A DNA stretch of 64,000 nt, from contig DASXVE010000034.1 of the NCBI GenBank assembly GCA_036504445.1, forward strand, positions 186,001 to 250,000, written 5' to 3'. How positions within the stretch are numbered: the stretch's first letter is position 1; each line of letters opens with the position of its first letter. This document shows positions 1-64,000 of the stretch, in pieces. The stretch is from Candidatus Aquicultor sp. (GTDB lineage: Bacteria > Actinomycetota > Aquicultoria > Aquicultorales > Aquicultoraceae). Position numbers and translations under genes: made by a program. The notes under the pieces were generated by a model. The model searched no databases and was not told the origin of the DNA. It saw only the letters and a program-made list of their open reading frames with translations.

Positions 1-888
1 CAAAATGGTAATATCGCGCCCGACTAAGTAGCTTCGCACCAAGGCAAACGCGTTTCCAGATGAGCCGCCAAGAAGCTCCTCAAATACATTTGGTCCTTGG
101 TATTCTTCAACATGCGGGTTTTCTATATTTGCAAGTTTCGCTGCCGTATCGATCGCCGTTTGATAACCGCCGATCTCATCGACAAGCCCGAGTTTCTTCG
201 CTGTGGTCGCCGCATAGAGCTCACCGGTTGCCAGTTTCAGCACCTTATCTTTCTTAAGTTTGCGCCCTTTGGCAACGTCGCCAACAAACTGCTGGTAAAG
301 CTCATCGGACATAGCCTGGAACTTTGCGCGTTCCTCAGACGTAAGGGTTCGCTCGAACATATCCTTATTCTTGCCGGTCTTGATTGTTTGCATCCTTATG
401 CCGAGCTTGTTGTAGAGGCCGGTCAGGTCGGGAATCTGCGAGATGACCCCGATGCTTCCGACCAAGCTTCCCGGTTTGGCTACGATCTTATCGGCCTGCG
501 ATGAGATATAGTAGGCGCCTGAGGCAACCATATCGCCGGCGAAGATAACCACAGGTATATCTGTTTTCTTAATAACTTCGGCGATTTCCTGTGACGCGCC
601 GACCGACCCGCCCGGGCTGTTAACTTTGAAAACAATCGCTTGAATGTTCGCATCATTTTCTGCCTGCTCGATGCGGTGCCGTACGAATTCCGGGGTAATG
701 CCGGCGCCGCCTGATAGCACCGACGCCGAACCGCCATCAGCTATCGCGCCGTCAAGGTTCACGTACAAGATGGTGCCGCCATAGGCCAAGTTATCTGAGG
801 GTTTGAGAATTGCAACAACTACTATGGCTATGACTGAAAGAACGATGATACCGAGGATAATTGATATGATGAGCGTGCTTCGTTTCAA
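1..888 (-). CDS. sppA: Signal peptide peptidase SppA (S49 family), 3' end cut by window edge
   Basis: Membrane-bound serine protease expected to degrade leftover signal peptides. The gene reads from a TTG at 888 (AAGGAG 7 nt upstream) leftwards to position 1, giving 296 residues without a stop, so the C-terminus lies outside the window. Residues 1-32 form one hydrophobic N-terminal anchor. The S49 core follows: FKVNSPGGS near residue 90, then GDMVASGAYY with the likely nucleophile Ser123, then KPGSLVGSIGV. The partner lysine is probably in IKTGKNKD near residues 173-175. The length and single domain fit the short bacterial SppA (67K-less) form rather than the double-domain E. coli enzyme. It has no ATG start. 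Identification rests on motifs I know for the family; I am confident of the family. Confidence 0.93.
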   Translation of the reverse strand, partial: MKRSTLIISIILGIIVLSVIAIVVVAILKPSDNLAYGGTILYVNLDGAIADGGSASVLSGGAGITPEFVRHRIEQAENDANIQAIVFKVNSPGGSVGASQEIAEVIKKTDIPVVIFAGDMVASGAYYISSQADKIVAKPGSLVGSIGVISQIPDLTGLYNKLGIRMQTIKTGKNKDMFERTLTSEERAKFQAMSDELYQQFVGDVAKGRKLKKDKVLKLATGELYAATTAKKLGLVDEIGGYQTAIDTAAKLANIENPHVEEYQGPNVFEELLGGSSGNAFALVRSYLVGRDITIL

Positions 889-1005
889 GTGCTTCTCCTT
901 TGTGGTGCGATGTTCGCCAATAACAAGAGCCCGGCAAGATAACAGTCTTGTCACATAATTCTGTACGAGACACTCAAATTCCTTTACCATCCGAAAGATT
1001 TCAGT

Positions 1006-1040
1006 AAAAACAGCAGGACGGCTGAGCCACCGTCCTGCTG
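1006..1040 (-). terminator. Rho-independent terminator, minus strand
   Basis: An 11-bp perfect stem (CAGCAGGACGG at 1011-1021 with CCGTCCTGCTG at 1030-1040) around an 8-nt loop is followed, reading on the minus strand, by five T. The plus-strand reading has no T run. It would stop transcripts entering from the tRNA side, or act as an attenuator in a long sppA leader. Confidence 0.7.
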
Positions 1041-1218
1041 TTCAGCTATATATTATAGGATGATTGTTGGCCGCCATAGCCTACGCTCGCTTCATATATT
1101 CCCGTTTTTTAGCATTCTAATCAGCGACCACCAGTGACTTTAAGCAGGCAATCAGGAGCCCTTTATTTTTATTTCGACTCGTGGTATCTTTGTCTACGTT
1201 CGTGCGAGGCCGGATACC

Positions 1219-1247
1219 TTGAAAATTACCGGAAATGGGTTTAAAAT
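1219..1247 (+). promoter_or_regulatory. Sigma-70-type promoter for tRNA-His
   Basis: TTGAAA at 1219-1224 and TAAAAT at 1242-1247 are separated by exactly 17 nt. A start near 1254 would give a leader of about 60 nt before the tRNA. Confidence 0.65.
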
Positions 1248-1315
1248 AGAGAGGTTACAGCAGCGCATCATGCATGGGGTGCCAGACTGTATCAGGCTTA
1301 TTAGTAGCCCACCAT

Positions 1316-1390
1316 GGTGATCGTAGCTCAATTGGTTAGAGCGTCGGACTGTGGCTCCGAAGGCTGTGGGTTCAAGTCCCATCGGTCACC
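1316..1390 (+). tRNA. tRNA-His (GTG)
   Basis: Cloverleaf with anticodon GTG in loop TGTGGCT. The acceptor stem is 1317-1323 paired with 1383-1389, and G at 1316 is the extra 5' G(-1) typical of tRNA-His, opposite C73 at 1390. The D-arm GCTC/GAGC and T-loop TTCAAGT are standard. A complete 3' CCA is not encoded (CA only follows C73). Confidence 0.95.
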
Positions 1391-1395
1391 CAGAG

Positions 1396-1417
1396 AACCG
1401 CCGAAAGGCGGTTTCTT
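1396..1417 (+). terminator. Terminator-like hairpin after tRNA-His
   Basis: AACCGCC and GGCGGTT pair around a stable GAAA tetraloop, followed by TCTT. The U tract is short, so it may be a processing hairpin rather than a strong terminator. Confidence 0.55.
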
Positions 1418-1480
1418 AGATATATACTAGGCACTGAGCGGGGAGCACCTGACAAGTGCTTAGTAGAGAAGGGTTAGCAT

Positions 1481-1556
1481 GCGCACTTAGCTCAATTGGC
1501 AGAGCAGCGGACTCTTAATCCGGAGGTTACAGGTTCGATTCCTGTAGTGCGCACCA
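1481..1556 (+). tRNA. tRNA-Lys (CTT)
   Basis: Full cloverleaf with anticodon CTT in loop CTCTTAA. The acceptor stem GCGCACT pairs with AGTGCGC, discriminator A is at 1553, and CCA is encoded at 1554-1556. Confidence 0.96.
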
Positions 1557-1577
1557 GTTATATCAACGCCATCGGAG

Positions 1578-1599
1578 ACTGCCTGTTCGGGCAGTTTTT
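1578..1599 (+). terminator. Terminator after tRNA-Lys
   Basis: ACTGCC at 1578-1583 pairs with GGCAGT at 1590-1595 and is followed by a run of T (TTTTG). It is short but has the right form and place. Confidence 0.65.
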
Positions 1600-1642
1600 G
1601 TGGAAAGAGGGAACTTTTTATTCTCCTTTTCCGTTGCGATGG

Positions 1643-1727
1643 GCGAGAGTGGCGGAATTGGCAGACGCGCTAGACTTAGGATCTAGTGGGGAGACCTGTG
1701 GGGGTTCGAGTCCCCCCTCTCGCACCA
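1643..1727 (+). tRNA. tRNA-Leu (TAG)
   Basis: An 85-nt class II tRNA with a long variable arm. The anticodon is TAG in loop CTTAGGA. The acceptor stem GCGAGAG (1643-1649) pairs with CTCTCGC (1717-1723), and CCA is encoded at 1725-1727. Confidence 0.96.
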
Positions 1728-1782
1728 TGATGTCAATGTAACTCATACTCAATCACACATAATCTTACGAATTTCCATGAGG

Positions 1783-1849
1783 GTATGGACTACAGCAGGA
1801 GCGAGAAGGTGTAGACTGACTCGAGCTATGCCGTAATCCATACTTTTTT
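1783..1849 (+). terminator. Long-loop terminator-like element after tRNA-Leu
   Basis: GTATGGACTAC (1783-1793) pairs with GTAATCCATAC (1833-1843) with one mismatch and is followed by TTTTTT. The enclosed 39 nt is long for a simple terminator and may itself fold. No gene lies between this element and the tig ribosome site. Confidence 0.45.
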
Positions 1850-1980
1850 CGTTTTAAAGCATAGCTTGCTGAATAGCCAAGCGATAGGATAATTTGGTTT
1901 ATGGGTAATAACAGGGTACTGAGTGTTAATCTACGCCATAGAGGCGTATTAATTTAATTCCACATATAGGAGGCTCAATA

Positions 1981-3450
1981 TTGAACGCGGAAGCTGTCAA
2001 AACGAATGTTGAAAAGTTAGACGAGAAAAACACGGTACTTTTAAAAGTGGAAGTGCCGGCCAATCTATTTGGCAAAGCAGTCGATAGCGCGTATAAAAAG
2101 ATCGCGTCCCAAGTATCGATACCGGGGTTCCGGAAGGGCAAGGTGCCCAAATCAATTATCGATAGCAGGGTTGGTAAAGAAGCTGTCACCGAGGAGGCAT
2201 TGCAAAGCGCACTTCCGAGTTACTACTTTGATGCAGTAAAAAGCACCGAGGTAGAACCGGTCGATCAGCCCGAAGTTGACCTCGTCCAAGTTGAGCCGGG
2301 CAAACCGCTTGTGTTTACTGCAAAAGTGAAAGTTAAACCTGAGGTAAAGCTTGGAGAGTATAAAGGCCTAACGGCTGAGAAGCCATCGACCGAACCGACT
2401 GAAGAAGAAACAAGCCAGCAGCTCGAATCGATTCGCAGCAACTTCGGCTCGCTTGAGCCTGTTGAAGACCGTGCAGCTAAGGGTGGCGATTTCGCTCTCA
2501 TTAACTTTGAAGGCTTCATCAACGATGAGCCCTTTGAGGGCGGTTCAGCCGAAGACTATCTACTAGAGATCGGCTCCGGTACGTTCATTCCGGGATTTGA
2601 AGATCAAGTCATCGGCGTGAAAAAAGGCGAGATAAAAGATATTACGGTAACGTTCCCGGAGGAATACGGGAATGAGGAACTTGCCGGTAAAGAAGCGCGG
2701 TTCCGTGTATTACTTAAAGAGATCAAGGAGAAGAAACTCCCTGAAATCGATGATGACTTTGCTAAGCAAGTCGGCTTTGATACGGCGGACGAGCTACACA
2801 AAGAAATCGCTGAAAAGATTCGTGAGCAAAAAGCCCAGCAGGCCGACACGACTGTTCGCAATGAGCTTATCAAAGAAGCGGCAGACAACGCGGATGTCGA
2901 ACTTCATGACGTTATGATTGAAAGCGAGCTCGATGAGATGGTCGAGGACTTCGCCCATGACCTTCAACGGCAAGGCTTTGCACAGTTTGGTGCGGCGGAC
3001 AGTACGAACGCCGCCGGGTCAGACCTTGAGCGCGCACTAGCCGGGTACCTTGCTATAGCAGGGAAGACTATCGATGAGCTTCGCAATGACTGGCGCGAAG
3101 GTGCCATCAACCGGGTGAAGAGTCGCTTAGTGTTGGAGGCTATCGCACAGGCAGAAAACATTGAAGTAACGCCGGAAGAGGTCGATAATGAAATAGAGGA
3201 AGCAGCAGAGGCAGCACAGCACAGCTTTGATGAAGTCAAACGAATCTTCGAAGAGCGCGGCACACTTAATGTGTTGAAGAACCGGTTGTTGATCGACAAA
3301 ACGATTAACTGGTTAGAGTCCAATGCTGACATAAAAGAGGAAAAGCCTGAGTCTCAAGCAAAAGGTAAGACTAAGAAAGCTCGCAAAGAAAGCACCAAAG
3401 AGACAGCAGAGAACGAAGAAAAAATCCAAGAGGATAAGGGGACGGAGTAA
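1981..3450 (+). CDS. tig: Trigger factor (ribosome-associated chaperone and prolyl isomerase)
   Basis: Cytosolic chaperone that binds at the ribosomal exit tunnel and folds nascent chains. The start is TTG at 1981 with AGGAGG 8 nt upstream. The N-terminal ribosome-binding domain carries the [10 protein letters not shown] signature near residues 42-51. An FKBP-type prolyl isomerase domain follows ([25 protein letters not shown] near 176-200; GFEDQVIG), then the helical C-terminal domain. At 489 residues it is longer than the usual 430-450; the excess is a charged Lys/Glu-rich tail from about residue 452. It heads a tight tig-clpP-clpX operon (1 nt to clpP), an arrangement common in bacteria that couples folding to degradation. 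Confidence 0.97.
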
Positions 3451-3451
3451 T

Positions 3452-4054
3452 ATGAGTGAAATCAGAAACCAGTTAGTACCAATGGTCGTCGAACAGACGG
3501 CTCGCGGTGAAAGGGCTTACGATATTTACTCACGGCTTTTGAACGAGAGAATTGTTTTTCTCGGCACGCCGATTGACGATAATGTGGCGAACTTAATCAT
3601 AGCGCAGCTGCTTCATCTCGAGTCGGAGGATCCCGATAAGGATATAAGTGTCTATATTAACAGCCCGGGTGGGGTCGTTACCGCCGGACTTGCTATATAT
3701 GATACAATGCAATATATAAAACCTGACGTTTCGACTATCTGTATCGGGCAAGCTGCGAGCGCCGCGGCAGTACTTTTAACTGCCGGCGCCCAAGGCAAAA
3801 GATATGCATTACCGAACGCACGGGTGTTAATTCACCAGCCGCACGGCGGTGCATCTGGCCAGGCGATCGACATCGACATCCAGGCTCGCGAGATCTTACG
3901 TATGAGGAAGGCACTCGATGAGATTCTAGCCAAACATACCGGTCAAACGGTAGAAAAAATTCACGACGACACAGATAGGGACTACATTATGACGGCTGAA
4001 GAGGCCAAAGCATATGGAATAGTCGATGAAGTCGTCACAACACGATTGAAGTAG
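3452..4054 (+). CDS. clpP: ATP-dependent Clp protease proteolytic subunit
   Basis: Serine protease subunit that forms the tetradecameric chamber fed by ClpX. The 200-residue length is typical. The catalytic triad is visible as Ser103 in GQAASAA, His128 in LIHQP and Asp177 in HDDTDRD, each offset by 6 from the E. coli mature numbering. The residue after the nucleophile is Ala rather than the common Met, a minor variation. The start ATG lies 1 nt after the tig stop, and clpX follows 11 nt later, so the three genes are co-transcribed. Confidence 0.97.
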
Positions 4055-4065
4055 GGGAGGTAGTA

Positions 4066-5346
4066 ATGGCCAAATTCGGCGAAAATGAGCAGCTCAAATG
4101 CTCTTTTTGCGGGAAAAGCCAACGGCAGGTTAAGAAATTAATCGCCGGTCCTGGCGTATACATCTGCGATGAGTGCATTGACCTGTGCAATGAAATAATA
4201 GAAGAAGAACTGACTGAAGAGGTTGAATTCAAACTAGAAGACCTCCCAAAGCCGAAAGAAATCTATGGAGTCCTCAATGACTATGTAATTGGCCAGGAAA
4301 CCGCTAAGAGAATTCTCTCAGTAGCCGTTTATAACCATTACAAGAGGATCCAAGTTGGCCCGCAAGGAGACGATGGTGTAGAGCTACAGAAGAGTAACAT
4401 CTTGCTTCTCGGCCCAACCGGTAGTGGCAAGACGCTTTTGGCGCAGACACTGGCAAAGATACTTAACGTGCCGTTTGCAATTGCTGACGCAACGGCGCTC
4501 ACAGAAGCCGGGTATGTCGGCGAGGATGTCGAAAACATCCTACTGAAGCTTATCCAGGCTGCTGATTACGATGTAAAGAGGGCAGAAACCGGTATTATCT
4601 ATATCGATGAGATTGATAAGATCGCACGTAAGAGTGAGAACCCGTCAATCACACGCGATGTATCCGGTGAAGGCGTGCAGCAGGCACTCCTCAAGATTTT
4701 AGAGGGTACCGAAGCCAGCGTTCCGCCGCAAGGTGGAAGGAAGCATCCGCACCAGGAGTTTATCCAGATCGACACGACGAACGTTTTGTTTATCGTCGGC
4801 GGTGCGTTTGCCGGTCTTGAAAAGATTATTCAAGGCCGCAGCGGTAAAAAAGGCCTCGGCTTTGGCGCCGAAATCAAGAGCAAACAAGACCTGGAGCTTA
4901 GTACGATTATGACCCAGGTGTTACCCGAAGACTTGCTCAAGTTCGGTTTGATACCGGAGTTTGTCGGCAGGCTGCCGGTCATCGCGACTGTCAACAACCT
5001 GACCGAGGATGATCTTGTGAAGATTCTTGTAGAGCCAAAGAATGCGCTCGTCAAGCAGTATAAGAAATTTTTCGAGTACGATGGCGTCGAGCTGGTCTTC
5101 ACAGAAGAGTCGTTACGAGCGGTCGCAGAAAAGGCTCTTGGGCGCGGGACTGGTGCTCGCGGACTTAGAGCGATTCTTGAGAATGTGCTCCTCGATGTCA
5201 TGTATGACTTACCGTCGCGCACTAATATTAAGAAGTGCGTTATAACCAAGGAAGTCATCGAGCAGGGCATCGAGCCGACGCTCCTGACAGAAGGAATGGA
5301 AAACTCAGAGGTTATTCCGCACGACGAGACAGAGGTCTCAGCGTAG
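4066..5346 (+). CDS. clpX: ClpX unfoldase, ATP-binding subunit of Clp protease
   Basis: AAA+ unfoldase that recognises substrates and threads them into ClpP. The N-terminal zinc-binding domain has Cys12, Cys15, Cys34 and Cys37. Walker A is GPTGSGKT at residues 116-123 and Walker B is YIDEIDK near 180. The GYVGEDVE pore-loop region, the GGRKHP loop and the sensor 2 GARGLR near 365 are present. At 426 residues it has normal length. It is the last gene of the tig operon and is followed by a terminator at 5376. Confidence 0.98.
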
Positions 5347-5375
5347 GGAAGCCAAGGCTATAGAAGTTGCTTATG

Positions 5376-5409
5376 AAAAGGCGGTTTGCATATGCAGGCC
5401 GCTTTTTTT
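5376..5409 (+). terminator. Terminator of the tig-clpP-clpX operon
   Basis: A long stem with one bulged G (AAAAGGCGGTTTGCAT against ATGCAGGCCGCTTTT) is followed by seven T. Confidence 0.85.
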
Positions 5410-5678
5410 ATTACCCTAAGCAATGGGTCCATGCCACGCTTCCGCTGCCCACACTCGCTCCGTGCTCGCGCAGGCCTACTTCGCTCGGCTATCAGTGCCG
5501 GGCTGCAGTAAAGGGCGGGGCCACCATGAGAATATGCGACTTAATGATTTTGTGAATTGGTGTTGAGTTGGCGCGAGTCGGTGGAAAGAATAAAGTAGCG
5601 ATTTAGGTTTATGGTTAAGGGGTAGATTGCTAGGTGGTTGAAGCCCGAGAGCTCGGACTAGAACAAGTTAGGTGAACT
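5410..5678. other. Intergenic region after clpX
   Basis: No convincing gene is visible. The part around 5440-5525 is richer in G and C than its surroundings and could be gene debris, but no reading frame in it resembles a known protein. Confidence 0.4.
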
Positions 5679-6275
5679 TTGGATAATTACGATAAAGTTC
5701 TCGATACACTGTTAACGCGTCTTGCGAAGTTCAACTTCGCAATTATTAGCAGCCGAACCGGCGCCGAATTTGATGTCGATACGGAAGCGCTTCGCATCCC
5801 GTTTTTTGGCAAGCAATACACCGTGACTAAGAACAGCTGCTTTGCGAGTGATGGTTGTGCCGATGACACGAAAGATAAAATCCTTATTATAGATTATCTG
5901 CTCTCGTTTGGCGGTCTTGATGCAGGGGACGGCTGGATCGATTTTCGTGAGATACCGAGCTCGTTCGCTTATGACGGCGCATTCCGGGCGCATGTCGAGT
6001 CGGTACTCGAGAAAAACGCCGGCACTATTATCCGCCGCAAAGCTGAACTTATCGATAAGTACAACGGCTACAATATCACCGGTTATGTCGAACCCGACTT
6101 TACCGTAGCGTTTCAAGTGTTTCCACGGGTTGAATGCCTCGTACTCCTTTACGAGGGTGATGAAGAAGTCGGCGCCGGCGCAAAAGTGCTTTTCTCCTCA
6201 AATGCGCATAATTTCCTTACCACTGAGAGCCTGGCGGCAATCGCCGAGACATTGGCCCGGCGATTGGTATCGTAA
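5679..6275 (+). CDS. DUF3786 domain protein, function unknown
   Basis: A soluble 198-residue protein starting at TTG 5679 with AGGTGA about 3 nt upstream; the spacing is short, so the exact start is uncertain. The pattern ILIIDYLLSF followed by GWIDFREIP and a tyrosine/phenylalanine-rich segment resembles DUF3786, a family seen in anaerobes and methanogens near corrinoid and one-carbon genes. No catalytic motif is evident and there is no signal peptide or membrane segment. It stands alone between the clpX terminator and the valS promoter. The family call rests on memory of the motif; a biochemical role is not known to me. Confidence 0.7.
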   Translation: MDNYDKVLDTLLTRLAKFNFAIISSRTGAEFDVDTEALRIPFFGKQYTVTKNSCFASDGCADDTKDKILIIDYLLSFGGLDAGDGWIDFREIPSSFAYDGAFRAHVESVLEKNAGTIIRRKAELIDKYNGYNITGYVEPDFTVAFQVFPRVECLVLLYEGDEEVGAGAKVLFSSNAHNFLTTESLAAIAETLARRLVS

Positions 6276-6331
6276 TCGCTAACCCCTAATAAAGTAATCG
6301 CGGTCGCAGTATACGGACATCATCTACATGC

Positions 6332-6360
6332 TTACAGAGTATAATGCCCTGTGGTATGAT
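6332..6360 (+). promoter_or_regulatory. Promoter of valS
   Basis: TTACAG at 6332-6337, a 17-nt spacer, and TATGAT at 6355-6360. The predicted start is near 6367, leaving about 65 nt before the valS ATG. That is too short for a T-box leader. Confidence 0.6.
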
Positions 6361-6431
6361 AGTGCATTGTTATAAGCGAATTCGCTTTGCTCATTTATTA
6401 TAAATCTTACGGTCGCGAAGAGGGGAGATAG

Positions 6432-9071
6432 ATGATTCAAGAGACACTACCCAAAGTGTATAACCCCCATGAGGTTGAAGAGAAATGGTACAAGTTCTGG
6501 GAGGAGCACGGCTACTTTAAGCCCAATATCGAGCCCGGCAAGAACCCGTATTCGATTGTCATTCCGCCGCCGAACGTCACCGGCAGTTTGCACATGGGCC
6601 ACGCGCTAAACGATACCCTGCAGGATATCGTCATCCGCAAACACCGGATGATGGGCGACCCCACGCTGTGGCTGCCCGGTATGGATCATGCCGGCATCGC
6701 CACACAAAACGTTGTCGAGCGAGAGCTCTCAAAAGAGGGTAAAACCCGCCACGACATCGGTCGCGAAGAGTTTATTAAGCGTACCTGGCAGTGGAAAGAG
6801 CAGTACGGCGGCCGTATTATTAACCAACTCAAGCGCCTCGGGGCTTCGTGCGATTGGTCGCGCGAGCGCTTCACCATGGATGAGGGCTACTCGAAAGCGG
6901 TTCGCCGCGAATTCGTCCAACTCTACAATGAGGGGCTTATCTACCGGGGCAGTTACATCGTCAACTGGTGCCCGAAAGACTTAACCGCGCTCTCCGACAT
7001 CGAGGTCGAGTATTCCGAGGAAGAGGGTAACCTTTTCTACTTTAAATACATGCTAAAAGACTCGCCGGATTACATCACTGTGGCGACGACGCGCCCCGAG
7101 ACGATTCTCGGCGATACGGCGGTCGCGGTGCATCCCGAGGATGCCCGGTATAAAGACTACGTCGGCAAAACCGTTATCGTACCGGTACTCGGTCGTGAGA
7201 TCCCGGTTATTGCCGATGAGCATGCCAACCCGGAGTTCGGTACCGGCGCGCTTAAGGTCACGCCGGCCCACGACCCGCATGATTTTGATATCGGGCATCG
7301 CCACCATCTCGAGCAGATAAGCGTTTTCACGCCGGAAGGCCTGATGAACAATGAGGCCGGCCCGTTTGAGGGTATGACCCGCGAAGAATGCCGCATTGCG
7401 ATCGTTGAATACTTGCGCGAGCATAATCTACTGGTTAAGGTCGAGCCGATAACGCACTCGGTCGGTCACTGTTACCGCTGCGATACTGTTATTGAGCCAT
7501 ATATTTCAACGCAGTGGTTTATGAAGATGAAACCGCTCGCTGAAGCCGCGATTAAAGTGGTCGAGGAAGGGCGCATCGAGTTCGTCCCGGCGCAGTGGAC
7601 CAAGACGTATTTCGACTGGATGTACAATATCCGCGATTGGTGTATATCGCGCCAGATATGGTGGGGGCACCAGATACCGGCATGGTACTGCCAGGATTGC
7701 AACGAGACGGTGGTTTCCGAAGCGGCGCCGGCGTCGTGCCCGAAATGCGGCTGCGCCAACTTAACGCAAGACACCGATGTATTTGATACCTGGTTCAGCT
7801 CGGCGCTCTGGCCGTTTGCCACCCTCGGTTGGCCGGAACGGACGGAAGACCTTAAATACTTTTATCCGACAAGCCTACTGGTCACCAGCCATGATATCAT
7901 CTTTTTCTGGGTCGCTCGCATGATTATGCAGGGGATGCACTTCATGGGCGATATCCCGTTTAAGGAAGTATATATTCACGCGCTGGTTCGCGATGAGTCC
8001 GGTAAAAAGATGAGTAAGTCGCGCGGCAACGTTATCGACCCGCTCGATGTTATCGATGAATTCGGAACCGATGCGTTGCGTTTCACACTTTCGAGTATGG
8101 CCACACCCGGCCGGGATATTTTCCTAAGCCGCGAGCGCATCGAGGGCTATCGTAACTTCGCGAACAAGCTTTGGAACGCTTCACGCTTCGTATTGATGAA
8201 CCTGGAAGGGTATGAAAAGCCGGCACTTCAAGAGGCCGATCTTAACCTTGCCGACCGCTGGATAGTCTCACGACTCAATCGCGTTATCCGCGATGTTGAC
8301 GAAGCGATTCGCGTGTACAACTTCGCCGAGGCAAGCCGTCTGATTTACGAATTTTTCTGGAGCGATTTTGCCGACTGGTATATCGAGCTTGCAAAACCGC
8401 GTCTGTACGGCGAAGAGAGCGGGCGTGAGCGCCTGATAGCCCAAAACCTGCTGGTTGACATACTCGATAACACATTGCGCCTGTTGCACCCGTTTATGCC
8501 GTTTATCACCGAAGAGATTTGGCAGAAACTTCCGGGAACAGGGGAGAGCATCGTAATCGCACCGTGGCCGCTGGCCGATGCGAGCAAGATCGATGCGGCG
8601 GCGGAATCAGATATGTCGTTGATTCAAAGCGTTACCTCATCGATCCGCTCGATTAAATCGGTTCTCGGCATTGCGCTAACCAAGCCGGTTAAGGCGCTGT
8701 TGAGCACGCCGGATAAAAGCAAGCGCGACGCGCTTGGAAAGAACAGCTCGTATATCAAAGAGCTTGCATGGGTTGCGGAGCTTACAATCGGCGAAAGCTT
8801 AGTTAAACCCGAGCATGCCGCGGTCGATGTCGAACAAGGCGTCGAGGTATTCGTCCCGCTTGCAGGGCTTGTCGACATCGAAGAAGAAAAGAAGCGCCTG
8901 GGTCGCGAGCTTGCAAAAACTGAAGCCGATGCGGAAAAATCGCGCAAGAAACTCACTAACCCGCAGTTTCTTGAGAAGGCTGCTCCGGCCGTTGTCGATA
9001 AAGAAACGGCGAAGCTTGCTGAGTTCGACGAGAAGATAGGCAAGCTCAAGAAGCAGGTTGAGAGCTTATAA
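6432..9071 (+). CDS. valS: Valyl-tRNA synthetase
   Basis: Charges tRNA-Val with valine in the cytosol. The class I signature HMGH is at residues 54-57 and KMSKS at 526-530. Between them lie the connective-peptide editing domain (TTRPETILGD near 219, GTGALKVTPAHDPHDF near 270) and a zinc-ribbon-like CQDCNE/CPKCGC pair near 420. The C-terminal 70 residues form a lysine/glutamate coiled coil (EEEKKRLGRELAKTEADAEK), as in bacterial ValRS. The length of 879 is normal. AGGGGAG precedes the ATG. Confidence 0.98.
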   Translation: MIQETLPKVYNPHEVEEKWYKFWEEHGYFKPNIEPGKNPYSIVIPPPNVTGSLHMGHALNDTLQDIVIRKHRMMGDPTLWLPGMDHAGIATQNVVERELSKEGKTRHDIGREEFIKRTWQWKEQYGGRIINQLKRLGASCDWSRERFTMDEGYSKAVRREFVQLYNEGLIYRGSYIVNWCPKDLTALSDIEVEYSEEEGNLFYFKYMLKDSPDYITVATTRPETILGDTAVAVHPEDARYKDYVGKTVIVPVLGREIPVIADEHANPEFGTGALKVTPAHDPHDFDIGHRHHLEQISVFTPEGLMNNEAGPFEGMTREECRIAIVEYLREHNLLVKVEPITHSVGHCYRCDTVIEPYISTQWFMKMKPLAEAAIKVVEEGRIEFVPAQWTKTYFDWMYNIRDWCISRQIWWGHQIPAWYCQDCNETVVSEAAPASCPKCGCANLTQDTDVFDTWFSSALWPFATLGWPERTEDLKYFYPTSLLVTSHDIIFFWVARMIMQGMHFMGDIPFKEVYIHALVRDESGKKMSKSRGNVIDPLDVIDEFGTDALRFTLSSMATPGRDIFLSRERIEGYRNFANKLWNASRFVLMNLEGYEKPALQEADLNLADRWIVSRLNRVIRDVDEAIRVYNFAEASRLIYEFFWSDFADWYIELAKPRLYGEESGRERLIAQNLLVDILDNTLRLLHPFMPFITEEIWQKLPGTGESIVIAPWPLADASKIDAAAESDMSLIQSVTSSIRSIKSVLGIALTKPVKALLSTPDKSKRDALGKNSSYIKELAWVAELTIGESLVKPEHAAVDVEQGVEVFVPLAGLVDIEEEKKRLGRELAKTEADAEKSRKKLTNPQFLEKAAPAVVDKETAKLAEFDEKIGKLKKQVESL

Positions 9072-9077
9072 GATAAG

Positions 9078-9103
9078 AGTCGCTGGTCGCATGACCAGCG
9101 ACT
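9078..9103. terminator. Hairpin between valS and folC
   Basis: An 11-bp perfect stem (AGTCGCTGGTC and GACCAGCGACT) with a GCAT loop. The following TACTT is a weak U tract, so it could be a partial terminator that lets some valS transcription reach folC. Confidence 0.6.
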
Positions 9104-9141
9104 TACTTAAATAACTAAAGGTCAGAAAGAGGTAGCATCAC

Positions 9142-10506
9142 ATGACCTACGAGGAGGTCCTCAGCTATATTACCAATGCGCTGCAGTTCGGTATTAACCC
9201 AGGTTTGGAGAAAATCGAAGCGATCTGCAAGCACCTGGGAAATCCGCAGCTCAAGTATCCGACGATACAGATAACCGGCACCAACGGCAAGACATCCACG
9301 ACCTGGATGCTGCGCGAACTCTTGACCGCATCCGGTATGAAAACCGGCTGTTACACGTCGCCACACCTGCATACTTACAGAGAACGCATTACTGTCGATG
9401 GCGAGATGGTCTCCGAAGCTGATTTTGCCGCAACGTTTGCCGCAATCCAACCGGCTATCGAACAGGTGAAAACCGAACATGGAGACCTAACTGAATTTGA
9501 GATTCTAACCGCGATGGCGCTCCACTATTTCGCCGTGCAAAACGTTGACGTTGCGGTGTTTGAGGTAGGGCTTGGCGGCAGGTGGGATGCAACAAGCGTT
9601 GTGCGGCCGAAGGTCTCCGTTATCACGGGAATCTCGCTTGACCACACCGACCGGCTCGGCTCGACGGTTGAGGCGATTGCTTGGGATAAAGCCCATATTA
9701 TCAAAGAAGGGGCGACCGCTGTTATCGGTATGCTGCCGGAAGGTGCGCTTGATGTTATCAAACAACGTTGTTTGATGGTCGGTGCGCCGGCAAAGCTTTT
9801 CGGCACTGATTTTATGCCTAAAAATATCGAGATAGTTAAGAACGAAGGCGCACGGTTTTCTATTGCCGGGCTTTCTAGCCTATACGACGATGTAAGGCTG
9901 CCGGTATTCGGCATGTACCAGGTATTAAACTTTACAACGGCTGTGGCGGCGCTAGAAGTGTTCACCGGCGATAAGATTAGCTCTGAGGTACTATCGAGGG
10001 GCGCGAAGGGCTTAACGTGCCCAGGGCGCTTTGAACTCGTCTCCCGAGATCCCCTCGTTGTTCTGGATGGAGCGCATAATCCTGAAGGTATCGATATGGT
10101 GGTTGAGGGGCTTCCGCAATCATTTTCATATAAAAACCTGCATATTGTTCTCGCAATTTCGAGCGATAAAGATATCGAACAGATGCTGGCAACCTTGGAA
10201 AAACATGCGTCCACGCTTATACTCTCACAAAATAGTAGCTATCGGTCGGCAAGCGCCAAGCAACTAACCGGTATTGCTTCGAAGCTTATTGCTTCGAAGC
10301 CTAGTGTGCCAAAGGGTGTTTCTTTGAGGCATACTACTTCAAGCGATATTGCCTTAGAACAAGGAAACAGCTATATTATTGAACCAGACCTTGAAAAAGC
10401 AGTCCGGATTGCGGTGTCTCAGGCTTCCAAGGAAGACCTGGTCTGCATCACCGGTTCGCTTTACACTGTAGCCGATGCTCGGGATGTCTTACTAGGGGAG
10501 CCGTAA
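9142..10506 (+). CDS. folC: Bifunctional dihydrofolate / folylpolyglutamate synthase
   Basis: ATP-dependent ligase of the Mur ligase superfamily. It adds glutamate to dihydropteroate or to folates to make and retain polyglutamylated folate. The P-loop TGTNGKTS is at residues 45-52. The folate-family motifs FEVGLGGRWDATN-like (FEVGLGGRWDAT near 140), SLDHTDRLG near 170 and the C-terminal LDGAHNPEG near 309 are all present. The length of 454 is typical. It follows valS by 70 nt, a pairing seen in many Firmicutes and Actinobacteria. Confidence 0.96.
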   Translation: MTYEEVLSYITNALQFGINPGLEKIEAICKHLGNPQLKYPTIQITGTNGKTSTTWMLRELLTASGMKTGCYTSPHLHTYRERITVDGEMVSEADFAATFAAIQPAIEQVKTEHGDLTEFEILTAMALHYFAVQNVDVAVFEVGLGGRWDATSVVRPKVSVITGISLDHTDRLGSTVEAIAWDKAHIIKEGATAVIGMLPEGALDVIKQRCLMVGAPAKLFGTDFMPKNIEIVKNEGARFSIAGLSSLYDDVRLPVFGMYQVLNFTTAVAALEVFTGDKISSEVLSRGAKGLTCPGRFELVSRDPLVVLDGAHNPEGIDMVVEGLPQSFSYKNLHIVLAISSDKDIEQMLATLEKHASTLILSQNSSYRSASAKQLTGIASKLIASKPSVPKGVSLRHTTSSDIALEQGNSYIIEPDLEKAVRIAVSQASKEDLVCITGSLYTVADARDVLLGEP

Positions 10507-10643
10507 ATTATGCCCGAACAACCCGCTTATATAGTATAAAATAGGTAGACCGTAACTCATGACAACATTCATAACACTTTTTGCTGGTTATCGCTGCAAA
10601 ATTTAGTACAATATTACTAGTTACTTATAAAGCAGGGGTATAA

Positions 10644-11084
10644 GTGGAGTTCTTTACCAAGATTATTTCATTCTTTGAGTCGCCGGTTTTCAAGTTAATC
10701 GTTAACTTGATCTATCTTTTCGCATTTGTGCTGTACTTAAGTTTGGCAAAATGGACGTACTCCGATGCGAAAAGAAGGGGAGCGATGGCGTTCTACTGGA
10801 CGATTGTCGCCTTGTTATTTCCGGTTGCCGGCTGGCTCATCTACCTGATCGTGCGGCCCGCTGAGTATCTAGACGATATTCGAGAGCGCGAGTTAGAGAT
10901 CAGAACCAAGGAAGCGCTTCTGAGCAACGGTGACACCACATGTCCATCGTGCTCCAAACCTGTCGAAAAACAGTTTTTGATTTGCCCTTATTGCAGGCGC
11001 AGATTAAAGAAATCTTGCCCATCATGTGAGCGGGCGCTAAACCCAAGTTGGGCGATTTGCCCTTATTGTCAACAAATCTTATAA
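10644..11084 (+). CDS. Membrane protein with C-terminal double zinc ribbon
   Basis: A 146-residue protein starting at GTG 10644 with GCAGGGG upstream. Two hydrophobic segments (about residues 17-35 and 50-70) with a short basic link form a membrane hairpin. A charged helix (DIRERELEIRTKEALL) leads to two CPxC...CPYC zinc ribbons (CPSC/CPYC at about 99-117 and CPSC/CPYC at about 125-143). The C-terminal half is a DZR-like cytoplasmic domain. The function is unknown; it may recruit partners to the membrane. It lies between folC and ndk but is probably transcribed on its own. Confidence 0.75.
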   Translation: MEFFTKIISFFESPVFKLIVNLIYLFAFVLYLSLAKWTYSDAKRRGAMAFYWTIVALLFPVAGWLIYLIVRPAEYLDDIRERELEIRTKEALLSNGDTTCPSCSKPVEKQFLICPYCRRRLKKSCPSCERALNPSWAICPYCQQIL

Positions 11085-11190
11085 CGTTTCCTGGGTACAC
11101 CTGTAATCGCGACCTAATCCTTTGCTAGAGTGCCAATGAGTCCCACGATCGGTCACTAAAACATTTTGTTGATTAAATGTGAATTAGTGC

Positions 11191-11219
11191 TTGAAAAAGT
11201 CTTGCAACCCTGTTAAATT
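11191..11219 (+). promoter_or_regulatory. Promoter of ndk
   Basis: TTGAAA at 11191-11196, a 17-nt spacer, and TAAATT at 11214-11219. The start near 11226 gives a 65-nt leader to the TTG at 11291. Confidence 0.6.
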
Positions 11220-11290
11220 ATGAGCGCGGGGGGTAATGTAACAATATTCACATACTCTACCCTCGCAGCCCGTTGGAGGTGCAGAAACAC

Positions 11291-11707
11291 TTGGAACGAA
11301 CATTTACAATGGTAAAGCCTGATGGCGTCAGAAAAGCTGTAGTTGGAGAAGTCGTCAGGCGCTACGAGCAAGCGGGCCTAAAACTAATCGGCTTGAAACT
11401 AATGAGGCTTTCCCAGGAGAAGGCGGAAGAGCTTTACTCCATTCACAAGGGCAAGCCTTTTTATGATGAATTGGTTGATTTCATCATGTCAGGACCGGTT
11501 GTTCCCATGGTTATCGAAGGGGAGAACGCAGTAAGTCGCGTTCGCGAGATCATGGGCGCAACGAATCCGAAAGAGGCGGCTAAGGGAACGATTAGAGGAG
11601 ATTTCGCTGAAGAAATCTCTGAAAACATCGTCCACGGGGCTGATTCTACAGAATCGGCTAACAGGGAAATCCCAATTTTCTTTAGCGAAGTGGAACTGGT
11701 AGGATAA
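11291..11707 (+). CDS. ndk: Nucleoside diphosphate kinase
   Basis: Exchanges the gamma phosphate between nucleoside triphosphates and diphosphates. I place the start at TTG 11291, which gives the canonical MERTFTMVKPDGV N-terminus and lies 10 nt after GGAGGT. The in-frame TTG at 11273 overlaps that ribosome site and is unlikely to be used. The phosphorylated histidine is His115 in NIVHGADS, and the FYDELVDFIMSGPV and GATNPKEA motifs are intact. The length of 138 residues is typical. Confidence 0.96.
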   Translation: MERTFTMVKPDGVRKAVVGEVVRRYEQAGLKLIGLKLMRLSQEKAEELYSIHKGKPFYDELVDFIMSGPVVPMVIEGENAVSRVREIMGATNPKEAAKGTIRGDFAEEISENIVHGADSTESANREIPIFFSEVELVG

Positions 11708-11771
11708 CCGGTTTCCACACAGCCAATAGGTTTGGGTAATACCAATTGCTAAAGGGGATAGTAACGGGAAC

Positions 11772-11839
11772 TACAAAATTAGCGCCCGCTCACGTGCTAT
11801 TTTGTACCATTAGCGCCGAATTCGTGCCGTTTAGCTAAT
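11772..11839. repeat. Nested direct and inverted repeats upstream of nuo
   Basis: TACAAAAT (11772-11779) and ATTTTGTA (11799-11806) can form a hairpin. ATTAGCGCC occurs at 11778-11786 and again at 11809-11817, each followed 5-6 nt later by CGTGC. ATTAGC (11809-11814) is also mirrored by GCTAAT (11834-11839). It could be a terminator for ndk, an operator for nuo, or both. Confidence 0.5.
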
Positions 11840-11844
11840 AAGTA

Positions 11845-12009
11845 ATGATACAAATGAAAGTCATCTTTAAAATTATAATATTGACAGTCGAACGGGAGCC
11901 GCTTGCAAAGCGAGCGATTACTGTCTTAAACGCTATCGGCGGCAGCGTTATTATTTCGGCAAAACAAACAATCACTTGCATGTCAGGGAAGCATGGGGAA
12001 TTACTATAA
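11845..12009 (+). CDS. Possible small ORF, function unknown
   Basis: An open frame of 54 codons beginning ATGATACAAATG, with no good ribosome site. The predicted peptide starts hydrophobic (VIFKIIILT) and then has mixed composition. I do not recognise it. It is as likely to be chance or a decayed gene as a real one. Confidence 0.2.
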   Translation: MIQMKVIFKIIILTVEREPLAKRAITVLNAIGGSVIISAKQTITCMSGKHGELL

Positions 12010-12063
12010 TATAGTCCTATTATATAGTGGTGCAACCAAGTAGTAGAATGTGCGTGGGTTGTC

Positions 12064-12081
12064 TAACCGAGGGGACGGTTA
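12064..12081 (+). promoter_or_regulatory. Hairpin that displays the nuoA Shine-Dalgarno in its loop
   Basis: TAACCG (12064-12069) and CGGTTA (12076-12081) are perfectly complementary and enclose AGGGGA, the nuoA ribosome site, 10 nt before the ATG. In this fold the site sits in the loop, which could aid or modulate ribosome loading. Confidence 0.5.
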
Positions 12082-12085
12082 ATAC

Positions 12086-12457
12086 ATGACGAGCGATATT
12101 ATTTATTTCGCAACATTTATAACGGTCGGCATCGTTGTTGTTGTGGGGATGCTTGGTAGCTCTAAGCTGCTGCAGAAAGCACTCAAGACCAAGAAACCAT
12201 CCGAGGCAAAATTGATGGCGTATGAGTGCGGCGTTCCCGATATTTCAGGTGACCCGCGAATCCAGTTTAAAGTGCGCTACTACATTTTCGCTCTTTTGCT
12301 GGTCATATTCGATATCGAAATGATATTTATCTTCCCGTGGGCCGTTGTGTTTAAAAGTCTCGGCATCGTCTCGCTGGTCGAGATGCTGGTATTTATAGCC
12401 ATACTGTTACTGGGTTTAGTCTACGCATGGCGAAAAGGAGCTTTAAAGTGGGTGTAA
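12086..12457 (+). CDS. nuoA: Complex I subunit A
   Basis: Small membrane subunit at the junction of the peripheral and membrane arms. It has 123 residues and three hydrophobic segments. The conserved YECGVP appears as MAYECGVPD near residue 46, and [25 protein letters not shown] is the family's second-helix signature. It is the first gene of the eleven-gene nuo operon; nuoB overlaps its end by 10 nt. Confidence 0.95.
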
Positions 12458-12945
12458 CAAGCGAACTCACCGGAAACGAGCTTACCGGTAGTAGCAATAT
12501 TATATTGGCGAAAGCCGAAGACTTGCTCAATTGGGGCCGCAAGAACTCGCTCTGGTGGCTGACTTTCGGCCTTGCATGCTGTGCAATCGAGATGATGTGC
12601 CTCAATACCCCACGCTATGACCTTGAGAGATTCGGCATTATGCCGCGATATACACCTAGACAATCCGATTTGATGATCGTTGCCGGTACGGTTACGCACA
12701 AAATGGCCCCGATGGTCGTGCAGCTCTACGAGCAGATGCCCGAGCCGAAATGGGTTCTTGCAATGGGAAGCTGCGCTATCAACGGCGGGCCGTTTTATTA
12801 CGACAGCTACAACGTTGTTCACGGCGTCGACCAGATAATCCCCGTAGATATTTATGTGCCGGGATGCCCGCCTCGTCCCGAAGCGGTCATCGATGGCATT
12901 GAAAAAATAAAAGCCAAGATCATGGCCGGAGGAAAAGTAGATTAA
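12448..12945 (+). CDS. nuoB: Complex I subunit B (binds cluster N2)
   Basis: Carries the terminal [4Fe-4S] cluster N2 that passes electrons to quinone. The ligands are visible in GLACCAIEM, in [10 protein letters not shown] and in [10 protein letters not shown] start at GTG 12448, 7 nt after AAAGGAG, giving 165 residues; an upstream in-frame ATG at 12427 would overlap nuoA further and has no ribosome site. It forms the Q module with NuoC, NuoD and NuoI. Confidence 0.94.
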
Positions 12946-12949
12946 TCGC

Positions 12950-13597
12950 ATGATTGAAATATTAAGCGGTGAGAACATGCCTGAGAAAGCAAGAATTGTA
13001 GAAGAAAAAGGGCTCGGTCACACATTAACTATTCAACCGGCTGAGTTGCTTAAAGTCGCCACGGGGTTACACGAGGCCGGGTTCGATTTATTCATGTTCG
13101 TTACCGGCGTTGATTATCCTGATTCAATAAAGGTCGCATACAGGCTGTACTCAACCGCTAAGAACATTAGCTTAATTGTCAAAACGGAAGTACCGAAAAG
13201 CAATCCGGTGGTCGATAGCGTGACGGCGTTGTGGCCGAACGCGAATTGGCATGAGCGGGAGACTTATGATCTCTTTGGCGTGCAGTTTAAAGGGCATCCG
13301 GATCTTCGCCGCATTTTTATGCCCGAGGATTGGGTCGGCCATCCGCTTCGCAAGGATTACAGCGATGACCGCATGATTGTATTCCCGAATGCCGCGGTTA
13401 AAAAAGAAAAAGCAGTTACGAAGCCAGGCGATAAAGCATCTGATGAGACTGCTGCTGCGGAAAAAACCGGGCAGAACGATAAAAAAGAGCTGACTCCCGA
13501 GGAAAAAGAGGCCAAGAAAGCGGCCGCCCGGGCTATGGCTGCCGCCAAACGGGCCGAGAGAGAAGCTGCGGCTAAAGACACGGAAACCAAGGATTAG
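12950..13597 (+). CDS. nuoC: Complex I subunit C with an extended Ala/Lys-rich tail
   Basis: Hydrophilic 30-kDa-type subunit. The core ends with the family signature HPDLRRIFMPEDWVGHPLRKDY (residues about 117-138). The remaining 70 residues or so are low-complexity, rich in Ala, Lys and Glu (for example EEKEAKKAAARAMAAAKRAE), and have no counterpart in standard NuoC. The total of 215 residues exceeds a minimal bacterial NuoC by roughly that tail. The tail may be a helical linker or docking element. nuoB ends 4 nt upstream. Confidence 0.93.
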   Translation: MIEILSGENMPEKARIVEEKGLGHTLTIQPAELLKVATGLHEAGFDLFMFVTGVDYPDSIKVAYRLYSTAKNISLIVKTEVPKSNPVVDSVTALWPNANWHERETYDLFGVQFKGHPDLRRIFMPEDWVGHPLRKDYSDDRMIVFPNAAVKKEKAVTKPGDKASDETAAAEKTGQNDKKELTPEEKEAKKAAARAMAAAKRAEREAAAKDTETKD

Positions 13598-13615
13598 TAA
13601 ATAGGTTGGGTAGGC

Positions 13616-14824
13616 ATGAGTAGTTTGGAAGAACTCAACACGGAAAAGAATAACGTGCAAGAGCAGGGCTTGGAAGCGTTCGAAACCGAACTCGCGCTTA
13701 GCGAATCAGGTATGGGCGTCGACACGCTTCAGACCCAGGAGCTCACTCTAAACCTTGGGCCCCAACACCCGAGTACCCATGGCGTATTTAGGGCTGTTAT
13801 AAAGGTTGACGGCGAGGTTGTAACCGGTATCGATTCCCGAATCGGCTACTTGCACAGGTGCTTTGAAAAAATTGCCGAGAACCGGACATATCCTCAGTTC
13901 GTGCCCTATACGGACCGCATGGATTACGTATCGTCCATGCACAATAACTGGAGTTATGTGAGCGCTGTCGAGAAGCTCGCGGATATCGAGCTTCCCGAGC
14001 GCGCGGAGTATATCCGGGTCATTGTGGGCGAGTTCAATCGTATTGCCTCACACCTGATATTCCTGACGACAGCCGGTATGGAAAGCGGCGCGGTGACACC
14101 GTACTTTTATTTCTTCGATGAACGCGAAAAGATATTGAAGCTGTATGAACAGGTTTGCGGCGCCCGTCTCACGTTTAACTACATTCGCATCGGCGGTGTG
14201 AGTGGCGACCTGCCGGAAGGTTGGATCGACGAGGCGAAGAGGGTTGTAAACGAGATTCGCACTAATATGAAAGATTACGATAGGCTGCTATTTCAGAACT
14301 ATATTTTTAAGAAGAGATTTGTTGGAGCCGCGCCGTTTTCCAGGGAAGACGCGCTGTGCTGGGGCCTTACCGGTCCGTCGCTCAGGGCAAGCGGTGTGCC
14401 CTATGACGTGCGCAAGAGCGATCCGTATTCGGTCTATCCCGAGCTGGATTTTGATATATGCATCGCCGAGGAAGGCGACAATTACGCACGCGTCATGGTC
14501 AGATTCCACGAGCTTATGATGAGCTTGCGCATCATAGACCAGGCTCTTGATAAAATCCCGACCGGTCCGGTGATGGCGGAAGGCATCGCGAAAACGTTTA
14601 AGCCGCCGGTCGGTGAAGCATTCGCGCATATCGAGTCAAGCCGCGGCGACCTGGGCTACTACATCGTCAGCGAAGGTACGACAAAACCTTACAGAGTGAA
14701 AGTTCAAGGGCCGAGTTTTGGAAATCTTCAGGCGTTTAAACCGATGGCAACTGGCACATATCTTGCCGATACGGTGCTAACCCTAGGTACGCTTGACCCT
14801 GTTTTTGGGGAGGTCGACCGCTAG
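13616..14824 (+). CDS. nuoD: Complex I subunit D (quinone-binding, 49-kDa type)
   Basis: Lines the quinone pocket together with NuoB. LNLGPQHPSTHGVFR (near residue 43) holds the conserved His of the quinone headgroup site. RIGYLHRCFEK and ESSRGDLGYYIVSEG are family hallmarks, and the C-terminus TLGTLDPVFGEVDR is intact. The 402-residue length includes an N-terminal acidic extension of about 35 residues. The stop overlaps the nuoH GTG by one base, with no room for nuoEFG. Confidence 0.97.
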   Translation: MSSLEELNTEKNNVQEQGLEAFETELALSESGMGVDTLQTQELTLNLGPQHPSTHGVFRAVIKVDGEVVTGIDSRIGYLHRCFEKIAENRTYPQFVPYTDRMDYVSSMHNNWSYVSAVEKLADIELPERAEYIRVIVGEFNRIASHLIFLTTAGMESGAVTPYFYFFDEREKILKLYEQVCGARLTFNYIRIGGVSGDLPEGWIDEAKRVVNEIRTNMKDYDRLLFQNYIFKKRFVGAAPFSREDALCWGLTGPSLRASGVPYDVRKSDPYSVYPELDFDICIAEEGDNYARVMVRFHELMMSLRIIDQALDKIPTGPVMAEGIAKTFKPPVGEAFAHIESSRGDLGYYIVSEGTTKPYRVKVQGPSFGNLQAFKPMATGTYLADTVLTLGTLDPVFGEVDR

Positions 14825-15834
14825 TGCTAACGAGCTCACAGCTTCTTGATTTTACAAACCAATACGGTATCCCGTTGTGGGGACTCGACATAACAGTCGC
14901 CGCAGTTCTTGCTTTCATGACATTCGCGGTTTTAGGGATCGGCGTTCTTGTGCTTGTCTATATGGAGCGCAAGGTGAGCGCCGATATCCAGATTCGCTGG
15001 GGCCCGCTTCACGTCGGCTGGCACGGTTCGTTGCAGCTTGTTGCCGATGTTATCAAGCTAATGACCAAGGAAGATATCTTCCCGACGATGGCGGACCGCT
15101 GGATTTTTAGGATCGCTCCGGCGACGATGTTTATCGCTGCGTTTATTGGATTTATGGTTGTACCGATTGGGCCGAATCTCGTAGCGCGCGATCTCAATAT
15201 TGGCCTAATTTATGTCTTGGCGGTTCCGGCGATTAGCGTTGCCGGTCTTATAATGGCCGGTTTCGGATCATACAGCCGGTATGCTATTCTGGGAAGCCTT
15301 CGCGGCGCGGCCCAGATGGTCAGCTACGAAGTACCGCGAGCGCTCTCGGTAATTGGGGTTGTCATGCTGGCGGGCACGGCGAAGCTTTCAACAATCGTCG
15401 GCATGCAGCATGTGTGGTACGTTTTCTTGCAGCCGATCGCCTTTATCGTCTTTTTGATTTCGACGATCGCCGAGATAAACAGGGTGCCGTTCGACTTGCC
15501 AGAAACGGAGTCTGAGCTGGTCGCGGGCTATCACACCGAATATAGCGGAATGCGCTTTGTGTTCTTCTTATTCGGTGAGTATATCAGCTTGATCGCGGCC
15601 TCGGCGCTGACTGTTATCTTGTTCCTTGGCGGGTGGCACGGGTTTGGCCCGGTGTTTCTCGCACCGTTCTGGTTCCTGGTTAAAATGTTTGCGGTTATTT
15701 ACCTTATAATGTGGATACGCTGGACGATACCGCGTTTCAGAATCGACCAGGTTATGGAGCTTGGTTGGAAGGTTCTTCTTCCGATTGCGCTTGCGAATAT
15801 TGTTATCACTGGCATCGTTGTGACGCTTTTATAG
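14824..15834 (+). CDS. nuoH: Complex I subunit H (membrane, quinone-site)
   Basis: Membrane subunit that closes the quinone chamber and starts the proton path. The start is GTG 14824, sharing a base with the nuoD stop, after GGGGAGG. YMERKVSADIQIRWGP is the conserved first-loop signature, and INRVPFDLPETESELVAGYHTEYSGMRF-type sequence near residue 220 is diagnostic. There are about eight membrane helices, and 336 residues is typical. Confidence 0.97.
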   Translation: MLTSSQLLDFTNQYGIPLWGLDITVAAVLAFMTFAVLGIGVLVLVYMERKVSADIQIRWGPLHVGWHGSLQLVADVIKLMTKEDIFPTMADRWIFRIAPATMFIAAFIGFMVVPIGPNLVARDLNIGLIYVLAVPAISVAGLIMAGFGSYSRYAILGSLRGAAQMVSYEVPRALSVIGVVMLAGTAKLSTIVGMQHVWYVFLQPIAFIVFLISTIAEINRVPFDLPETESELVAGYHTEYSGMRFVFFLFGEYISLIAASALTVILFLGGWHGFGPVFLAPFWFLVKMFAVIYLIMWIRWTIPRFRIDQVMELGWKVLLPIALANIVITGIVVTLL

Positions 15835-15846
15835 AGGTTGATTGAT

Positions 15847-16344
15847 ATGGCGACGAACATGGCCGGACAACTTAAGAAATTTTATGAAGCTTGGAAGAGC
15901 ATCGTTGCTGGGCACAGCATCACGATGAAAAAGGCGATTGCCAGGAACAACGAGGTGACGCTTTTATATCCATACGAGAAACCAGAGCTCGCCGAGCGAT
16001 TCCGCGGCGCACCGATGGTCAACAGGTACCTGGGCGAGACCGACACCAAAGAGGGCACGTGCATCGCGTGCGGTATCTGCGCGAAAACGTGCCCGGTAAA
16101 TTGCATCACCGTCGAAAAAGAAAAGGACAAAGAAGCCGTGCTTAAAGTAGCAAACTGGCAGCTTGACCTGACGAAGTGTATGTTCTGCGGTTTATGTAGC
16201 GAAAGCTGCCCGACGGGCGCACTCAGGATGAGCCACGACTACGAGAACAGCGAGTACAAAAAAGAACGGCTCGTTTACGGCATGGAGCAGGTCTTGAGAA
16301 GGCCGATTACTTTGCGGCAGAGCGCAGCGCCGGCGGAGGAGTAA
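15847..16344 (+). CDS. nuoI: Complex I subunit I (two [4Fe-4S] clusters)
   Basis: Ferredoxin-like subunit carrying clusters N6a and N6b. Two motifs are clear: CIACGICAKTCP and CMFCGLCSESCP. ATG 15847 lies 9 nt after AGAGGT; an in-frame TTG at 15838 directly abuts that site and is less likely. With NuoEFG missing, NuoI is a plausible place where a soluble ferredoxin could deliver electrons. Confidence 0.95.
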   Translation: MATNMAGQLKKFYEAWKSIVAGHSITMKKAIARNNEVTLLYPYEKPELAERFRGAPMVNRYLGETDTKEGTCIACGICAKTCPVNCITVEKEKDKEAVLKVANWQLDLTKCMFCGLCSESCPTGALRMSHDYENSEYKKERLVYGMEQVLRRPITLRQSAAPAEE

Positions 16345-16349
16345 GCACT

Positions 16350-16850
16350 ATGACTATCGATCTATTTATGTTTATCATAGCAGCCGTTGTGGCGATTGTG
16401 AGCGCATTGCGCGTTGTTTTGGGGCGCAACCTGTTTCACGCGTGTATGTTCTTGGGGCTGTTTCTATTATTTATATCGGCATTTTATTTCTTGCTTGGGG
16501 CCGATCTCGTCGGCATCATGCAGGTGTTCGTTTATGTAGGCGGTGTCGTTGTCGTGCTGCTTTTCGGTATCATGCTTACGGCGCAGATTACGGATATTAG
16601 ATTGGTGTCCGGGATAGAACAGCGCATCTTTACGCTGCTTTCGGTGGCCGCACTGGTAGCGCTTATCGCCGGTGTTGCGCTCAAAGCTAAATTCCCGGCG
16701 CCGGTAGGCACACCGCCTAAAGACAGCCTTGCATTTACGGGCAAGCTTTTTATGACCAATTATATCTTACCGTTTGAGATCATTTCGATTCTGTTGTTGG
16801 CCGCGCTAATCGGAGCGGTTATTGTTGCCCGCCAGGAGGGAAAAGTATGA
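16350..16850 (+). CDS. nuoJ: Complex I subunit J
   Basis: Membrane subunit of 166 residues with five predicted helices. LGADLVGIMQVFVYVGGVVVVLLFGIML contains the conserved glycine-rich third helix associated with proton coupling. nuoK starts inside its final codons. Confidence 0.95.
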   Translation: MTIDLFMFIIAAVVAIVSALRVVLGRNLFHACMFLGLFLLFISAFYFLLGADLVGIMQVFVYVGGVVVVLLFGIMLTAQITDIRLVSGIEQRIFTLLSVAALVALIAGVALKAKFPAPVGTPPKDSLAFTGKLFMTNYILPFEIISILLLAALIGAVIVARQEGKV

Positions 16851-17155
16851 TTCCTTTATCATATTATATCGCCGTGAGCGCCGTATTGTTCGGCATTGGC
16901 CTGGTCGGCGTCTTTCTCAGGAAGAACGCGATTGCAATTCTGCTCTCAATTGAGATCATGCTGAACGCGGCAAACCTGAATCTTGTAGCGTTTTCAAAAT
17001 ACGTGACGCCGGGCGCGGCGACCGGGCAGATATTCGCCCTGTTTGTAATGGCGATTGCGGCGGCCGAAGTAGCCATCGGCCTGGCGCTGATATTGACGAT
17101 TTACCGAAGTGTGCAATCGGTAGACCTTGATAAGTTCAACTTATTTAAGTGGTAG
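16847..17155 (+). CDS. nuoK: Complex I subunit K
   Basis: Small MrpC-like subunit of 102 residues with three helices. The conserved helix-2 glutamate is in LLSIEIMLNAANLNL, and a second is in AAAEVAIGLAL. The ATG overlaps nuoJ by 4 nt. Confidence 0.95.
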   Translation: MIPLSYYIAVSAVLFGIGLVGVFLRKNAIAILLSIEIMLNAANLNLVAFSKYVTPGAATGQIFALFVMAIAAAEVAIGLALILTIYRSVQSVDLDKFNLFKW

Positions 17156-17169
17156 CGGGGACGATAACG

Positions 17170-19005
17170 ATGAATTACCTTTCACTCATAGTTTTATTAC
17201 CGGTTATAAGCTTCTTGGTGCTCCTGGTTTTCGGAAAGAAACTGGGCGAGAAATCGGCCTACGTCAGCATCGGTGCTGCGCTCATCGCGTTCGTGCTTTC
17301 CATTAAGGCGCTCTTTTTTACGATGGGCGGGGGACACAGCCTTACCACGTTTACCTGGGCTTCAATCGGCTCATTTAAGCTTACGTTCGGTTTACTGACC
17401 GATTCGCTTGCATCGATGATGCTGGTCATCGTCACGTTTGTTAGCTTGCTGGTACAGATATTTTCCAAAGGCTACATGCATGACGACAAGCGCATCGGCT
17501 GGTTCTACGCATGCCTCTCGATGTTTACGGCGTCGATGCTCATACTGGTATTCTCGCCGAACTACGTGCAGATGTATATGGCGTGGGAAGGCGTCGGCCT
17601 GTTCTCGTACCTGTTGATCGGGTTCTGGTTTGAAAAGAGAAGCGCGAGCCAAGCGGCAAAGAAAGCCTTTATGGTCACGCGAGTCGGCGACCTCGGTTTT
17701 GCCGTTGGCCTCATTTTGCTGTACATAACGGCGGGTACGCTCGATATGGACAAAGTGTTTGCGATGCATATCGGCGCGACTACGGCCGCAACGATCTCGA
17801 TCTTATTATTCTTCGGTGCGATCGGTAAATCGGCGCAGTTCCCGCTACATACCTGGTTGCCGGATGCCATGGAAGGCCCGACGCCAGTCAGCGCCCTCAT
17901 CCACGCTGCGACCATGGTTGCAGCCGGCGTGTATCTTGTTGCCAGGTCGTATCCGCTCTTCCAAAAAGGCCCGGCATCGCTGGAGTTTGTGGCGATTATC
18001 GGTATTATCACGGCAGTGATGGCGGCAACCATCGCCCTCGTGCAATCTGATATTAAACGTGTTCTTGCATACTCAACGGTCAGCCAGCTAGGCTACATGA
18101 TGGTCGGCCTTGGGGTAGGCGCGTTCGCTGCGGGCTCGTTCCATCTGATGACGCACGCATTTTTCAAAGCATTGCTGTTCCTGGGCTCCGGTAGCGTAAT
18201 TCACGCGGTTCATAGCCAGGATATCTTCGATATGGGCGGTCTCTGGAAGAAAATGAAGATTACCACGGTTACCTTTATTATTGGCAGCCTGGCGCTTGCC
18301 GGTGTACCGCCGCTTGCCGGTTTCTGGAGTAAGGATGAAATTTTACTCGGCGCATACACCAGCGGGCACACGGTTATCTTCTGGCTTGGTCTTCTGACCG
18401 CGCTTCTAACAGCGTTTTATACCTTTAGAATGGTCTTCATCGTATTCTTCGGTATGCCGCGAAGCCATCATGTGGAGCACGCGCACGAGTCGCCGGCAGT
18501 GATGAGTTGGCCGCTTATAGTCCTCGCATTTTTCGCGCTTACGGCGGGCCTGGCCGGTTCGCCCTGGCTCGGCAATGCGTTCCAGCATTTTATTATGCCT
18601 GGTCACGAAGCTGAGGCGCCCAACATGTTTGTCATGGGGCTATCGATTTTGGTGGCGCTCATCGGCATCGGTGCCGCGTATCTCAAATATGGTACGAGCA
18701 TGCTGCCGTCAAACGTTATCAGTAAGGACAACTTTTTCTATAAATTGCTCGCTAATAAATATTACATAGATGAGTTCTATTACTATGCATTAATAATTCC
18801 GACGCACGCTGTCGCGCGAGCGGCGCTGCTATTCGACCAAAAGGTTGTAGACGGTGCCGTTAACGGCGTCGCCTGGATAACGTCGAAAGCGGGCGGCGGT
18901 TTGAAGTTCATACAGACCGGTTATGTGCGCAACTATGCGCTCTACATGGTCGGCGGTCTTGTCGTCTTAATAGTCTGGTCGTTTAGAATTCTCGGGCTCT
19001 ACTAA
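17170..19005 (+). CDS. nuoL: Complex I subunit L (antiporter-like)
   Basis: Largest antiporter-like proton-pumping subunit. Starting at ATG 17170 (MNYLSLIVLLP, 8 nt after GGGGA) gives 611 residues; a GTG at 17149 would overlap nuoK. Key features are YMAWEGVGLFSYLLIGFW (conserved Glu), GAIGKSAQFPLHTWLPDAMEGPTPVSALIHAATMV-type sequence, and the long C-terminal region that forms the lateral helix. It is co-transcribed with its neighbours, with a 12-nt gap to nuoM. Confidence 0.97.
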   Translation: MNYLSLIVLLPVISFLVLLVFGKKLGEKSAYVSIGAALIAFVLSIKALFFTMGGGHSLTTFTWASIGSFKLTFGLLTDSLASMMLVIVTFVSLLVQIFSKGYMHDDKRIGWFYACLSMFTASMLILVFSPNYVQMYMAWEGVGLFSYLLIGFWFEKRSASQAAKKAFMVTRVGDLGFAVGLILLYITAGTLDMDKVFAMHIGATTAATISILLFFGAIGKSAQFPLHTWLPDAMEGPTPVSALIHAATMVAAGVYLVARSYPLFQKGPASLEFVAIIGIITAVMAATIALVQSDIKRVLAYSTVSQLGYMMVGLGVGAFAAGSFHLMTHAFFKALLFLGSGSVIHAVHSQDIFDMGGLWKKMKITTVTFIIGSLALAGVPPLAGFWSKDEILLGAYTSGHTVIFWLGLLTALLTAFYTFRMVFIVFFGMPRSHHVEHAHESPAVMSWPLIVLAFFALTAGLAGSPWLGNAFQHFIMPGHEAEAPNMFVMGLSILVALIGIGAAYLKYGTSMLPSNVISKDNFFYKLLANKYYIDEFYYYALIIPTHAVARAALLFDQKVVDGAVNGVAWITSKAGGGLKFIQTGYVRNYALYMVGGLVVLIVWSFRILGLY

Positions 19006-19017
19006 GGGTGTGAAAGA

Positions 19018-20478
19018 ATGGGTTACCTAACAATAGCGATATTTCTACCAATATTCGGCGCGCTGGTATTGCAATTTCTGCCGCGCAACAAAGACGGCCT
19101 TATTCGCATAGTTGCATTGCTCTTTGCGCTGGCCGATCTCGCACTAGGTATTCCGATTCTAGCTGGGTTTAAGCCGGGTATGGCGGCAATGCAGTTTGTT
19201 GAGAAAGCATCCTGGATACCGAGCGCGGGAATTTCATATTACCTGGGTTTAGACGGCATCAGCATGCCGCTGTTCGAGCTCACGCTGCTCTTGACCGTAG
19301 TCGGCATTCTCGCGTCGTGGACGATTAAGGAACGGGTGCGCGCGCATTACAGCCTGCTTTTACTTTTGGAAGTAGGCATGCTCGGTACATTTGCGGCCCT
19401 TGATTTCGTCTTATTCTACGTATTCTGGGAACTCGTTCTTATCCCGATGTACTTCATCGTCGGGATCTGGGGCGGGGAGAACCGCAATTACGCTGCGATC
19501 AAGTTCTTCCTGTATACGTTTGCCGGCAGCGTACTGATGCTGGTCGGTATCCTTGCGCTCTACTTTACGTCAGGCTTAAATACGTTCGATATGGTCGCGC
19601 TCATGAACGCCGGCTATAATCATTACCTGGCGACCTTTATCTTTATAACGTTTTTCCTTGGATTTGCGATTAAGGTGCCGATGTGGCCGTTCCATACATG
19701 GTTGCCCGATGCGCACGTGCAGGCGCCGACCGCAGGCTCGGTGCTTCTTGCCGGAGTTATGCTTAAGATGGGAACGTACGCGTTTATTCGCATTCTTGTC
19801 CAGATACTTCCGATACAGTTTAAGCTGTTCGCGCCATATATCGCTGCGCTGGCAATTATCAGTATCGTTTACGGAGCGCTCACCGCGCTCGCACAGCAAG
19901 ATTTAAAGAAGATGGTTGCATACTCGTCGGTCAGCCACATGGGCTACGTGATGCTTGGTATCGCGGCACTCACGCAAGTGGGCTTAAACGGCGCGGTCCT
20001 GCAGATGGTCAACCACGGGTTGATTACCGGCATGCTGTTCTTAACCGTCGGATATATTTACGAGCGCACGCATACGCGCGATATCCGAAAACTCGGCGGT
20101 CTTTCATTGAAGATTCCGATTCTCGGCGGCATGTTCGTCTTTGCGGCGCTGGCGTCGCTGGGTTTGCCGGGTCTTTCCGGGTTTGTGGGCGAGCTGTTAA
20201 TATTGCTCGGTTCATACGGTGCGTATAAGTTCTATACGATCCTTGCCGTGCTTGCGCTCGCGCTTACCGCATTTTACCTGATCAGGGCAAACCAGAATGC
20301 GATTTTTGGAGAGCCGCACGCGTGGATGGCCGATTTTAAAGATGCCGGCGTGCGAGAGCTTATAAGCTTCATACCGCTCATCATCTTTATTGTGGCGATA
20401 GGCGTATATCCAAAGCCGTTTATCCACTACATAGACCCGGCGGTAAATTCAGTATTACAGATAATAAGAGGTAACTAG
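19018..20478 (+). CDS. nuoM: Complex I subunit M (antiporter-like)
   Basis: Second antiporter-like subunit, 486 residues and about 14 helices. FYVFWELVLIPMYFIVGIWGG contains the conserved helix-5 glutamate, and FAIKVPMWPFHTWLPDAHVQAPTAGSVLLAG the helix-7 lysine region. SVSHMGYVMLGI and the C-terminus are intact. Confidence 0.97.
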   Translation: MGYLTIAIFLPIFGALVLQFLPRNKDGLIRIVALLFALADLALGIPILAGFKPGMAAMQFVEKASWIPSAGISYYLGLDGISMPLFELTLLLTVVGILASWTIKERVRAHYSLLLLLEVGMLGTFAALDFVLFYVFWELVLIPMYFIVGIWGGENRNYAAIKFFLYTFAGSVLMLVGILALYFTSGLNTFDMVALMNAGYNHYLATFIFITFFLGFAIKVPMWPFHTWLPDAHVQAPTAGSVLLAGVMLKMGTYAFIRILVQILPIQFKLFAPYIAALAIISIVYGALTALAQQDLKKMVAYSSVSHMGYVMLGIAALTQVGLNGAVLQMVNHGLITGMLFLTVGYIYERTHTRDIRKLGGLSLKIPILGGMFVFAALASLGLPGLSGFVGELLILLGSYGAYKFYTILAVLALALTAFYLIRANQNAIFGEPHAWMADFKDAGVRELISFIPLIIFIVAIGVYPKPFIHYIDPAVNSVLQIIRGN

Positions 20479-20479
20479 C

Positions 20480-21889
20480 ATGAGCTTTATGAGCGTTAAT
20501 TGGATGAACTTAATGCCCGAGATAATCATATTTGCATTCGCAGCCGTCGTGCTTCTGGGTGAGTTGTTCATACAGAAAAGCGCCCGGCGGTTTCTCGGCG
20601 TTGTTACGCTGGTTGGGCTCGCGGCAGCGCTCTATAGCTTGTCGACAATCTGGTACGTCGACGCGACTGAATTTTATAATATGTTCAGCGTCGATTTAAC
20701 GGCCAACGTTCTCAAAGCAGTTCTACTGACTACAACAGCTCTTGTCGTTCTCGGAGCGCTTAAAGTGGATGTGTACATGGGCGAGGGAGAGTTCTTTAGC
20801 ATGATCTTGCTTTCGGTTCTCGGCACCATGTTTATGGCGTCCAGCACGGATTTAATCATGCTTTTCATCGCTCTTGAGCTGACCGTGTTGCCGGCGTATA
20901 TTCTTACAGCCAGTAAAAAAACGGCGCGCTCATCGGAGGCTGCGCTTAAATACTTTTTGCTTGGCATCGTCGCCTCGGTAATATTGCTCTACGGTATGTC
21001 GCTTCTCTTCGGTCTTACCGGTGAGACCGGTTTCGCCGCGATTGCCGGCAAACTTGCCGGTCACAAGGCAACACCGATGCTCGTAATTTCAATGCTTATG
21101 ATTATTGCCGGTCTCGGATTTAAAGTGGCGGCCGTACCGTTCCATTTCTGGGCGCCCGATGTGTACGAAGGCGCCCCGGTTCCCGTTGCATCGTACCTGG
21201 CAGCAGGCCCCAAGGCGGGCGGTTTTGCCGCGATCACACATCTCTTTCCGGTGGCGTTTGCAACCGCCGCACCGGCGTGGGCGTTTGTGTTTGCGGTGTT
21301 GGCCGTGGCGAGTATGTTTATAGGCAACTTTGTAGCGCTCTCGCAGACGCACGTGAGGCGCCTCTTGGGTTACTCGGCGATCGCACATACCGGATACCTT
21401 CTGGTTGGGCTTGCCGTTGCAAACCAGCTCGGGTACTCGTCGCTTATTTTTTACTTCTTCGTATATTCGCTGGCGGCGCTCGGTGCGTTTCTCGTTGTGC
21501 TTGCAACAACCGAGCGGGGGATAGGCGAGGAGGTAACCGATTTTGCCGGCCTTTACAAAAAAGCACCCATGCTTTCATTGGCGATGGCCATCTTCTTGTT
21601 CTCGCTTGTCGGGCTTCCGCCGTTTGCCGGATTTATGGGTAAGTTATTCCTGTTTGGCGCGGCAGTCAAGTCAAATCTGATTTGGCTCGCCGTCATCGGC
21701 GTCTTGAACAGCGTGATTTCGTTCGGCTACTACGTAACGATTATCAGGCAGATGTATCTGGTCAAACCGGCTGATGTGACGGCGGTATCGATTTCAAAGC
21801 CGCTCTATGCCTCAATACTGTTGATCGTGGTTGCCGTTATTGTGCTGGGAGTGTATCCAACCGCATTTCTGTCTCTCGTCAAGCTGTAA
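20480..21889 (+). CDS. nuoN: Complex I subunit N (antiporter-like)
   Basis: Third antiporter-like subunit, 469 residues, closing the operon. Diagnostic sequences are LFIALELTVLPAYILTA (helix-5 Glu), GLGFKVAAVPFHFWAPDVYEGAP (helix-7 Lys) and YSAIAHTGYLLVGLA. The last coding bases (VYPTAFLSLVKL) are repeated in diverged form about 80 bp downstream. Confidence 0.97.
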   Translation: MSFMSVNWMNLMPEIIIFAFAAVVLLGELFIQKSARRFLGVVTLVGLAAALYSLSTIWYVDATEFYNMFSVDLTANVLKAVLLTTTALVVLGALKVDVYMGEGEFFSMILLSVLGTMFMASSTDLIMLFIALELTVLPAYILTASKKTARSSEAALKYFLLGIVASVILLYGMSLLFGLTGETGFAAIAGKLAGHKATPMLVISMLMIIAGLGFKVAAVPFHFWAPDVYEGAPVPVASYLAAGPKAGGFAAITHLFPVAFATAAPAWAFVFAVLAVASMFIGNFVALSQTHVRRLLGYSAIAHTGYLLVGLAVANQLGYSSLIFYFFVYSLAALGAFLVVLATTERGIGEEVTDFAGLYKKAPMLSLAMAIFLFSLVGLPPFAGFMGKLFLFGAAVKSNLIWLAVIGVLNSVISFGYYVTIIRQMYLVKPADVTAVSISKPLYASILLIVVAVIVLGVYPTAFLSLVKL

Positions 21890-21928
21890 GCATTTAAGCT
21901 TTGATGAGTGCCCCCCTGTGGAGTAGCA

Positions 21929-21967
21929 GTTTATCCAACAGCATTTCTGTCTATAATTAACCTGTAA
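21929..21967 (+). pseudogene. Vestigial copy of the nuoN 3' end
   Basis: 39 bp matching the last 39 bp of nuoN (21851-21889) at 32 positions. It encodes VYPTAFLSIINL plus stop in place of VYPTAFLSLVKL plus stop. The changes keep similar residues, as expected if it once belonged to a second, diverged nuoN-like gene or arose by an old tandem duplication. No further nuoN sequence is recognisable upstream; a stop occurs at 21905. Confidence 0.6.
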
Positions 21968-21991
21968 TAACAGAAACCAGGAGGATTGGGC

Positions 21992-22204
21992 ATGGAAGAG
22001 CAAGCCTTTGCGCTCATGCTACGACAAGTACTCACAGAGTATGATTTCGATGCTATCGAAATTACAGAGAACCGAGCTCACGTTGCACTTAAGCGAGAAG
22101 TCTTTACCGACACCAGTAATGACAACCTTGCCGAATACGATTTCTCCAACCCCGTGCTTGTTGAAGTACTGCAATTCCTTAAAACGTATTTACCAGCGCT
22201 CTAA
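21992..22204 (+). CDS. Small acidic protein, function unknown
   Basis: 70 residues from ATG 21992, 7 nt after a perfect AGGAGG. The sequence (MEEQAFALMLRQVLTEYDFD...) alternates helix- and strand-like stretches, has no cysteine, no membrane segment and no signal peptide. I do not recognise a family. The strong ribosome site and a following hairpin argue that it is expressed. Confidence 0.65.
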   Translation: MEEQAFALMLRQVLTEYDFDAIEITENRAHVALKREVFTDTSNDNLAEYDFSNPVLVEVLQFLKTYLPAL

Positions 22205-22230
22205 CGCCATAGCGATATCGCTATGGCGTT
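22203..22230. terminator. Perfect 28-bp palindrome between convergent genes
   Basis: The 28 bp are self-complementary throughout (centre GCGATATCGC). It lies between a plus-strand gene and the convergent lipoprotein gene. It lacks a long U tract on either side, so it may act as a bidirectional terminator with help or as a 3'-end stabiliser. Confidence 0.6.
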
Positions 22231-22268
22231 TATCCAGACTTTATGCGGTTTTTGCAGTCGAAAGACTA

Positions 22269-22934
22269 TTATTTTGGGCTAACCAGCTTAAAGCTTTTTA
22301 CAATTGCCCCGGCGGTCTTTTGTTCTGATTTCACCGCATTACCGAGCAAGTATATGTGAGCATCAAAAGCGTGGCCGTGGTTAATGAATTCGACCCTGTA
22401 ATGCAGCCAATTATTCTTAACCGACCATTTCTTGAGGATCTTTGCGCGTTGTTTTTTAGGAAACTTGCTCAAGTCAGACGTGATCTTAAACGACGAATTC
22501 TTAAATATCTCGGGGTTGCCATACGGTTTGGTGGATGATGTAAGTTTGCTTTTACTCGCCTTGCCTATATCACCGGCATCCATAACAAACATATAGACGC
22601 CGTCTTCCGGCAGCTTATTGACTACGAGGCCACCGCCATCGTGGATGAGCTCGCTGCGCACAATCGGTTTTACCCAATAATTAACTTTGTCGAGATTGTT
22701 AACCGAAATAACACCCTTGCCCCCGAACCCATCGATCTCGCCGCCGTTGGTTGCAACAGTCCAATCAGACGGGTACGTGAAGCTGAAATCCTTGTCTTTA
22801 AATTCCGTCATGGATATCTTGTCGTTACCGACTTTGATAGTGGTTTTTTTGCCTGAGTTAGAGCTAGAACCGGAACACGATACTAGCGCGAGTGTGACTA
22901 AGATAGCCATACATGCGATTACCATTCTTTTCAA
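22269..22934 (-). CDS. Secreted lipoprotein, PsbP/DcrB-like fold
   Basis: 221 residues starting with TTG 22934 after AAGGAGG. A type II signal peptide ends in the lipobox LVSC (Cys20), followed by a Ser-rich linker. The mature domain begins FSFTYPSDWTVAT, the opening pattern of the Mog1/PsbP/DcrB-like group of small periplasmic or lipid-anchored proteins. The ligand is unknown. No neighbouring gene on this strand is close enough to suggest an operon. Confidence 0.75.
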   Translation of the reverse strand: MKRMVIACMAILVTLALVSCSGSSSNSGKKTTIKVGNDKISMTEFKDKDFSFTYPSDWTVATNGGEIDGFGGKGVISVNNLDKVNYWVKPIVRSELIHDGGGLVVNKLPEDGVYMFVMDAGDIGKASKSKLTSSTKPYGNPEIFKNSSFKITSDLSKFPKKQRAKILKKWSVKNNWLHYRVEFINHGHAFDAHIYLLGNAVKSEQKTAGAIVKSFKLVSPK

Positions 22935-23148
22935 AGCTGCCTCCTTAACTTCGATGACTGCTACATTACTTGGTATACGAAAGAGGGGATACCATACTGC
23001 CGAGTATTTAAAACTAGGCTAAAAGCTTCGCCCTATTCTAGCATGGAGTGATAATTATTGGTATAAACTATGGCTTGCTTAACAGCTTTGAAATGTGTTT
23101 TTGATCCTATGAATCGGGAAGGCACTCTAGTACGAACGGATAGGTGAT
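22935..23148. other. Intergenic region upstream of the lipoprotein gene
   Basis: No gene is visible. It should hold the minus-strand promoter of the lipoprotein, but I cannot pick a convincing -35/-10 pair. The rest of the 430-bp gap, 23149-23303, holds a promoter-RNA-terminator unit. Confidence 0.4.
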
Positions 23149-23177
23149 TTGCAAAAATATTTTTGTAAAAATACTAA
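23149..23177 (+). promoter_or_regulatory. Promoter of a candidate small RNA
   Basis: TTGCAA at 23149-23154, a 17-nt spacer, and TACTAA at 23172-23177. The palindrome CAAAAATATTTTTG (23152-23165) overlaps the -35 and spacer and could be an operator. A second -10 candidate, TACTAT, is at 23183-23188. Confidence 0.5.
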
Positions 23178-23183
23178 AGTCGT

Positions 23184-23303
23184 ACTATAGGAGCGCCGAT
23201 ATTCAGATTGTCAGCCAAGACGGGATAAGTAGAAGAAAAACTTCTAGGTCGTGGCAGACGCCTTGACTGACAAGAAAAGTCCCACCCTAGGGTGGGACTT
23301 TTT
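23184..23303 (+). ncRNA. Candidate stand-alone structured small RNA, class unassigned
   Basis: About 120 nt between a promoter and a strong terminator, with no reading frame. An outer stem pairs TTGTCAG (23208-23214) with CTGACAA (23267-23273). Inside it, GCCA-A-GAC pairs with GTC-G-TGGC, and TAGAAG/CTTCTA closes an AAAAA loop (23230-23246). It ends in the terminator at 23275-23303. It is convergent with the cold-shock gene. I found no match to tmRNA, SRP RNA, RNase P or a riboswitch class that I know. Confidence 0.5.
23275..23303. terminator. Strong bidirectional terminator
   Basis: AAAAGTCCCACCC and GGGTGGGACTTTT are perfectly complementary around TA, with T runs on both strands. It serves the candidate small RNA on the plus strand and probably the cold-shock gene on the minus strand. 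Confidence 0.9.
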
Positions 23304-23364
23304 AGTTTTTAAAACCGCCTCTTTGTATTGCAAGGTGGTTTATTTTGTTAGGGTGTATCTGAGA

Positions 23365-23571
23365 CTACCTAACGATCGTAACATTGGATGCGCGAGCGCC
23401 TTTAGCCTCCATCTCAATGTCGAATTCGACAGCTGTTCCTTCATCGAGGGTCTTAAAGCCATCGCCGGAGATAGCTGAGAAATGAACGAACACGTCCGGA
23501 CCGCCATCATCCTGAGCGATAAAACCAAAGCCCTTGGAATTGTCGAACCACTTTACTGTGCCTTTAGCCAA
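23365..23571 (-). CDS. Cold-shock protein (CspA family RNA chaperone)
   Basis: Single-domain OB-fold protein of 68 residues that binds single-stranded RNA and DNA. RNP1 is KGFGFIAQ and RNP2 is VFVHFSAI, both intact. The start is TTG 23571 (MAKGTVKWF) after AGGAGGTGA. A promoter at 23715-23743 would give a leader of about 135 nt, a length typical of cold-shock mRNAs whose leaders control translation by temperature. Confidence 0.96.
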
Positions 23572-23714
23572 CCTAGTTCACCTCCTGGCATCCATATATG
23601 GAGCTTACGACGCTAGGCAGGTGTGACACGAAAAAGCGGTTACGACCCTTACCAAACAACAAAGGCCCTCTTGTAACGAGCCCTCATCTACGAATTCACG
23701 TCTTAGCTTATCAC

Positions 23715-23743
23715 ATTATCTCATATTTTTTAGCCAAGCTCAA
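23715..23743 (-). promoter_or_regulatory. Promoter of the cold-shock gene
   Basis: On the minus strand, TTGAGC (23743-23738), a 17-nt spacer and GATAAT (23720-23715). The predicted start near 23708 leaves about 135 nt of leader. Confidence 0.6.
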
Positions 23744-23765
23744 CTCTTTCAGCTGGACAATGCAG

Positions 23766-24572
23766 TTATGGTGCAATATCGCGCCTGTTGAAGATAAGCA
23801 AGCTTGCAACGAAGAACACAATTATTGTTCCAACAAAGACGGCTACGTCTCTGCCTGGTATGTTACCGGTCGAGAGGAGCCGAGCAGGATCATAATAATG
23901 AAACAGGGAAACGTAATCGAGATTTTTCGCCCAATCCGCAAAACTAGCCAGCACATGGATGATATACATAATGGTCAGCAAACCTGCTGACACAAAGGCT
24001 GCGCGACCGCGCTCGCCAAACAGCACTGAAAAGAGGAGGGAGAAGGAGGCTATGGCTAGGAAGAATAGCCCGCCGATTACGGTAAGCGCTAGAACTCCTT
24101 CGGGTTTGAGCTTCACGTTATAGATAACACTGAAGATATACACCGAGCCGGTTGTTACAATAACCAAACCGAGCGTCGAGGCAAAGAGGGTTATGCCCTT
24201 CGCTATCAATACCGTTATTCGCGATATAGGTTGGCCCAACAATATCTCGATAGTACCGCTGTCAATTTCTCTGCCGATGGCACCGGTACCGTATGAAATA
24301 ACGAACGCGCCGATGATTATGAACCATATCAACGCAAACATCTCGAGCGCAAAGAATCCTTCTACAGTAAACAGATTAGCCTGTCCGCCGCCAAAGATTC
24401 CGATAAAAGCCTTCGGATAGGCTTTGAGTAGGCGCTCAAAGTCGGCCATGCTTTTTTGAATAGTCGGGTAAATCGACATCAGCAAGAGCACGTACACGAC
24501 CATACCGGCTGCATACGATATCCAGCTCACACGGATATCTCTCAGCGATTTTAGTAGGAGATTGCTATTCAT
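23766..24572 (-). CDS. ABC-2 type transporter permease
   Basis: Integral membrane subunit of an ABC exporter, 268 residues from ATG 24572. There are about six hydrophobic segments, and the central helices are preceded by GREIDSGTIEILLGQPISR, a sequence typical of ABC-2 permeases of the ABC-type Cu/NosY and antibiotic-export groups. The start overlaps the ATPase stop by 8 nt, so the two are translated together. The substrate is unknown. Confidence 0.88.
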   Translation of the reverse strand: MNSNLLLKSLRDIRVSWISYAAGMVVYVLLLMSIYPTIQKSMADFERLLKAYPKAFIGIFGGGQANLFTVEGFFALEMFALIWFIIIGAFVISYGTGAIGREIDSGTIEILLGQPISRITVLIAKGITLFASTLGLVIVTTGSVYIFSVIYNVKLKPEGVLALTVIGGLFFLAIASFSLLFSVLFGERGRAAFVSAGLLTIMYIIHVLASFADWAKNLDYVSLFHYYDPARLLSTGNIPGRDVAVFVGTIIVFFVASLLIFNRRDIAP

Positions 24573-25458
24573 TGCGGCCGCCTTTCCCATAGTATTCGAG
24601 GAAGATTTCTTCAAGGCTCGCATGTTCCGCTATCATATCCAGCACATCGTATTGCGCGAGTTTCTTAATCAGTGGATCGATCTCACCCTTAACCGTAAGT
24701 CTAATATGGTTATCAATCTGATCGATTTGGGTGACCCCGGGTACACGAAACTCATCAACGTTAACCGGCTCCGCCAGTGTAAGGTCGACGTAGCGTACTT
24801 TTTTAGCGGCTATATCGCTTATCTTTTCAATTGTAACCAGGTTGCCGTCTTTGACGATGCCCACGCGGTCGCAGATTTTCTCGATCTCGGGGAGGATATG
24901 CGACGATAGAAACACCGTCTGGCCGTCTGCCTTGAACTCTTTTATCAAGTTGTAGAATTCTTCTTGCATAAGAGGGTCGAGGCCGGATGTTGGCTCATCA
25001 AGCAGTAAGAGCTTGGGTTTATGCATTGTTGCCTGGATAACCGCGATCTTTTGGCGATTGCCTTTCGAGTAATCCTTAATCCTCGTCTTGAGGTTGATAT
25101 CAAACCGCTTGGCAAGCGAGTCTTTCAGCACCGACAATTTGTTCGGCCTAAAACGGGTGATGTAATTGAGGAACGCTTCACCGGTCATGTTCTCGTACAA
25201 ATGGATATCTCCGGGCAGAATACCCATTTCTTGCTTAATCTCGGCGGCATCATGCCAGGCATCTTTACCTAAAACAGTCGCCGAGCCGCGTGTAGGCCTC
25301 AGCAGGGCGGAGAGGAGCCGCATTGTGGTGGTTTTGCCTGCGCCGTTCGGCCCCAGGAACCCAAAAACCTCACCTTCATCGATATCGAGATTTAAGTTCT
25401 CAATGCCCCGGGTCGCGCCGTAGTATTTGGTTAAATCAGTAGTAGAGATCGCTTTCAT
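24565..25458 (-). CDS. ABC transporter ATP-binding protein
   Basis: 297-residue ATPase paired with the downstream permease. Walker A GPNGAGKTT is near residue 37, the signature is the variant YSKGNRQK near 139, and Walker B is LLLLDEPTSGLD near 158, followed by the SSHILPEIE switch. The C-terminal part after about residue 215 is the extension usual in CcmA-type exporters. The start is ATG 25458 after GAGGC. Confidence 0.93.
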   Translation of the reverse strand: MKAISTTDLTKYYGATRGIENLNLDIDEGEVFGFLGPNGAGKTTTMRLLSALLRPTRGSATVLGKDAWHDAAEIKQEMGILPGDIHLYENMTGEAFLNYITRFRPNKLSVLKDSLAKRFDINLKTRIKDYSKGNRQKIAVIQATMHKPKLLLLDEPTSGLDPLMQEEFYNLIKEFKADGQTVFLSSHILPEIEKICDRVGIVKDGNLVTIEKISDIAAKKVRYVDLTLAEPVNVDEFRVPGVTQIDQIDNHIRLTVKGEIDPLIKKLAQYDVLDMIAEHASLEEIFLEYYGKGGRNE

Positions 25459-25759
25459 GCTATGCCTCGATTTCGTTTATCTACAGAGCAGCGCTCAGAT
25501 GCTGCCGCGCAGAACCCTACCTATCCAATATGCAATTTAGGTGCAATTTAAACACTAAAAATCTTGATTTCTGGGGAGACTAAGCCAATATAAGCCATGA
25601 TATTACTTACGCTAAAGAAGTAATTTCGGCCGTACTTCCATGTATAGATAGTTAAATAACCCCTATTAGACCTTGTGAAACTCTGCACAAACGAAACAAA
25701 ATGACGTATAATATTGTTGAAACGAGCCGATATAGTATAGATGGAAAGGAACTTAGGTT
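25459..25759. other. Divergent intergenic region before acuA
   Basis: Should carry promoters for the ABC genes (minus; TTGCAC-17 nt-TAGGTA is a possible match) and for acuA (plus; TATAAT near 25711). No gene or stable hairpin is evident. Confidence 0.4.
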
Positions 25760-26458
25760 TTGGGGGCAGTAGAAATGTCGAGCATGAGTTTGGCGGCAAA
25801 ACATCCAATTAAATGGACCATAGCCCAGTTCGAAAACCGAGGGGTCAACGGCGCGATATTGATAAGCGACCGTGGTCCCGTCGTTGTCGAGGGTCCGGTT
25901 AGTGCTGTCAAATTACGTGATTATCAGCTGGATGAGGGCTTGAAGATGTTCCGCTGTGCGGAGCAGCAAAAGAAAGCCTTGATAGATATAGCCGGTTCTG
26001 ACGGGTTTGTCTTTGTCGCACGTTTCGGCAAGAAAGTGATCGGATACGTCACATACCTGCCGCCGGATACGTACCTGAATTGGGGCGATAGCGAGGTTCC
26101 CGATCTCTTGGAGCTGGGGGCGATAGAGGTCAGTAATGACTGGCGCCGGCGCGGTATCGGCGAGGCGCTTCTGCGTGAATCATTCAACAGAGACACATTC
26201 GAGAACCATATCGTTATATCGACCGAGTATTACTGGCATTGGGACCTCGAGAAAAGCGGGTTGTCGATTTGGGAGTACAGCAATATGCTGTCAAGCGTTC
26301 TCGGCAAGTACGGGTTTGAGCTTTGGAACACCAACGACCCTGATATTTTAAGTCATCCTGCGAACACCTTTATGGTGCGCGTGGGAAACCGTGTTCCAGG
26401 CGAGGTTATAGCTCACTTAAAGACACTTGTTATGCACAGGGGCAACGGTACTCAATAG
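25760..26458 (+). CDS. acuA: AcuA-type GNAT protein acetyltransferase (acetyl-CoA synthetase regulator)
   Basis: Expected to inactivate acetyl-CoA synthetase by acetylating its catalytic lysine. The match to Bacillus AcuA as I remember it is strong along the length: VVVEGPVS, LDEGLKMFR, DLLELGAIEVS, the acetyl-CoA loop RRRGIGEALL, then the family-specific TEYYWHWDL and DPDILSHPANTFMVRVG. The start may be TTG 25760 (after AAGGA) or ATG 25775 (after GGGGG). The probable target, acsA, is 2.3 kb downstream on the same strand. No AcuC or CobB-type deacetylase is present in the window. Confidence 0.88.
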   Translation: MGAVEMSSMSLAAKHPIKWTIAQFENRGVNGAILISDRGPVVVEGPVSAVKLRDYQLDEGLKMFRCAEQQKKALIDIAGSDGFVFVARFGKKVIGYVTYLPPDTYLNWGDSEVPDLLELGAIEVSNDWRRRGIGEALLRESFNRDTFENHIVISTEYYWHWDLEKSGLSIWEYSNMLSSVLGKYGFELWNTNDPDILSHPANTFMVRVGNRVPGEVIAHLKTLVMHRGNGTQ

Positions 26459-26482
26459 TGTCTCAATTAAATGCCGTATTAG

Positions 26483-27271
26483 TTACTTAATTAACCTGCG
26501 CTTCATAATTGCAATCGGCACTAAAAACAGCAGTACCGCTGATCCCGCAACCAAGAGCGCACTTATTAAAACACCCTGGTTCAGTGTGCCGTTTACAAAA
26601 CTGCGGCAGACAACTACCACATGGTACAGCGGCGAGAACAACGCGAGCCGTTGCGCCCACCCCGGCAGGGTACTCACCGGAAAGAATATCCCCGAGAACA
26701 GAAAGAGCGGCGTTATAAAAAGAGTAAAGTAGTAGTTGAAAAGCAGTATGTTGGATACCAGCGCAGTAAAGAGCATGCCTATGGTTGCAAAGAGCAGCGC
26801 GAAAACGAAGAGCAGCGGTATGAGCAGCAAAACGGCCGGCGATTTCACTAAGCCGAACAGAGAGATTATGAACAAAAAGGTCAGAGCGCCGATGTAGCCT
26901 CGTGTTGCACCCCACAGGATCTCACCGCCGATTACATCCTCAATAGTGAGAGGCGTCGCAAGAACCGCATCGTACGTTCTTTCGTATTTCATCCTCACAA
27001 AACTGTCATAGGTGGTTTCAAATGAGGCTCCGAACATGACCGTTGATGCCAACAACCCGGAGGCGATGAATTGGGTATAACTCATCCCTTGTACTTCGTG
27101 CACGAAGACTCCCAGGCCAATACCGAGGCTGAGAAGGTAAATAAACGGCTCGATAAGGGTTGGCGCCGATGCGAGCCAGAACACCTTACGGAAGATTTTC
27201 CAGTTTCGTTGCCACATGCGCACAACGCCAATAGCTGATATCGAGCGGGCTGCTTCAATAACCGCGTTCAA
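26483..27271 (-). CDS. ABC-2 type transporter permease (NodJ/DrrB-like)
   Basis: 262-residue membrane subunit with six hydrophobic segments. The ABC-2 signature is represented by LFLFSGIFFPVSTLPGWAQ near residue 200. It begins at TTG 27271, overlapping the ATPase stop by 4 nt, with AGGAGG upstream. The pairing and sequence style resemble NodI/NodJ and DrrA/DrrB exporters of lipo-oligosaccharides or drugs; the substrate here is not known. Confidence 0.9.
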   Translation of the reverse strand: MNAVIEAARSISAIGVVRMWQRNWKIFRKVFWLASAPTLIEPFIYLLSLGIGLGVFVHEVQGMSYTQFIASGLLASTVMFGASFETTYDSFVRMKYERTYDAVLATPLTIEDVIGGEILWGATRGYIGALTFLFIISLFGLVKSPAVLLLIPLLFVFALLFATIGMLFTALVSNILLFNYYFTLFITPLFLFSGIFFPVSTLPGWAQRLALFSPLYHVVVVCRSFVNGTLNQGVLISALLVAGSAVLLFLVPIAIMKRRLIK

Positions 27272-28206
27272 TCCCGGAGCCTCCTTCCGGTAAGTTTGAG
27301 AAAGACATCTTCGAGCGTTGTTAGCCTGACCAGGACGTATTCGATGGGTAAGTGCGCCTCTTCGGCAGCTCGCATAAGCACATCAACCGATGAAGCGAAG
27401 AAGACAAGCGTATCGTCCTGCACCTCGTAGGTTTCGCTTAACGGGCTCAGCACATCGATCGCGCGCTGTGATTGCCCCGGTGCAACCCGTATCTCGAGTG
27501 CCTCGCGGCTTATATAGCGGTTGATAAGCTCGGCCGGTGAGCCCTCAGCGATAATCGTTCCTTCATCCATGATAACGATGCGGTCGCAGAGTTGGCTTGC
27601 TTCTTCCATATAATGCGTCGTTAAAACCAGCGTTACTTGCTGTCCCTTGAGTTCACGCATTTTATCCCAAATGAGATGCCTCGCTTGCGGGTCGAGACCG
27701 GTTGTCGGCTCATCGAGAATTATTAGCTTCGGGTTGTTTATAAGCGCTCGCGCCAGCAAGAGGCGGCGTTTCATGCCGCCCGAGAGCTCATCGACCATTG
27801 TTTTTGTCCTGCCTTCGAGCTGGATAAAATTGAGCAACTCAGATGCGCGCTCACGCGCTATATTCTTCGGTATACCAAAATAGTTAGCATATACTTCGAG
27901 GTTTTCCAGAACCGTAAGATCGGTGTCAAGGTTAGTCTCCTGGGGAACTACGCCTAAACATCGTTTAATCGCACGCGCATGCGTGCGAATATCCTGATCC
28001 AGGACATATAGCTCTCCGGCCGTAGGCGGTGACATACCGTAGAGCATGCGAATCGTCGTTGTCTTACCCGCGCCGTTCGGCCCGAGCAGGCCGAAGCACT
28101 CGCCGTGCTTTACGGCGAACGTAATTCCTTTTACCGCGGCAAACGCGTCGTATTGCTTTACGAGATCGCTAGCGCAGACATCGTTACTAGCCGATTGCTT
28201 GTTCAA
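27268..28206 (-). CDS. ABC transporter ATP-binding protein (NodI/DrrA-like)
   Basis: 312-residue ATPase. Walker A GPNGAGKTTT is near residue 42, signature LSGGMKRRL near 141, and Walker B LIILDEPTTGLDP near 160, then TTHYMEEA. The C-terminal 85 residues form the DrrA-type extension. The start is TTG 28206 (MNKQSAS), with only a weak GGTGAT upstream. It is co-translated with the permease. Confidence 0.92.
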   Translation of the reverse strand: MNKQSASNDVCASDLVKQYDAFAAVKGITFAVKHGECFGLLGPNGAGKTTTIRMLYGMSPPTAGELYVLDQDIRTHARAIKRCLGVVPQETNLDTDLTVLENLEVYANYFGIPKNIARERASELLNFIQLEGRTKTMVDELSGGMKRRLLLARALINNPKLIILDEPTTGLDPQARHLIWDKMRELKGQQVTLVLTTHYMEEASQLCDRIVIMDEGTIIAEGSPAELINRYISREALEIRVAPGQSQRAIDVLSPLSETYEVQDDTLVFFASSVDVLMRAAEEAHLPIEYVLVRLTTLEDVFLKLTGRRLRD

Positions 28207-28390
28207 TGAGAATCACCACAGCACATTATACCCCTGATATGTTTAGTTTTGCAGAGAGGTAGGGTAGGAAACAGTGTCGAAGACGCGCGGTAATGCTATG
28301 TTGAAGCCGTTAGCCTTATATATGGACCGTTTACCGGCAGAATGAACCGCTCATTATAAATACGTACCGCTAGCCAGGTTTTAATACTAG

Positions 28391-28520
28391 GTTTACATTT
28401 GAGAATGTAAACTATTAATGTGGGAGACTGGGTAACTTCTTACCCGGAAAGCGTCGCGAAAGCAGGCTGTTAAGGCAGTCTAAGCACCGGGGGAAACAGG
28501 GCGGCAATCCGCTATTGCTA
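28391..28520 (+). ncRNA. Candidate structured RNA, class unassigned
   Basis: Begins with the perfect inverted repeat GTTTACATT/AATGTAAAC around TGAG. Then come hairpin GGGTAA-CTTC-TTACCC (28430-28445), an alternative long-range pairing CCCGG (28443-28447) with CCGGG (28487-28491), a GC-GAAA-GC turn, a GGCTG/GCAGTC hairpin, and mutually exclusive GCGG/CCGC and GCAAT/ATTGC hairpins (28501-28518). Competing pairings are what a switch would show, but I cannot match it to a named riboswitch. The strand is inferred from GNRA-like loops. Confidence 0.35.
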
Positions 28521-28649
28521 CAAAATACTTGTTACTAAGCAATGTGATATTGGCTAAAAATGTGGCCGATCCGTTGTGTTTTGTGCATTATTCCGACGCA
28601 TACGCTTGAGAATTAACTGGTTGTCGTTATTAAACTCGATACTCTAGAA

Positions 28650-28671
28650 GTAACCAAGTAACCAAAGTTAC
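28650..28671. repeat. Direct repeats upstream of acsA, possible operator
   Basis: GTAACCAA occurs twice in tandem (28650-28657 and 28658-28665), followed by A and GTTAC, so that GTAAC...GTTAC also makes an inverted repeat. The centre lies about 55 bp upstream of the predicted acsA start, a position fitting an activator. Confidence 0.4.
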
Positions 28672-28699
28672 AATGACTACGGGCAATCACCATTAGTCA

Positions 28700-28708
28700 T
28701 GGTATGAT
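28700..28708 (+). promoter_or_regulatory. Extended -10 promoter of acsA
   Basis: TGG directly before TATGAT (28703-28708) makes an extended -10. No good -35 is visible, which such promoters tolerate. It predicts a start near 28715 and a 42-nt leader ending in AGGAGG. Confidence 0.5.
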
Positions 28709-28756
28709 TACATAAGCACCAAGCTAATAAACAGGACAGGAGAAGGAGGAAGTTAC

Positions 28757-30727
28757 ATGACGGATAAGGGTTTTAGCGTCCTAATGGAGGAAACCAGGAC
28801 GTTCCCACCATCGCCTGAATTCAGCGCGAATGCTCACATTAAGAGCATGGCGGAATACGAGGCTATGTACAAACGCTCGATTGAGGACCCTGAGGGGTTT
28901 TGGGGCGAGATGGCTGAAAAAGAGCTCAGCTGGTACAGCAAATGGGACAAAGTTCTCGACTATGACTTCGACAAGCCGTATGTGAAGTGGTTCCAGGGCG
29001 GCACGCTCAATGTCTCGTACAATTGCCTCGACAGACACATCGGGACGTTTAGGAAAAACAAAGCTGCCGTTATATTCGAGGCCGATGATGGAAGCTATAA
29101 AACCTATACCTATGGCCAGCTTTACACCGAGGTAAACAGGTTCGCAAATGTTCTGAAAAAGCATGGCGTGAAGAAGGGCGATAGGGTCTCCATCTACCTC
29201 CCGATGATAGCAGAACTTCCGATTGCAATGCTTGCATGCGCGCGTCTTGGCGCTATCCATACCATCGTTTTTGGCGGTTTCAGCGCACAAGCGCTTCGTG
29301 ACCGTATCCAAGATGCCGGGGCGGAGATTCTTATCACCGCAGATAATGGGCTTCGTGGTGGCCGAACGGTTGCTTTAAAGAAAAACGCCGATGCGGCGCT
29401 TGAAGAGTGCCCGGGCGTTAAAGACGTTATCGTTGTAAATCACGCCGGCGAATGTAATATGGTAGAAGGCCGCGATAGTTGGTGGCACGAGGAAATAGCC
29501 GCAGATGATATCACAAGCTATTGTGAGCCCGTGCCCGTAGACGCGGAGGACCCGCTCTTTATCCTGTATACATCGGGTTCAACCGGCAAACCGAAGGGTG
29601 TACTTCACACGACCGGTGGGTACTTACTCTATGCTGCGATGACGTTCAAGTATGATTTCGATTACCAAGAGGAAGACACCCATTTCTGTACCGCGGACAT
29701 CGGTTGGGTAACGGGGCACAGCTATGTCGTCTATGGCCCGCTCGCAAACGGTGCGACGAGTATCGTCTTCGAAGGCGTTCCAACATACCCAAATCCAGGT
29801 AGGTTCTGGGATATTGTCGAGAAGCACAAAGCGAGCATCTTTTATACCGCGCCGACCGCTATTCGTTCGCTGATGAAAGAGGGAGAGACCTGGGTTAACA
29901 AGTACGACTTATCGTCGCTTAGAGTACTTGCAACCGTGGGCGAGCCGATCAACCCGGAAGCGTTCATGTGGTATTACAATAACATTGGCAAAGGCAAGCT
30001 GCCGCTTGTCGATACTTACTGGCAGACCGAGACCGGCGGCCACATTATTACCCCGCTACCGGGTGCGATGACCCTAAAGCCAGGCTCGGCTACCAGGCCG
30101 TTCTTCGGTGTAGAACCGAAAGTTATCAAAGAAGACGGCTCACCGGCGCTTATTGATGAGGGCGGTTATCTGGTTGTAGAGAAACCGTGGCCGGGTATGC
30201 TTCGCGGCACCTTTGGCGATCCGGAGAACAAACGTGTTAAAGATACATATTTCAGTCGCTTCCCCGGCAGGTACTTCACCGGTGACGGCGCCCGCGTCGA
30301 TAAAGACGGCGACTTCTGGCTCATGGGCCGCATCGATGATGTTATCAACGTCTCGGGCCACAGGCTCGGTACGGCCGAGGTCGAATCGGCGCTCGTCGCT
30401 CACGCAGCAGTGGCGGAGGCCGCAGTCGTCGGCTTCCCGCATGATATCAAAGGCGAGGGCATCTATGTCTACGTCACGCTCAAAGATGGCTTCGAACAGA
30501 CGCCGGAGCTGCAAAAAGAACTGGTTACGCATATTAGAAAAGTTATTGGGCCGATCGCGTCCCCGGATAAGATGCAGTTCTCACCGGGCCTGCCGAAGAC
30601 CCGTTCCGGAAAGATCATGCGCCGTATCCTGCGCAAGATCGCGCACAATGAGCTCGATAGCCTCGGCGACGTTTCAACACTCGCCGATCCGAGTGTTGTC
30701 GATGACCTCATCGAGAATCGCCTGTAA
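28757..30727 (+). CDS. acsA: Acetyl-CoA synthetase (AMP-forming)
   Basis: Activates acetate to acetyl-CoA through acetyl-AMP. At 656 residues it has the normal length. The P-loop-like [12 protein letters not shown] is near residue 272, [10 protein letters not shown] near 422 and the hinge [20 protein letters not shown] near 526. The catalytic Lys619 is in [10 protein letters not shown], the lysine that AcuA or Pat-type enzymes acetylate in other species. It has a strong AGGAGG site and its own terminator. The nearby acuA suggests post-translational control. Confidence 0.98.
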
Positions 30728-30746
30728 GGCGTTATACAACATATTC

Positions 30747-30778
30747 AAAAAAAGGCCGGTTTATTAGCCGGCCTTTTT
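30747..30778 (+). terminator. Terminator of acsA
   Basis: AAAAAGGCCGG and CCGGCCTTTTT pair around an 8-nt loop, with T-rich 3' end. Confidence 0.92.
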
Positions 30779-30913
30779 ATTCCACGTTCTTATATAATTC
30801 ACGATTTTGCGGTTGCGCTTGCAGGTCAAGCGTACGATACCCTATGACTTCCCGGTCTAGAACTTCTTTTTCCGGGTATAAATATTATGAGGGGAAAAAG
30901 GAGGTGTGGATAT

Positions 30914-31552
30914 ATGTTTATCGATTATCTTGCCCTTTTGTTGATTAACTTAACAGCCGGATTGCTGTTGCTGGCGTATTACGTCTATGACGGAATCGAG
31001 CGACCGGTGCCAGATCAAGCCGGCCCGGGAAAGACGGCAGCCAACCAGCCGATTGCAGCCCGCAATCTATTCGGAAGGCCCGCCAGTGCGAGTTGGGCGG
31101 CGGCATTTGCGGCTGTTGGTCTCGTGGGGTTTGTCGTTGGAGTACATCTGGTAACGACTTGGCCGCTTCCCGGCGCTTTTAACGTAGCGTTCGGAGAACC
31201 GAACCTGCTATTCAGCACATTATTCCTTGGATTAGCGCTCGCAGTGGCTTTTAACTGGAGCTTAGTACCGTTATCACTGTACGCCTTCATAGCCGGTATC
31301 ACGGCGATTGTCGTCGGCATACGCATCGAGACTTTAGGTCTTACAAATACACCGGCGCTGTCGTCGGCAGGCTATATCCTAACAGGCCTTGCGGGTGTTC
31401 TGTCGTTGCCGGTTTTGGCGTGGCTTAATGGCAAAACATATAGACTTATACTTGCACTCATTCTTATTGTAGCTGCGCTTATTTGGGCGTTTATCGGGTA
31501 TGATGCGTTCTGGGTCCACCTGGTCGAGTTCGCAAAATGGGCGCCTAAATAG
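30914..31552 (+). CDS. DUF981 family membrane protein
   Basis: 212 residues from ATG 30914 with AAGGAGGTG 7 nt upstream. About seven hydrophobic segments start right at the N-terminus (FIDYLALLLINLTAGLLLLAYYV). The arrangement resembles DUF981, a family of uncharacterised membrane proteins in archaea and anaerobic bacteria. No catalytic motif is visible. It is a single-gene unit with a terminator directly after it. Confidence 0.75.
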   Translation: MFIDYLALLLINLTAGLLLLAYYVYDGIERPVPDQAGPGKTAANQPIAARNLFGRPASASWAAAFAAVGLVGFVVGVHLVTTWPLPGAFNVAFGEPNLLFSTLFLGLALAVAFNWSLVPLSLYAFIAGITAIVVGIRIETLGLTNTPALSSAGYILTGLAGVLSLPVLAWLNGKTYRLILALILIVAALIWAFIGYDAFWVHLVEFAKWAPK

Positions 31553-31591
31553 GACTGAGTTTTGATAAGCTGCCGATTGGATGCGTAACGT

Positions 31592-31625
31592 AAAAAAGGC
31601 GGACGCATTTATGCGTCCGCCTTTT
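31592..31625 (+). terminator. Terminator after the DUF981 gene
   Basis: A stem of about 14 bp (AAAAGGCGGACGCA with TGCGTCCGCCTTTT) around a TTTA-like loop, with a T run. Confidence 0.92.
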
Positions 31626-31798
31626 ACTGAGCTATAATAATGTTGCAACCATACGGAAGAGATTTCTCCAAACCACACTGTCGTAGTTCTACCAAGTGGA
31701 ACATTTCGGCAATAATGTGGGCAAATAGAAGGATTAACTGTCTTTGCGGCGAAGATTGTAATCGAAACGTTACATAGTATAAGAAGGGGCGCATACTG

Positions 31799-32602
31799 AT
31801 GTCATTTGGAAGGTTTATCAATCTTGTTATCGCGCTTGTCTTAATTGTAGCCGGTGCCGTACTCTTATTGAGCAATTTAGGCTACATTTCAGTGAATCCA
31901 TTTACGCTTATCTTCGAATTTTGGCCGCTTGTTTTAGTTGTGTTAGGCCTTTATTTTCTATGGTTGCGCTTTCGCCCCATGCCGCGCTTTACCAGCAGCA
32001 ACCTTGCTGAGCCGCTCGGTAGCGCCACGAGAGCGGATGTCACGGTTGATTTTGGTGCGGGCGAGCTCACCATCGATCCGCTCGGCGAAAGCGATAAGCT
32101 GATCGATGGCAGTTTCCGGTACCAGCCTTCATTGAGCGTAGGTAAGCAAGGAACAACAACCCGGGTAAAGCTCGGCCATGCCGAATGGCCGTGGTTTTCG
32201 GTATTTCCTAGTGCAGCCGATAATTGGCGAATAGGTTTGACCACCCGCATACCGCTCAATGTCTGCATCAATACCGGTGCAAGCAGGGTGTTTGCCGATT
32301 TAAGCAGCAATATCGTTGAGAATATCGAGCTTCATACGGGCGCAAGCGATGTAACCTTACGGTTACCGCAGCACGGGTCGACGCGGGTTCGTATCGAGGC
32401 AGGGGCGGCGAGCATCCGCGTCGAGGTTCCGCAAGGTGTCTCAGCCCGTATTATCTCAAAAAGTGCCTTGAGCTCGCTTGATGTTGATCAACGAAGGTTT
32501 CCACCTGCCGCTGCCGGTTATGCGTCGCCGGATTATGACACCGCGCAAGACAAGGCAGATATCGAGGTATCAACCGGCATGGCGAGCGTAAATATCGTTT
32601 AG
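31799..32602 (+). CDS. LiaF-like membrane protein with toastrack domain
   Basis: 267 residues. The N-terminal half has two or three membrane helices (LVIALVLIVAGAVLLLSNLGYI; FWPLVLVVLGLYFLWL) of the DUF5668/LiaF type. The C-terminal half is a repetitive all-beta region (GASRVFADLSSN, TGASDVTLRLP, AGAASIRVEVP, TGMASVNIV) typical of the toastrack/LiaF C-terminal fold facing outside the membrane. In Bacillus, LiaF restrains the LiaRS envelope-stress system; here no histidine kinase is next to it. First of four to six co-oriented envelope genes. Confidence 0.82.
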   Translation: MSFGRFINLVIALVLIVAGAVLLLSNLGYISVNPFTLIFEFWPLVLVVLGLYFLWLRFRPMPRFTSSNLAEPLGSATRADVTVDFGAGELTIDPLGESDKLIDGSFRYQPSLSVGKQGTTTRVKLGHAEWPWFSVFPSAADNWRIGLTTRIPLNVCINTGASRVFADLSSNIVENIELHTGASDVTLRLPQHGSTRVRIEAGAASIRVEVPQGVSARIISKSALSSLDVDQRRFPPAAAGYASPDYDTAQDKADIEVSTGMASVNIV

Positions 32603-32661
32603 ACCAGTGTTTTTACCACATATTCCCGGCTAGCTTTATAACAAAAGGATGGTACGTAACG

Positions 32662-33810
32662 ATGTCAGACAGAGAAATGCGACGTCAAGAGCGCGACCAG
32701 CGCAGGCAACAACGGCATGAACAGCGGGAGCAGCGGCGGGCTGCGCGCTACGGAGGCCGCGGTGGTATCACTGCGGGAATTATCCTAATAAGCCTTGGTG
32801 TTTTACTGCTCATTAATAATATTGCACCGGGGTTAAGCTTTGACAGACTCTGGCCGGTATTGATTATCGTCTGGGGTATCGGCGTATTTATTTCCGGGCT
32901 TTTTCCACCGCTGAATACCTCACGGATGTTTAGCGGCGTTTTTATCGGTCTCATCGGTGTAATCTTTTTATATAATACCCTGGGGCTTTTGCCGTACGGA
33001 TTCTGGTTTAACTTGATCGATCTGTGGCCTGTGTTCTTAATAGCCCTCGGGTTTTCAATCATAGCGGGTATTTTTCACAGCAGGATACTATCGGTGGTGC
33101 CGGCATTAATTATTCTGGCAGCACTCATCGCTGCCGTATACTACCAGGGGTCTCTTTATAAAAGCCAGGGCGTTGGCAATGCGACGCTGCATGGCGGCAG
33201 CGCCGCCGGCATCACATCGGGCTCGGCAACTGTCGGGTTTGCGGTTGGCAAGCTTGCCGTTGGACCGTCCAACAATTTGTACGATATAAAAACAAAGAAT
33301 TCGGGCGGTCTGAAACCGGCAGCCGATGTGGAAAAGAACGGCTCAAAGATCACCCTTACAATTCGCCCCCAACGTAATAACCCAATACCTTTAGGTAACA
33401 ACCGCCGCCAGTGGGACGTTTTGCTCTCACGGGACGTGGAGTGGCGCTTGGATATGAGCGGCGGTGTTTCCGACGCTACCTACAATCTAAGCGACCTTAA
33501 TGTGAGAGATTTTCACCTGAATGGCGGTGTCGGCGATACAACTGCGCGGTTTGGTGATAAAGCAAAGAACCTGACAGGTTCTATCGACACAGGGGTATCG
33601 AACGTGCGCTTGTTTGTGCCGAAGTCATCCGGTGTGCGCTTGGCGGTAAATAGAGGCCTGTCTTCATTTGGTGTTACGAATCTCAAGCTTAATCAGAGCC
33701 AACAGGGCAATACCTCGGTTTATGAAACACCGGGTTATAAAAGCGCAAAGAAAAAAATAGATCTCGATATCAATATTGGCATATCCAGCGTTAACGTTGA
33801 AGGATATTAA
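32662..33810 (+). CDS. LiaF-like membrane protein, second copy
   Basis: 382 residues. A basic Arg/Gln-rich N-terminus (about 30 residues) is cytoplasmic. Four to five membrane helices follow in two DUF5668-like repeats (GGITAGIILISLGVLLLINNI; WPVLIIVWGIGVFISGLF; LWPVFLIALGFSIIAGI). From about residue 190 there is a beta-rich toastrack domain with repeated units (MSGGVSDATYNLS, LNGGVGDTTARF, DTGVSNVRLFVP, NIGISSVNV). It is a paralogue of the gene before it in fold and probably in the same transcript (60-nt gap). Confidence 0.82.
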   Translation: MSDREMRRQERDQRRQQRHEQREQRRAARYGGRGGITAGIILISLGVLLLINNIAPGLSFDRLWPVLIIVWGIGVFISGLFPPLNTSRMFSGVFIGLIGVIFLYNTLGLLPYGFWFNLIDLWPVFLIALGFSIIAGIFHSRILSVVPALIILAALIAAVYYQGSLYKSQGVGNATLHGGSAAGITSGSATVGFAVGKLAVGPSNNLYDIKTKNSGGLKPAADVEKNGSKITLTIRPQRNNPIPLGNNRRQWDVLLSRDVEWRLDMSGGVSDATYNLSDLNVRDFHLNGGVGDTTARFGDKAKNLTGSIDTGVSNVRLFVPKSSGVRLAVNRGLSSFGVTNLKLNQSQQGNTSVYETPGYKSAKKKIDLDINIGISSVNVEGY

Positions 33811-33825
33811 GAGGTGATGAGCGAC

Positions 33826-34749
33826 ATGGCTGATACACGTTCTCCTAATGAACAGGCGCAAGGCAGAGAAGAGCAGGTGCCGGCGAATAATGCAGACCGG
33901 CAGAACGAGCAAGAAGAAGCAAAAGCGCCTGAATCAAGCCGGCAGGGCGAGAGTGGGCACGTAGAACCCAGCGAGCAAGCGGCAGCTCAGCCTAGCGAAA
34001 GCGGGCAGGCAGCGCCGAATAAAAGCGGCGAGGCACAAGTGCGGGCTAAAGCAGTTGCCCCTCCGGAACCACCACGAGCGGAGGAACAGAAACGCCTCTG
34101 TCGTTCGCGGGCGAACCGGATTATCGGTGGTGTCGCCGGCGGTATCGGCAACTATCTTAGGATTGATCCGGTCATTGTTCGCATTGCGTTCATTTTACTT
34201 GCGCTGGCACAAGGTCTCGGCATTGTTCTCTATATCGCCGCGCTCATCATAATGCCCGAGTGCTCTGAAGCCGAAGAACCAGGTACAGCGTCTGGCAGTC
34301 CCCAGGCTCAAGCGGCTCAGGGGCCGTCGCAGGCGCCTTCCGGGGGAACAGGCGAAGCGGGTCTTATCATCGGCATCGCGCTCGTTGCTTTAGGTATCTG
34401 GTTTCTCCTGGCGAATTTCAACTTAATTCCGTCGCAATTCTTTTTTATCTGGTCGCGTCTGTCGAGCGCCTTTTGGCCGCTCGTGCTCATACTTACCGGC
34501 GTGCTGATTTTGTTCGTTGCAACCAGAGGCGGTAGGGGCGTGACTATCTCTACCGAAGGAAAGCACCTGTACAGGTCGAGGCATAATCGTAAAATTGCGG
34601 GTGTTGCAGGCGGTATTGCTGATTATCTCGGAATTGATGCAACGATTATACGGCTTCTATGGGTGCTGCTAGCACTAATTTCCGGTTTCTGGCCGGCGCT
34701 GGTGGCATATATCGTTATGGCGATAGTTATACCGGAAGAGCCGAATTAA
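33826..34749 (+). CDS. PspC-domain protein with two PspC domains
   Basis: 307 residues from ATG 33826 (7 nt after AGGTGAT; GTG 33814 and ATG 33817 are alternatives). The first 80 residues are disordered, rich in Gln, Glu, Ala and Pro. PspC domain 1 (CRSRANRIIGGVAGGIGNYLRID...IIMPE) is followed by a DUF5668-like two-helix segment (WPLVLILTGVLILF) and PspC domain 2 (LYRSRHNRKIAGVAGGIADYLGID...IVIPEE). PspC domains sense or relay inner-membrane stress. A PspC-LiaF-PspC sandwich after two LiaF-like genes points to one envelope-stress module. Confidence 0.85.
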   Translation: MADTRSPNEQAQGREEQVPANNADRQNEQEEAKAPESSRQGESGHVEPSEQAAAQPSESGQAAPNKSGEAQVRAKAVAPPEPPRAEEQKRLCRSRANRIIGGVAGGIGNYLRIDPVIVRIAFILLALAQGLGIVLYIAALIIMPECSEAEEPGTASGSPQAQAAQGPSQAPSGGTGEAGLIIGIALVALGIWFLLANFNLIPSQFFFIWSRLSSAFWPLVLILTGVLILFVATRGGRGVTISTEGKHLYRSRHNRKIAGVAGGIADYLGIDATIIRLLWVLLALISGFWPALVAYIVMAIVIPEEPN

Positions 34750-34755
34750 TATTTT

Positions 34756-35178
34756 ATGGCGGCACAGAACCATACGGTGGACAAGGAAATATACCCAACG
34801 CAGTTCGACGTCGCTGTAGGCGGTTGTTTCGGCCCTACGTTTACCGTGCGTTTAGACGAGGACAAGCTTGTGTATGAGAAATCCTCCGGTGCATACTCGC
34901 TCGGTAAGGCACAGAGTATCCGGCCGACCGGAGAGCAATGGGCGCGCTTTTGGGATGAGATTGACGTCATCGGCGCATGGCGGTGGCGTCCATTATACGA
35001 GAAAGCCGGTGAGGAAGGCGCCCACTGGTATGTTCACATTTCCGTTAACGATCACATCGTAACGTCTGAGGGCGACGGTGCGTTTCCGGGGAACGATACA
35101 GGTTCGGGGCCTTCCAAGGAATTCGAGCGTTTCTTGACGGCATTGCGGGAGTTACTCGGTGGAGTTGAGTTGTGGTAG
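34756..35178 (+). CDS. Hypothetical soluble protein
   Basis: 140 residues, 6 nt after the PspC gene and lacking a clear ribosome site, so probably translated by coupling. It is rich in Trp (WARFWDEIDVIGAWRWRPLYE) and ends FERFLTALRELLGGVELW. No signal peptide or helix for the membrane is seen. I do not recognise the family with certainty. The position suggests a part in the same stress module. Confidence 0.6.
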   Translation: MAAQNHTVDKEIYPTQFDVAVGGCFGPTFTVRLDEDKLVYEKSSGAYSLGKAQSIRPTGEQWARFWDEIDVIGAWRWRPLYEKAGEEGAHWYVHISVNDHIVTSEGDGAFPGNDTGSGPSKEFERFLTALRELLGGVELW

Positions 35179-35214
35179 ATAGGAAAGCATACAAGGTGAA
35201 ACGGAGCGAATTAC

Positions 35215-35538
35215 ATGATAGTTACGACCACACCATCAGTTGAAGGAAAGCCGATTAGGGATTATTTAGGGATCGTTACGGGAGAGGCGATTATGGGTGC
35301 GAATGTCTTTCGCGACGTATTTGCCTCGATTCGCGATATTGTGGGTGGGCGCTCGGCTGCTTACGAGCGTGAACTCGCTAGCGCTCGCCAGATAGCTATC
35401 CAGGAAATGTCCGATAATGCGGCAAGCCTCGGTGCGGACGCGGTTGTCGGCGTTGACCTCGATTACGAAGTATTGGGGCAAAACCAAGGCATGCTTATGG
35501 TAACCGCAAGCGGCACCGCCGTTAAATTTGGCGCATAA
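35215..35538 (+). CDS. YbjQ family protein (DUF74)
   Basis: 107 residues, matching the YbjQ/heavy-metal-binding-domain family: [14 protein letters not shown] at the N-terminus, [18 protein letters not shown], then REMSD-like [24 protein letters not shown], and TASGTAVKF at the end. The family forms pentamers; the true ligand is unsettled. A GGAG site precedes the ATG by 8 nt and a terminator follows. Confidence 0.92.
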
Positions 35539-35589
35539 ACGCCGTTGCGCTATAAACGTGAGCTGAATATATGTTTTAACAGGTTATTT

Positions 35590-35625
35590 AATAATTCAGG
35601 ACTAATTTTGTCCTGAATTATTTTT
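35590..35625 (+). terminator. Terminator after ybjQ-like gene
   Basis: A perfect 13-bp stem (AATAATTCAGGAC and GTCCTGAATTATT) with a 7-nt loop and TTT. It lies just beyond the convergent lipA stop and may serve both strands. Confidence 0.88.
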
Positions 35626-35640
35626 GTCTGTTCTCGTTGT

Positions 35641-36594
35641 TTAAGACCCGGTTGATGAAGAAGCAGGGTTTCCCTGTTTGAACTGCTCTTTGGCGTGGTA
35701 TGAACTTCGCACCAGAGGCGCGGCCTCAACGTGCAGGAAACCCATGTCGTTGCCCAAACCTTCAAGCTCACAAAATTCTTCCGGGCTATAATACCTGGCG
35801 ATCGGGTAGTGCGCTTTTGACGGGGAGAGGTACTGCCCGATAGTTACAATATCGCAGTTATGATGCCGGAGGTCTGCCATAACCTCAAGAAGCTCCTCTT
35901 TTGTCTCGCCGAGGCCGGCTATTATGCCTGACTTGGTGTGCCCCTGTAAACCGCTCTTTTTGGCCTGTTTAAGCAGCGTGAGCGATCTCTTGTAATGAGC
36001 GGCCGGCCGAACGGCGGGGTAGAGGCGAGGAACGGTCTCGATATTGTGGTTGAGCACATCGGGCTGCGCATCGACTACGAGAGCGAGTGCATCCCAATTA
36101 CCAGCAAAATCCGGTATGAGCACTTCGATGCCGCAGCCGGGGTTGTTTTTTCGAATCGCCCTGATTGTATCTGCGAAGATGGAAGCGCCGCCGCCGGAAA
36201 GATCATCCCTGGTAACCGAGGTTATGACAACGTAGTGCAAGCGCAACTGTTTGACGGCTTCCGCGACATGTTCGGGCTCGTTTGGATCGGGCGGAAGGGG
36301 TTTACCGCCATCTACCAGACAAAAACGACAATTCCGCGTACACATATCTCCGAGAATCAAGAAGGTCGCCGTTTTTGCTTCGAAACACTCATAAACGTTG
36401 GGGCAGGCGGCTTCTTCGCACACGGTATGAAGCTTAAGCGTGCGAAGCATTTGTTTTACGAAGCGGTAATTCGGGCCCTGAGAGAGCCGAACCTTAAGAT
36501 GGGCAGGCTTTCTCGATATGCTTTCCGAGCAGTGGTTATTAGTTCTATCGCTTGCTCTATAAGCCTCATCTTTATCCTGAGAGTAATAAGTCAT
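35641..36594 (-). CDS. lipA: Lipoyl synthase (radical SAM)
   Basis: Inserts two sulfurs into protein-bound octanoyl groups to form lipoyl cofactor. The auxiliary cluster motif CEEAACPNVYEC and the radical SAM motif CTRNCRFC are intact, with the C-terminal serine-rich end (SSSTGS) supplying the usual final Ser ligand region (RSSYHA near 297). 317 residues is normal, including a 40-residue leader before the core. Last gene of the minus-strand 2-oxoacid dehydrogenase operon, 18 nt after lipB. Confidence 0.97.
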   Translation of the reverse strand: MTYYSQDKDEAYRASDRTNNHCSESISRKPAHLKVRLSQGPNYRFVKQMLRTLKLHTVCEEAACPNVYECFEAKTATFLILGDMCTRNCRFCLVDGGKPLPPDPNEPEHVAEAVKQLRLHYVVITSVTRDDLSGGGASIFADTIRAIRKNNPGCGIEVLIPDFAGNWDALALVVDAQPDVLNHNIETVPRLYPAVRPAAHYKRSLTLLKQAKKSGLQGHTKSGIIAGLGETKEELLEVMADLRHHNCDIVTIGQYLSPSKAHYPIARYYSPEEFCELEGLGNDMGFLHVEAAPLVRSSYHAKEQFKQGNPASSSTGS

Positions 36595-36612
36595 GCCGTA
36601 CCCCGGGTTTGT

Positions 36613-37440
36613 TTATCCATCAAAATAATCAGCTTTATCACTATCGTTATATGGCGGCTTGTCTATATCGCCACCGGTTTGCTGTTCTTCCTGGTTATCG
36701 TACGCATTATTAAGTATGGGTGCGTCAACAGAACTACTATCGAGCATGGCCTTACCAACAACGCCATTGTCGATAAGGCTATATATGGTGTCTTTGGCAA
36801 TAAACGTCATGTTTCGGCCAAAAACCTGTGCGAAATGCCGGATAACCGATTCACGCACCGATGCGACCGGAATCTCGCGCCCCAAAAGCTTCGACATCGA
36901 CGTAACACCCGCGTCATACAGCCCACAGGGAATAATCCCGTTGAAATATGAAAGATCGGTCGATACGTTAAGTGCAAACCCATGTTTGCTTACACCGCGG
37001 CCGATGCGGAGACCTATCGAGGCAAGCTTTTCGGGCCCGACCCAAACACCGGGGTGCCCGGGCATTCGCTCTGCGAGGATTCCAAAATCAAGAACGGCGC
37101 AGATGAGAGTTTCTTCGAGGGCGCGCAAGTAAAAGCGGATCATCGGGATGCCCGCGATTTCCAGGATCGGATAACCGACGAGCTGCCCCGGACCGTGGTA
37201 CGTCACTTCGCCGCCCCGGTCGGTATGAAACATGCTGATGCCGAAGCGAACCATGTCCTCTTCGCCTAACAGCAGATGAGAAGGGTTAAATCGTCTACCG
37301 GTCGTATATACATGAGGGTGCTCGAGCAGCAACAGGGTATCCGGTATTTTTGATTCCTGTCTTAGCGCGACCAGGTTCTCCTGTACATCCAGCGCGTTCT
37401 TGTATTCTATTGTACCGAGTTCAGACACCCAACATTCCAT
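36613..37440 (-). CDS. lipB: Octanoyltransferase LipB
   Basis: Transfers octanoyl from acyl carrier protein to lipoyl domains, the step before LipA. Motifs: RGGEVTYHGPGQLVGYPI, the catalytic lysine in GPEKLASIGLRI and cysteine in IIPCGLYDAGVTSM. At 275 residues it is longer than the usual 210-230; the last 50 or so residues are polar and Asp/Asn-rich (NNAYDNQEEQQTGGD) and appear disordered. It sits 15 nt after the E2 gene. Confidence 0.95.
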   Translation of the reverse strand: MECWVSELGTIEYKNALDVQENLVALRQESKIPDTLLLLEHPHVYTTGRRFNPSHLLLGEEDMVRFGISMFHTDRGGEVTYHGPGQLVGYPILEIAGIPMIRFYLRALEETLICAVLDFGILAERMPGHPGVWVGPEKLASIGLRIGRGVSKHGFALNVSTDLSYFNGIIPCGLYDAGVTSMSKLLGREIPVASVRESVIRHFAQVFGRNMTFIAKDTIYSLIDNGVVGKAMLDSSSVDAPILNNAYDNQEEQQTGGDIDKPPYNDSDKADYFDG

Positions 37441-37455
37441 TGCTTCCTTAAAATG

Positions 37456-38745
37456 CTATAAACCCAGATCGGGGGAGAAATCCCATGTCTCGAGACTGTG
37501 TTTGATGCGATTCAAGAATTGGGCGGCGATCGCGCCGTCAATCAAACGGTGATCGTAGGTGAGCGGCATATATACCATGTCCCGTATGGCGATCGCATCA
37601 TCGATTACTGTAGGCCGCCTCTGGATCATCTCCAGGCTCAAGATCGCAACATTGGGCTGATTGATGATCGGTGTTTGGATAAGCGAACCAAATGACCCTG
37701 GGTTGGTAATTGTAAATGTCGAACCGGTTACCTCATCGAGTTTGACCTTGCCGGACCTGGTTTTATCGGCAAGATCGTGTATCTGGTACGCGAGCCCTGT
37801 TAAGCTCATATCCTGGGCATTTTTGATGACGGGTACGATAAGGCCGTTTTCAACCGAGACCGCTATCCCCAGATTCACATAATCGTGAAGGCCCATATGC
37901 TGCTCGTCGATAATTCTTGCGTTAACGGTAGGGAAGGCGAAGAGGGCATCTATGGTTGCTCTTGCGACAAAGGGCAGGTAGGTAAGAGAGAAGCCCTCAC
38001 GTTTCTTGAACTCTTCTTTTACCTTATTGCGCTGCTTGGCGACATTTGTCATGTCGACATCGACGATGGCGGTGACGTGGGCCGACGTCTGGTGGCTTCG
38101 CACCATATGCCCGGCGATTTCCCGCCGGAGGATATTCATTTGCACGATGCGCTCTCCAGGATATTCGGGCGCGGGCTGCGGGGCTGCAGCTGCCGGCTGC
38201 TCGGCCGGTGCCGGTGGCAGAGCTGGAGCGGCGCTCGGCCGCTCGGCCGCCATTGCTGCCGCCGTGGGAGCCGCTTTTTGTGCGGCGACGTAGTTCTGGA
38301 CATCATGCCTGGTGATTCTACCGCGAAAGCCTGTGCCCTTGATCTTGGCAAGGTCGACATTGTTCTCACGAGCGAGTTTCCGCACGAGCGGAGAGACGAA
38401 AGTCTCTTCTCCGGCCGGTTTCTCAGGCGCTGCCGGCGCTTTCCCAGCCTCTGCCGGTGGTGCTGCCGTAGGCGGCACTTCTTGTGGCGCGGCACCGCCC
38501 GCAGCGGCAGTTTCGTCAACGATTGCAAGCTCGGTACCTACGGGCACCGTTTCACCTTCGTTTACTATAATTTTCTCAATCCTGCCGCTGACCGGTGACG
38601 GTATCTCGGTCTCTATCTTGGCGGTCTCGATCTCCACATAGTTCTCATCTTTATTAACGAAGTCACCCTCTTTTTTAAGCCATCTTACGACTGTGCCCTC
38701 GGTCACCGTCTCGCCGAGGCGGGGAAGGGTCAACGGAACTGTCAT
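37456..38745 (-). CDS. 2-oxoacid dehydrogenase E2 (dihydrolipoyl acyltransferase)
   Basis: Core of the dehydrogenase complex. Domain order: one lipoyl domain (residues 1-78, lipoyl Lys43 in ETAKIE), an Ala/Pro linker, the E1/E3-binding domain (SPLVRKLARENNVDLAKIKGTG, about 117-150), a second Ala/Pro linker, and the catalytic domain ending in YDHRLIDGAIAAQFL with His399 and Asp403. 429 residues is normal for a one-lipoyl E2. It could act on pyruvate, branched-chain 2-oxoacids or acetoin; sequence alone does not settle which. Confidence 0.95.
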   Translation of the reverse strand: MTVPLTLPRLGETVTEGTVVRWLKKEGDFVNKDENYVEIETAKIETEIPSPVSGRIEKIIVNEGETVPVGTELAIVDETAAAGGAAPQEVPPTAAPPAEAGKAPAAPEKPAGEETFVSPLVRKLARENNVDLAKIKGTGFRGRITRHDVQNYVAAQKAAPTAAAMAAERPSAAPALPPAPAEQPAAAAPQPAPEYPGERIVQMNILRREIAGHMVRSHQTSAHVTAIVDVDMTNVAKQRNKVKEEFKKREGFSLTYLPFVARATIDALFAFPTVNARIIDEQHMGLHDYVNLGIAVSVENGLIVPVIKNAQDMSLTGLAYQIHDLADKTRSGKVKLDEVTGSTFTITNPGSFGSLIQTPIINQPNVAILSLEMIQRRPTVIDDAIAIRDMVYMPLTYDHRLIDGAIAAQFLNRIKHSLETWDFSPDLGL

Positions 38746-38774
38746 GTTTACACCCCCATGGGATTTTCCTTTTC

Positions 38775-39812
38775 TTAGTACGCTGAGAGTCTATCGATTG
38801 CCGCTAATACGTCGTCCGCCCGTGGGAGGAAGAAGTCTTCGAGCGGCGGGCTGTAAGGCACCGGCGTATCGGGTGATGAAACCCTCAGGATTGGGCCATC
38901 GAGGTATTCGAAACCCTCTTCGGCGATGATCGCCGATACTTCTGCGCCGATACCGAGCGTGCGTGTGTCTTCATACAGCATGATCGCCTTGCTGGTCTTC
39001 GCGACCGAGCCCAAGATCTGCTCTTTATCGAGCGGATATAGGGTTCTCAGATCAAGCACCTCAACCGATATACCTTGATCCTCGGCCTGCCCAGCCGCAG
39101 CCAGCGCGGTTTGCAGCATGGCGCCGTAGGTAACGATCGTGACGTCGCCACCTTCACGCTGCACCTTGGCTTTGCCGATATGGCAGGTGTAATCGTGAGT
39201 CGGGATCTCTTGTTTAAGCCTCCGGTACAGGTACTTATGTTCGAAGAAAACAACGGGGTTATTATCCCTGATCGCTGCTTTTAAAAGGCCTTTGGCATCC
39301 CACGGCGTACCCGGAACGATAACTTTTAAGCCCGGTACGTGCGAGAACCACCCCTCGGGGCTCTGGCTGTGAAACGGCCCGGCACGTAAACCGGCGCCCG
39401 ATGGCGCCCGCATGACCATAGGCACGGCCGCGCGTGTGCGATAGTAATACTTGGCCGCCACGTTGACGATCTGGTCCCACGCGCATGAGATAAAATCGGC
39501 ATACTGGTACTCGACGACAGGGCGCATCCCCATAAGCGCAGCACCCACGGCCATGCCGGTAAATGCCTCCTCGGCAACCGGCATGTCGATAATCCGGTCG
39601 GGCCCGAAGTGATCGATAAATCCCTCGGTTACTTTGAATGCGCCGCCGTACACGCCGATGTCTTCGCCCATCATAAAGACGTCGGGGTCGCGTTCCATCT
39701 CCTCCCAGAGCGCCTGGGATATCGCTTCAATAAACAGCGTTTCCTTTTTTAGAGGTTCGAGACTCGTGCCTTCTTGCCGGCCGGCCGGGTTTTGATTAAT
39801 CGGCGTAGACAC
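38775..39812 (-). CDS. 2-oxoacid dehydrogenase E1 beta subunit
   Basis: 345 residues from GTG 39812, chosen because AAAGGAGG lies 9 nt upstream; it overlaps the E1 alpha stop by 17 nt. Family motifs: MGEDIGVYGGAFKVTEGF, MPVAEEAFTGMAVGAALMGMRPVVEYQYADF, FHSQSPEGWFSHVPGLKVIVPGTPWDAKGLL. Together with E1 alpha it forms the alpha2beta2 thiamine diphosphate enzyme. Confidence 0.95.
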   Translation of the reverse strand: MSTPINQNPAGRQEGTSLEPLKKETLFIEAISQALWEEMERDPDVFMMGEDIGVYGGAFKVTEGFIDHFGPDRIIDMPVAEEAFTGMAVGAALMGMRPVVEYQYADFISCAWDQIVNVAAKYYYRTRAAVPMVMRAPSGAGLRAGPFHSQSPEGWFSHVPGLKVIVPGTPWDAKGLLKAAIRDNNPVVFFEHKYLYRRLKQEIPTHDYTCHIGKAKVQREGGDVTIVTYGAMLQTALAAAGQAEDQGISVEVLDLRTLYPLDKEQILGSVAKTSKAIMLYEDTRTLGIGAEVSAIIAEEGFEYLDGPILRVSSPDTPVPYSPPLEDFFLPRADDVLAAIDRLSAY

Positions 39813-40773
39813 CTTGGACCGCCTCCTTTCCTTCGGGCAGCGGACTGGTTTGTGCGTAGTTAACCGCATCATCGACCTCTGATTTTATGCGATCGAGCAC
39901 CTCATTCTTGTTGTTATCATTAAGGATGTTGTGCTCGGTGAGGTATTTTTCCAAGCGTACGATCGGGTCGCGCTGCGTCCACAAATCAATGACGTCTTTA
40001 GCGATGTATTTCGCGGGGTCGTGCCCGGCGTGGCCCCGCAATCGCAGAGTTTTCGCTTCGATAAGCGTCGGACCGCCATTATCGCGGGCTCGCTCTACGG
40101 CCTTTTTCACCTCGCTGTAGCATTCGATTGCGTCGTTTCCATCGACGATGACTCCCGGCACGACGTATCCCACCGCCCGGTCGGCTACGTTGGCTACCTT
40201 CATTTCCTTATACACCGGGGTCGAGTAGGCGTATCCGTTGTTGATGACGATAAATACGACCGGCAGATTGAAGACGGAAGCGACGTTGAGCGCTTCGTGC
40301 CAGTCGCCGACCGACGATGCACCCTCACCGCAGTACGCCATGGCTACGCGCGGTTCGTTTTTGAGTTTGAAGGCGAGCGCCGCACCTGCCGCTACCGGAT
40401 AAAAGTCGGGGAGCATAGAAACAGTTGCAAAGGTGCCGCGCGCTAGATCACCCTGGTAGTTATCTTCGCCGCGCCCGCGCGTGAGGCTCGTTTCCCGGGC
40501 GAAATGCTGCGAGAAAACCTCGCGCGCCGTGATACCGCGCGGCAGTTGCGCCATCATATCGCGGTGCGTCGGGGCAAGCACATCACCCGGTTCGAGCGCA
40601 TAACTTGCGCCCGCTTCTATTGCTTCCTGGCCTTTACCAAGATAAATTGCGCCGGGCAGCTGACCGCTCCGGTAGAGTAGCTCGATACGGTCTTCAATTG
40701 CCCGGCCGAGCTGCATAAAGTAATAGAGGTCTATCAGCTCTTTGGCGCCCAACTCTAGTGGTTTAGCCTGCAT
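39796..40773 (-). CDS. 2-oxoacid dehydrogenase E1 alpha subunit
   Basis: 325 residues from ATG 40773 (MQAKPLELGAKEL), 7-8 nt after AGGAGG. Upstream in-frame codons to 41010 overlap lpdA and are not coding. The thiamine diphosphate motif runs CGEGASSVGDWHEALNVAS to VFIVINNGYAYSTP, and the phosphorylation-loop-like RLRGHAGHDPAKY is intact. It decarboxylates the 2-oxoacid and passes the acyl group to the E2 lipoyl arm. Confidence 0.95.
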   Translation of the reverse strand: MQAKPLELGAKELIDLYYFMQLGRAIEDRIELLYRSGQLPGAIYLGKGQEAIEAGASYALEPGDVLAPTHRDMMAQLPRGITAREVFSQHFARETSLTRGRGEDNYQGDLARGTFATVSMLPDFYPVAAGAALAFKLKNEPRVAMAYCGEGASSVGDWHEALNVASVFNLPVVFIVINNGYAYSTPVYKEMKVANVADRAVGYVVPGVIVDGNDAIECYSEVKKAVERARDNGGPTLIEAKTLRLRGHAGHDPAKYIAKDVIDLWTQRDPIVRLEKYLTEHNILNDNNKNEVLDRIKSEVDDAVNYAQTSPLPEGKEAVQGVYAD

Positions 40774-40895
40774 ATATTTACCTCCTGGGTAAGTGTCGGT
40801 TTGCGTTGGCGCGCCTGGCTCTACACCTGCATATCGCAAGTCCCAGACGAACCGCGCGACCCTATATAATCTACCGGATACTCTGCTGTATCTGC

Positions 40896-42290
40896 TCATA
40901 GTGAATGTAAAGGTTTTCCCGCAAGTTTCATGGCCGTTTCGCCAATCGCCTCGGCAAACGTCGGGTGAGGGTGGAGGAATTGGGCTACATCGGCGGCCGT
41001 AGCCTCCCAATTGGTTATGAGCATCGCCTCGGCGATAAGGTTGACAACACCTGGCCCAACCAGGTGAATGCCGATAATCGTTCCGTCTTTTTGCGCCACC
41101 ATCTTTGCAAAGCCGATGTCCTCTTTGTCGATTGCCGAGCGCGATACGATTTGGAAGGGCAACCCCACCGTTTCGACATCAAAGCCGGCTTCCTTTGCTT
41201 CTTCCTCGTCGTATCCAACTTTTGCGAGCTCGGGATAGCCGTATGAGTAGATCGGAATCTGTTTAAGATTCAGCGGAGGCGGATTTATGCCTGCAATCGT
41301 TTCAACTGCATGAATACCTTCTTGAAACGCGAAGTTGGCGTACTGCGGGTTGAACGTCACGTCGCCGACCGCGTAAATGCCGTCGATATTTGTTTTCATG
41401 CTGGCATCGGTGGTGATAAAGCCGGCCTTTGTTTGGATACCGAGACCTTCGATGTCGATGCCGTCGGTATTTGCCGTGCGTCCGACGGTCTGCAGAACCT
41501 TTTGTACGGTAATTTGTTGCGGCTCACCGTCTTTTTTTATCTGAAGAGTAGCGATACCGTCATTGAACTGTGCGTGCTGGAGCGCCGCGTTCGTAAATAC
41601 CTTGATGCCGCGCTTGGAAAACGCCCGCTCCAAATATTTTGAAACGTCTTTGTCATCGCGCGGGGCGAGACGCGGGGCTCGCTCGATAATTGAGACTTCA
41701 GCACCGAATGAACGAAACATTGACGCGAATTCTGTGCCGTATGCGCCGCCACCCACTATGGCAACCGATGATGGCACACTTGCTATTTCGAGGGCTTGCG
41801 ACGTGTTGAGGACGAAACCTTCGCCGTCAGCGAGGGCCGGTATTTCGCGCGGTATCGATCCGGTTGCGATAATAATATGCTCGGCGGCAATGGTGCGCGT
41901 ACTCGTACCGCTGGCAACGCTTACGCGCCCCGGTTCTTTGAGGCTTGCCTTGCCCACGGCAACCTGGACATTTCTTTGTTTGAATAAAACGTTAAGCCCC
42001 ATGAACAGGCGGTTTATCGAAGCATATTTTGCTTTTTGCACCTCTTGCCAATCGTATGAAACATCCGTGACCGAAATGCCGAACTTACGCGAGCGGTTAA
42101 TCGTATCGAGAACCCGGGCGCTCTCGAGTAAGCTCGTTGTCGGAATACAGCCGCGATGCAGGCAGGTGCCCCCAAGCTTATCTCTTTCCAGAACTACTAC
42201 GCGCAGACCGAGTTCGGCGGCACGTAAAGCGGACGCATAGCCCCCCGGGCCACCGCCGATTATGGCTATGTCGTAACGCTCTTCAATCAC
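40896..42290 (-). CDS. lpdA: Dihydrolipoamide dehydrogenase (E3)
   Basis: Flavoprotein that reoxidises dihydrolipoyl groups and makes NADH. FAD-binding GGGPGGYASALRAAELG at the N-terminus, redox pair Cys43 and Cys48 in GGTCLHRGCIP, NAD-binding VGGGAYGTEFASMFRSFGA, and the catalytic HPHPTFAEAIGE at the C-terminus. 464 residues, GTG start 42290 after AGGGGG. First gene of the operon lpdA-E1a-E1b-E2-lipB-lipA. Confidence 0.97.
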   Translation of the reverse strand: MIEERYDIAIIGGGPGGYASALRAAELGLRVVVLERDKLGGTCLHRGCIPTTSLLESARVLDTINRSRKFGISVTDVSYDWQEVQKAKYASINRLFMGLNVLFKQRNVQVAVGKASLKEPGRVSVASGTSTRTIAAEHIIIATGSIPREIPALADGEGFVLNTSQALEIASVPSSVAIVGGGAYGTEFASMFRSFGAEVSIIERAPRLAPRDDKDVSKYLERAFSKRGIKVFTNAALQHAQFNDGIATLQIKKDGEPQQITVQKVLQTVGRTANTDGIDIEGLGIQTKAGFITTDASMKTNIDGIYAVGDVTFNPQYANFAFQEGIHAVETIAGINPPPLNLKQIPIYSYGYPELAKVGYDEEEAKEAGFDVETVGLPFQIVSRSAIDKEDIGFAKMVAQKDGTIIGIHLVGPGVVNLIAEAMLITNWEATAADVAQFLHPHPTFAEAIGETAMKLAGKPLHSL

Positions 42291-42492
42291 CGCAAAATAC
42301 CCCCTGAATTCAATTGATGGCGGTTAAATCAAACGCACATCTCAGTGTCAGTAGCAAGGCGCCGTCCAGGTGCCCGTTTTCTCGGCGCCACAGCAAGCGG
42401 CTGTTCAATCTCGTATTACTACAAGTTTTCCAATTCGGCGGGATATCTAACATGGTGGTGGTGATTTTAGATCGCTGATTCGCAGGTTTCAG

Positions 42493-42522
42493 TTGGTGAC
42501 ATATGTTCTCGCATCCTATAGA
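42493..42522 (+). promoter_or_regulatory. Possible promoter of radC
   Basis: TTGGTG at 42493-42498, an 18-nt spacer and TATAGA at 42517-42522. The spacer is one base longer than ideal. Confidence 0.4.
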
Positions 42523-42669
42523 ATATACATGAAATCGCAAAGCCTACCCTCTAATCTGCTCAAGTATGAGGTAAAGGCGTTTGCTTTGGTCTTTGACCTA
42601 TTCATAGCGGTAAAGAATGCACGGTTAACGCAATTAAGCCGTCGGGCCGGGCTCGTCAGCGGGGGATAT

Positions 42670-44459
<1,790 letters not shown>

Positions 44460-44470
44460 GAAAGGACCCC

Positions 44471-45319
44471 ATGCCTGAATCTTTCGGTAGGCGTATTTAC
44501 CTGGTCTTATTCGGGCTTATTTTTATAAGTATGATCATACTCACGGTCCATTTCCGTGAAGGGGAAGACGGACCGATCCACAGAGCCCAGCGGGCCGTCT
44601 TGGCGGCGACATCGCCGCTGCAAGCGGTCGTTGCTACGACTCTCTCGCCGGTACGCGACGGCTGGGACTACCTCATACATTTCGGTGAACTCACGCGCGA
44701 AAACCGTCGCCTTAGCGCAGAGGTTGCACTATTAAAGGGCAAGGTTTTTGAGCTGGAAAGCTTAAAGCAAGAAAACGCGCGCCTGCGAACGCTCGCCGGT
44801 TTTGAAAAAGAGCACAAAATCAAATCGATAGCAGCCCATGTTGTTGGAATGCCTACCAGCAACTGGTGGTCGTCGGTTATCGTCGATCGCGGCAGCAGTG
44901 ACGGCGTACGGCGCAACATGCCGGTTTTGGCGGGCGGCGGGCTCGTAGGACAGGTGAGCGATGCTGCCTCCAGCGTCTCGAAAATCATCCTCTTAAACGA
45001 TGTGCAGAGCGGTGTCTCGGTGCAGGACCAGCGAACCGGCGAAATCGGCGTTATTAAGGGTCAGCTCAAAGACAAGACGCTATCAATACAGTATATATCC
45101 AGGGATTCATTGATACATAAAGGCGATGCCATAATAACATCCGGGCTTGGCGGGGTATTCCCGAAGGGCATCTATGTTGGCAGGGTTTCCGCCGTTCAGG
45201 AGTCGACCTACAGTTTGTATAAAGTCGTTAATGTAGAATCGCCGGTCGATTTTACCAATATGGACGAAGTCTTGATTATCGATAAAGCCGCTAATTTCTT
45301 CTTTAAGGAGGGCAAATGA
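44471..45319 (+). CDS. mreC: Rod-shape protein MreC
   Basis: 282 residues from ATG 44471, after AGGAAAGG. One N-terminal membrane helix (IYLVLFGLIFISMIILTV), a coiled coil (LSAEVALLKGKVFELESLKQENARL) and two beta-barrel domains with NWWSSVIVDRGSSDGVRRNMPVL and ITSGLGGVFPKGIYVGRV. It scaffolds peptidoglycan synthases outside the membrane. Confidence 0.96.
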   Translation: MPESFGRRIYLVLFGLIFISMIILTVHFREGEDGPIHRAQRAVLAATSPLQAVVATTLSPVRDGWDYLIHFGELTRENRRLSAEVALLKGKVFELESLKQENARLRTLAGFEKEHKIKSIAAHVVGMPTSNWWSSVIVDRGSSDGVRRNMPVLAGGGLVGQVSDAASSVSKIILLNDVQSGVSVQDQRTGEIGVIKGQLKDKTLSIQYISRDSLIHKGDAIITSGLGGVFPKGIYVGRVSAVQESTYSLYKVVNVESPVDFTNMDEVLIIDKAANFFFKEGK

Positions 45320-45846
45320 TGTGGCCTCTCGCGCAGATGTGTCTCGTCGTTATTGGCGCGTTTTTTGTCCAATCAGCGATTGTTCCGCATATCTCCGTGA
45401 TGGGCGCCAAGCCTGATATTATTCTCATTGTCGCCTCGCTCTACGGGTTTACCTATGGGCCTGCGTCCGGATCGCTTACGGGCTTTATCGGGGGCCTCCT
45501 AGGGGATCTCTTAGCCGGTCCGCATGTCGGTATCGGGCTCTTGAGTAAAACCATTGTGGGTTTTTTTGCAGGGCTGGTCCGGCGTGCGGTCTTCCTTGAG
45601 AATATGATGCTTCCGATGCTTGCGATCTTTGTCGCGACCTGGCTCAACGAATTTATTTATGTAGGCTTTTTATTCTTACTCGGCGAAACCGTTCCGATTA
45701 AAATCGTCTCTTTGCAGGTAATTTTACCGTCCGCCATTTATAATGCGCTGCTCGCACCGTTTGTATATGTCTTGGTTCATCGCTTTATGGTCATACGCGA
45801 AGAAGCTTCGTCGGTGCGAATCGCCAACAAATATGATTCAGTATGA
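45316..45846 (+). CDS. mreD: Rod-shape protein MreD
   Basis: 176 residues, five to six membrane helices, with the family pattern KPDIILIVASLYGFTYGPASGSLTGFIGGLLGDLLAG. It overlaps mreC by 4 nt and mrdA by 4 nt, so translation is coupled through the operon. AAGGAGG precedes the ATG. Confidence 0.92.
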   Translation: MMWPLAQMCLVVIGAFFVQSAIVPHISVMGAKPDIILIVASLYGFTYGPASGSLTGFIGGLLGDLLAGPHVGIGLLSKTIVGFFAGLVRRAVFLENMMLPMLAIFVATWLNEFIYVGFLFLLGETVPIKIVSLQVILPSAIYNALLAPFVYVLVHRFMVIREEASSVRIANKYDSV

Positions 45847-47741
45847 AACTAATCGATGCGACGTTTGATAAAAATGTAAAACCCGATGATGCCAGGCCGC
45901 GGCTTATGGTGCTGATGTTTGTCGCCTTCACGATTTTCGCCGTTCTTATCAGCCGGCTTTGGATATTGCAAGTCATGGGCGGCCAGAAGTATATGGCGCT
46001 TGCCGAAGGCAACTATATACGCGACCTCCCGATTGAGGCGCCTCGTGGGCTTATTTTCGATCGCAGCGGTAAGGTGCTGGTTAATAATCGGCCGAGCATC
46101 GGTATAACGCTGTCGCCGCCGGTCGCAGAAAAGAACCCGCGAATTATTAACAGGCTCGCCGGTATCTTGCATATTTCGAGCAGCGATATCCGAGAGAAGC
46201 TTGCGGAGAAGAAAGCCGATCCGCTCAAACCCCGCGTAATCGCTCGCGATATAGATGATAAAACACTCGCCTATATCGAAGAGCATAAAATGGGTTTGCC
46301 GGGCGTCGATGTTGTTACGGAATCGATCAGAAGTTATCCTTTCGGCTCGCTTGGTGCGCACGTATTTGGCTACCTCGGTGAGATTTCGCAGGAAGAGATG
46401 CAGTCTAAGAAAAACAATGGCAGCTATGCGCTCGGTGATATTATCGGCAAAAGCGGTGCTGAGAGCGTCTACGAAGGGCTTCTGCGCGGTCAGAAGGGGA
46501 GCGAGCAGATCGAAGTTAATGCGTCGGGACGGCCTCTAAGTATCATTAAGAAACAAGAACCGTTGCCGGGAAGCAATCTCATGTTAAGTCTCGACCTTAG
46601 CTTGCAGCAAGTTACCGAACAGGCGCTTAAAGACGCAATGCAACAGGCGCGTAATACAGGAACCGGCGCTAAGGCAAATGGTGGGGCGGCAATAGTGCTC
46701 GACCCGCGAAACGGCGATGTTCTCGCCATGGCGAGTTTGCCGACCTATGATCCGGCACTTTTCATAGGTGGCATATCCAAAAAGAACTGGCAGCAGCTGA
46801 TCGATAAGAAGACTAACTTTCCGCTTAACAACCGGGCGATTATGGCATACGCACCCGGATCGACGTTTAAGCCGGTTACCCTCATCGGTGCGCTCGCCGA
46901 TGGCATTATTAAGACTAACGACACGTTCGATTGCGGCGGCAAATGGCTAGGATTGGGCAAGAAGTGGGCGCGGTGGTGCTGGGATCACGCCGGGCACGGC
47001 ACGGTCGGTCTCACCAGAGGAATGGCTGAATCGTGTGACGTGGTGTTTTATTCAATCGGCTACAAGTTTTATAAAACGGGCGGCGAGCGTTTGCAGTATT
47101 GGGCACGCGTGTTTGGCATCGGCTCTCTTACCGGTATTGACCTGCCCATGGAGGCGAAGGGGCGTGTCCCGGACAAGCAGTGGAAAGAAAAGATCAACGA
47201 TGGAAACCCCGAGTACCAACGGTGGTATCCCGGTGATACGGTCAACATCGCGATCGGTCAGGGAGACATTTTAGCGACGCCGCTTCAGATGGCCTCGCTC
47301 TATGCGGCGATAGCAAACGGCGGTATTCTGTACCGGCCGCATGTGGGCAAAGCAATGATTTCATGGGACGGTAATGTTAAGCGGGAGTTCAAGCTAAAAC
47401 CGGAAGATAAGCGTAAACTCGATATTTCAAAAGATATTATTCGATTCAACCAGGATGCGCTTGAGAAAACAGTAACACAAGGTACCGCAGCCGCTGCGTT
47501 TTCCGGCTTTTCGACGCGCGTTGCCGGTAAAACAGGAACGGCGCAGGTGCGGGGTAAAGGCGATTACGCGTGGTTTGCCGGTTATGCTCCGGTTGAGGAG
47601 CCCCGCTACGTAGTGGTAGTTATGGTCGAGCAGGGCGGTCATGGCGGCACCATTGCGGCGCCGGCCGCGCGTAAGATTCTTGCCGCCGCTATGGGAATCC
47701 CAGACCGCGGCGCCGGTTATGTCAACGATCTTTCGAGGTAG
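45843..47741 (+). CDS. mrdA: Penicillin-binding protein 2 (elongation transpeptidase)
   Basis: Class B PBP that cross-links peptidoglycan with RodA. 632 residues: one N-terminal membrane helix (LMVLMFVAFTIFAVLISRLWIL), a dimerisation/pedestal domain starting RDLPIEAPRGLIFDRSGKVL, and a transpeptidase domain with the nucleophile Ser340 in PGSTFK, SCD at 397-399 and KTG at 563-565. All catalytic motifs are intact. Confidence 0.97.
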   Translation: MKLIDATFDKNVKPDDARPRLMVLMFVAFTIFAVLISRLWILQVMGGQKYMALAEGNYIRDLPIEAPRGLIFDRSGKVLVNNRPSIGITLSPPVAEKNPRIINRLAGILHISSSDIREKLAEKKADPLKPRVIARDIDDKTLAYIEEHKMGLPGVDVVTESIRSYPFGSLGAHVFGYLGEISQEEMQSKKNNGSYALGDIIGKSGAESVYEGLLRGQKGSEQIEVNASGRPLSIIKKQEPLPGSNLMLSLDLSLQQVTEQALKDAMQQARNTGTGAKANGGAAIVLDPRNGDVLAMASLPTYDPALFIGGISKKNWQQLIDKKTNFPLNNRAIMAYAPGSTFKPVTLIGALADGIIKTNDTFDCGGKWLGLGKKWARWCWDHAGHGTVGLTRGMAESCDVVFYSIGYKFYKTGGERLQYWARVFGIGSLTGIDLPMEAKGRVPDKQWKEKINDGNPEYQRWYPGDTVNIAIGQGDILATPLQMASLYAAIANGGILYRPHVGKAMISWDGNVKREFKLKPEDKRKLDISKDIIRFNQDALEKTVTQGTAAAAFSGFSTRVAGKTGTAQVRGKGDYAWFAGYAPVEEPRYVVVVMVEQGGHGGTIAAPAARKILAAAMGIPDRGAGYVNDLSR

Positions 47742-47743
47742 TT

Positions 47744-48853
47744 ATGATAAATCTGATCGGGATCAATAGGAAAATAGATTTGACCATGCTTTTATCGGTG
47801 ATCTTACTGTGCATCTATGGTGCGATCGCTGTATTTAGCGCAACCCAATCAAATGCGTCTGCCAGCGGTGACCAGTATTTCCTGCTGAAAAAAGAAATAC
47901 TGGCGATGCTTATCGGCTTTATCGCACTTATTGTTATGACCCTCGGTGATTACAACCGGTGGAAGACGTACATTGTGCCGCTCTATATACTCAATATCGT
48001 GCTCCTCATGGTAGTACTTGCCATCGGAAGCTCGCACAAGGGAGCGCAGAGCTGGTTCGAAATCGGCTCGTTTCAGTTGCAACCATCGGAGTTCTCAAAG
48101 CTTATTCTGATTGTGACGCTGGCGAGCTTCTTTGCGAATCGCCGGAGTCAGCTCGATAGCATCCAGGATTTGGGCATGTCGCTTCTGCACGTCGGTATTC
48201 CGCTATTGCTCGTATTGCTGCAGCCCGACCTCGGTACCGCTTTGTGTTATGTTGCGATCCTTTTAGGTATGATGCTGGTGGCCGGGTTTCCCGCTCGGCA
48301 CTTTGCAATCCTCGCTATTGCCGGTATTATCGTCGTGTTTTGCGCAGTGCAATTTCATGTTCTACAGGATTACCAGCTCAGTAGGCTTACTGTCTTCGTT
48401 AACCCTGACAACGATCCGCGCGGCGCGGGCTATAACCTGCTGCAGTCAAAAATCGCGGTTGGTTCAGGCCAGTTTTTCGGTAAAGGTTTATTCTCAGGCA
48501 CGCAAACCAGACTGCAGTTTTTGCCCGAGCGTCATACCGATTTCATATTCTCGGTTATTGGTGAAGAGGCCGGCTTTATCGGCGCAGCATTGCTGCTGAT
48601 CTTGTTTTTAGTTCTAATCGTGCGCGGCATTCGTACCGCCGCATACTCGAAAAATATGTTCGGCACGCTTCTTGCGGCCGGTATTGTCAGCCTCTGGCTA
48701 TTTCAGATACTGGTTAATATCGGCATGACGATCGGTTTGATGCCGATTACCGGTATACCGCTGCCGTTTGTCAGCTATGGGAATAGCTCACTTATGGTTC
48801 ACCTCATGAGCGTAGGAATACTTCTTAATGTTTATACTCGCAGTTATGTATAA
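47744..48853 (+). CDS. rodA: Peptidoglycan glycosyltransferase RodA (SEDS family)
   Basis: 369 residues, about ten membrane helices. SEDS motifs: GAQSWFEIGSFQLQPSEFSKL, LQPDLGTALCYVAILLGMM (with the functionally important Asp), NPDNDPRGAGYNLLQSKIAVGSG and the closing PLPFVSYGNSSLMVHLMSVGILLN. It polymerises lipid II as partner of PBP2, whose gene ends 2 nt upstream. Confidence 0.97.
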   Translation: MINLIGINRKIDLTMLLSVILLCIYGAIAVFSATQSNASASGDQYFLLKKEILAMLIGFIALIVMTLGDYNRWKTYIVPLYILNIVLLMVVLAIGSSHKGAQSWFEIGSFQLQPSEFSKLILIVTLASFFANRRSQLDSIQDLGMSLLHVGIPLLLVLLQPDLGTALCYVAILLGMMLVAGFPARHFAILAIAGIIVVFCAVQFHVLQDYQLSRLTVFVNPDNDPRGAGYNLLQSKIAVGSGQFFGKGLFSGTQTRLQFLPERHTDFIFSVIGEEAGFIGAALLLILFLVLIVRGIRTAAYSKNMFGTLLAAGIVSLWLFQILVNIGMTIGLMPITGIPLPFVSYGNSSLMVHLMSVGILLNVYTRSYV

Positions 48854-48919
48854 TGAGAGTGCTGCAGTAATACGACGCTCTTACATTAAAGTAACGAGCT
48901 GATAGTTGCGGTAATATGA

Positions 48920-48948
48920 TTGACCCCGCTACGATGAATGTCGATAGT
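48920..48948 (+). promoter_or_regulatory. Promoter of the DUF697 gene
   Basis: TTGACC (48920-48925), 17-nt spacer, GATAGT (48943-48948). The start near 48955 is just before the GAGGTGA ribosome site. Confidence 0.55.
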
Positions 48949-48969
48949 TATGTGGAACTGAGGTGAAGT

Positions 48970-49938
48970 ATGCCTATTACTAATCACGTAAAAAAAGCGC
49001 GCGACGCCGCAGGGCTTATCAAAGCCGTACGCGGCGAGGCGCAGCAAGAAGTGTGTATCGTTGTCATTGCCGAGCCCGCAGTCGAAGCTGAGTTCCGTAA
49101 AGCGCTCGGCGGCACCGGCATAGCTAGCTCGCCGGTTCTTACCGGCGCAAATAGCATTAAAGACGACCGTGACATCGATACGGTGATAAGAAGCGCCGAT
49201 CTCGCGATTGTTTTGCTGTCTCCCGGAAAAACAGATAAGGACCTCGAAGCGATGGTCCGGCATGCAAATCGTGCGAAGAAAAAACTGGTTATTGTTACCG
49301 GAAGCAATATCAACGACTGGCTGGTTGAGCGGCTCGCCGATGTGTTCAGAATAAGCGGCGAGGACGTACTGTTTATATCGCTTACCGATGAGCACACCGT
49401 TAAAACGACTTTAGTTTCCAGGATATTAGCCAAGCTTAACGGCAAGGATGTGCCGCTTGCAGCGGCCTTGCCGGTTTTTAGAGAAGAAGTCGCCCGGCGG
49501 ATTATAACCCATACGGCAAACCAGAATGCGATGATCGGCGTGGCCGTATTCGTTCCGGGCGCCGACATGCCGCTTATGACCGCCAACCAGGTCCGAATGA
49601 TCCTGAGGCTTTCCGCCGCATACAACCAGGAGTTGTCGATGAAACGGCTCACTGAAGTGTTCGCTGTAATCGGCAGCGGATTTGCGTTGCGCGCGGCCGC
49701 ACGGCAGGTGATGGGCTTTATTCCGGTTGCGGGATGGGCTGTAAAAGGAGTGATCGGCTATAGCGGAACAGTCGCCATGGGGCGGCTCGCAAAGAAATAC
49801 TTTGAGGAGCTGCTGGACCAAGACGGGTCGCCACGCCTTCCAAATAGTGATAAGAAAGGTGAATCTTTTGAGCCTTTGGCCTCAGATAGAAAAGGTATTG
49901 CAGCAGGTCGAGAAGCCAAGCCGCTACATAAATCATGA
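48970..49938 (+). CDS. DUF697 domain protein
   Basis: 322 residues. The N-terminal 175 residues resemble a nucleotide-binding alpha/beta fold (VCIVVIAEPAVE, LAIVLLSPGKTDKD, KLVIVTGSNIND) but lack a clear P-loop, so it may be a degenerate GTPase domain. The C-terminal part (VPGADMPLMTANQVRMILRLSAAYNQELS through GFIPVAGWAVKGVIGYSGTVAMG) is DUF697, often fused to or next to GTPases at the membrane. The tail from about 282 is polar. Function unknown. The next gene starts inside its last 70 bases. Confidence 0.8.
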   Translation: MPITNHVKKARDAAGLIKAVRGEAQQEVCIVVIAEPAVEAEFRKALGGTGIASSPVLTGANSIKDDRDIDTVIRSADLAIVLLSPGKTDKDLEAMVRHANRAKKKLVIVTGSNINDWLVERLADVFRISGEDVLFISLTDEHTVKTTLVSRILAKLNGKDVPLAAALPVFREEVARRIITHTANQNAMIGVAVFVPGADMPLMTANQVRMILRLSAAYNQELSMKRLTEVFAVIGSGFALRAAARQVMGFIPVAGWAVKGVIGYSGTVAMGRLAKKYFEELLDQDGSPRLPNSDKKGESFEPLASDRKGIAAGREAKPLHKS

Positions 49939-51736
49939 GCTGAATTCAGTCCATAAAGAGTTTACCGATGTATTTGTGCGGGTAGCGTTAGCATACCCGG
50001 ACACGTACGAGGTGGGCTTACCCAATATGGGCCTGCAGATACTCTATGAGATTCTCAACACGGTAGATGATGTTTACGCCGAGCGTGTCTACGCGCCCTG
50101 GCTCGACATGGAAGCTGCAATGCGCGAGCGCGATATAGCGCTTTTCAGCTTAGAGACGCATAGTCCTATCGTCGATTTTGATATCCTCGGGTTTACACTG
50201 CAGCACGAGCTCATCTATACAAATATTCTTAATATGCTCGATCTGGCGGGGATTCCGGTATTGTCCGCCGAACGTGACGGGCGCCATCCGCTCGTCATTG
50301 CCGGTGGGCCCGGCACCGTTAATCCCGAGCCGATGTCCGCATTTTTCGATGTGATGGTTATCGGCGAGGCCGAGGAACTTATCGTTGAATTTGTGAATGT
50401 TTATCGCATGTGGAAAAACAAGGCCGGGGATGCGCGTACCGGCAAGCAAGAGCTCTTGCAGCGTCTTGCAGCAATTCCCGGCGTGTATGTGCCGTCGCTT
50501 TATACGGTTGATTACCGTGAAGACGGAACAGTTGCTTCTGTTAGGCCAAATGACGGTGCGCCGGCTTCGGTTATGAGGCGCGTCGTTAAGGATTTAAATA
50601 CGGCGAAAACCCCAGAGCGTCCCATCGTGCCCTTTATCGAAGCGGTTCACGACCGCTGCCAGGTCGAAGTCATGCGCGGCTGCACGCGCGGCTGCCGCTT
50701 CTGCCAGGCGGGCATTATCTACCGTCCGGTGCGGGAGCGCACGAAGGAAACGGTGGCGCAACATATCGATGCAGTACTAGACAATACCGGCTACCAGGAG
50801 GTATCCCTGTCATCATTAAGCACGGCAGATTATTCGCAGATTGCCGATGCGCTTAAAGACCTCTCCGACCGTTACGGCGAAGACGGCGTTTCGATTTCGC
50901 TTCCGTCACTTCGTGTCGATTCGTTCTCGGTGCAGCTGGTTAAAGAGATTGCTAAAGTTAAAAAGACCGGTTTAACCTTTGCGCCCGAGGCGGGAACGCA
51001 GCGGATGCGCGACGTGATCAATAAAAACGTAACCGAAGAAGATATTCTAAATACCGCCCGCAAGGCGTTTGAAGGGGGTTGGCAGCGCCTCAAGCTCTAC
51101 TTCATGATTGGGCTTCCAACCGAAACAGAGGAAGACCTAGAGGGTATCGTCGATGTCGCCCGAAAGGTCGTCGATACCGGCCTTGAAGCCCTTGATAAAC
51201 AGGCGAGATCGCGCTTGCAGGTAGTTGTAAGCGTATCGGCCTTTGTTCCGAAAGCCGATACCCCGTTTCAATGGGTTCGGCAAAATACGCTCGAGGAGTT
51301 CGAGGGTAAACAGGAGTTTTTGCGCCGGCGTTTTAAGGGACGGCATCTCTCATATAAGTGGCATAGCGCTCGTTCAAGCGTTGTCGAAGGCGCGATTGCG
51401 CGGGGCGATAGACACGTTGGTACGGCGATTCACCGTGCGTGGCAGCTGGGCTGCAAATTTGATGCATGGACCAGGGAGTTTAATTTCAATGCTTGGTTGC
51501 AGGCGTTTAGTGAAACCGGGGTCGATCCCGCGTTTTATACCGGTCGCGAACGCTCACCGGAAGAAACGCCGCCGTGGCAGCACATTGATGCCGGCGCAAC
51601 GAAGCGGTTCCTGTGGCGCGAATACGAAAAAGCCCTGGCAGGCAAACTTACAGCGGATTGCCGGATGGGTGAGTGCAGCGCATGCGGCGTCTGCCCGGCG
51701 CTCGACGTCGAAAATATGCTGTTTGGGGTTGATTAA
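49868..51736 (+). CDS. TIGR03960-type radical SAM protein (B12-binding-like)
   Basis: 622 residues from TTG 49868 (LSLWPQIEKVLQQVEKPSRYINHELNS), with AAAGGTG about 6 nt upstream and a 71-nt overlap with the DUF697 gene. An N-terminal cobalamin-binding-like region (VALAYPDTYEVGLPNMGLQILYEILN) is followed by the radical SAM motif CTRGCRFCQAG and ends with a Cys cluster (CRMGECSACGVCPAL). The family always travels with the TIGR03936 protein next to it, as here. The substrate is unknown, though placement with rng and ribosomal genes hints at RNA or ribosomal modification. Confidence 0.9.
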   Translation: MSLWPQIEKVLQQVEKPSRYINHELNSVHKEFTDVFVRVALAYPDTYEVGLPNMGLQILYEILNTVDDVYAERVYAPWLDMEAAMRERDIALFSLETHSPIVDFDILGFTLQHELIYTNILNMLDLAGIPVLSAERDGRHPLVIAGGPGTVNPEPMSAFFDVMVIGEAEELIVEFVNVYRMWKNKAGDARTGKQELLQRLAAIPGVYVPSLYTVDYREDGTVASVRPNDGAPASVMRRVVKDLNTAKTPERPIVPFIEAVHDRCQVEVMRGCTRGCRFCQAGIIYRPVRERTKETVAQHIDAVLDNTGYQEVSLSSLSTADYSQIADALKDLSDRYGEDGVSISLPSLRVDSFSVQLVKEIAKVKKTGLTFAPEAGTQRMRDVINKNVTEEDILNTARKAFEGGWQRLKLYFMIGLPTETEEDLEGIVDVARKVVDTGLEALDKQARSRLQVVVSVSAFVPKADTPFQWVRQNTLEEFEGKQEFLRRRFKGRHLSYKWHSARSSVVEGAIARGDRHVGTAIHRAWQLGCKFDAWTREFNFNAWLQAFSETGVDPAFYTGRERSPEETPPWQHIDAGATKRFLWREYEKALAGKLTADCRMGECSACGVCPALDVENMLFGVD

Positions 51737-52487
51737 CCTGGCAAAAGTACTGATAAAATACGGAAAAACCGGACCGCTAAAATACTTGTCGCACCTTGAG
51801 CTAATCCGCGCGCTTGAGCGCGCACTTAGGCGCGCGGGCATCGACGTAGCCCGTAGCGGAGGTTTTACCCCGCGGCCGAAGATATCCCACGGGCCGGCGC
51901 TGTCGGTCGGCGTTGCAAGTTGTGCCGAATACATGCTTGCGGAGCTTGTGAGTATTGTTGAACCGGATGAATTAATAACCCGAATATCTTCCGCTTTGCC
52001 GGAGGGATTGACCATATACAAAGCGAAATATATAGCTGATAGCCAGCCGTCGATCATAAGCATCGTGCAAAGTGCGGCGTATCGTGTTACCGTAAGTTCA
52101 AGCGTCGATGAAACCGCTGTCCGCTTGGCAGTTGACCGGGTATTAAGCGAGGATCGTCTGCTTGTTAAGCATAAGGGAAAAGAAAAATGGGTAGATACAA
52201 AAGAAGCCATTCTTGAGTGGCGCGTCACCCGGACCGATAGTAAAGAATACCAGTTTTTCCTATTGTTATCGGTTGGTAATGCGCAGAGTATCCGCCCGGA
52301 AGCGGCAGTTAACAAGCTTGCTGAAGCACTGCAGGGCGTTGATGCGTCTACCTGTGAATTTACAGGAACACTAGATATAACCGATATATGCCGGATGGAA
52401 CAGTATGCAAATCGGGGTAACCCGTTATTAGATATCTACAATTTTTACGAAAGTGTGAAGACGGGAAGTGAGCGGACTAACTCGTGA
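51729..52487 (+). CDS. TIGR03936 radical-SAM-associated protein (DUF2344)
   Basis: 252 residues from TTG 51729, overlapping the previous gene by 8 nt. It opens with AKVLIKYGKTGPLKYLSHLELIRALERALRRA and continues with GFTPRPKISHGPALSVG, the signatures of DUF2344. It is fused to the radical SAM protein in some species, which supports a joint function. Its own catalytic role is unknown. The rng gene starts within its last 20 bases. Confidence 0.9.
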   Translation: MINLAKVLIKYGKTGPLKYLSHLELIRALERALRRAGIDVARSGGFTPRPKISHGPALSVGVASCAEYMLAELVSIVEPDELITRISSALPEGLTIYKAKYIADSQPSIISIVQSAAYRVTVSSSVDETAVRLAVDRVLSEDRLLVKHKGKEKWVDTKEAILEWRVTRTDSKEYQFFLLLSVGNAQSIRPEAAVNKLAEALQGVDASTCEFTGTLDITDICRMEQYANRGNPLLDIYNFYESVKTGSERTNS

Positions 52488-53967
52488 ATTAATGATATCC
52501 GTTGACGACTTCGAGACCAGAGCAGCTATTCTCGAAGATCGCGAGCTTGTCGAGATTTACCTCGAGCGGCGTGAAGCGCCCTCTATAGTCGGTAACATCT
52601 ATCTTGGGCGCGTAAAGGATATCCTTCCAGGCATGCAAGCTGCATTTATCGATATCGGTGTTGGCAGAAACGCGTTTCTCTATGTGGAAGAAATCGTCTT
52701 CCCGCGAGAAAGCGAGGATGAGCCTATGCCGCCGATTCAGCACCTGCTTAAACCGGGGCAGGACATTCTCGTCCAGGTTATCAAGGAACCGATGGATTCA
52801 AAAGGCGCACGGGTGACAACGCAGATCACGCTTCCCGGGCGTTATCTCGTCCTTCTACCGTATTCCGATTTCGTGGGGGCATCACGGCGCCTCGCGGATG
52901 AAGAGCGACATCGTTTAAAAGAAGTCTGCGAGCGAATAAAGCCGCGAGGCAAAGGTTTAATCGCCCGTACTGCCGCCGAGGGCGCCGCAGTTGAGGATCT
53001 GCGCGAAGATGTAAAGCGGTTGCTATTATACTGGCGTAGGATTAACCGTAAGGTAAGGGCGTCGGCCCCGGTACAACTAATCTACCAGGAGCCGCAGCTT
53101 GCACTGCGCATCGTGCGCGATGTGTTTTCAACCGAATTTCGCCGTCTGGTATTGGATAACCAAGAAGACCGCGAGTCAATAATCGAGTTCCTTGAATCGA
53201 CCGATCCCGAGCTGATCAAAAGGGTCGAGTTCTACTCCGAGCGTCTACCTCTGTTTGATAAATACAACATCAACCAGGATATCGAAAACGCTATGAAGCG
53301 CAAAGTCTGGCTGCGCTCGGGCGGATACATTAGCATCGATCATACCGAAGCTCTCACCGCAATCGACGTAAATACCGGCAAGTATGTGGGCAAAACTACG
53401 CTGGAACAAACGATCTTCAAAACGAATCTCGAGGCTGTTGTCGAGGTCGTCAGGCAGTTGCGCCTGCGAGATATCGGCGGCATCATCGTTATTGATTTTA
53501 TCGATATGCAAGATATCGAGAACAGGGAAGAGGTCTTCCGCGTTCTCAACGAAGCGCTTGCAATGGATCGCACTAAAACCAGAGTAATCGAGATATCGCG
53601 CCTCGGTCTCGTCGAAATGACCCGCAAAAACGTGAGCCAAGGGCTGCTCGAATCGCAGGCGGAAATTTGCCCGTGCTGTCACGGCCTTGGCGTGATTCTA
53701 GCGGACGCGACAATCGGGGTGCAGGTTTACCGCCAGATCAAGCGGCTTGCCGCTACGCATGCTTCGGAATCGTTCATCTTCAGGGTAAATCCACGAGGCA
53801 AGGAATTCCTTGAGCGCAAGGGTAAACTTACGGGAAGTGTCTTGCATCTGGATTGGGGCAAACGAGCCCACCTATTGTTTGATGGGTCAGTGCCCGTAGG
53901 TAAAGCCGAAATGATCGAGGAAGGTTCCGAGGCGCACATCGAGCAAGCCTTTAGCAACTTATATTAA
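52468..53967 (+). CDS. rng: Ribonuclease G (RNase E/G family)
   Basis: Endoribonuclease in rRNA maturation and mRNA decay. 499 residues from GTG 52468 (ATG 52492 is an alternative; neither has a strong ribosome site). An S1 RNA-binding domain (NIYLGRVKDILPGMQAAFIDIGVGRNAFL) is followed by the catalytic DNase-I-like domain (GGYISIDHTEALTAIDVNTGKYVG; IIVIDFIDMQ) and the zinc-link CPCCHG. There is no long C-terminal scaffold, so RNase G rather than RNase E. Rng next to rplU is a conserved Gram-positive arrangement. Confidence 0.95.
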   Translation: MSGLTRELMISVDDFETRAAILEDRELVEIYLERREAPSIVGNIYLGRVKDILPGMQAAFIDIGVGRNAFLYVEEIVFPRESEDEPMPPIQHLLKPGQDILVQVIKEPMDSKGARVTTQITLPGRYLVLLPYSDFVGASRRLADEERHRLKEVCERIKPRGKGLIARTAAEGAAVEDLREDVKRLLLYWRRINRKVRASAPVQLIYQEPQLALRIVRDVFSTEFRRLVLDNQEDRESIIEFLESTDPELIKRVEFYSERLPLFDKYNINQDIENAMKRKVWLRSGGYISIDHTEALTAIDVNTGKYVGKTTLEQTIFKTNLEAVVEVVRQLRLRDIGGIIVIDFIDMQDIENREEVFRVLNEALAMDRTKTRVIEISRLGLVEMTRKNVSQGLLESQAEICPCCHGLGVILADATIGVQVYRQIKRLAATHASESFIFRVNPRGKEFLERKGKLTGSVLHLDWGKRAHLLFDGSVPVGKAEMIEEGSEAHIEQAFSNLY

Positions 53968-54076
53968 TACTAAGAAACGCACAGAACCTCGATAGGCGGC
54001 CTTGCGGCATTACAGCTTGCGGTATTCGTTAGACCGTTAGCTCCGGCTTTAATTATCTATGGATGGGAGTCACGCG

Positions 54077-55207
54077 ATGCTGTGTTTCGTAAGCAGAACG
54101 TGCCTTGGCGCGAAATCGCTTATATATAGTCTCCTAATTCTTTGCGCTGCAATCCCTTTAGGATGTGCCGGCGCTGAAAACCAGGTTATAAAACAGAAGC
54201 CGTACGAAACTAAGGTTATGCATACCGAATGGTCGGGCAGCGAGCGCGGGATAATTTCCACAGTACGAACGGTCGGCCTTGAAACAGGCGCCAAAACAAT
54301 TGCACTACGGCAGAGCGGCAAAATCGATGGGTTAAAAGTATCCCCAAATAGCAAAAAGCTCGCCTTTATCATGGATCGGAGCTCGCTCTATGTTTGTGAT
54401 ATCGATGGGAAGAACAGGCGGTTAATAGACCGGTCGGTTTTAGGATGGGCTGCATGGTCGTCGCAGAACAACAGAATCGCTTATGTTAAATGGGATTCAA
54501 ATACAAGCAAAAGCACAGTCATGGTGTGTAACGTTCGCAATAGAGCAAAAGCCGCGCTTAACCTATCGGTATATGCCAACATGCCGTGTGCGGTTCTCGA
54601 TTGGTATCCGCATGACGCAGCAATTGCTGTCTACGTGCGGGGAGGGAGCGAAACAGAGAACACGCTGGTGAAGTTCGATATGAGTACCGGCAAAGTTAGT
54701 AAGGTAGCCGATAATGCGCTTTTGCGAGGCTTTACGAAACAGGGTAATCTCATTGTTACCCGGCCGATCGCGGTAGAAGATTCATCCACAGCAAACCGGG
54801 TCCCGAATCAACCGAAAATACGCTGGTACATCTATTTGGGAAAGGATAACGGGTCGTTTAAAAAAATTATCAAAGACGGGTCTCGAAGTGCGATCATAGC
54901 AGCATCGAGCGATGGCGGGGCAATCGCGTTCTCAAAAGTCGATGGATCACGCGGGGACCAGCTGTTTATGGCCAATTCCGACGGTACCGGTGAAAGACGT
55001 CTTACCGATCTATCTTCCTATACCGGTTTGATTCCGGCCTGGAGCCCCGATAAACGCTATATTGTATTCGCAGCGACACGTCGCAGAGGCCAGGATTCTG
55101 GTACGTATCTGTACAGGTATGATATGAAAAATCGCACGGTAAAATCGGTATTCAATCAGGGCGAGAAACCGTCGCAGGTCGGCTCCGTATTTGCCGTCTT
55201 TAAATAA
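54077..55207 (+). CDS. Lipoprotein with TolB-like beta-propeller
   Basis: 376 residues from ATG 54077, 7 nt after GGGAG. A type II signal peptide ends IPLGCAG (lipidated Cys). The rest consists of repeated blades: LKVSPNSKKLAFIMDRSSLYVCDIDGKNRRLI, WSSQNNRIAYVKWDS, AASSDGGAIAFSKVDGS...LFMANSDGTGERRLTDL, and WSPDKRYIVFAATRR, the WD40-like/TolB N-terminal pattern. Likely outside the membrane and binding another protein or a glycan; no enzyme motif is seen. It separates rng from rplU. Confidence 0.82.
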   Translation: MLCFVSRTCLGAKSLIYSLLILCAAIPLGCAGAENQVIKQKPYETKVMHTEWSGSERGIISTVRTVGLETGAKTIALRQSGKIDGLKVSPNSKKLAFIMDRSSLYVCDIDGKNRRLIDRSVLGWAAWSSQNNRIAYVKWDSNTSKSTVMVCNVRNRAKAALNLSVYANMPCAVLDWYPHDAAIAVYVRGGSETENTLVKFDMSTGKVSKVADNALLRGFTKQGNLIVTRPIAVEDSSTANRVPNQPKIRWYIYLGKDNGSFKKIIKDGSRSAIIAASSDGGAIAFSKVDGSRGDQLFMANSDGTGERRLTDLSSYTGLIPAWSPDKRYIVFAATRRRGQDSGTYLYRYDMKNRTVKSVFNQGEKPSQVGSVFAVFK

Positions 55208-55298
55208 GACTCTTATTAATCAATTAAATGTGGTATCTTAGCAGAGTCGTAAACCATGTCGCTGCCACGATAAATGAGCACATAAATCAAGCATGATA

Positions 55299-55327
55299 TT
55301 GACACATGGTTGCTTGTTTGCTAAGAT
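55299..55327 (+). promoter_or_regulatory. Near-consensus promoter of rplU
   Basis: TTGACA (55299-55304), exactly 17 nt, TAAGAT (55322-55327). A start near 55334 precedes AAGGAGG by about 8 nt. Confidence 0.8.
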
Positions 55328-55354
55328 TTATGCTTGTTGCTAAGGAGGACTATT

Positions 55355-55720
55355 ATGTATGCCATCATAAAATGCGGTGGAAAACAATACAAAATTGAAA
55401 AAGGCGAAGTATTGGTTGTTGACCACGTTGAAGGCAACCCTGGGGACAAATTTGACATCGAAGATGTCCTGATGATGCGTGACGATAAGGTGACTGTCGG
55501 CGACTTAGGAAAAATCAAAGTCGTCGCTTCGATCGTCGAGCAGTTCAAAGGCGACAAGATCATCGTGTTTAAGTATAAGTCGAAGAAGAATTACCGCCGT
55601 AAACGCGGTCATCGCTCGCATCTCACGAAGATCAGGATCGAGGACATCAAAGTCTCAAAGCCTAGAGCGGCCAAAAAAGCCGAAGCTCAAACACCGCAAG
55701 AGGAAGAGGTAACAGCCTAA
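55355..55720 (+). CDS. rplU: Ribosomal protein L21 (bL21)
   Basis: 121 residues from ATG 55355, 6 nt after AAGGAGG. MYAIIKCGGKQYKIEKGEVLVVDHVEG and KYKSKKNYRRKRGHRSHLTKIRI are the family hallmarks. A 20-residue charged tail (KAEAQTPQEEEV) extends the usual length of about 103. It has its own promoter and terminator. Unlike the usual rplU-rpmA-obg order, neither rpmA nor obg follows. Confidence 0.97.
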   Translation: MYAIIKCGGKQYKIEKGEVLVVDHVEGNPGDKFDIEDVLMMRDDKVTVGDLGKIKVVASIVEQFKGDKIIVFKYKSKKNYRRKRGHRSHLTKIRIEDIKVSKPRAAKKAEAQTPQEEEVTA

Positions 55721-55752
55721 GCGGGCTGAACCAACTTTATACGAAACAAAAT

Positions 55753-55773
55753 AGAGGCGAGTGCCTCTTTTTT
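55753..55773 (+). terminator. Terminator of rplU
   Basis: AGAGGC-GAGT-GCCTCT stem-loop followed by six T. Confidence 0.9.
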
Positions 55774-56093
55774 GTCGTTTCTGCTATATTAAAGGCGGTA
55801 ATTTGCTTTAAAACAGCCATTTGTCGTACCCGCCAGCAACTTTATTTGTGAATTCGATAAGAGCGCGCATGCATGAATTACAAGGTAGTCAGGTCAAATA
55901 CTTTATGAATTCGAGAATTGTGTATCAATCCTTACAAACTTATTGATTTTTAAGGGGTATTGGTTAATACTAATAGTTAAGCGGAGCTAAAGTATCAATA
56001 CGTGTGAACAGAAAGCTCATCTCGCACTAAAAAACTAAAAATGTTACATTTGAGAAAGACAGGCCGCGGTCTGTCTTTCAGTATGTTTACTAG
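55774..56093. other. Intergenic region before the hdr-flx operon
   Basis: AT-rich, no gene seen. It contains a perfect hairpin at 56054-56079 (GAAAGACAG with CTGTCTTTC and internal GCC/GGT) without a strong U tract on the plus strand. The repeats TGAATTCGA occur near 55847 and 55905. Confidence 0.5.
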
Positions 56094-56111
56094 TTGTGCA
56101 ACGTTTCACAT
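56094..56111. promoter_or_regulatory. Rex- or CRP/FNR-like operator
   Basis: TTGTGCAACGTTTCACAT matches the Rex pattern TTGTGAA-N4-TTCACAA with two changes, and equally the CRP/HcpR pattern TGTGA-N6-TCACA with one change. It lies next to the -35 of the hdr promoter. Rex would sense NADH/NAD+, which suits an NADH-using complex. Confidence 0.5.
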
Positions 56112-56114
56112 TAT

Positions 56115-56143
56115 TCGAACATGTGTAGAAAAGTCCGTACAAT
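56115..56143 (+). promoter_or_regulatory. Probable promoter of hdr-flx
   Basis: A good -10, TACAAT (56138-56143), 17 nt after a weak -35 (TCGAAC, 56115-56120). The weak -35 fits a promoter needing an activator. Confidence 0.45.
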
Positions 56144-56167
56144 CTCAAGCAGAAAGAGGGAGTTGGC

Positions 56168-56746
56168 TTGGGCGCAACAGAACAAATCGGCTCGATTGAT
56201 AAGGGGCTGAAAAAGGAGCTCGCGGAACTATCGGGGCAAAAACTCGAATCATGCTACATGTGCGGCAAATGCACGGCAGGGTGTCCGGTGGCCCCATACC
56301 AAGATTTTGGTCCTCACATGGTCATGCGCCTGGCGCAGCTAGGCAACAGGTCGCTTCTCAAATCAAAAATGATTTGGAATTGTGTCTCGTGCGGGACATG
56401 TTACACGCGCTGCCCCAACAGCGTTGATCCCGGAAGAGTATGCTCGGCCGCCGCCCGGATCGCTAAACGTGAAGACACGGTCGCCGACAAAGCCGCCCTG
56501 GCGCTTCGCGAGAAATTCGTCGAGTCTATAAAAAACCACGGACGCCTTCACGAACTCACGCTTGCCGTTCAGATGAAAATGGCAAGCCACGATTATTTTG
56601 CCGACATCGATATGGGCGTACCGATGCTTCTGCAGGGCAAGTTCCCGATATTTGCGCACAACATCGAAGGTCTCCACGATTTTCAGAAGCTATTCGAGAA
56701 ACACTACGTCGAGAAAAAAGACGATCATAAAGAGGGTGGTAAGTAG
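56168..56746 (+). CDS. hdrC: Heterodisulfide reductase subunit C (HdrC-like)
   Basis: 192 residues from TTG 56168, after AGAGGGAG. Two [4Fe-4S] motifs are clear: Cys29-x2-Cys32-x2-Cys35-x3-Cys39 and Cys72-x2-Cys75-x2-Cys78-x3-Cys82 (CYMCGKCTAGCP; CVSCGTCYTRCP). It relays electrons between HdrA and HdrB. No membrane helix is present, so this is the soluble HdrABC type. First gene of a seven-gene operon; it shares one base with hdrB. Confidence 0.93.
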   Translation: MGATEQIGSIDKGLKKELAELSGQKLESCYMCGKCTAGCPVAPYQDFGPHMVMRLAQLGNRSLLKSKMIWNCVSCGTCYTRCPNSVDPGRVCSAAARIAKREDTVADKAALALREKFVESIKNHGRLHELTLAVQMKMASHDYFADIDMGVPMLLQGKFPIFAHNIEGLHDFQKLFEKHYVEKKDDHKEGGK

Positions 56747-57636
56747 TGACGGCATACGCTTATTATCCCGGCTGCTCGCTCGAGTCGAGCGCAAAGGAAT
56801 ACGATAGTTCGATTCGCGCTTCGTTTAAGAAGTTGGGAATCGAGCTAAAAGAGATCCCGGATTGGTCGTGCTGCGGATCGTCCCCAACACATAAGGTCGA
56901 TAAAGATATGACCGTCATGCTATCCGGTCGCAACCTAGCATTAGCAAAGGGCATCGGTGATGTTGTTGCTCCGTGCGCCTCATGCTCGCTGAACCTCAAA
57001 GAAGCCGTTATCGAGCTTGAGCACGACAGTTCTCTGCGCGGCGCACTCAAAGAAGCCGGCGTTGAATATATGCCCGGCAGCGTAAGTGTGGTTTCCGCCG
57101 TTGAGGCCGCAACCCGCGCGCTCGACGAGGGCGCGTATGATGGCGTAGTTGCAAACCCGCTGACCGGCCTTAAGGTAGCATCGTATTACGGCTGCATGCT
57201 GGTACGCCCGCCGAAACTAGCGCGTTTTGACGACCCGGAGAACCCTACTTCTATGGATAGAATCATGGAAGCGGTCGGGGCGGCTCCGGTCGACTGGAGC
57301 CATAAAACGGAATGCTGCGGCAACTCGGCGATTATGGCCAACAGGGACATGACTTTAAATCTTATAAGTAATATCTTGAATGCTGCGACGGCCGCCGGCG
57401 CCGACATCGTCGCCACGTCATGCCCGCTTTGCCAGCTTAATCTAGCCGCACGGCAAACGCTCATGCGGCAAAAATACGGGCTTAAAGCAGAAATCCCCGT
57501 AGTGTATTTCAGCCAGCTTGTAGGCGCCGCACTGGGTATTACCGGCAGCGACATTGATCTAAGCGGCGAAGTACTAGGCCTTATAAAGAAGCGGCAATCT
57601 GAAGCTCAAGCAAAGGAAGTGGCGGCTAATGGCTAG
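56746..57636 (+). CDS. hdrB: Heterodisulfide reductase subunit B (HdrB-like, two CCG domains)
   Basis: Catalytic disulfide-reducing subunit. 296 residues, GTG start overlapping the hdrC stop. Two CCG domains ligate non-cubane [4Fe-4S] clusters: CSLES...WSCCGSSPTHK...CASCSLN and YYGCMLV...ECCGNSAIM...CPLCQLN. Bacteria have no CoM-S-S-CoB, so the disulfide partner must differ (DsrC-like protein or other thiol); no dsrC is in the window. Confidence 0.94.
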   Translation: MTAYAYYPGCSLESSAKEYDSSIRASFKKLGIELKEIPDWSCCGSSPTHKVDKDMTVMLSGRNLALAKGIGDVVAPCASCSLNLKEAVIELEHDSSLRGALKEAGVEYMPGSVSVVSAVEAATRALDEGAYDGVVANPLTGLKVASYYGCMLVRPPKLARFDDPENPTSMDRIMEAVGAAPVDWSHKTECCGNSAIMANRDMTLNLISNILNAATAAGADIVATSCPLCQLNLAARQTLMRQKYGLKAEIPVVYFSQLVGAALGITGSDIDLSGEVLGLIKKRQSEAQAKEVAANG

Positions 57637-59641
57637 AATCGGCGTATTTATCTGTCACTGCGGCTCGAACATCGCCGGCAAGGTTGATGTCGAGCAAGTC
57701 GCCGAAATGGCAATGTCATTGCCGGGCGTCGTCTACGCGAGCCATCAGAAATATTCATGCTCCGAGGCAGGGCAAAAGACCATTATCGAAGGCATAAAAG
57801 AAAATAACATCGACCGTGTAGTCATCGGTTCGTGTTCGCCGAAAATGCACGAGAAAACGTTCAGGGGCACGATTGCCCAAGCGGGTATCAACTCGTATCT
57901 CTTAGAGATTGCAAACCTGCGCGAGCACGTTAGCTGGGTTACCGGTGATCGCGATAAGGCAACCGAGAAGGCGTTTGATTTAATTAAAGCGGCGGTCGGC
58001 AGAGTTACTTCTGCGAAACCACTGTTCCCAAGCCAGATTCCGGTTACGAAAAAAGCGCTGGTTATCGGTGGCGGTATCGCCGGCATTCAAACAGCACTCG
58101 ATATCGCCGACATGGGCCACGAAGTCATTCTGGTCGAGAGGGAACCGTCGATAGGCGGCAGAATGGCGCAGCTCGATAAAACCTTCCCGACTATCGACTG
58201 CTCTGCCTGTATTTTATCTCCGAGGATGGTCGACATCGCCCAGCATCCGAATATCACGCTCTATTCATATTCCGAAGTCGAGAGCGTTAGCGGCTATATC
58301 GGCAACTTCGATGTAGTTATCCGCAAGAAAGCGCGCTACGTTGATGCAAAGAAATGTACCGGGTGCCTTGAGTGCACAACCAAGTGCCCGGAGAAAAATA
58401 TCCCGAATGAATTCGACCAGGGCAAAGCAATGCGCAGGGCGATTTACGTCCCGTTTGCACAGGCTGTGCCGAAAGTACCGGTCATTGATGCCGAGCGCTG
58501 CCGCTACTTAAACTCGCCCGACCCGGCAACCGCAGAGGTCGCCGAAGGCGAGAAAGCACCAAAGCGTCGCTGCGGAACCTGCGCGAAGGTGTGCCAGGCC
58601 GGAGCGGTCGATTACGAGCAGAAAGACGAACTCATCGCCGAGCGCGTCGGTGCGATTGTCGTCGCCACCGGGTTTAATGTTACCGGCACCGACGAATATG
58701 GTGAATACGGCGCCGGTAAACTGCCCAACGTTATAACCGGCCTCGATTTCGAGCGGTTTGTAAATGCGTCCGGGCCTACGGACGGCAAAATCGTCCGGCC
58801 GTCGGATGGTGAGAAACCCAAGCGCGTCGTCTTTATCCAGTGCGTGGGCTCCCGCGATGAATCGAAGGGGCGCCCGTACTGCTCGAGAATCTGCTGCATG
58901 TATACGGCAAAACAGGCCATTCTCACACGAGAAAAACTGCCCGATGCCGAAATATTCGTATTCTACATGGATATCAGGGCGTCCGGTAAGGGTTATGAAG
59001 AATTTGTCCTGCGCGCTCAGCGCGAATACGGCGCCAATTATGTTCGCGGCCGGGTCTCGCGCATTTACGAGATGCCGGACGGCCACATGGTCCTTAAAGG
59101 CGCCGATACATTGGCCGGAATACCGGTTGAGATGGAGGCCGACCTCGTAGTGTTGGCGACAGCCGCAACACCGCGCGAGGATGCAAAAGAGCTCGCCAAC
59201 ATCGTCGGTATAACGACCGATAGCTACGGTTTTATCAACGAAGTCCATCCAAAGCTCAAACCGATCGAGGTTGCGCGCGACGGTATCTTTGCAACCGGCG
59301 CGTGTCTGAGTCCGCGCGATATCCCGCACACCGTCGCTATGTCGAGCGGCGCTGCGGCTAAAGTGGGAATTCTCTTCTCGAAGGATCACTTGAAGAGCGA
59401 TCCGATGGTAGCCGAGGTCGATCCGTTTAAGTGTGTGGCGTGCGGCGCGTGTGTCGCGGTATGCCCGTATAAAGCTATAAATCTAGAAGAGTTCAGAGGA
59501 ATGAAGTTTGCCAAGGTCAACGAGGCAATGTGCCAGGGCTGCGGCACCTGCGCGGCGGCGTGCCGTCCGGGTGCGGCTCAGCTTAAGGGCGTCACCGATG
59601 AGCAAATATTAAAATCGTTAGAGGCGGTGACACAGTGGTAG
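57629..59641 (+). CDS. hdrA: Heterodisulfide reductase subunit A (HdrA, flavoprotein)
   Basis: FAD protein proposed as the site of electron bifurcation. 670 residues: N-terminal Cys-rich domain (IGVFICHCGSNIAGKVDV), FAD-binding VIGGGIAGIQTALDIADMG near 147 and IGGRMAQLDKTFPTIDCSACILSPRMVD, [4Fe-4S] inserts (CTGCLECTTKCP; CGTCAKVCQAGAV), and two C-terminal ferredoxin clusters (CVACGACVAVCP; CQGCGTCAAACRPG). It overlaps hdrB by 8 nt. The selenocysteine position of some archaeal HdrA proteins appears to be Cys here. Confidence 0.95.
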   Translation: MARIGVFICHCGSNIAGKVDVEQVAEMAMSLPGVVYASHQKYSCSEAGQKTIIEGIKENNIDRVVIGSCSPKMHEKTFRGTIAQAGINSYLLEIANLREHVSWVTGDRDKATEKAFDLIKAAVGRVTSAKPLFPSQIPVTKKALVIGGGIAGIQTALDIADMGHEVILVEREPSIGGRMAQLDKTFPTIDCSACILSPRMVDIAQHPNITLYSYSEVESVSGYIGNFDVVIRKKARYVDAKKCTGCLECTTKCPEKNIPNEFDQGKAMRRAIYVPFAQAVPKVPVIDAERCRYLNSPDPATAEVAEGEKAPKRRCGTCAKVCQAGAVDYEQKDELIAERVGAIVVATGFNVTGTDEYGEYGAGKLPNVITGLDFERFVNASGPTDGKIVRPSDGEKPKRVVFIQCVGSRDESKGRPYCSRICCMYTAKQAILTREKLPDAEIFVFYMDIRASGKGYEEFVLRAQREYGANYVRGRVSRIYEMPDGHMVLKGADTLAGIPVEMEADLVVLATAATPREDAKELANIVGITTDSYGFINEVHPKLKPIEVARDGIFATGACLSPRDIPHTVAMSSGAAAKVGILFSKDHLKSDPMVAEVDPFKCVACGACVAVCPYKAINLEEFRGMKFAKVNEAMCQGCGTCAAACRPGAAQLKGVTDEQILKSLEAVTQW

Positions 59642-60114
59642 AGAACAGCGAGAAAATGAAAGTCGTCGGGTTTTTCTGCAACTGGTGCAGCTACGCCGGC
59701 GCAGATCTGGCGGGAAACCTGAGGCTTCAGATTCCAACCGATCTGCGGATCGTGCGAATCCCGTGCACGGGGCGCATGGACCCGATGTTCGTCCTCAAAG
59801 CGTTGCTGGATGGGGCGGACGGGGTCATGGTGTCCGGCTGACACCCCGGGGATTGCCACTATCGAGAGGGCAATTACTACGCGAGGCGGCGCCTCGCACT
59901 ACTAAACGAAATAATCCCGGTTTTGGGTATTGAACCTGAACGGTTCTACTATACGTGGATCTCGGCCTCCGAAGGCCAAGAGATGAAACAAAAAGTCGAA
60001 ACATTTGTCGAAGGCCTGGCTAAGGTCGGTAAATTCGACCGTTCGGTCTTTATGATGCTCGACCCCGAGCTCATGAATGAAATCGACGGGGCGAAAGAGG
60101 GGGCTGAGGCGTAA
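59635..60114 (+). CDS. MvhD/FlxD electron-transfer subunit, selenoprotein with in-frame UGA
   Basis: Small [2Fe-2S] subunit that links HdrA to its electron donor. The frame runs 160 codons from GTG 59635 to TAA 60114 with a single UGA at 59839-59841 (residue 69). Before it: FFCNWCSYAGADLAG (Cys15, Cys18) and IPCTGRMDP (Cys44). After it, in the same frame: HPGDCHYREGNYYARRRLALLNEI and IEPERFYYTWISASEG, the normal family C-terminus. Relatives have Cys at the UGA (GCHPGDCHY). A SECIS-like hairpin starts 10 nt after it. I read UGA as selenocysteine, as is known for VhuD of methanogens. Ending at the UGA would leave a truncated 68-residue protein. The overlap with hdrA is 7 nt; flxC starts directly after the stop. 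Confidence 0.88.
59852..59874 (+). promoter_or_regulatory. Putative bacterial SECIS element
   Basis: ATTGCC (59852-59857) pairs with GGCAAT (59869-59874). Above a bulged A (59858), CT pairs with AG and closes a six-base loop ATCGAG. The element starts 10 nt after the UGA; the upper stem of the E. coli fdhF element starts about 11 nt after its UGA and also has a bulged base. Confidence 0.65.
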
Positions 60115-61059
60115 ATGAGCGGTATGAGCACGCTTGAAGAGACAATTCGCCAAAAAGCAAAAGAGCTCCTGGAAAAGGGAGAAGTAACGGCGGTAATCGG
60201 CTGGGGCGGGGGATGGAACCCGGCAAAAGCCACACCCCAGTTCGCCCGCGACGCCGACGGGGCCGAGAAACTGGTATTCAATCCGTTTTGCTATAACAAC
60301 CTCGCGGTGTATTTGCCGAGGATGAAGGATAGCAAGGTTGCGATTTTCGCCAAACCGTGCGAAGCGGGCTCGATCGTTGCGCTTCTCGCGGAAGGTAAAA
60401 TCAGCCGCGACAACGTTTATATTATCGGGATCGCTTGCCAGGGTATCGTCGATCCGGTCAAGCTTGAAAAAGAAGCCGGCTCGATCGATGAGGCAACCGC
60501 TGCATATCTTGAGGGCGATACCATCGTAATCGAGGGTGAAGGCGGGGCCAAACGCGTGCGCTTTACCAAAGTTGCAATGGACGCGTGCGCATCCTGCGAG
60601 CAAAAAGGTACCTCGTTTGCCGATGAAATGGTCGGTGACACGGCGAAACCCGTCACGACAGAAGTTAGCTTTGAAGTGCCGGAAGATGCCGATTGGGCGT
60701 GGTGGCGCGAGTTTTGGGCAAAAGAATTCGACCGTTGCATCCGCTGCTATGCCTGCCGTGAGAGCTGTCCGGTATGTTACTGTCGCGACAACTGTGCTGT
60801 GCAGTCGCTTCGCGAGCGCTGGACGGGCTCGCAAGTAAACCCGATGGAAGCGTTGATGTTTCACGCCCAGCGGGCGATGCACGTAGCGGGCAGGTGTATC
60901 GAGTGCGGCGCGTGCGAGCGCGCGTGCCCGGTCGACATTCCGCTGACACTGCTTCACAAGCAGGTAGGAGGTGCGGTTCGTAAGTTGTTTAATTTTGAGG
61001 TAGGGGATAAGGCCGATGAACGTCCGCCCCTTGAAACCTTCCAAAAGGAGGAACTGTAA
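60115..61059 (+). CDS. FlxC-like iron-sulfur protein of the Hdr-Flx complex
   Basis: 314 residues, ATG directly after the flxD stop. The N-terminal 190 residues (VIGWGGGWNP; LVFNPFCYNNLAVYL; KVAIFAKPCEAGSIVALL) resemble the beta-subunit fold of F420-reducing hydrogenase-type proteins, with extra Cys (ACASC). The C-terminal part has ferredoxin clusters CIRCYACRESCPVCYC and CIECGACERACP. It presumably passes electrons between FlxB/FlxA and FlxD. The B/C naming follows gene order and could be swapped. Confidence 0.8.
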   Translation: MSGMSTLEETIRQKAKELLEKGEVTAVIGWGGGWNPAKATPQFARDADGAEKLVFNPFCYNNLAVYLPRMKDSKVAIFAKPCEAGSIVALLAEGKISRDNVYIIGIACQGIVDPVKLEKEAGSIDEATAAYLEGDTIVIEGEGGAKRVRFTKVAMDACASCEQKGTSFADEMVGDTAKPVTTEVSFEVPEDADWAWWREFWAKEFDRCIRCYACRESCPVCYCRDNCAVQSLRERWTGSQVNPMEALMFHAQRAMHVAGRCIECGACERACPVDIPLTLLHKQVGGAVRKLFNFEVGDKADERPPLETFQKEEL

Positions 61060-61062
61060 AAG

Positions 61063-62196
61063 ATGGCAGCTAAAATTTTACCCGCCGGGAATTTACAGTC
61101 CTGGATAGATAAACTAGTCGCTCGATATGAGGTTTTCGCTCCGGTGGAAGGCTCGGGCAGTTCATCGTTTAAACCGGTCAAAACGGGGCAGTCACCTGCG
61201 CTTGACGTGCGCACGGACGTCCCGCCAAAAGGCATCATATTTAAGCAAGTCGAGAAGCTTCTCACTTATAGCACAGGCGAGAGCGGCGTTGAAGTTACGG
61301 AAACACCGGTAAAAGAGACCGCAAAGGTGATATTCGGCATCCGCCCGTGCGATGCGCGAGCGTTTGCGCTAACCGACAAAGTATTTGTCGAGTCGGAGAT
61401 GCCGGAAGCTAAATACACCGAGCGCCGCAAGCAGACCGCGGTGATTACCGTGGGCTGCACCGAAGCGTGTAAGACCTGTTTCTGCACATCTGTCGGCGGC
61501 TCACCCGCAGAGAGAGCGGGCGATGTCTACATGATAGATCTCGGCGACAAATATCTCGTTGAAGCGCTTACCTCAACCGGCGAGAAGATGCTTGAAGCGG
61601 GCAAGGGTCTTCTCAGCGATGCGAAAGCCGATGATGAAGCTGCCGCTCGAAAAACCAGCGATGAAGTCGCGGAGTCCATAAAGAAAATGCGGGTGCCCGA
61701 CGCCAAGGCGCTCGACGGCCTCTTTACCGACGAGGCATTCTGGAACTCGCTTTCCGAGAAATGCTTAAGCTGCGGCGCGTGCACGTTCCTGTGCCCGACC
61801 TGCTACTGCTTTGATGTTCGCGACGAGGGCAGCGTGCAGCAAGGCGAGCGTTATCGCAGGTGGGACTCGTGCATGTTCTTCCAGTACAACCGTGCTGCCG
61901 GCGGGCACAACCCGCGCGATCAGCACTGGAAACGTATGAGGCAGCGCATGCTTCATAAATTCAGCTATTTTGTCGCAAACACGGGCGAATACAGCTGCGT
62001 GGGATGCGGTCGCTGCATCCGCAGCTGTCCGGTATCATACGACCTGCGCGAGTTTCTAGAAAAATCGTTTCATGCCACGAGCAGCGAGCATCTAGATTTT
62101 AAGGCCGAGCTGCCGAGCGAATCGGAAGAGCTTGAAGCCTGCGATGTGCCGGTCGGCGGTAAATCCAGCAAGACGGGGGTTGGTTCGGATGTCTAG
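61063..62196 (+). CDS. FlxB-like iron-sulfur protein (HydB/AsrA-related)
   Basis: 377 residues with AAGGAGG before the ATG. An N-terminal domain (IFGIRPCDARAFALTDKVF; TVGCTEACKTCFC) is shared with sulfhydrogenase beta subunits and AsrA. Two ferredoxin clusters follow: CLSCGACTFLCPTCYC and CVGCGRCIRSCP. With the FAD/NAD-binding FlxA next door it forms a HydB-HydG-like NAD(P)H module. Its last 8 bases overlap flxA. Confidence 0.85.
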   Translation: MAAKILPAGNLQSWIDKLVARYEVFAPVEGSGSSSFKPVKTGQSPALDVRTDVPPKGIIFKQVEKLLTYSTGESGVEVTETPVKETAKVIFGIRPCDARAFALTDKVFVESEMPEAKYTERRKQTAVITVGCTEACKTCFCTSVGGSPAERAGDVYMIDLGDKYLVEALTSTGEKMLEAGKGLLSDAKADDEAAARKTSDEVAESIKKMRVPDAKALDGLFTDEAFWNSLSEKCLSCGACTFLCPTCYCFDVRDEGSVQQGERYRRWDSCMFFQYNRAAGGHNPRDQHWKRMRQRMLHKFSYFVANTGEYSCVGCGRCIRSCPVSYDLREFLEKSFHATSSEHLDFKAELPSESEELEACDVPVGGKSSKTGVGSDV

Positions 62197-63040
62197 CGTT
62201 GAAACTACAATGAAGCCCAACATTATGATGCCGCATACGGCGACGATTCTCGAGGTTATCGAGGAGACGTCCGATGTAAAAACATTTCGGGTCAAGATAG
62301 ACGACGAGCAGGCCTGGGAAAACTTCAGGCAGAAGGCCGGCCAGGTAGCCGAGCTTTCAGTGTTCGGTATCGGCGAGTCGGTCATCTCGATCACTTCGAG
62401 CCCGACTGTTCGCGATTATTTGGAGTTCAGCATTAAACGCTGCGGTGTTTTAACGGATATGATTCACACGTTGCATACGGGTGACAAAATCGGTGTACGC
62501 GGCCCCTACGGAAACGGTTTTCCCATCGGGCAGTGGAAGGGCAAAAACCTGGTTATTGTGGCCGGCGGTATTGCTTTGGCGCCGGTTCGAAGCGTCTTAA
62601 ACTATGCGCTCGATAACCGCGACGATTACGGCAAGATCTCGCTTTTCTATGGCGCAAGGAGCCCGCAAGACCTGGTCTTCAGGTGGGAATACGAGCGCTA
62701 TAAAAACGAAAAAGATATGGCGTTTCACACCACGGTTGATTGCGGTGACGATTCCTGGACCGGTCCGGTAGGTGTTGTCGGTGCGCTGCTTAAAGAGGTT
62801 AAGCCATCGCCTAAGAACTCGATTGCGATCATGTGTGGGCCTCCGATCATGATTAAATTCGTCCTGCAAGACTTGACGGCGCTCAACTTCCAACCGGATC
62901 AGATCGTAACCACGCTCGAGGGTAAAATGCAGTGCTGCGTGGGTTTATGCGGGCGCTGCAATATCGGTTCTAAATATATCTGCAAAGACGGGCCGGTCTT
63001 TACGCTTGCCGAGCTTAACGAAATCAACGGGGACTTCTAG
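62189..63040 (+). CDS. FlxA-like FAD/NAD(P)H-binding subunit
   Basis: 283 residues from ATG 62189, 8 nt after GGGGG (ATG 62210 is an alternative). Ferredoxin-NADP reductase fold: FAD domain up to VRGPYGNGFPIG, NAD(P) domain beginning LVIVAGGIALAPVRSVL, MCGPPIMIKFV, and a C-terminal [2Fe-2S] site CCVGLCGRCNIG...CKDGP as in PyrK/HydG. It would take electrons from NADH into the Flx-Hdr complex. Last gene of the operon. Confidence 0.9.
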   Translation: MSSVETTMKPNIMMPHTATILEVIEETSDVKTFRVKIDDEQAWENFRQKAGQVAELSVFGIGESVISITSSPTVRDYLEFSIKRCGVLTDMIHTLHTGDKIGVRGPYGNGFPIGQWKGKNLVIVAGGIALAPVRSVLNYALDNRDDYGKISLFYGARSPQDLVFRWEYERYKNEKDMAFHTTVDCGDDSWTGPVGVVGALLKEVKPSPKNSIAIMCGPPIMIKFVLQDLTALNFQPDQIVTTLEGKMQCCVGLCGRCNIGSKYICKDGPVFTLAELNEINGDF

Positions 63041-63093
63041 CAGCTCGTCAAAATCCGGTTAACGTTCGAAACGTATTTTTATCAGGCTTTTTT

Positions 63094-63122
63094 AAGCGCT
63101 GGACACGATTCCAGCGCTTTTT
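63094..63122 (+). terminator. Terminator of the hdr-flx operon
   Basis: AAGCGCTGG and CCAGCGCTT pair around ACACGATT, followed by TTT. On the minus strand it is preceded by the convergent glycosyltransferase gene and has AAAAAAG there, so it may work both ways. Confidence 0.88.
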
Positions 63123-63143
63123 GTTGCGCTACTAAGTAAAGGT

Positions 63144-64000
63144 TTACTCACTAACGCCTGCATTTGCCGCAAATCGCTCACCAAAAAAGTGCTCAAGCGC
63201 AGCCACAACGAACAAGGCGGCGAGTATACAGCCGAGGGGGATCATCGGCGCCATATAACGCGGCAAGCCGACCGTTGTAACAATATGGAGCAGCGTAAAG
63301 GTTGCAAAAAACGTCATAATAGCGCATGTCACCACGCGCCGTTCTATGAGTGCCCAGGCGATTCCACCGAAGCAGAGCCAGAATAGAAGAATATGGTAGA
63401 TGCTTGAGAGCTCTCCTTCGGCCGGCGAGCGCACTGTTTGAATATACGGCTGATACCATAAACGGGTGAATTTTTCCCAAGTCATATATTCAATAAAGTG
63501 ACCGGGACCGGTCCGTAGCTCGGCAAGCATCCTTTGTTTGGCCGTACTTGCCCTCAGTGCGTCCGTCGAGAGTTCACCGTTTCCATCGGGCAAAAATACG
63601 TATGGCACTTCGGGATAGTATGTGCTTTCAAGCAGTACTTTTCCGCCCTCCGTGGAAAATGGAACAAACGCGTCATAGAGTAGATAATTGCGCACCCACC
63701 ACGGTGTCAGAACTGCGACAACAACCACATACATAATAATTAAACCCTTTATGAGATCCTGCTTATCCATTCGCCAGAACATAAGAAAACTAATAAACAG
63801 CGGTGCAATTATGGCCTCGGGTCGAAGCAGCGCAAGCATTCCGAGTAACAACCCGACCCATACCCACGAGAACAGCTGATTCAGAGCCCTAATAAATACA
63901 TAGGTAAATATAACGAATAGGGTGGCGTAGAGGACTTCGGTCATAACGATGCTGTTCATCCACAGGGCGGGATAATAGATCGCGTAAAGCAACGCCGCAA
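63144..64000 (-). CDS. Membrane glycosyltransferase (GT39/PMT_2-like), 5' end cut by window edge
   Basis: At least 285 residues; the frame stays open to position 64000, so the N-terminus is missing. The visible part has about eight hydrophobic segments with YPALWMNSIVMTEVLY, LALLRPEAIIAPLFI and TPWWVRNYLLYDAFVPFSTEGGKVLL, typical of the dolichyl/undecaprenyl-phosphate-sugar-dependent transferases of the ArnT/PMT_2 group. It transfers sugars to lipids or proteins outside the membrane. The acceptor is unknown. Confidence 0.82.
   Translation of the reverse strand, partial: AALLYAIYYPALWMNSIVMTEVLYATLFVIFTYVFIRALNQLFSWVWVGLLLGMLALLRPEAIIAPLFISFLMFWRMDKQDLIKGLIIMYVVVVAVLTPWWVRNYLLYDAFVPFSTEGGKVLLESTYYPEVPYVFLPDGNGELSTDALRASTAKQRMLAELRTGPGHFIEYMTWEKFTRLWYQPYIQTVRSPAEGELSSIYHILLFWLCFGGIAWALIERRVVTCAIMTFFATFTLLHIVTTVGLPRYMAPMIPLGCILAALFVVAALEHFFGERFAANAGVSE

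Follow-up and report, generated by a model that had tools for sequence, protein, structure and literature searches.

Does the intergenic stretch at positions 23149-23303 hold an RNA gene of its own and, if so, which sigma factor would transcribe it and on what would the RNA act? The stretch lies in a window of 64,000 nucleotides from a Candidatus Aquicultor genome, and an earlier note on it had proposed an orphan small RNA of about 120 nt facing a cold-shock gene. That observation is now partly confirmed and its interpretation partly supported. A genuine small RNA gene of about 100 bases is strongly supported by comparative analysis, because the element is kept in all 11 genomes of the family, has a covarying stem and carries its own promoter and terminator. 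The predicted RNA occupies 23207-23303 on the plus strand, its 5' end placed from the position of the promoter and its 3' end from the terminator; it is shorter than first proposed, about 97-100 nt, and is preceded by a promoter of the sigma-28 type. A folded body (23207-23273) is followed by the terminator, and the unit, as predicted from sequence, has both signals of its own and lies outside any known mRNA, as expected of an intergenic small RNA.

The RNA is a candidate for a new family, not catalogued before, for which a control element has also been identified. It matches no Rfam family: at gathering score, Rfam 15 finds three tRNAs and nothing else in the window and has no match in 12 loci that hold other copies, and matches at E values up to 10 are weak and fall mostly on the terminator or the region of the cold-shock gene (csp). 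Nor is it described in the accessible parts of the literature on sigma-28-dependent sRNAs, Aquicultor, WhiG together with small RNA, merRNA, RsiG/WhiG and actinobacterial structured RNA motifs (including PMC8325347 and PMC10746217).

Conservation and genomic context

The family, made up of uncultured actinobacteria, is Ca. Aquicultoraceae of the class Ca. Aquicultoria, Actinomycetota (NCBI taxonomy), which includes Ca. Aquicultor primus and secundus. A DNA search matched all ten other family genomes with E values of 1e-10 to 1e-15; outside the family, nothing in the genomes searched matched at better than 0.001. A pattern scan across 84,980 named species, with one genome per species, returned 12 stretches, none outside the family. 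The first covariance model, built on 14 copies, recovered copies in 11/11 family genomes together with two diverged extra copies, and marginal hits in one non-family genome among 36 genomes of the class. The second (R2, 16 copies), run on 396 genomes of the phylum, found the 11 family genomes and one marginal hit; model matches on the reverse strand of the same places were excluded from the copy counts. Two genomes with marginal scores, G017 (21.9 and 21.8 bits, and no match with the second model under stricter filters) and G157 (25.9 bits), were treated as chance matches. G011, from the same order, matched neither model, and a viral contig that matches the DNA pattern was set aside, the second model finding no fold there. 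Among the 396 phylum genomes the RNA thus appears nowhere convincingly outside the family. Across 28 pairs from eight of the ten copies at the first locus described below, the core averages 0.82 identity, the promoter 0.63 and the terminator 0.62, and the flanks fall to 0.53 upstream and 0.52 downstream, against 0.51 in shuffled sequence.

The copies occupy two syntenic places. At locus A, downstream of nuoN, the RNA is found in the window genome and in G001, G002, G003, G004, G005, G007, G008, G009 and G010. At locus B, between accA and a gene for a HAMP-GAF-GAF-SpoIIE sensor (domains from a Pfam scan of one genome, G008), it is found in G003, G005, G006, G008 and G010, with diverged copies in G004 and G007, in which the GGUCG part of the core has changed; in G001, G002, G009 and the window genome this locus was found to have no copy. 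A TATAAT-like sequence lies upstream of each of the diverged copies (L063:1501-1580 in G007 and L064:1501-1583 in G004), in place of the sigma-28-type promoter that they have lost.

The cold-shock gene is indeed there, convergent to the RNA on the minus strand at 23368-23571 (Pfam CSD, 4.9e-29), but the facing arrangement is incidental, because the neighbours on that side differ between genomes. A second hairpin with a T-rich end, on the minus strand at 23309-23341, adjoins the RNA terminator and is probably the csp terminator. On the other side, nuoN is followed in most locus-A genomes by a small ORF of some 70 aa (21986-22201 in the window, where it has no Pfam match), after which comes directly in the window a perfect palindrome (22203-22230), probably the terminator of the nuo operon. 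A lipoprotein-like gene on the minus strand (22272-22934; a weak PsbP_2 match below the cut-off) lies between the nuo genes and the RNA and was not seen in the listed locus-A neighbourhoods of relatives.

These neighbourhoods bear on whether the element could be a cis-acting leader or riboswitch-like attenuator, its fold deciding on termination ahead of the gene that follows, in origin the SpoIIE-type sensor gene of locus B. Seven copies do lie between accA and that gene on the same strand, and the terminator directly follows the fold. However, the next gene in the window is convergent, the locus-A copies have varied or convergent neighbours, and the same-strand sensor occurs at locus B only, so that the copies share no conserved same-strand downstream gene. 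Moreover, a TTGACT/GATAAT-like promoter (by eye) stands between the locus-B terminator and the sensor gene, and one also precedes the sensor gene in G001, G002 and G009, which have no RNA there. As no same-strand gene lies behind the window RNA and the locus-A neighbours vary, action in cis is unlikely, and we regard the leader as a very improbable explanation.

Fold and terminator

The body is closed by stem P1, whose 5' strand at 23208-23214 pairs with 23267-23273, and continues in stem P2, in which CAAG (23216-23219) pairs with CUUG (23262-23265); the 3' strands of both lie within 23262-23273. Inside them lie an apical hairpin, UAGAAG-loop-CUUCUA (23230-23246), and the conserved core strand GGUCGUGGCAGA (23247-23258), which is a candidate binding site or else part of a small third hairpin, GUC-GUGGCA-GAC. 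All of these elements are on the plus strand. Counts refer to alignment A4, which holds 16 of the 17 copies; L041, whose core does not differ from that of L040, was for this reason not taken into alignments A2-A4.

Conserved pairing is present among the relatives and no match to a known mRNA appeared, so that on these two counts the proposed RNA gene is not refuted. In P1, six of the seven pairs show changes on both sides that keep the pairing among the 16 copies, and for the structure as a whole covariation scores 0.222, compared with 0.124 in shuffles, none of 500 of which scored as high; sliding the partner strand lowers the score to at most 0.086. P2 is invariant in 16/16 sequences and is therefore silent for or against pairing, no covariation test being possible. 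In the apical hairpin a U-A pair is changed to C-G in 6/16, and the loop, 5 nt in the window, is longer in most relatives. UGGCA is invariant in the core of all 16.

Folding energies agree with the nested stem of the earlier note, which is better than chance: the stretch with its terminator folds at -42.7 kcal/mol (z -3.96; 0/200 shuffles as good) and the body without it at -20.1 kcal/mol (z -2.99; 2/200). Single-sequence folding of six close copies beats shuffles only moderately (z -2.7 to -3.6). The inner fold is ambiguous between three roughly equal alternatives, namely ACG/CGU pairing, an extension of P2 by CG/CG, and the third hairpin. The diverged copy L063 breaks the ACG/CGU pairing and retains the other two; alone, it folds as a three-way junction (z -5.40). 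A CsrB-type sponge for CsrA is defined by several conserved GGA loops, a pattern not seen here, where GGA occurs in the core of 7/16 aligned sequences (by eye).

The strong terminator is likewise borne out. It spans 23274-23308 on the plus strand, with a stem of 13 pairs at 23274-23303 and then a T-rich run, and a terminator-like hairpin follows the core in 17/17 copies. Stem and terminator of the proposed complete gene therefore stand as described, whereas the promoter named with them does not.

Promoter and palindrome

The promoter originally proposed, TTGTAA-17-TATAGG, is present in the window but agrees with the consensus at 8/12, a score that 1196 of 4818 background stretches (25%) reach; it is not conserved and was not among the hits of the consensus scan. 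We therefore rejected this sigma-70 promoter as a background-level match. Instead, a -35 element TAAAG at 23175-23179 is followed after 15 nt by a -10 element GCCGATA at 23195-23201, both on the plus strand. TAAAG is intact in 13 of the 15 close copies (TAAAA in one and TCAAG in another), and TAAAG-N14/15-GCCGATA is matched at 10/12 or better in all 15, a level that 43 of 4818 size-matched background stretches reach. The geometry is fixed as well: in 14 of these copies the -10 element ends 8 nt before P1, and in one 12 nt before it. The two diverged locus-B copies (G004 and G007) lack the motif, scoring 7/12.

Judged by its letters, TAAAG-N14/15-GCCGATA is the signature of FliA/WhiG (sigma-28) promoters, the form of the E. 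coli sigma-28 promoter having served for the same comparison. The FliA promoter of Bdellovibrio is given as TTAAG-N16-CCGATA (PMC3627812). A transcript from such a promoter would be expected to start around 23207-23209, where the base of P1 lies.

A chance fold with a stray terminator and no function would fit the number of promoter-like matches between 22500 and 24000, which is at chance level (three found, 2.7 expected). It is contradicted by the family-wide conservation, the covariation and the fixed promoter distance, and we consider it extremely improbable.

A palindrome had been described as overlapping the -35 element and suggesting regulation. The palindrome is real: TTTGCAAAAAT/ATTTTTGTAAA at 23148-23169 is imperfect, matching at 10/11 positions, and its score is reached by 1% of 200 shuffles. 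Since the -35 element is at 23175-23179, the palindrome lies just upstream of it and not over it. It occurs in the window only, none of the 16 other copies having better than 8/11, and was rejected as an operator for want of conservation.

Sigma-28-type sites and the sigma factor

The window genome contains 21 perfect TAAAG-N14/15-GCCGATA sites, against one for the reversed pattern used as a control. Of the 20 sites other than that of the RNA, ten precede a same-strand ORF of 200 aa or more by no more than 350 nt; the others fall within a reading frame or opposite one, precede a short frame, or could not be assigned. Pfam was run on the ten downstream proteins and on one frame around a site. 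The ten comprise two GGDEF proteins, one PAS-GAF-SpoIIE phosphatase, one 4HB_MCP protein, two SLH proteins, one protein each with BON, CAP and acyltransferase domains, and one with carboxypeptidase-regulatory and PEGA domains. The RNA would thus seem to share its promoter type with motility, surface and signalling genes. One perfect site, in L107, was rejected as a promoter: it is inside a reading frame with no Pfam match, and closely similar sites recur in several family genomes, so that it is probably coding. As such matches recur, the pattern counts include some coding matches.

A FliA/WhiG-family factor scoring at least 282 bits is present in 11/11 family genomes, and TIGR02479 exceeds its cut-off in 37 of 40 genomes, these 11 included. 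The RNA is restricted to one family, though WhiG-type factors occur in most of the class. WhiG passes the NCBIfam equivalog cut-off in each of three genomes scanned for it, G001, G004 and that of the window, and in G004 and G001 whiG lies between xerC-like and rpsB-like genes (names by eye). The window genome has a second sigma factor near flhA, which fails the WhiG cut-off (281.6 against 343).

Which of the two would act on the RNA is suggested by G001, which has neither an FlhA nor a flagellin match and yet retains the RNA, a 12/12 promoter and WhiG. WhiG would therefore suffice and is the likelier sigma factor, although FliA could serve in flagellated genomes. Flagellin is also unmatched in G005 and G008, both with FlhA, so its absence alone is weak evidence. 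The motif of RsiG gave no hits in 193 sequences totalling 0.76 Mb, a part of the genomes. A stretch like GCGATCGCATCC..AGAGC..TA recurs ahead of the start of whiG in all five relatives inspected (L134, L136, L139, L146 and L147) and might be a regulatory site or leader.

Mode of action

The reading that we favour, with moderate confidence, is a free-standing structured RNA under sigma-28/WhiG control that acts in trans, its invariant GGUCGUGGCAG core most likely serving to bind a protein or ligand. Transcription would be started at the base of P1 by a FliA/WhiG-group sigma factor, most likely WhiG; the RNA would fold into P1, P2, the apical hairpin and the invariant core and end at its own terminator. 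Having a promoter type in common with signalling and surface genes, it would then act in trans. The rigid core would most likely bind a protein or small ligand, leading to titration or allosteric control, and would less likely be an exposed, unstructured pairing seed. Binding is favoured because the inner stems and the core strand, the most conserved parts, are nearly fixed while the apical loop and the outer stem vary. The same conservation of stem and loop could also reflect a base-pairing RNA with a structured seed. Further points that count against the favoured reading are the ambiguous inner fold, the only moderate advantage of single sequences over shuffles, the restriction to one family although WhiG-type factors are widespread in the class, the possible use of FliA in flagellated genomes, and the promoter missing from both diverged copies.

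Pairing with mRNAs through the GGUCGUGGCAG strand, in the manner of MotR and FliX of E. coli or CjNC1 and CjNC4 of Campylobacter, is the alternative of most weight, possible but doubtful. Known sigma-28-dependent sRNAs of these two bacteria are reported, in the portions of those studies available, to pair with mRNAs, and the core strand does not vary and is mostly unpaired in two of the three inner folds. One target candidate recurs: an orthologous secreted-protein gene is matched in G003 (three times) and G006, both of one genus, although about 290-420 nt inside the frame. Against this, exact complements of the core strand, the RNA gene excluded, number 12 in eight family genomes, three of them in one repeat of G003, versus seven for the reversed control; of ten complement loci inspected, most fall within the coding sequences of unrelated genes. 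With 12 gene starts and five whiG starts the core strand forms duplexes of unremarkable energy (lowest shuffle fraction 20/200), and the stems are conserved as much as the core strand. These small tests by exact complement and duplex energy gave no convincing target. Hfq was matched in 0/13 genomes, with control genomes positive in 5/14, which does not fit an Hfq-dependent pairing sRNA.

The RNA could also be a sponge for a second messenger or another small ligand, like merRNA of Bdellovibrio but with a fold of its own. Its free-standing, structured nature, its invariant core and the lack of a following gene in the window would suit this, as would the GGDEF proteins within the sigma-28-type set; with no Rfam riboswitch match, we think it unlikely.

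Comparison with known systems

CjNC1 and CjNC4 of Campylobacter resemble the Aquicultor RNA in being paralogous small RNA genes under sigma-28 control, and their action on reporters is Hfq-independent (PMC4626219); the Aquicultor genomes, for their part, have no Hfq match. They differ in that 37 of 44 nt are identical between them and mRNA targets were predicted (PMC4626219), whereas the Aquicultor RNA has a conserved fold and no target was found; the likeness implies no homology. UhpU, MotR, FliX and FlgO of E. coli are also controlled by sigma-28 together with motility genes (PMC10578931), but are described there as UTR-derived, whereas the Aquicultor RNA gene is free-standing, has a promoter to itself and occurs in genomes that gave no Hfq match. 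In Bdellovibrio, three attack-phase sRNAs are marked with FliA promoters, and FliA also controls cell-surface and chemotaxis genes (PMC3627812). merRNA of the same organism is likewise a free-standing structured RNA, but it holds a c-di-GMP riboswitch and is not marked with a FliA promoter in the accessible part of that study (PMC3627812), whereas no Rfam riboswitch is found in the Aquicultor RNA.

Among actinobacteria, dgc/pde genes of Rubrobacter have been suggested, in the accessible text, to carry sigma-28-type sites, and Aquicultor has WhiG as well as such sites at GGDEF genes. The accessible accounts of the RsiG/WhiG switch name no RNA in it, and the 0.76 Mb of sequence noted above gave no RsiG motif. 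As a speculative extension of rather low probability, the RNA might be an output arm of the actinobacterial WhiG switch: a fall in c-di-GMP would release WhiG, and the core of the RNA would capture a protein or nucleotide, feeding back on the choice between motile and sessile life.

If that extension were true, the RNA would be a structured one that acts in trans under WhiG control and binds by a fold not known before. The work offers a candidate RNA family, with its control element, in Ca. Aquicultoria, a class for which the literature searched holds no RNA study, and the invariant UGGCA core makes the binding partner directly testable. That the RNA is kept in G001, where the two flagellar markers are missing, suggests that it may belong to a wider lifestyle program under sigma-28/WhiG and not to the flagellum itself.
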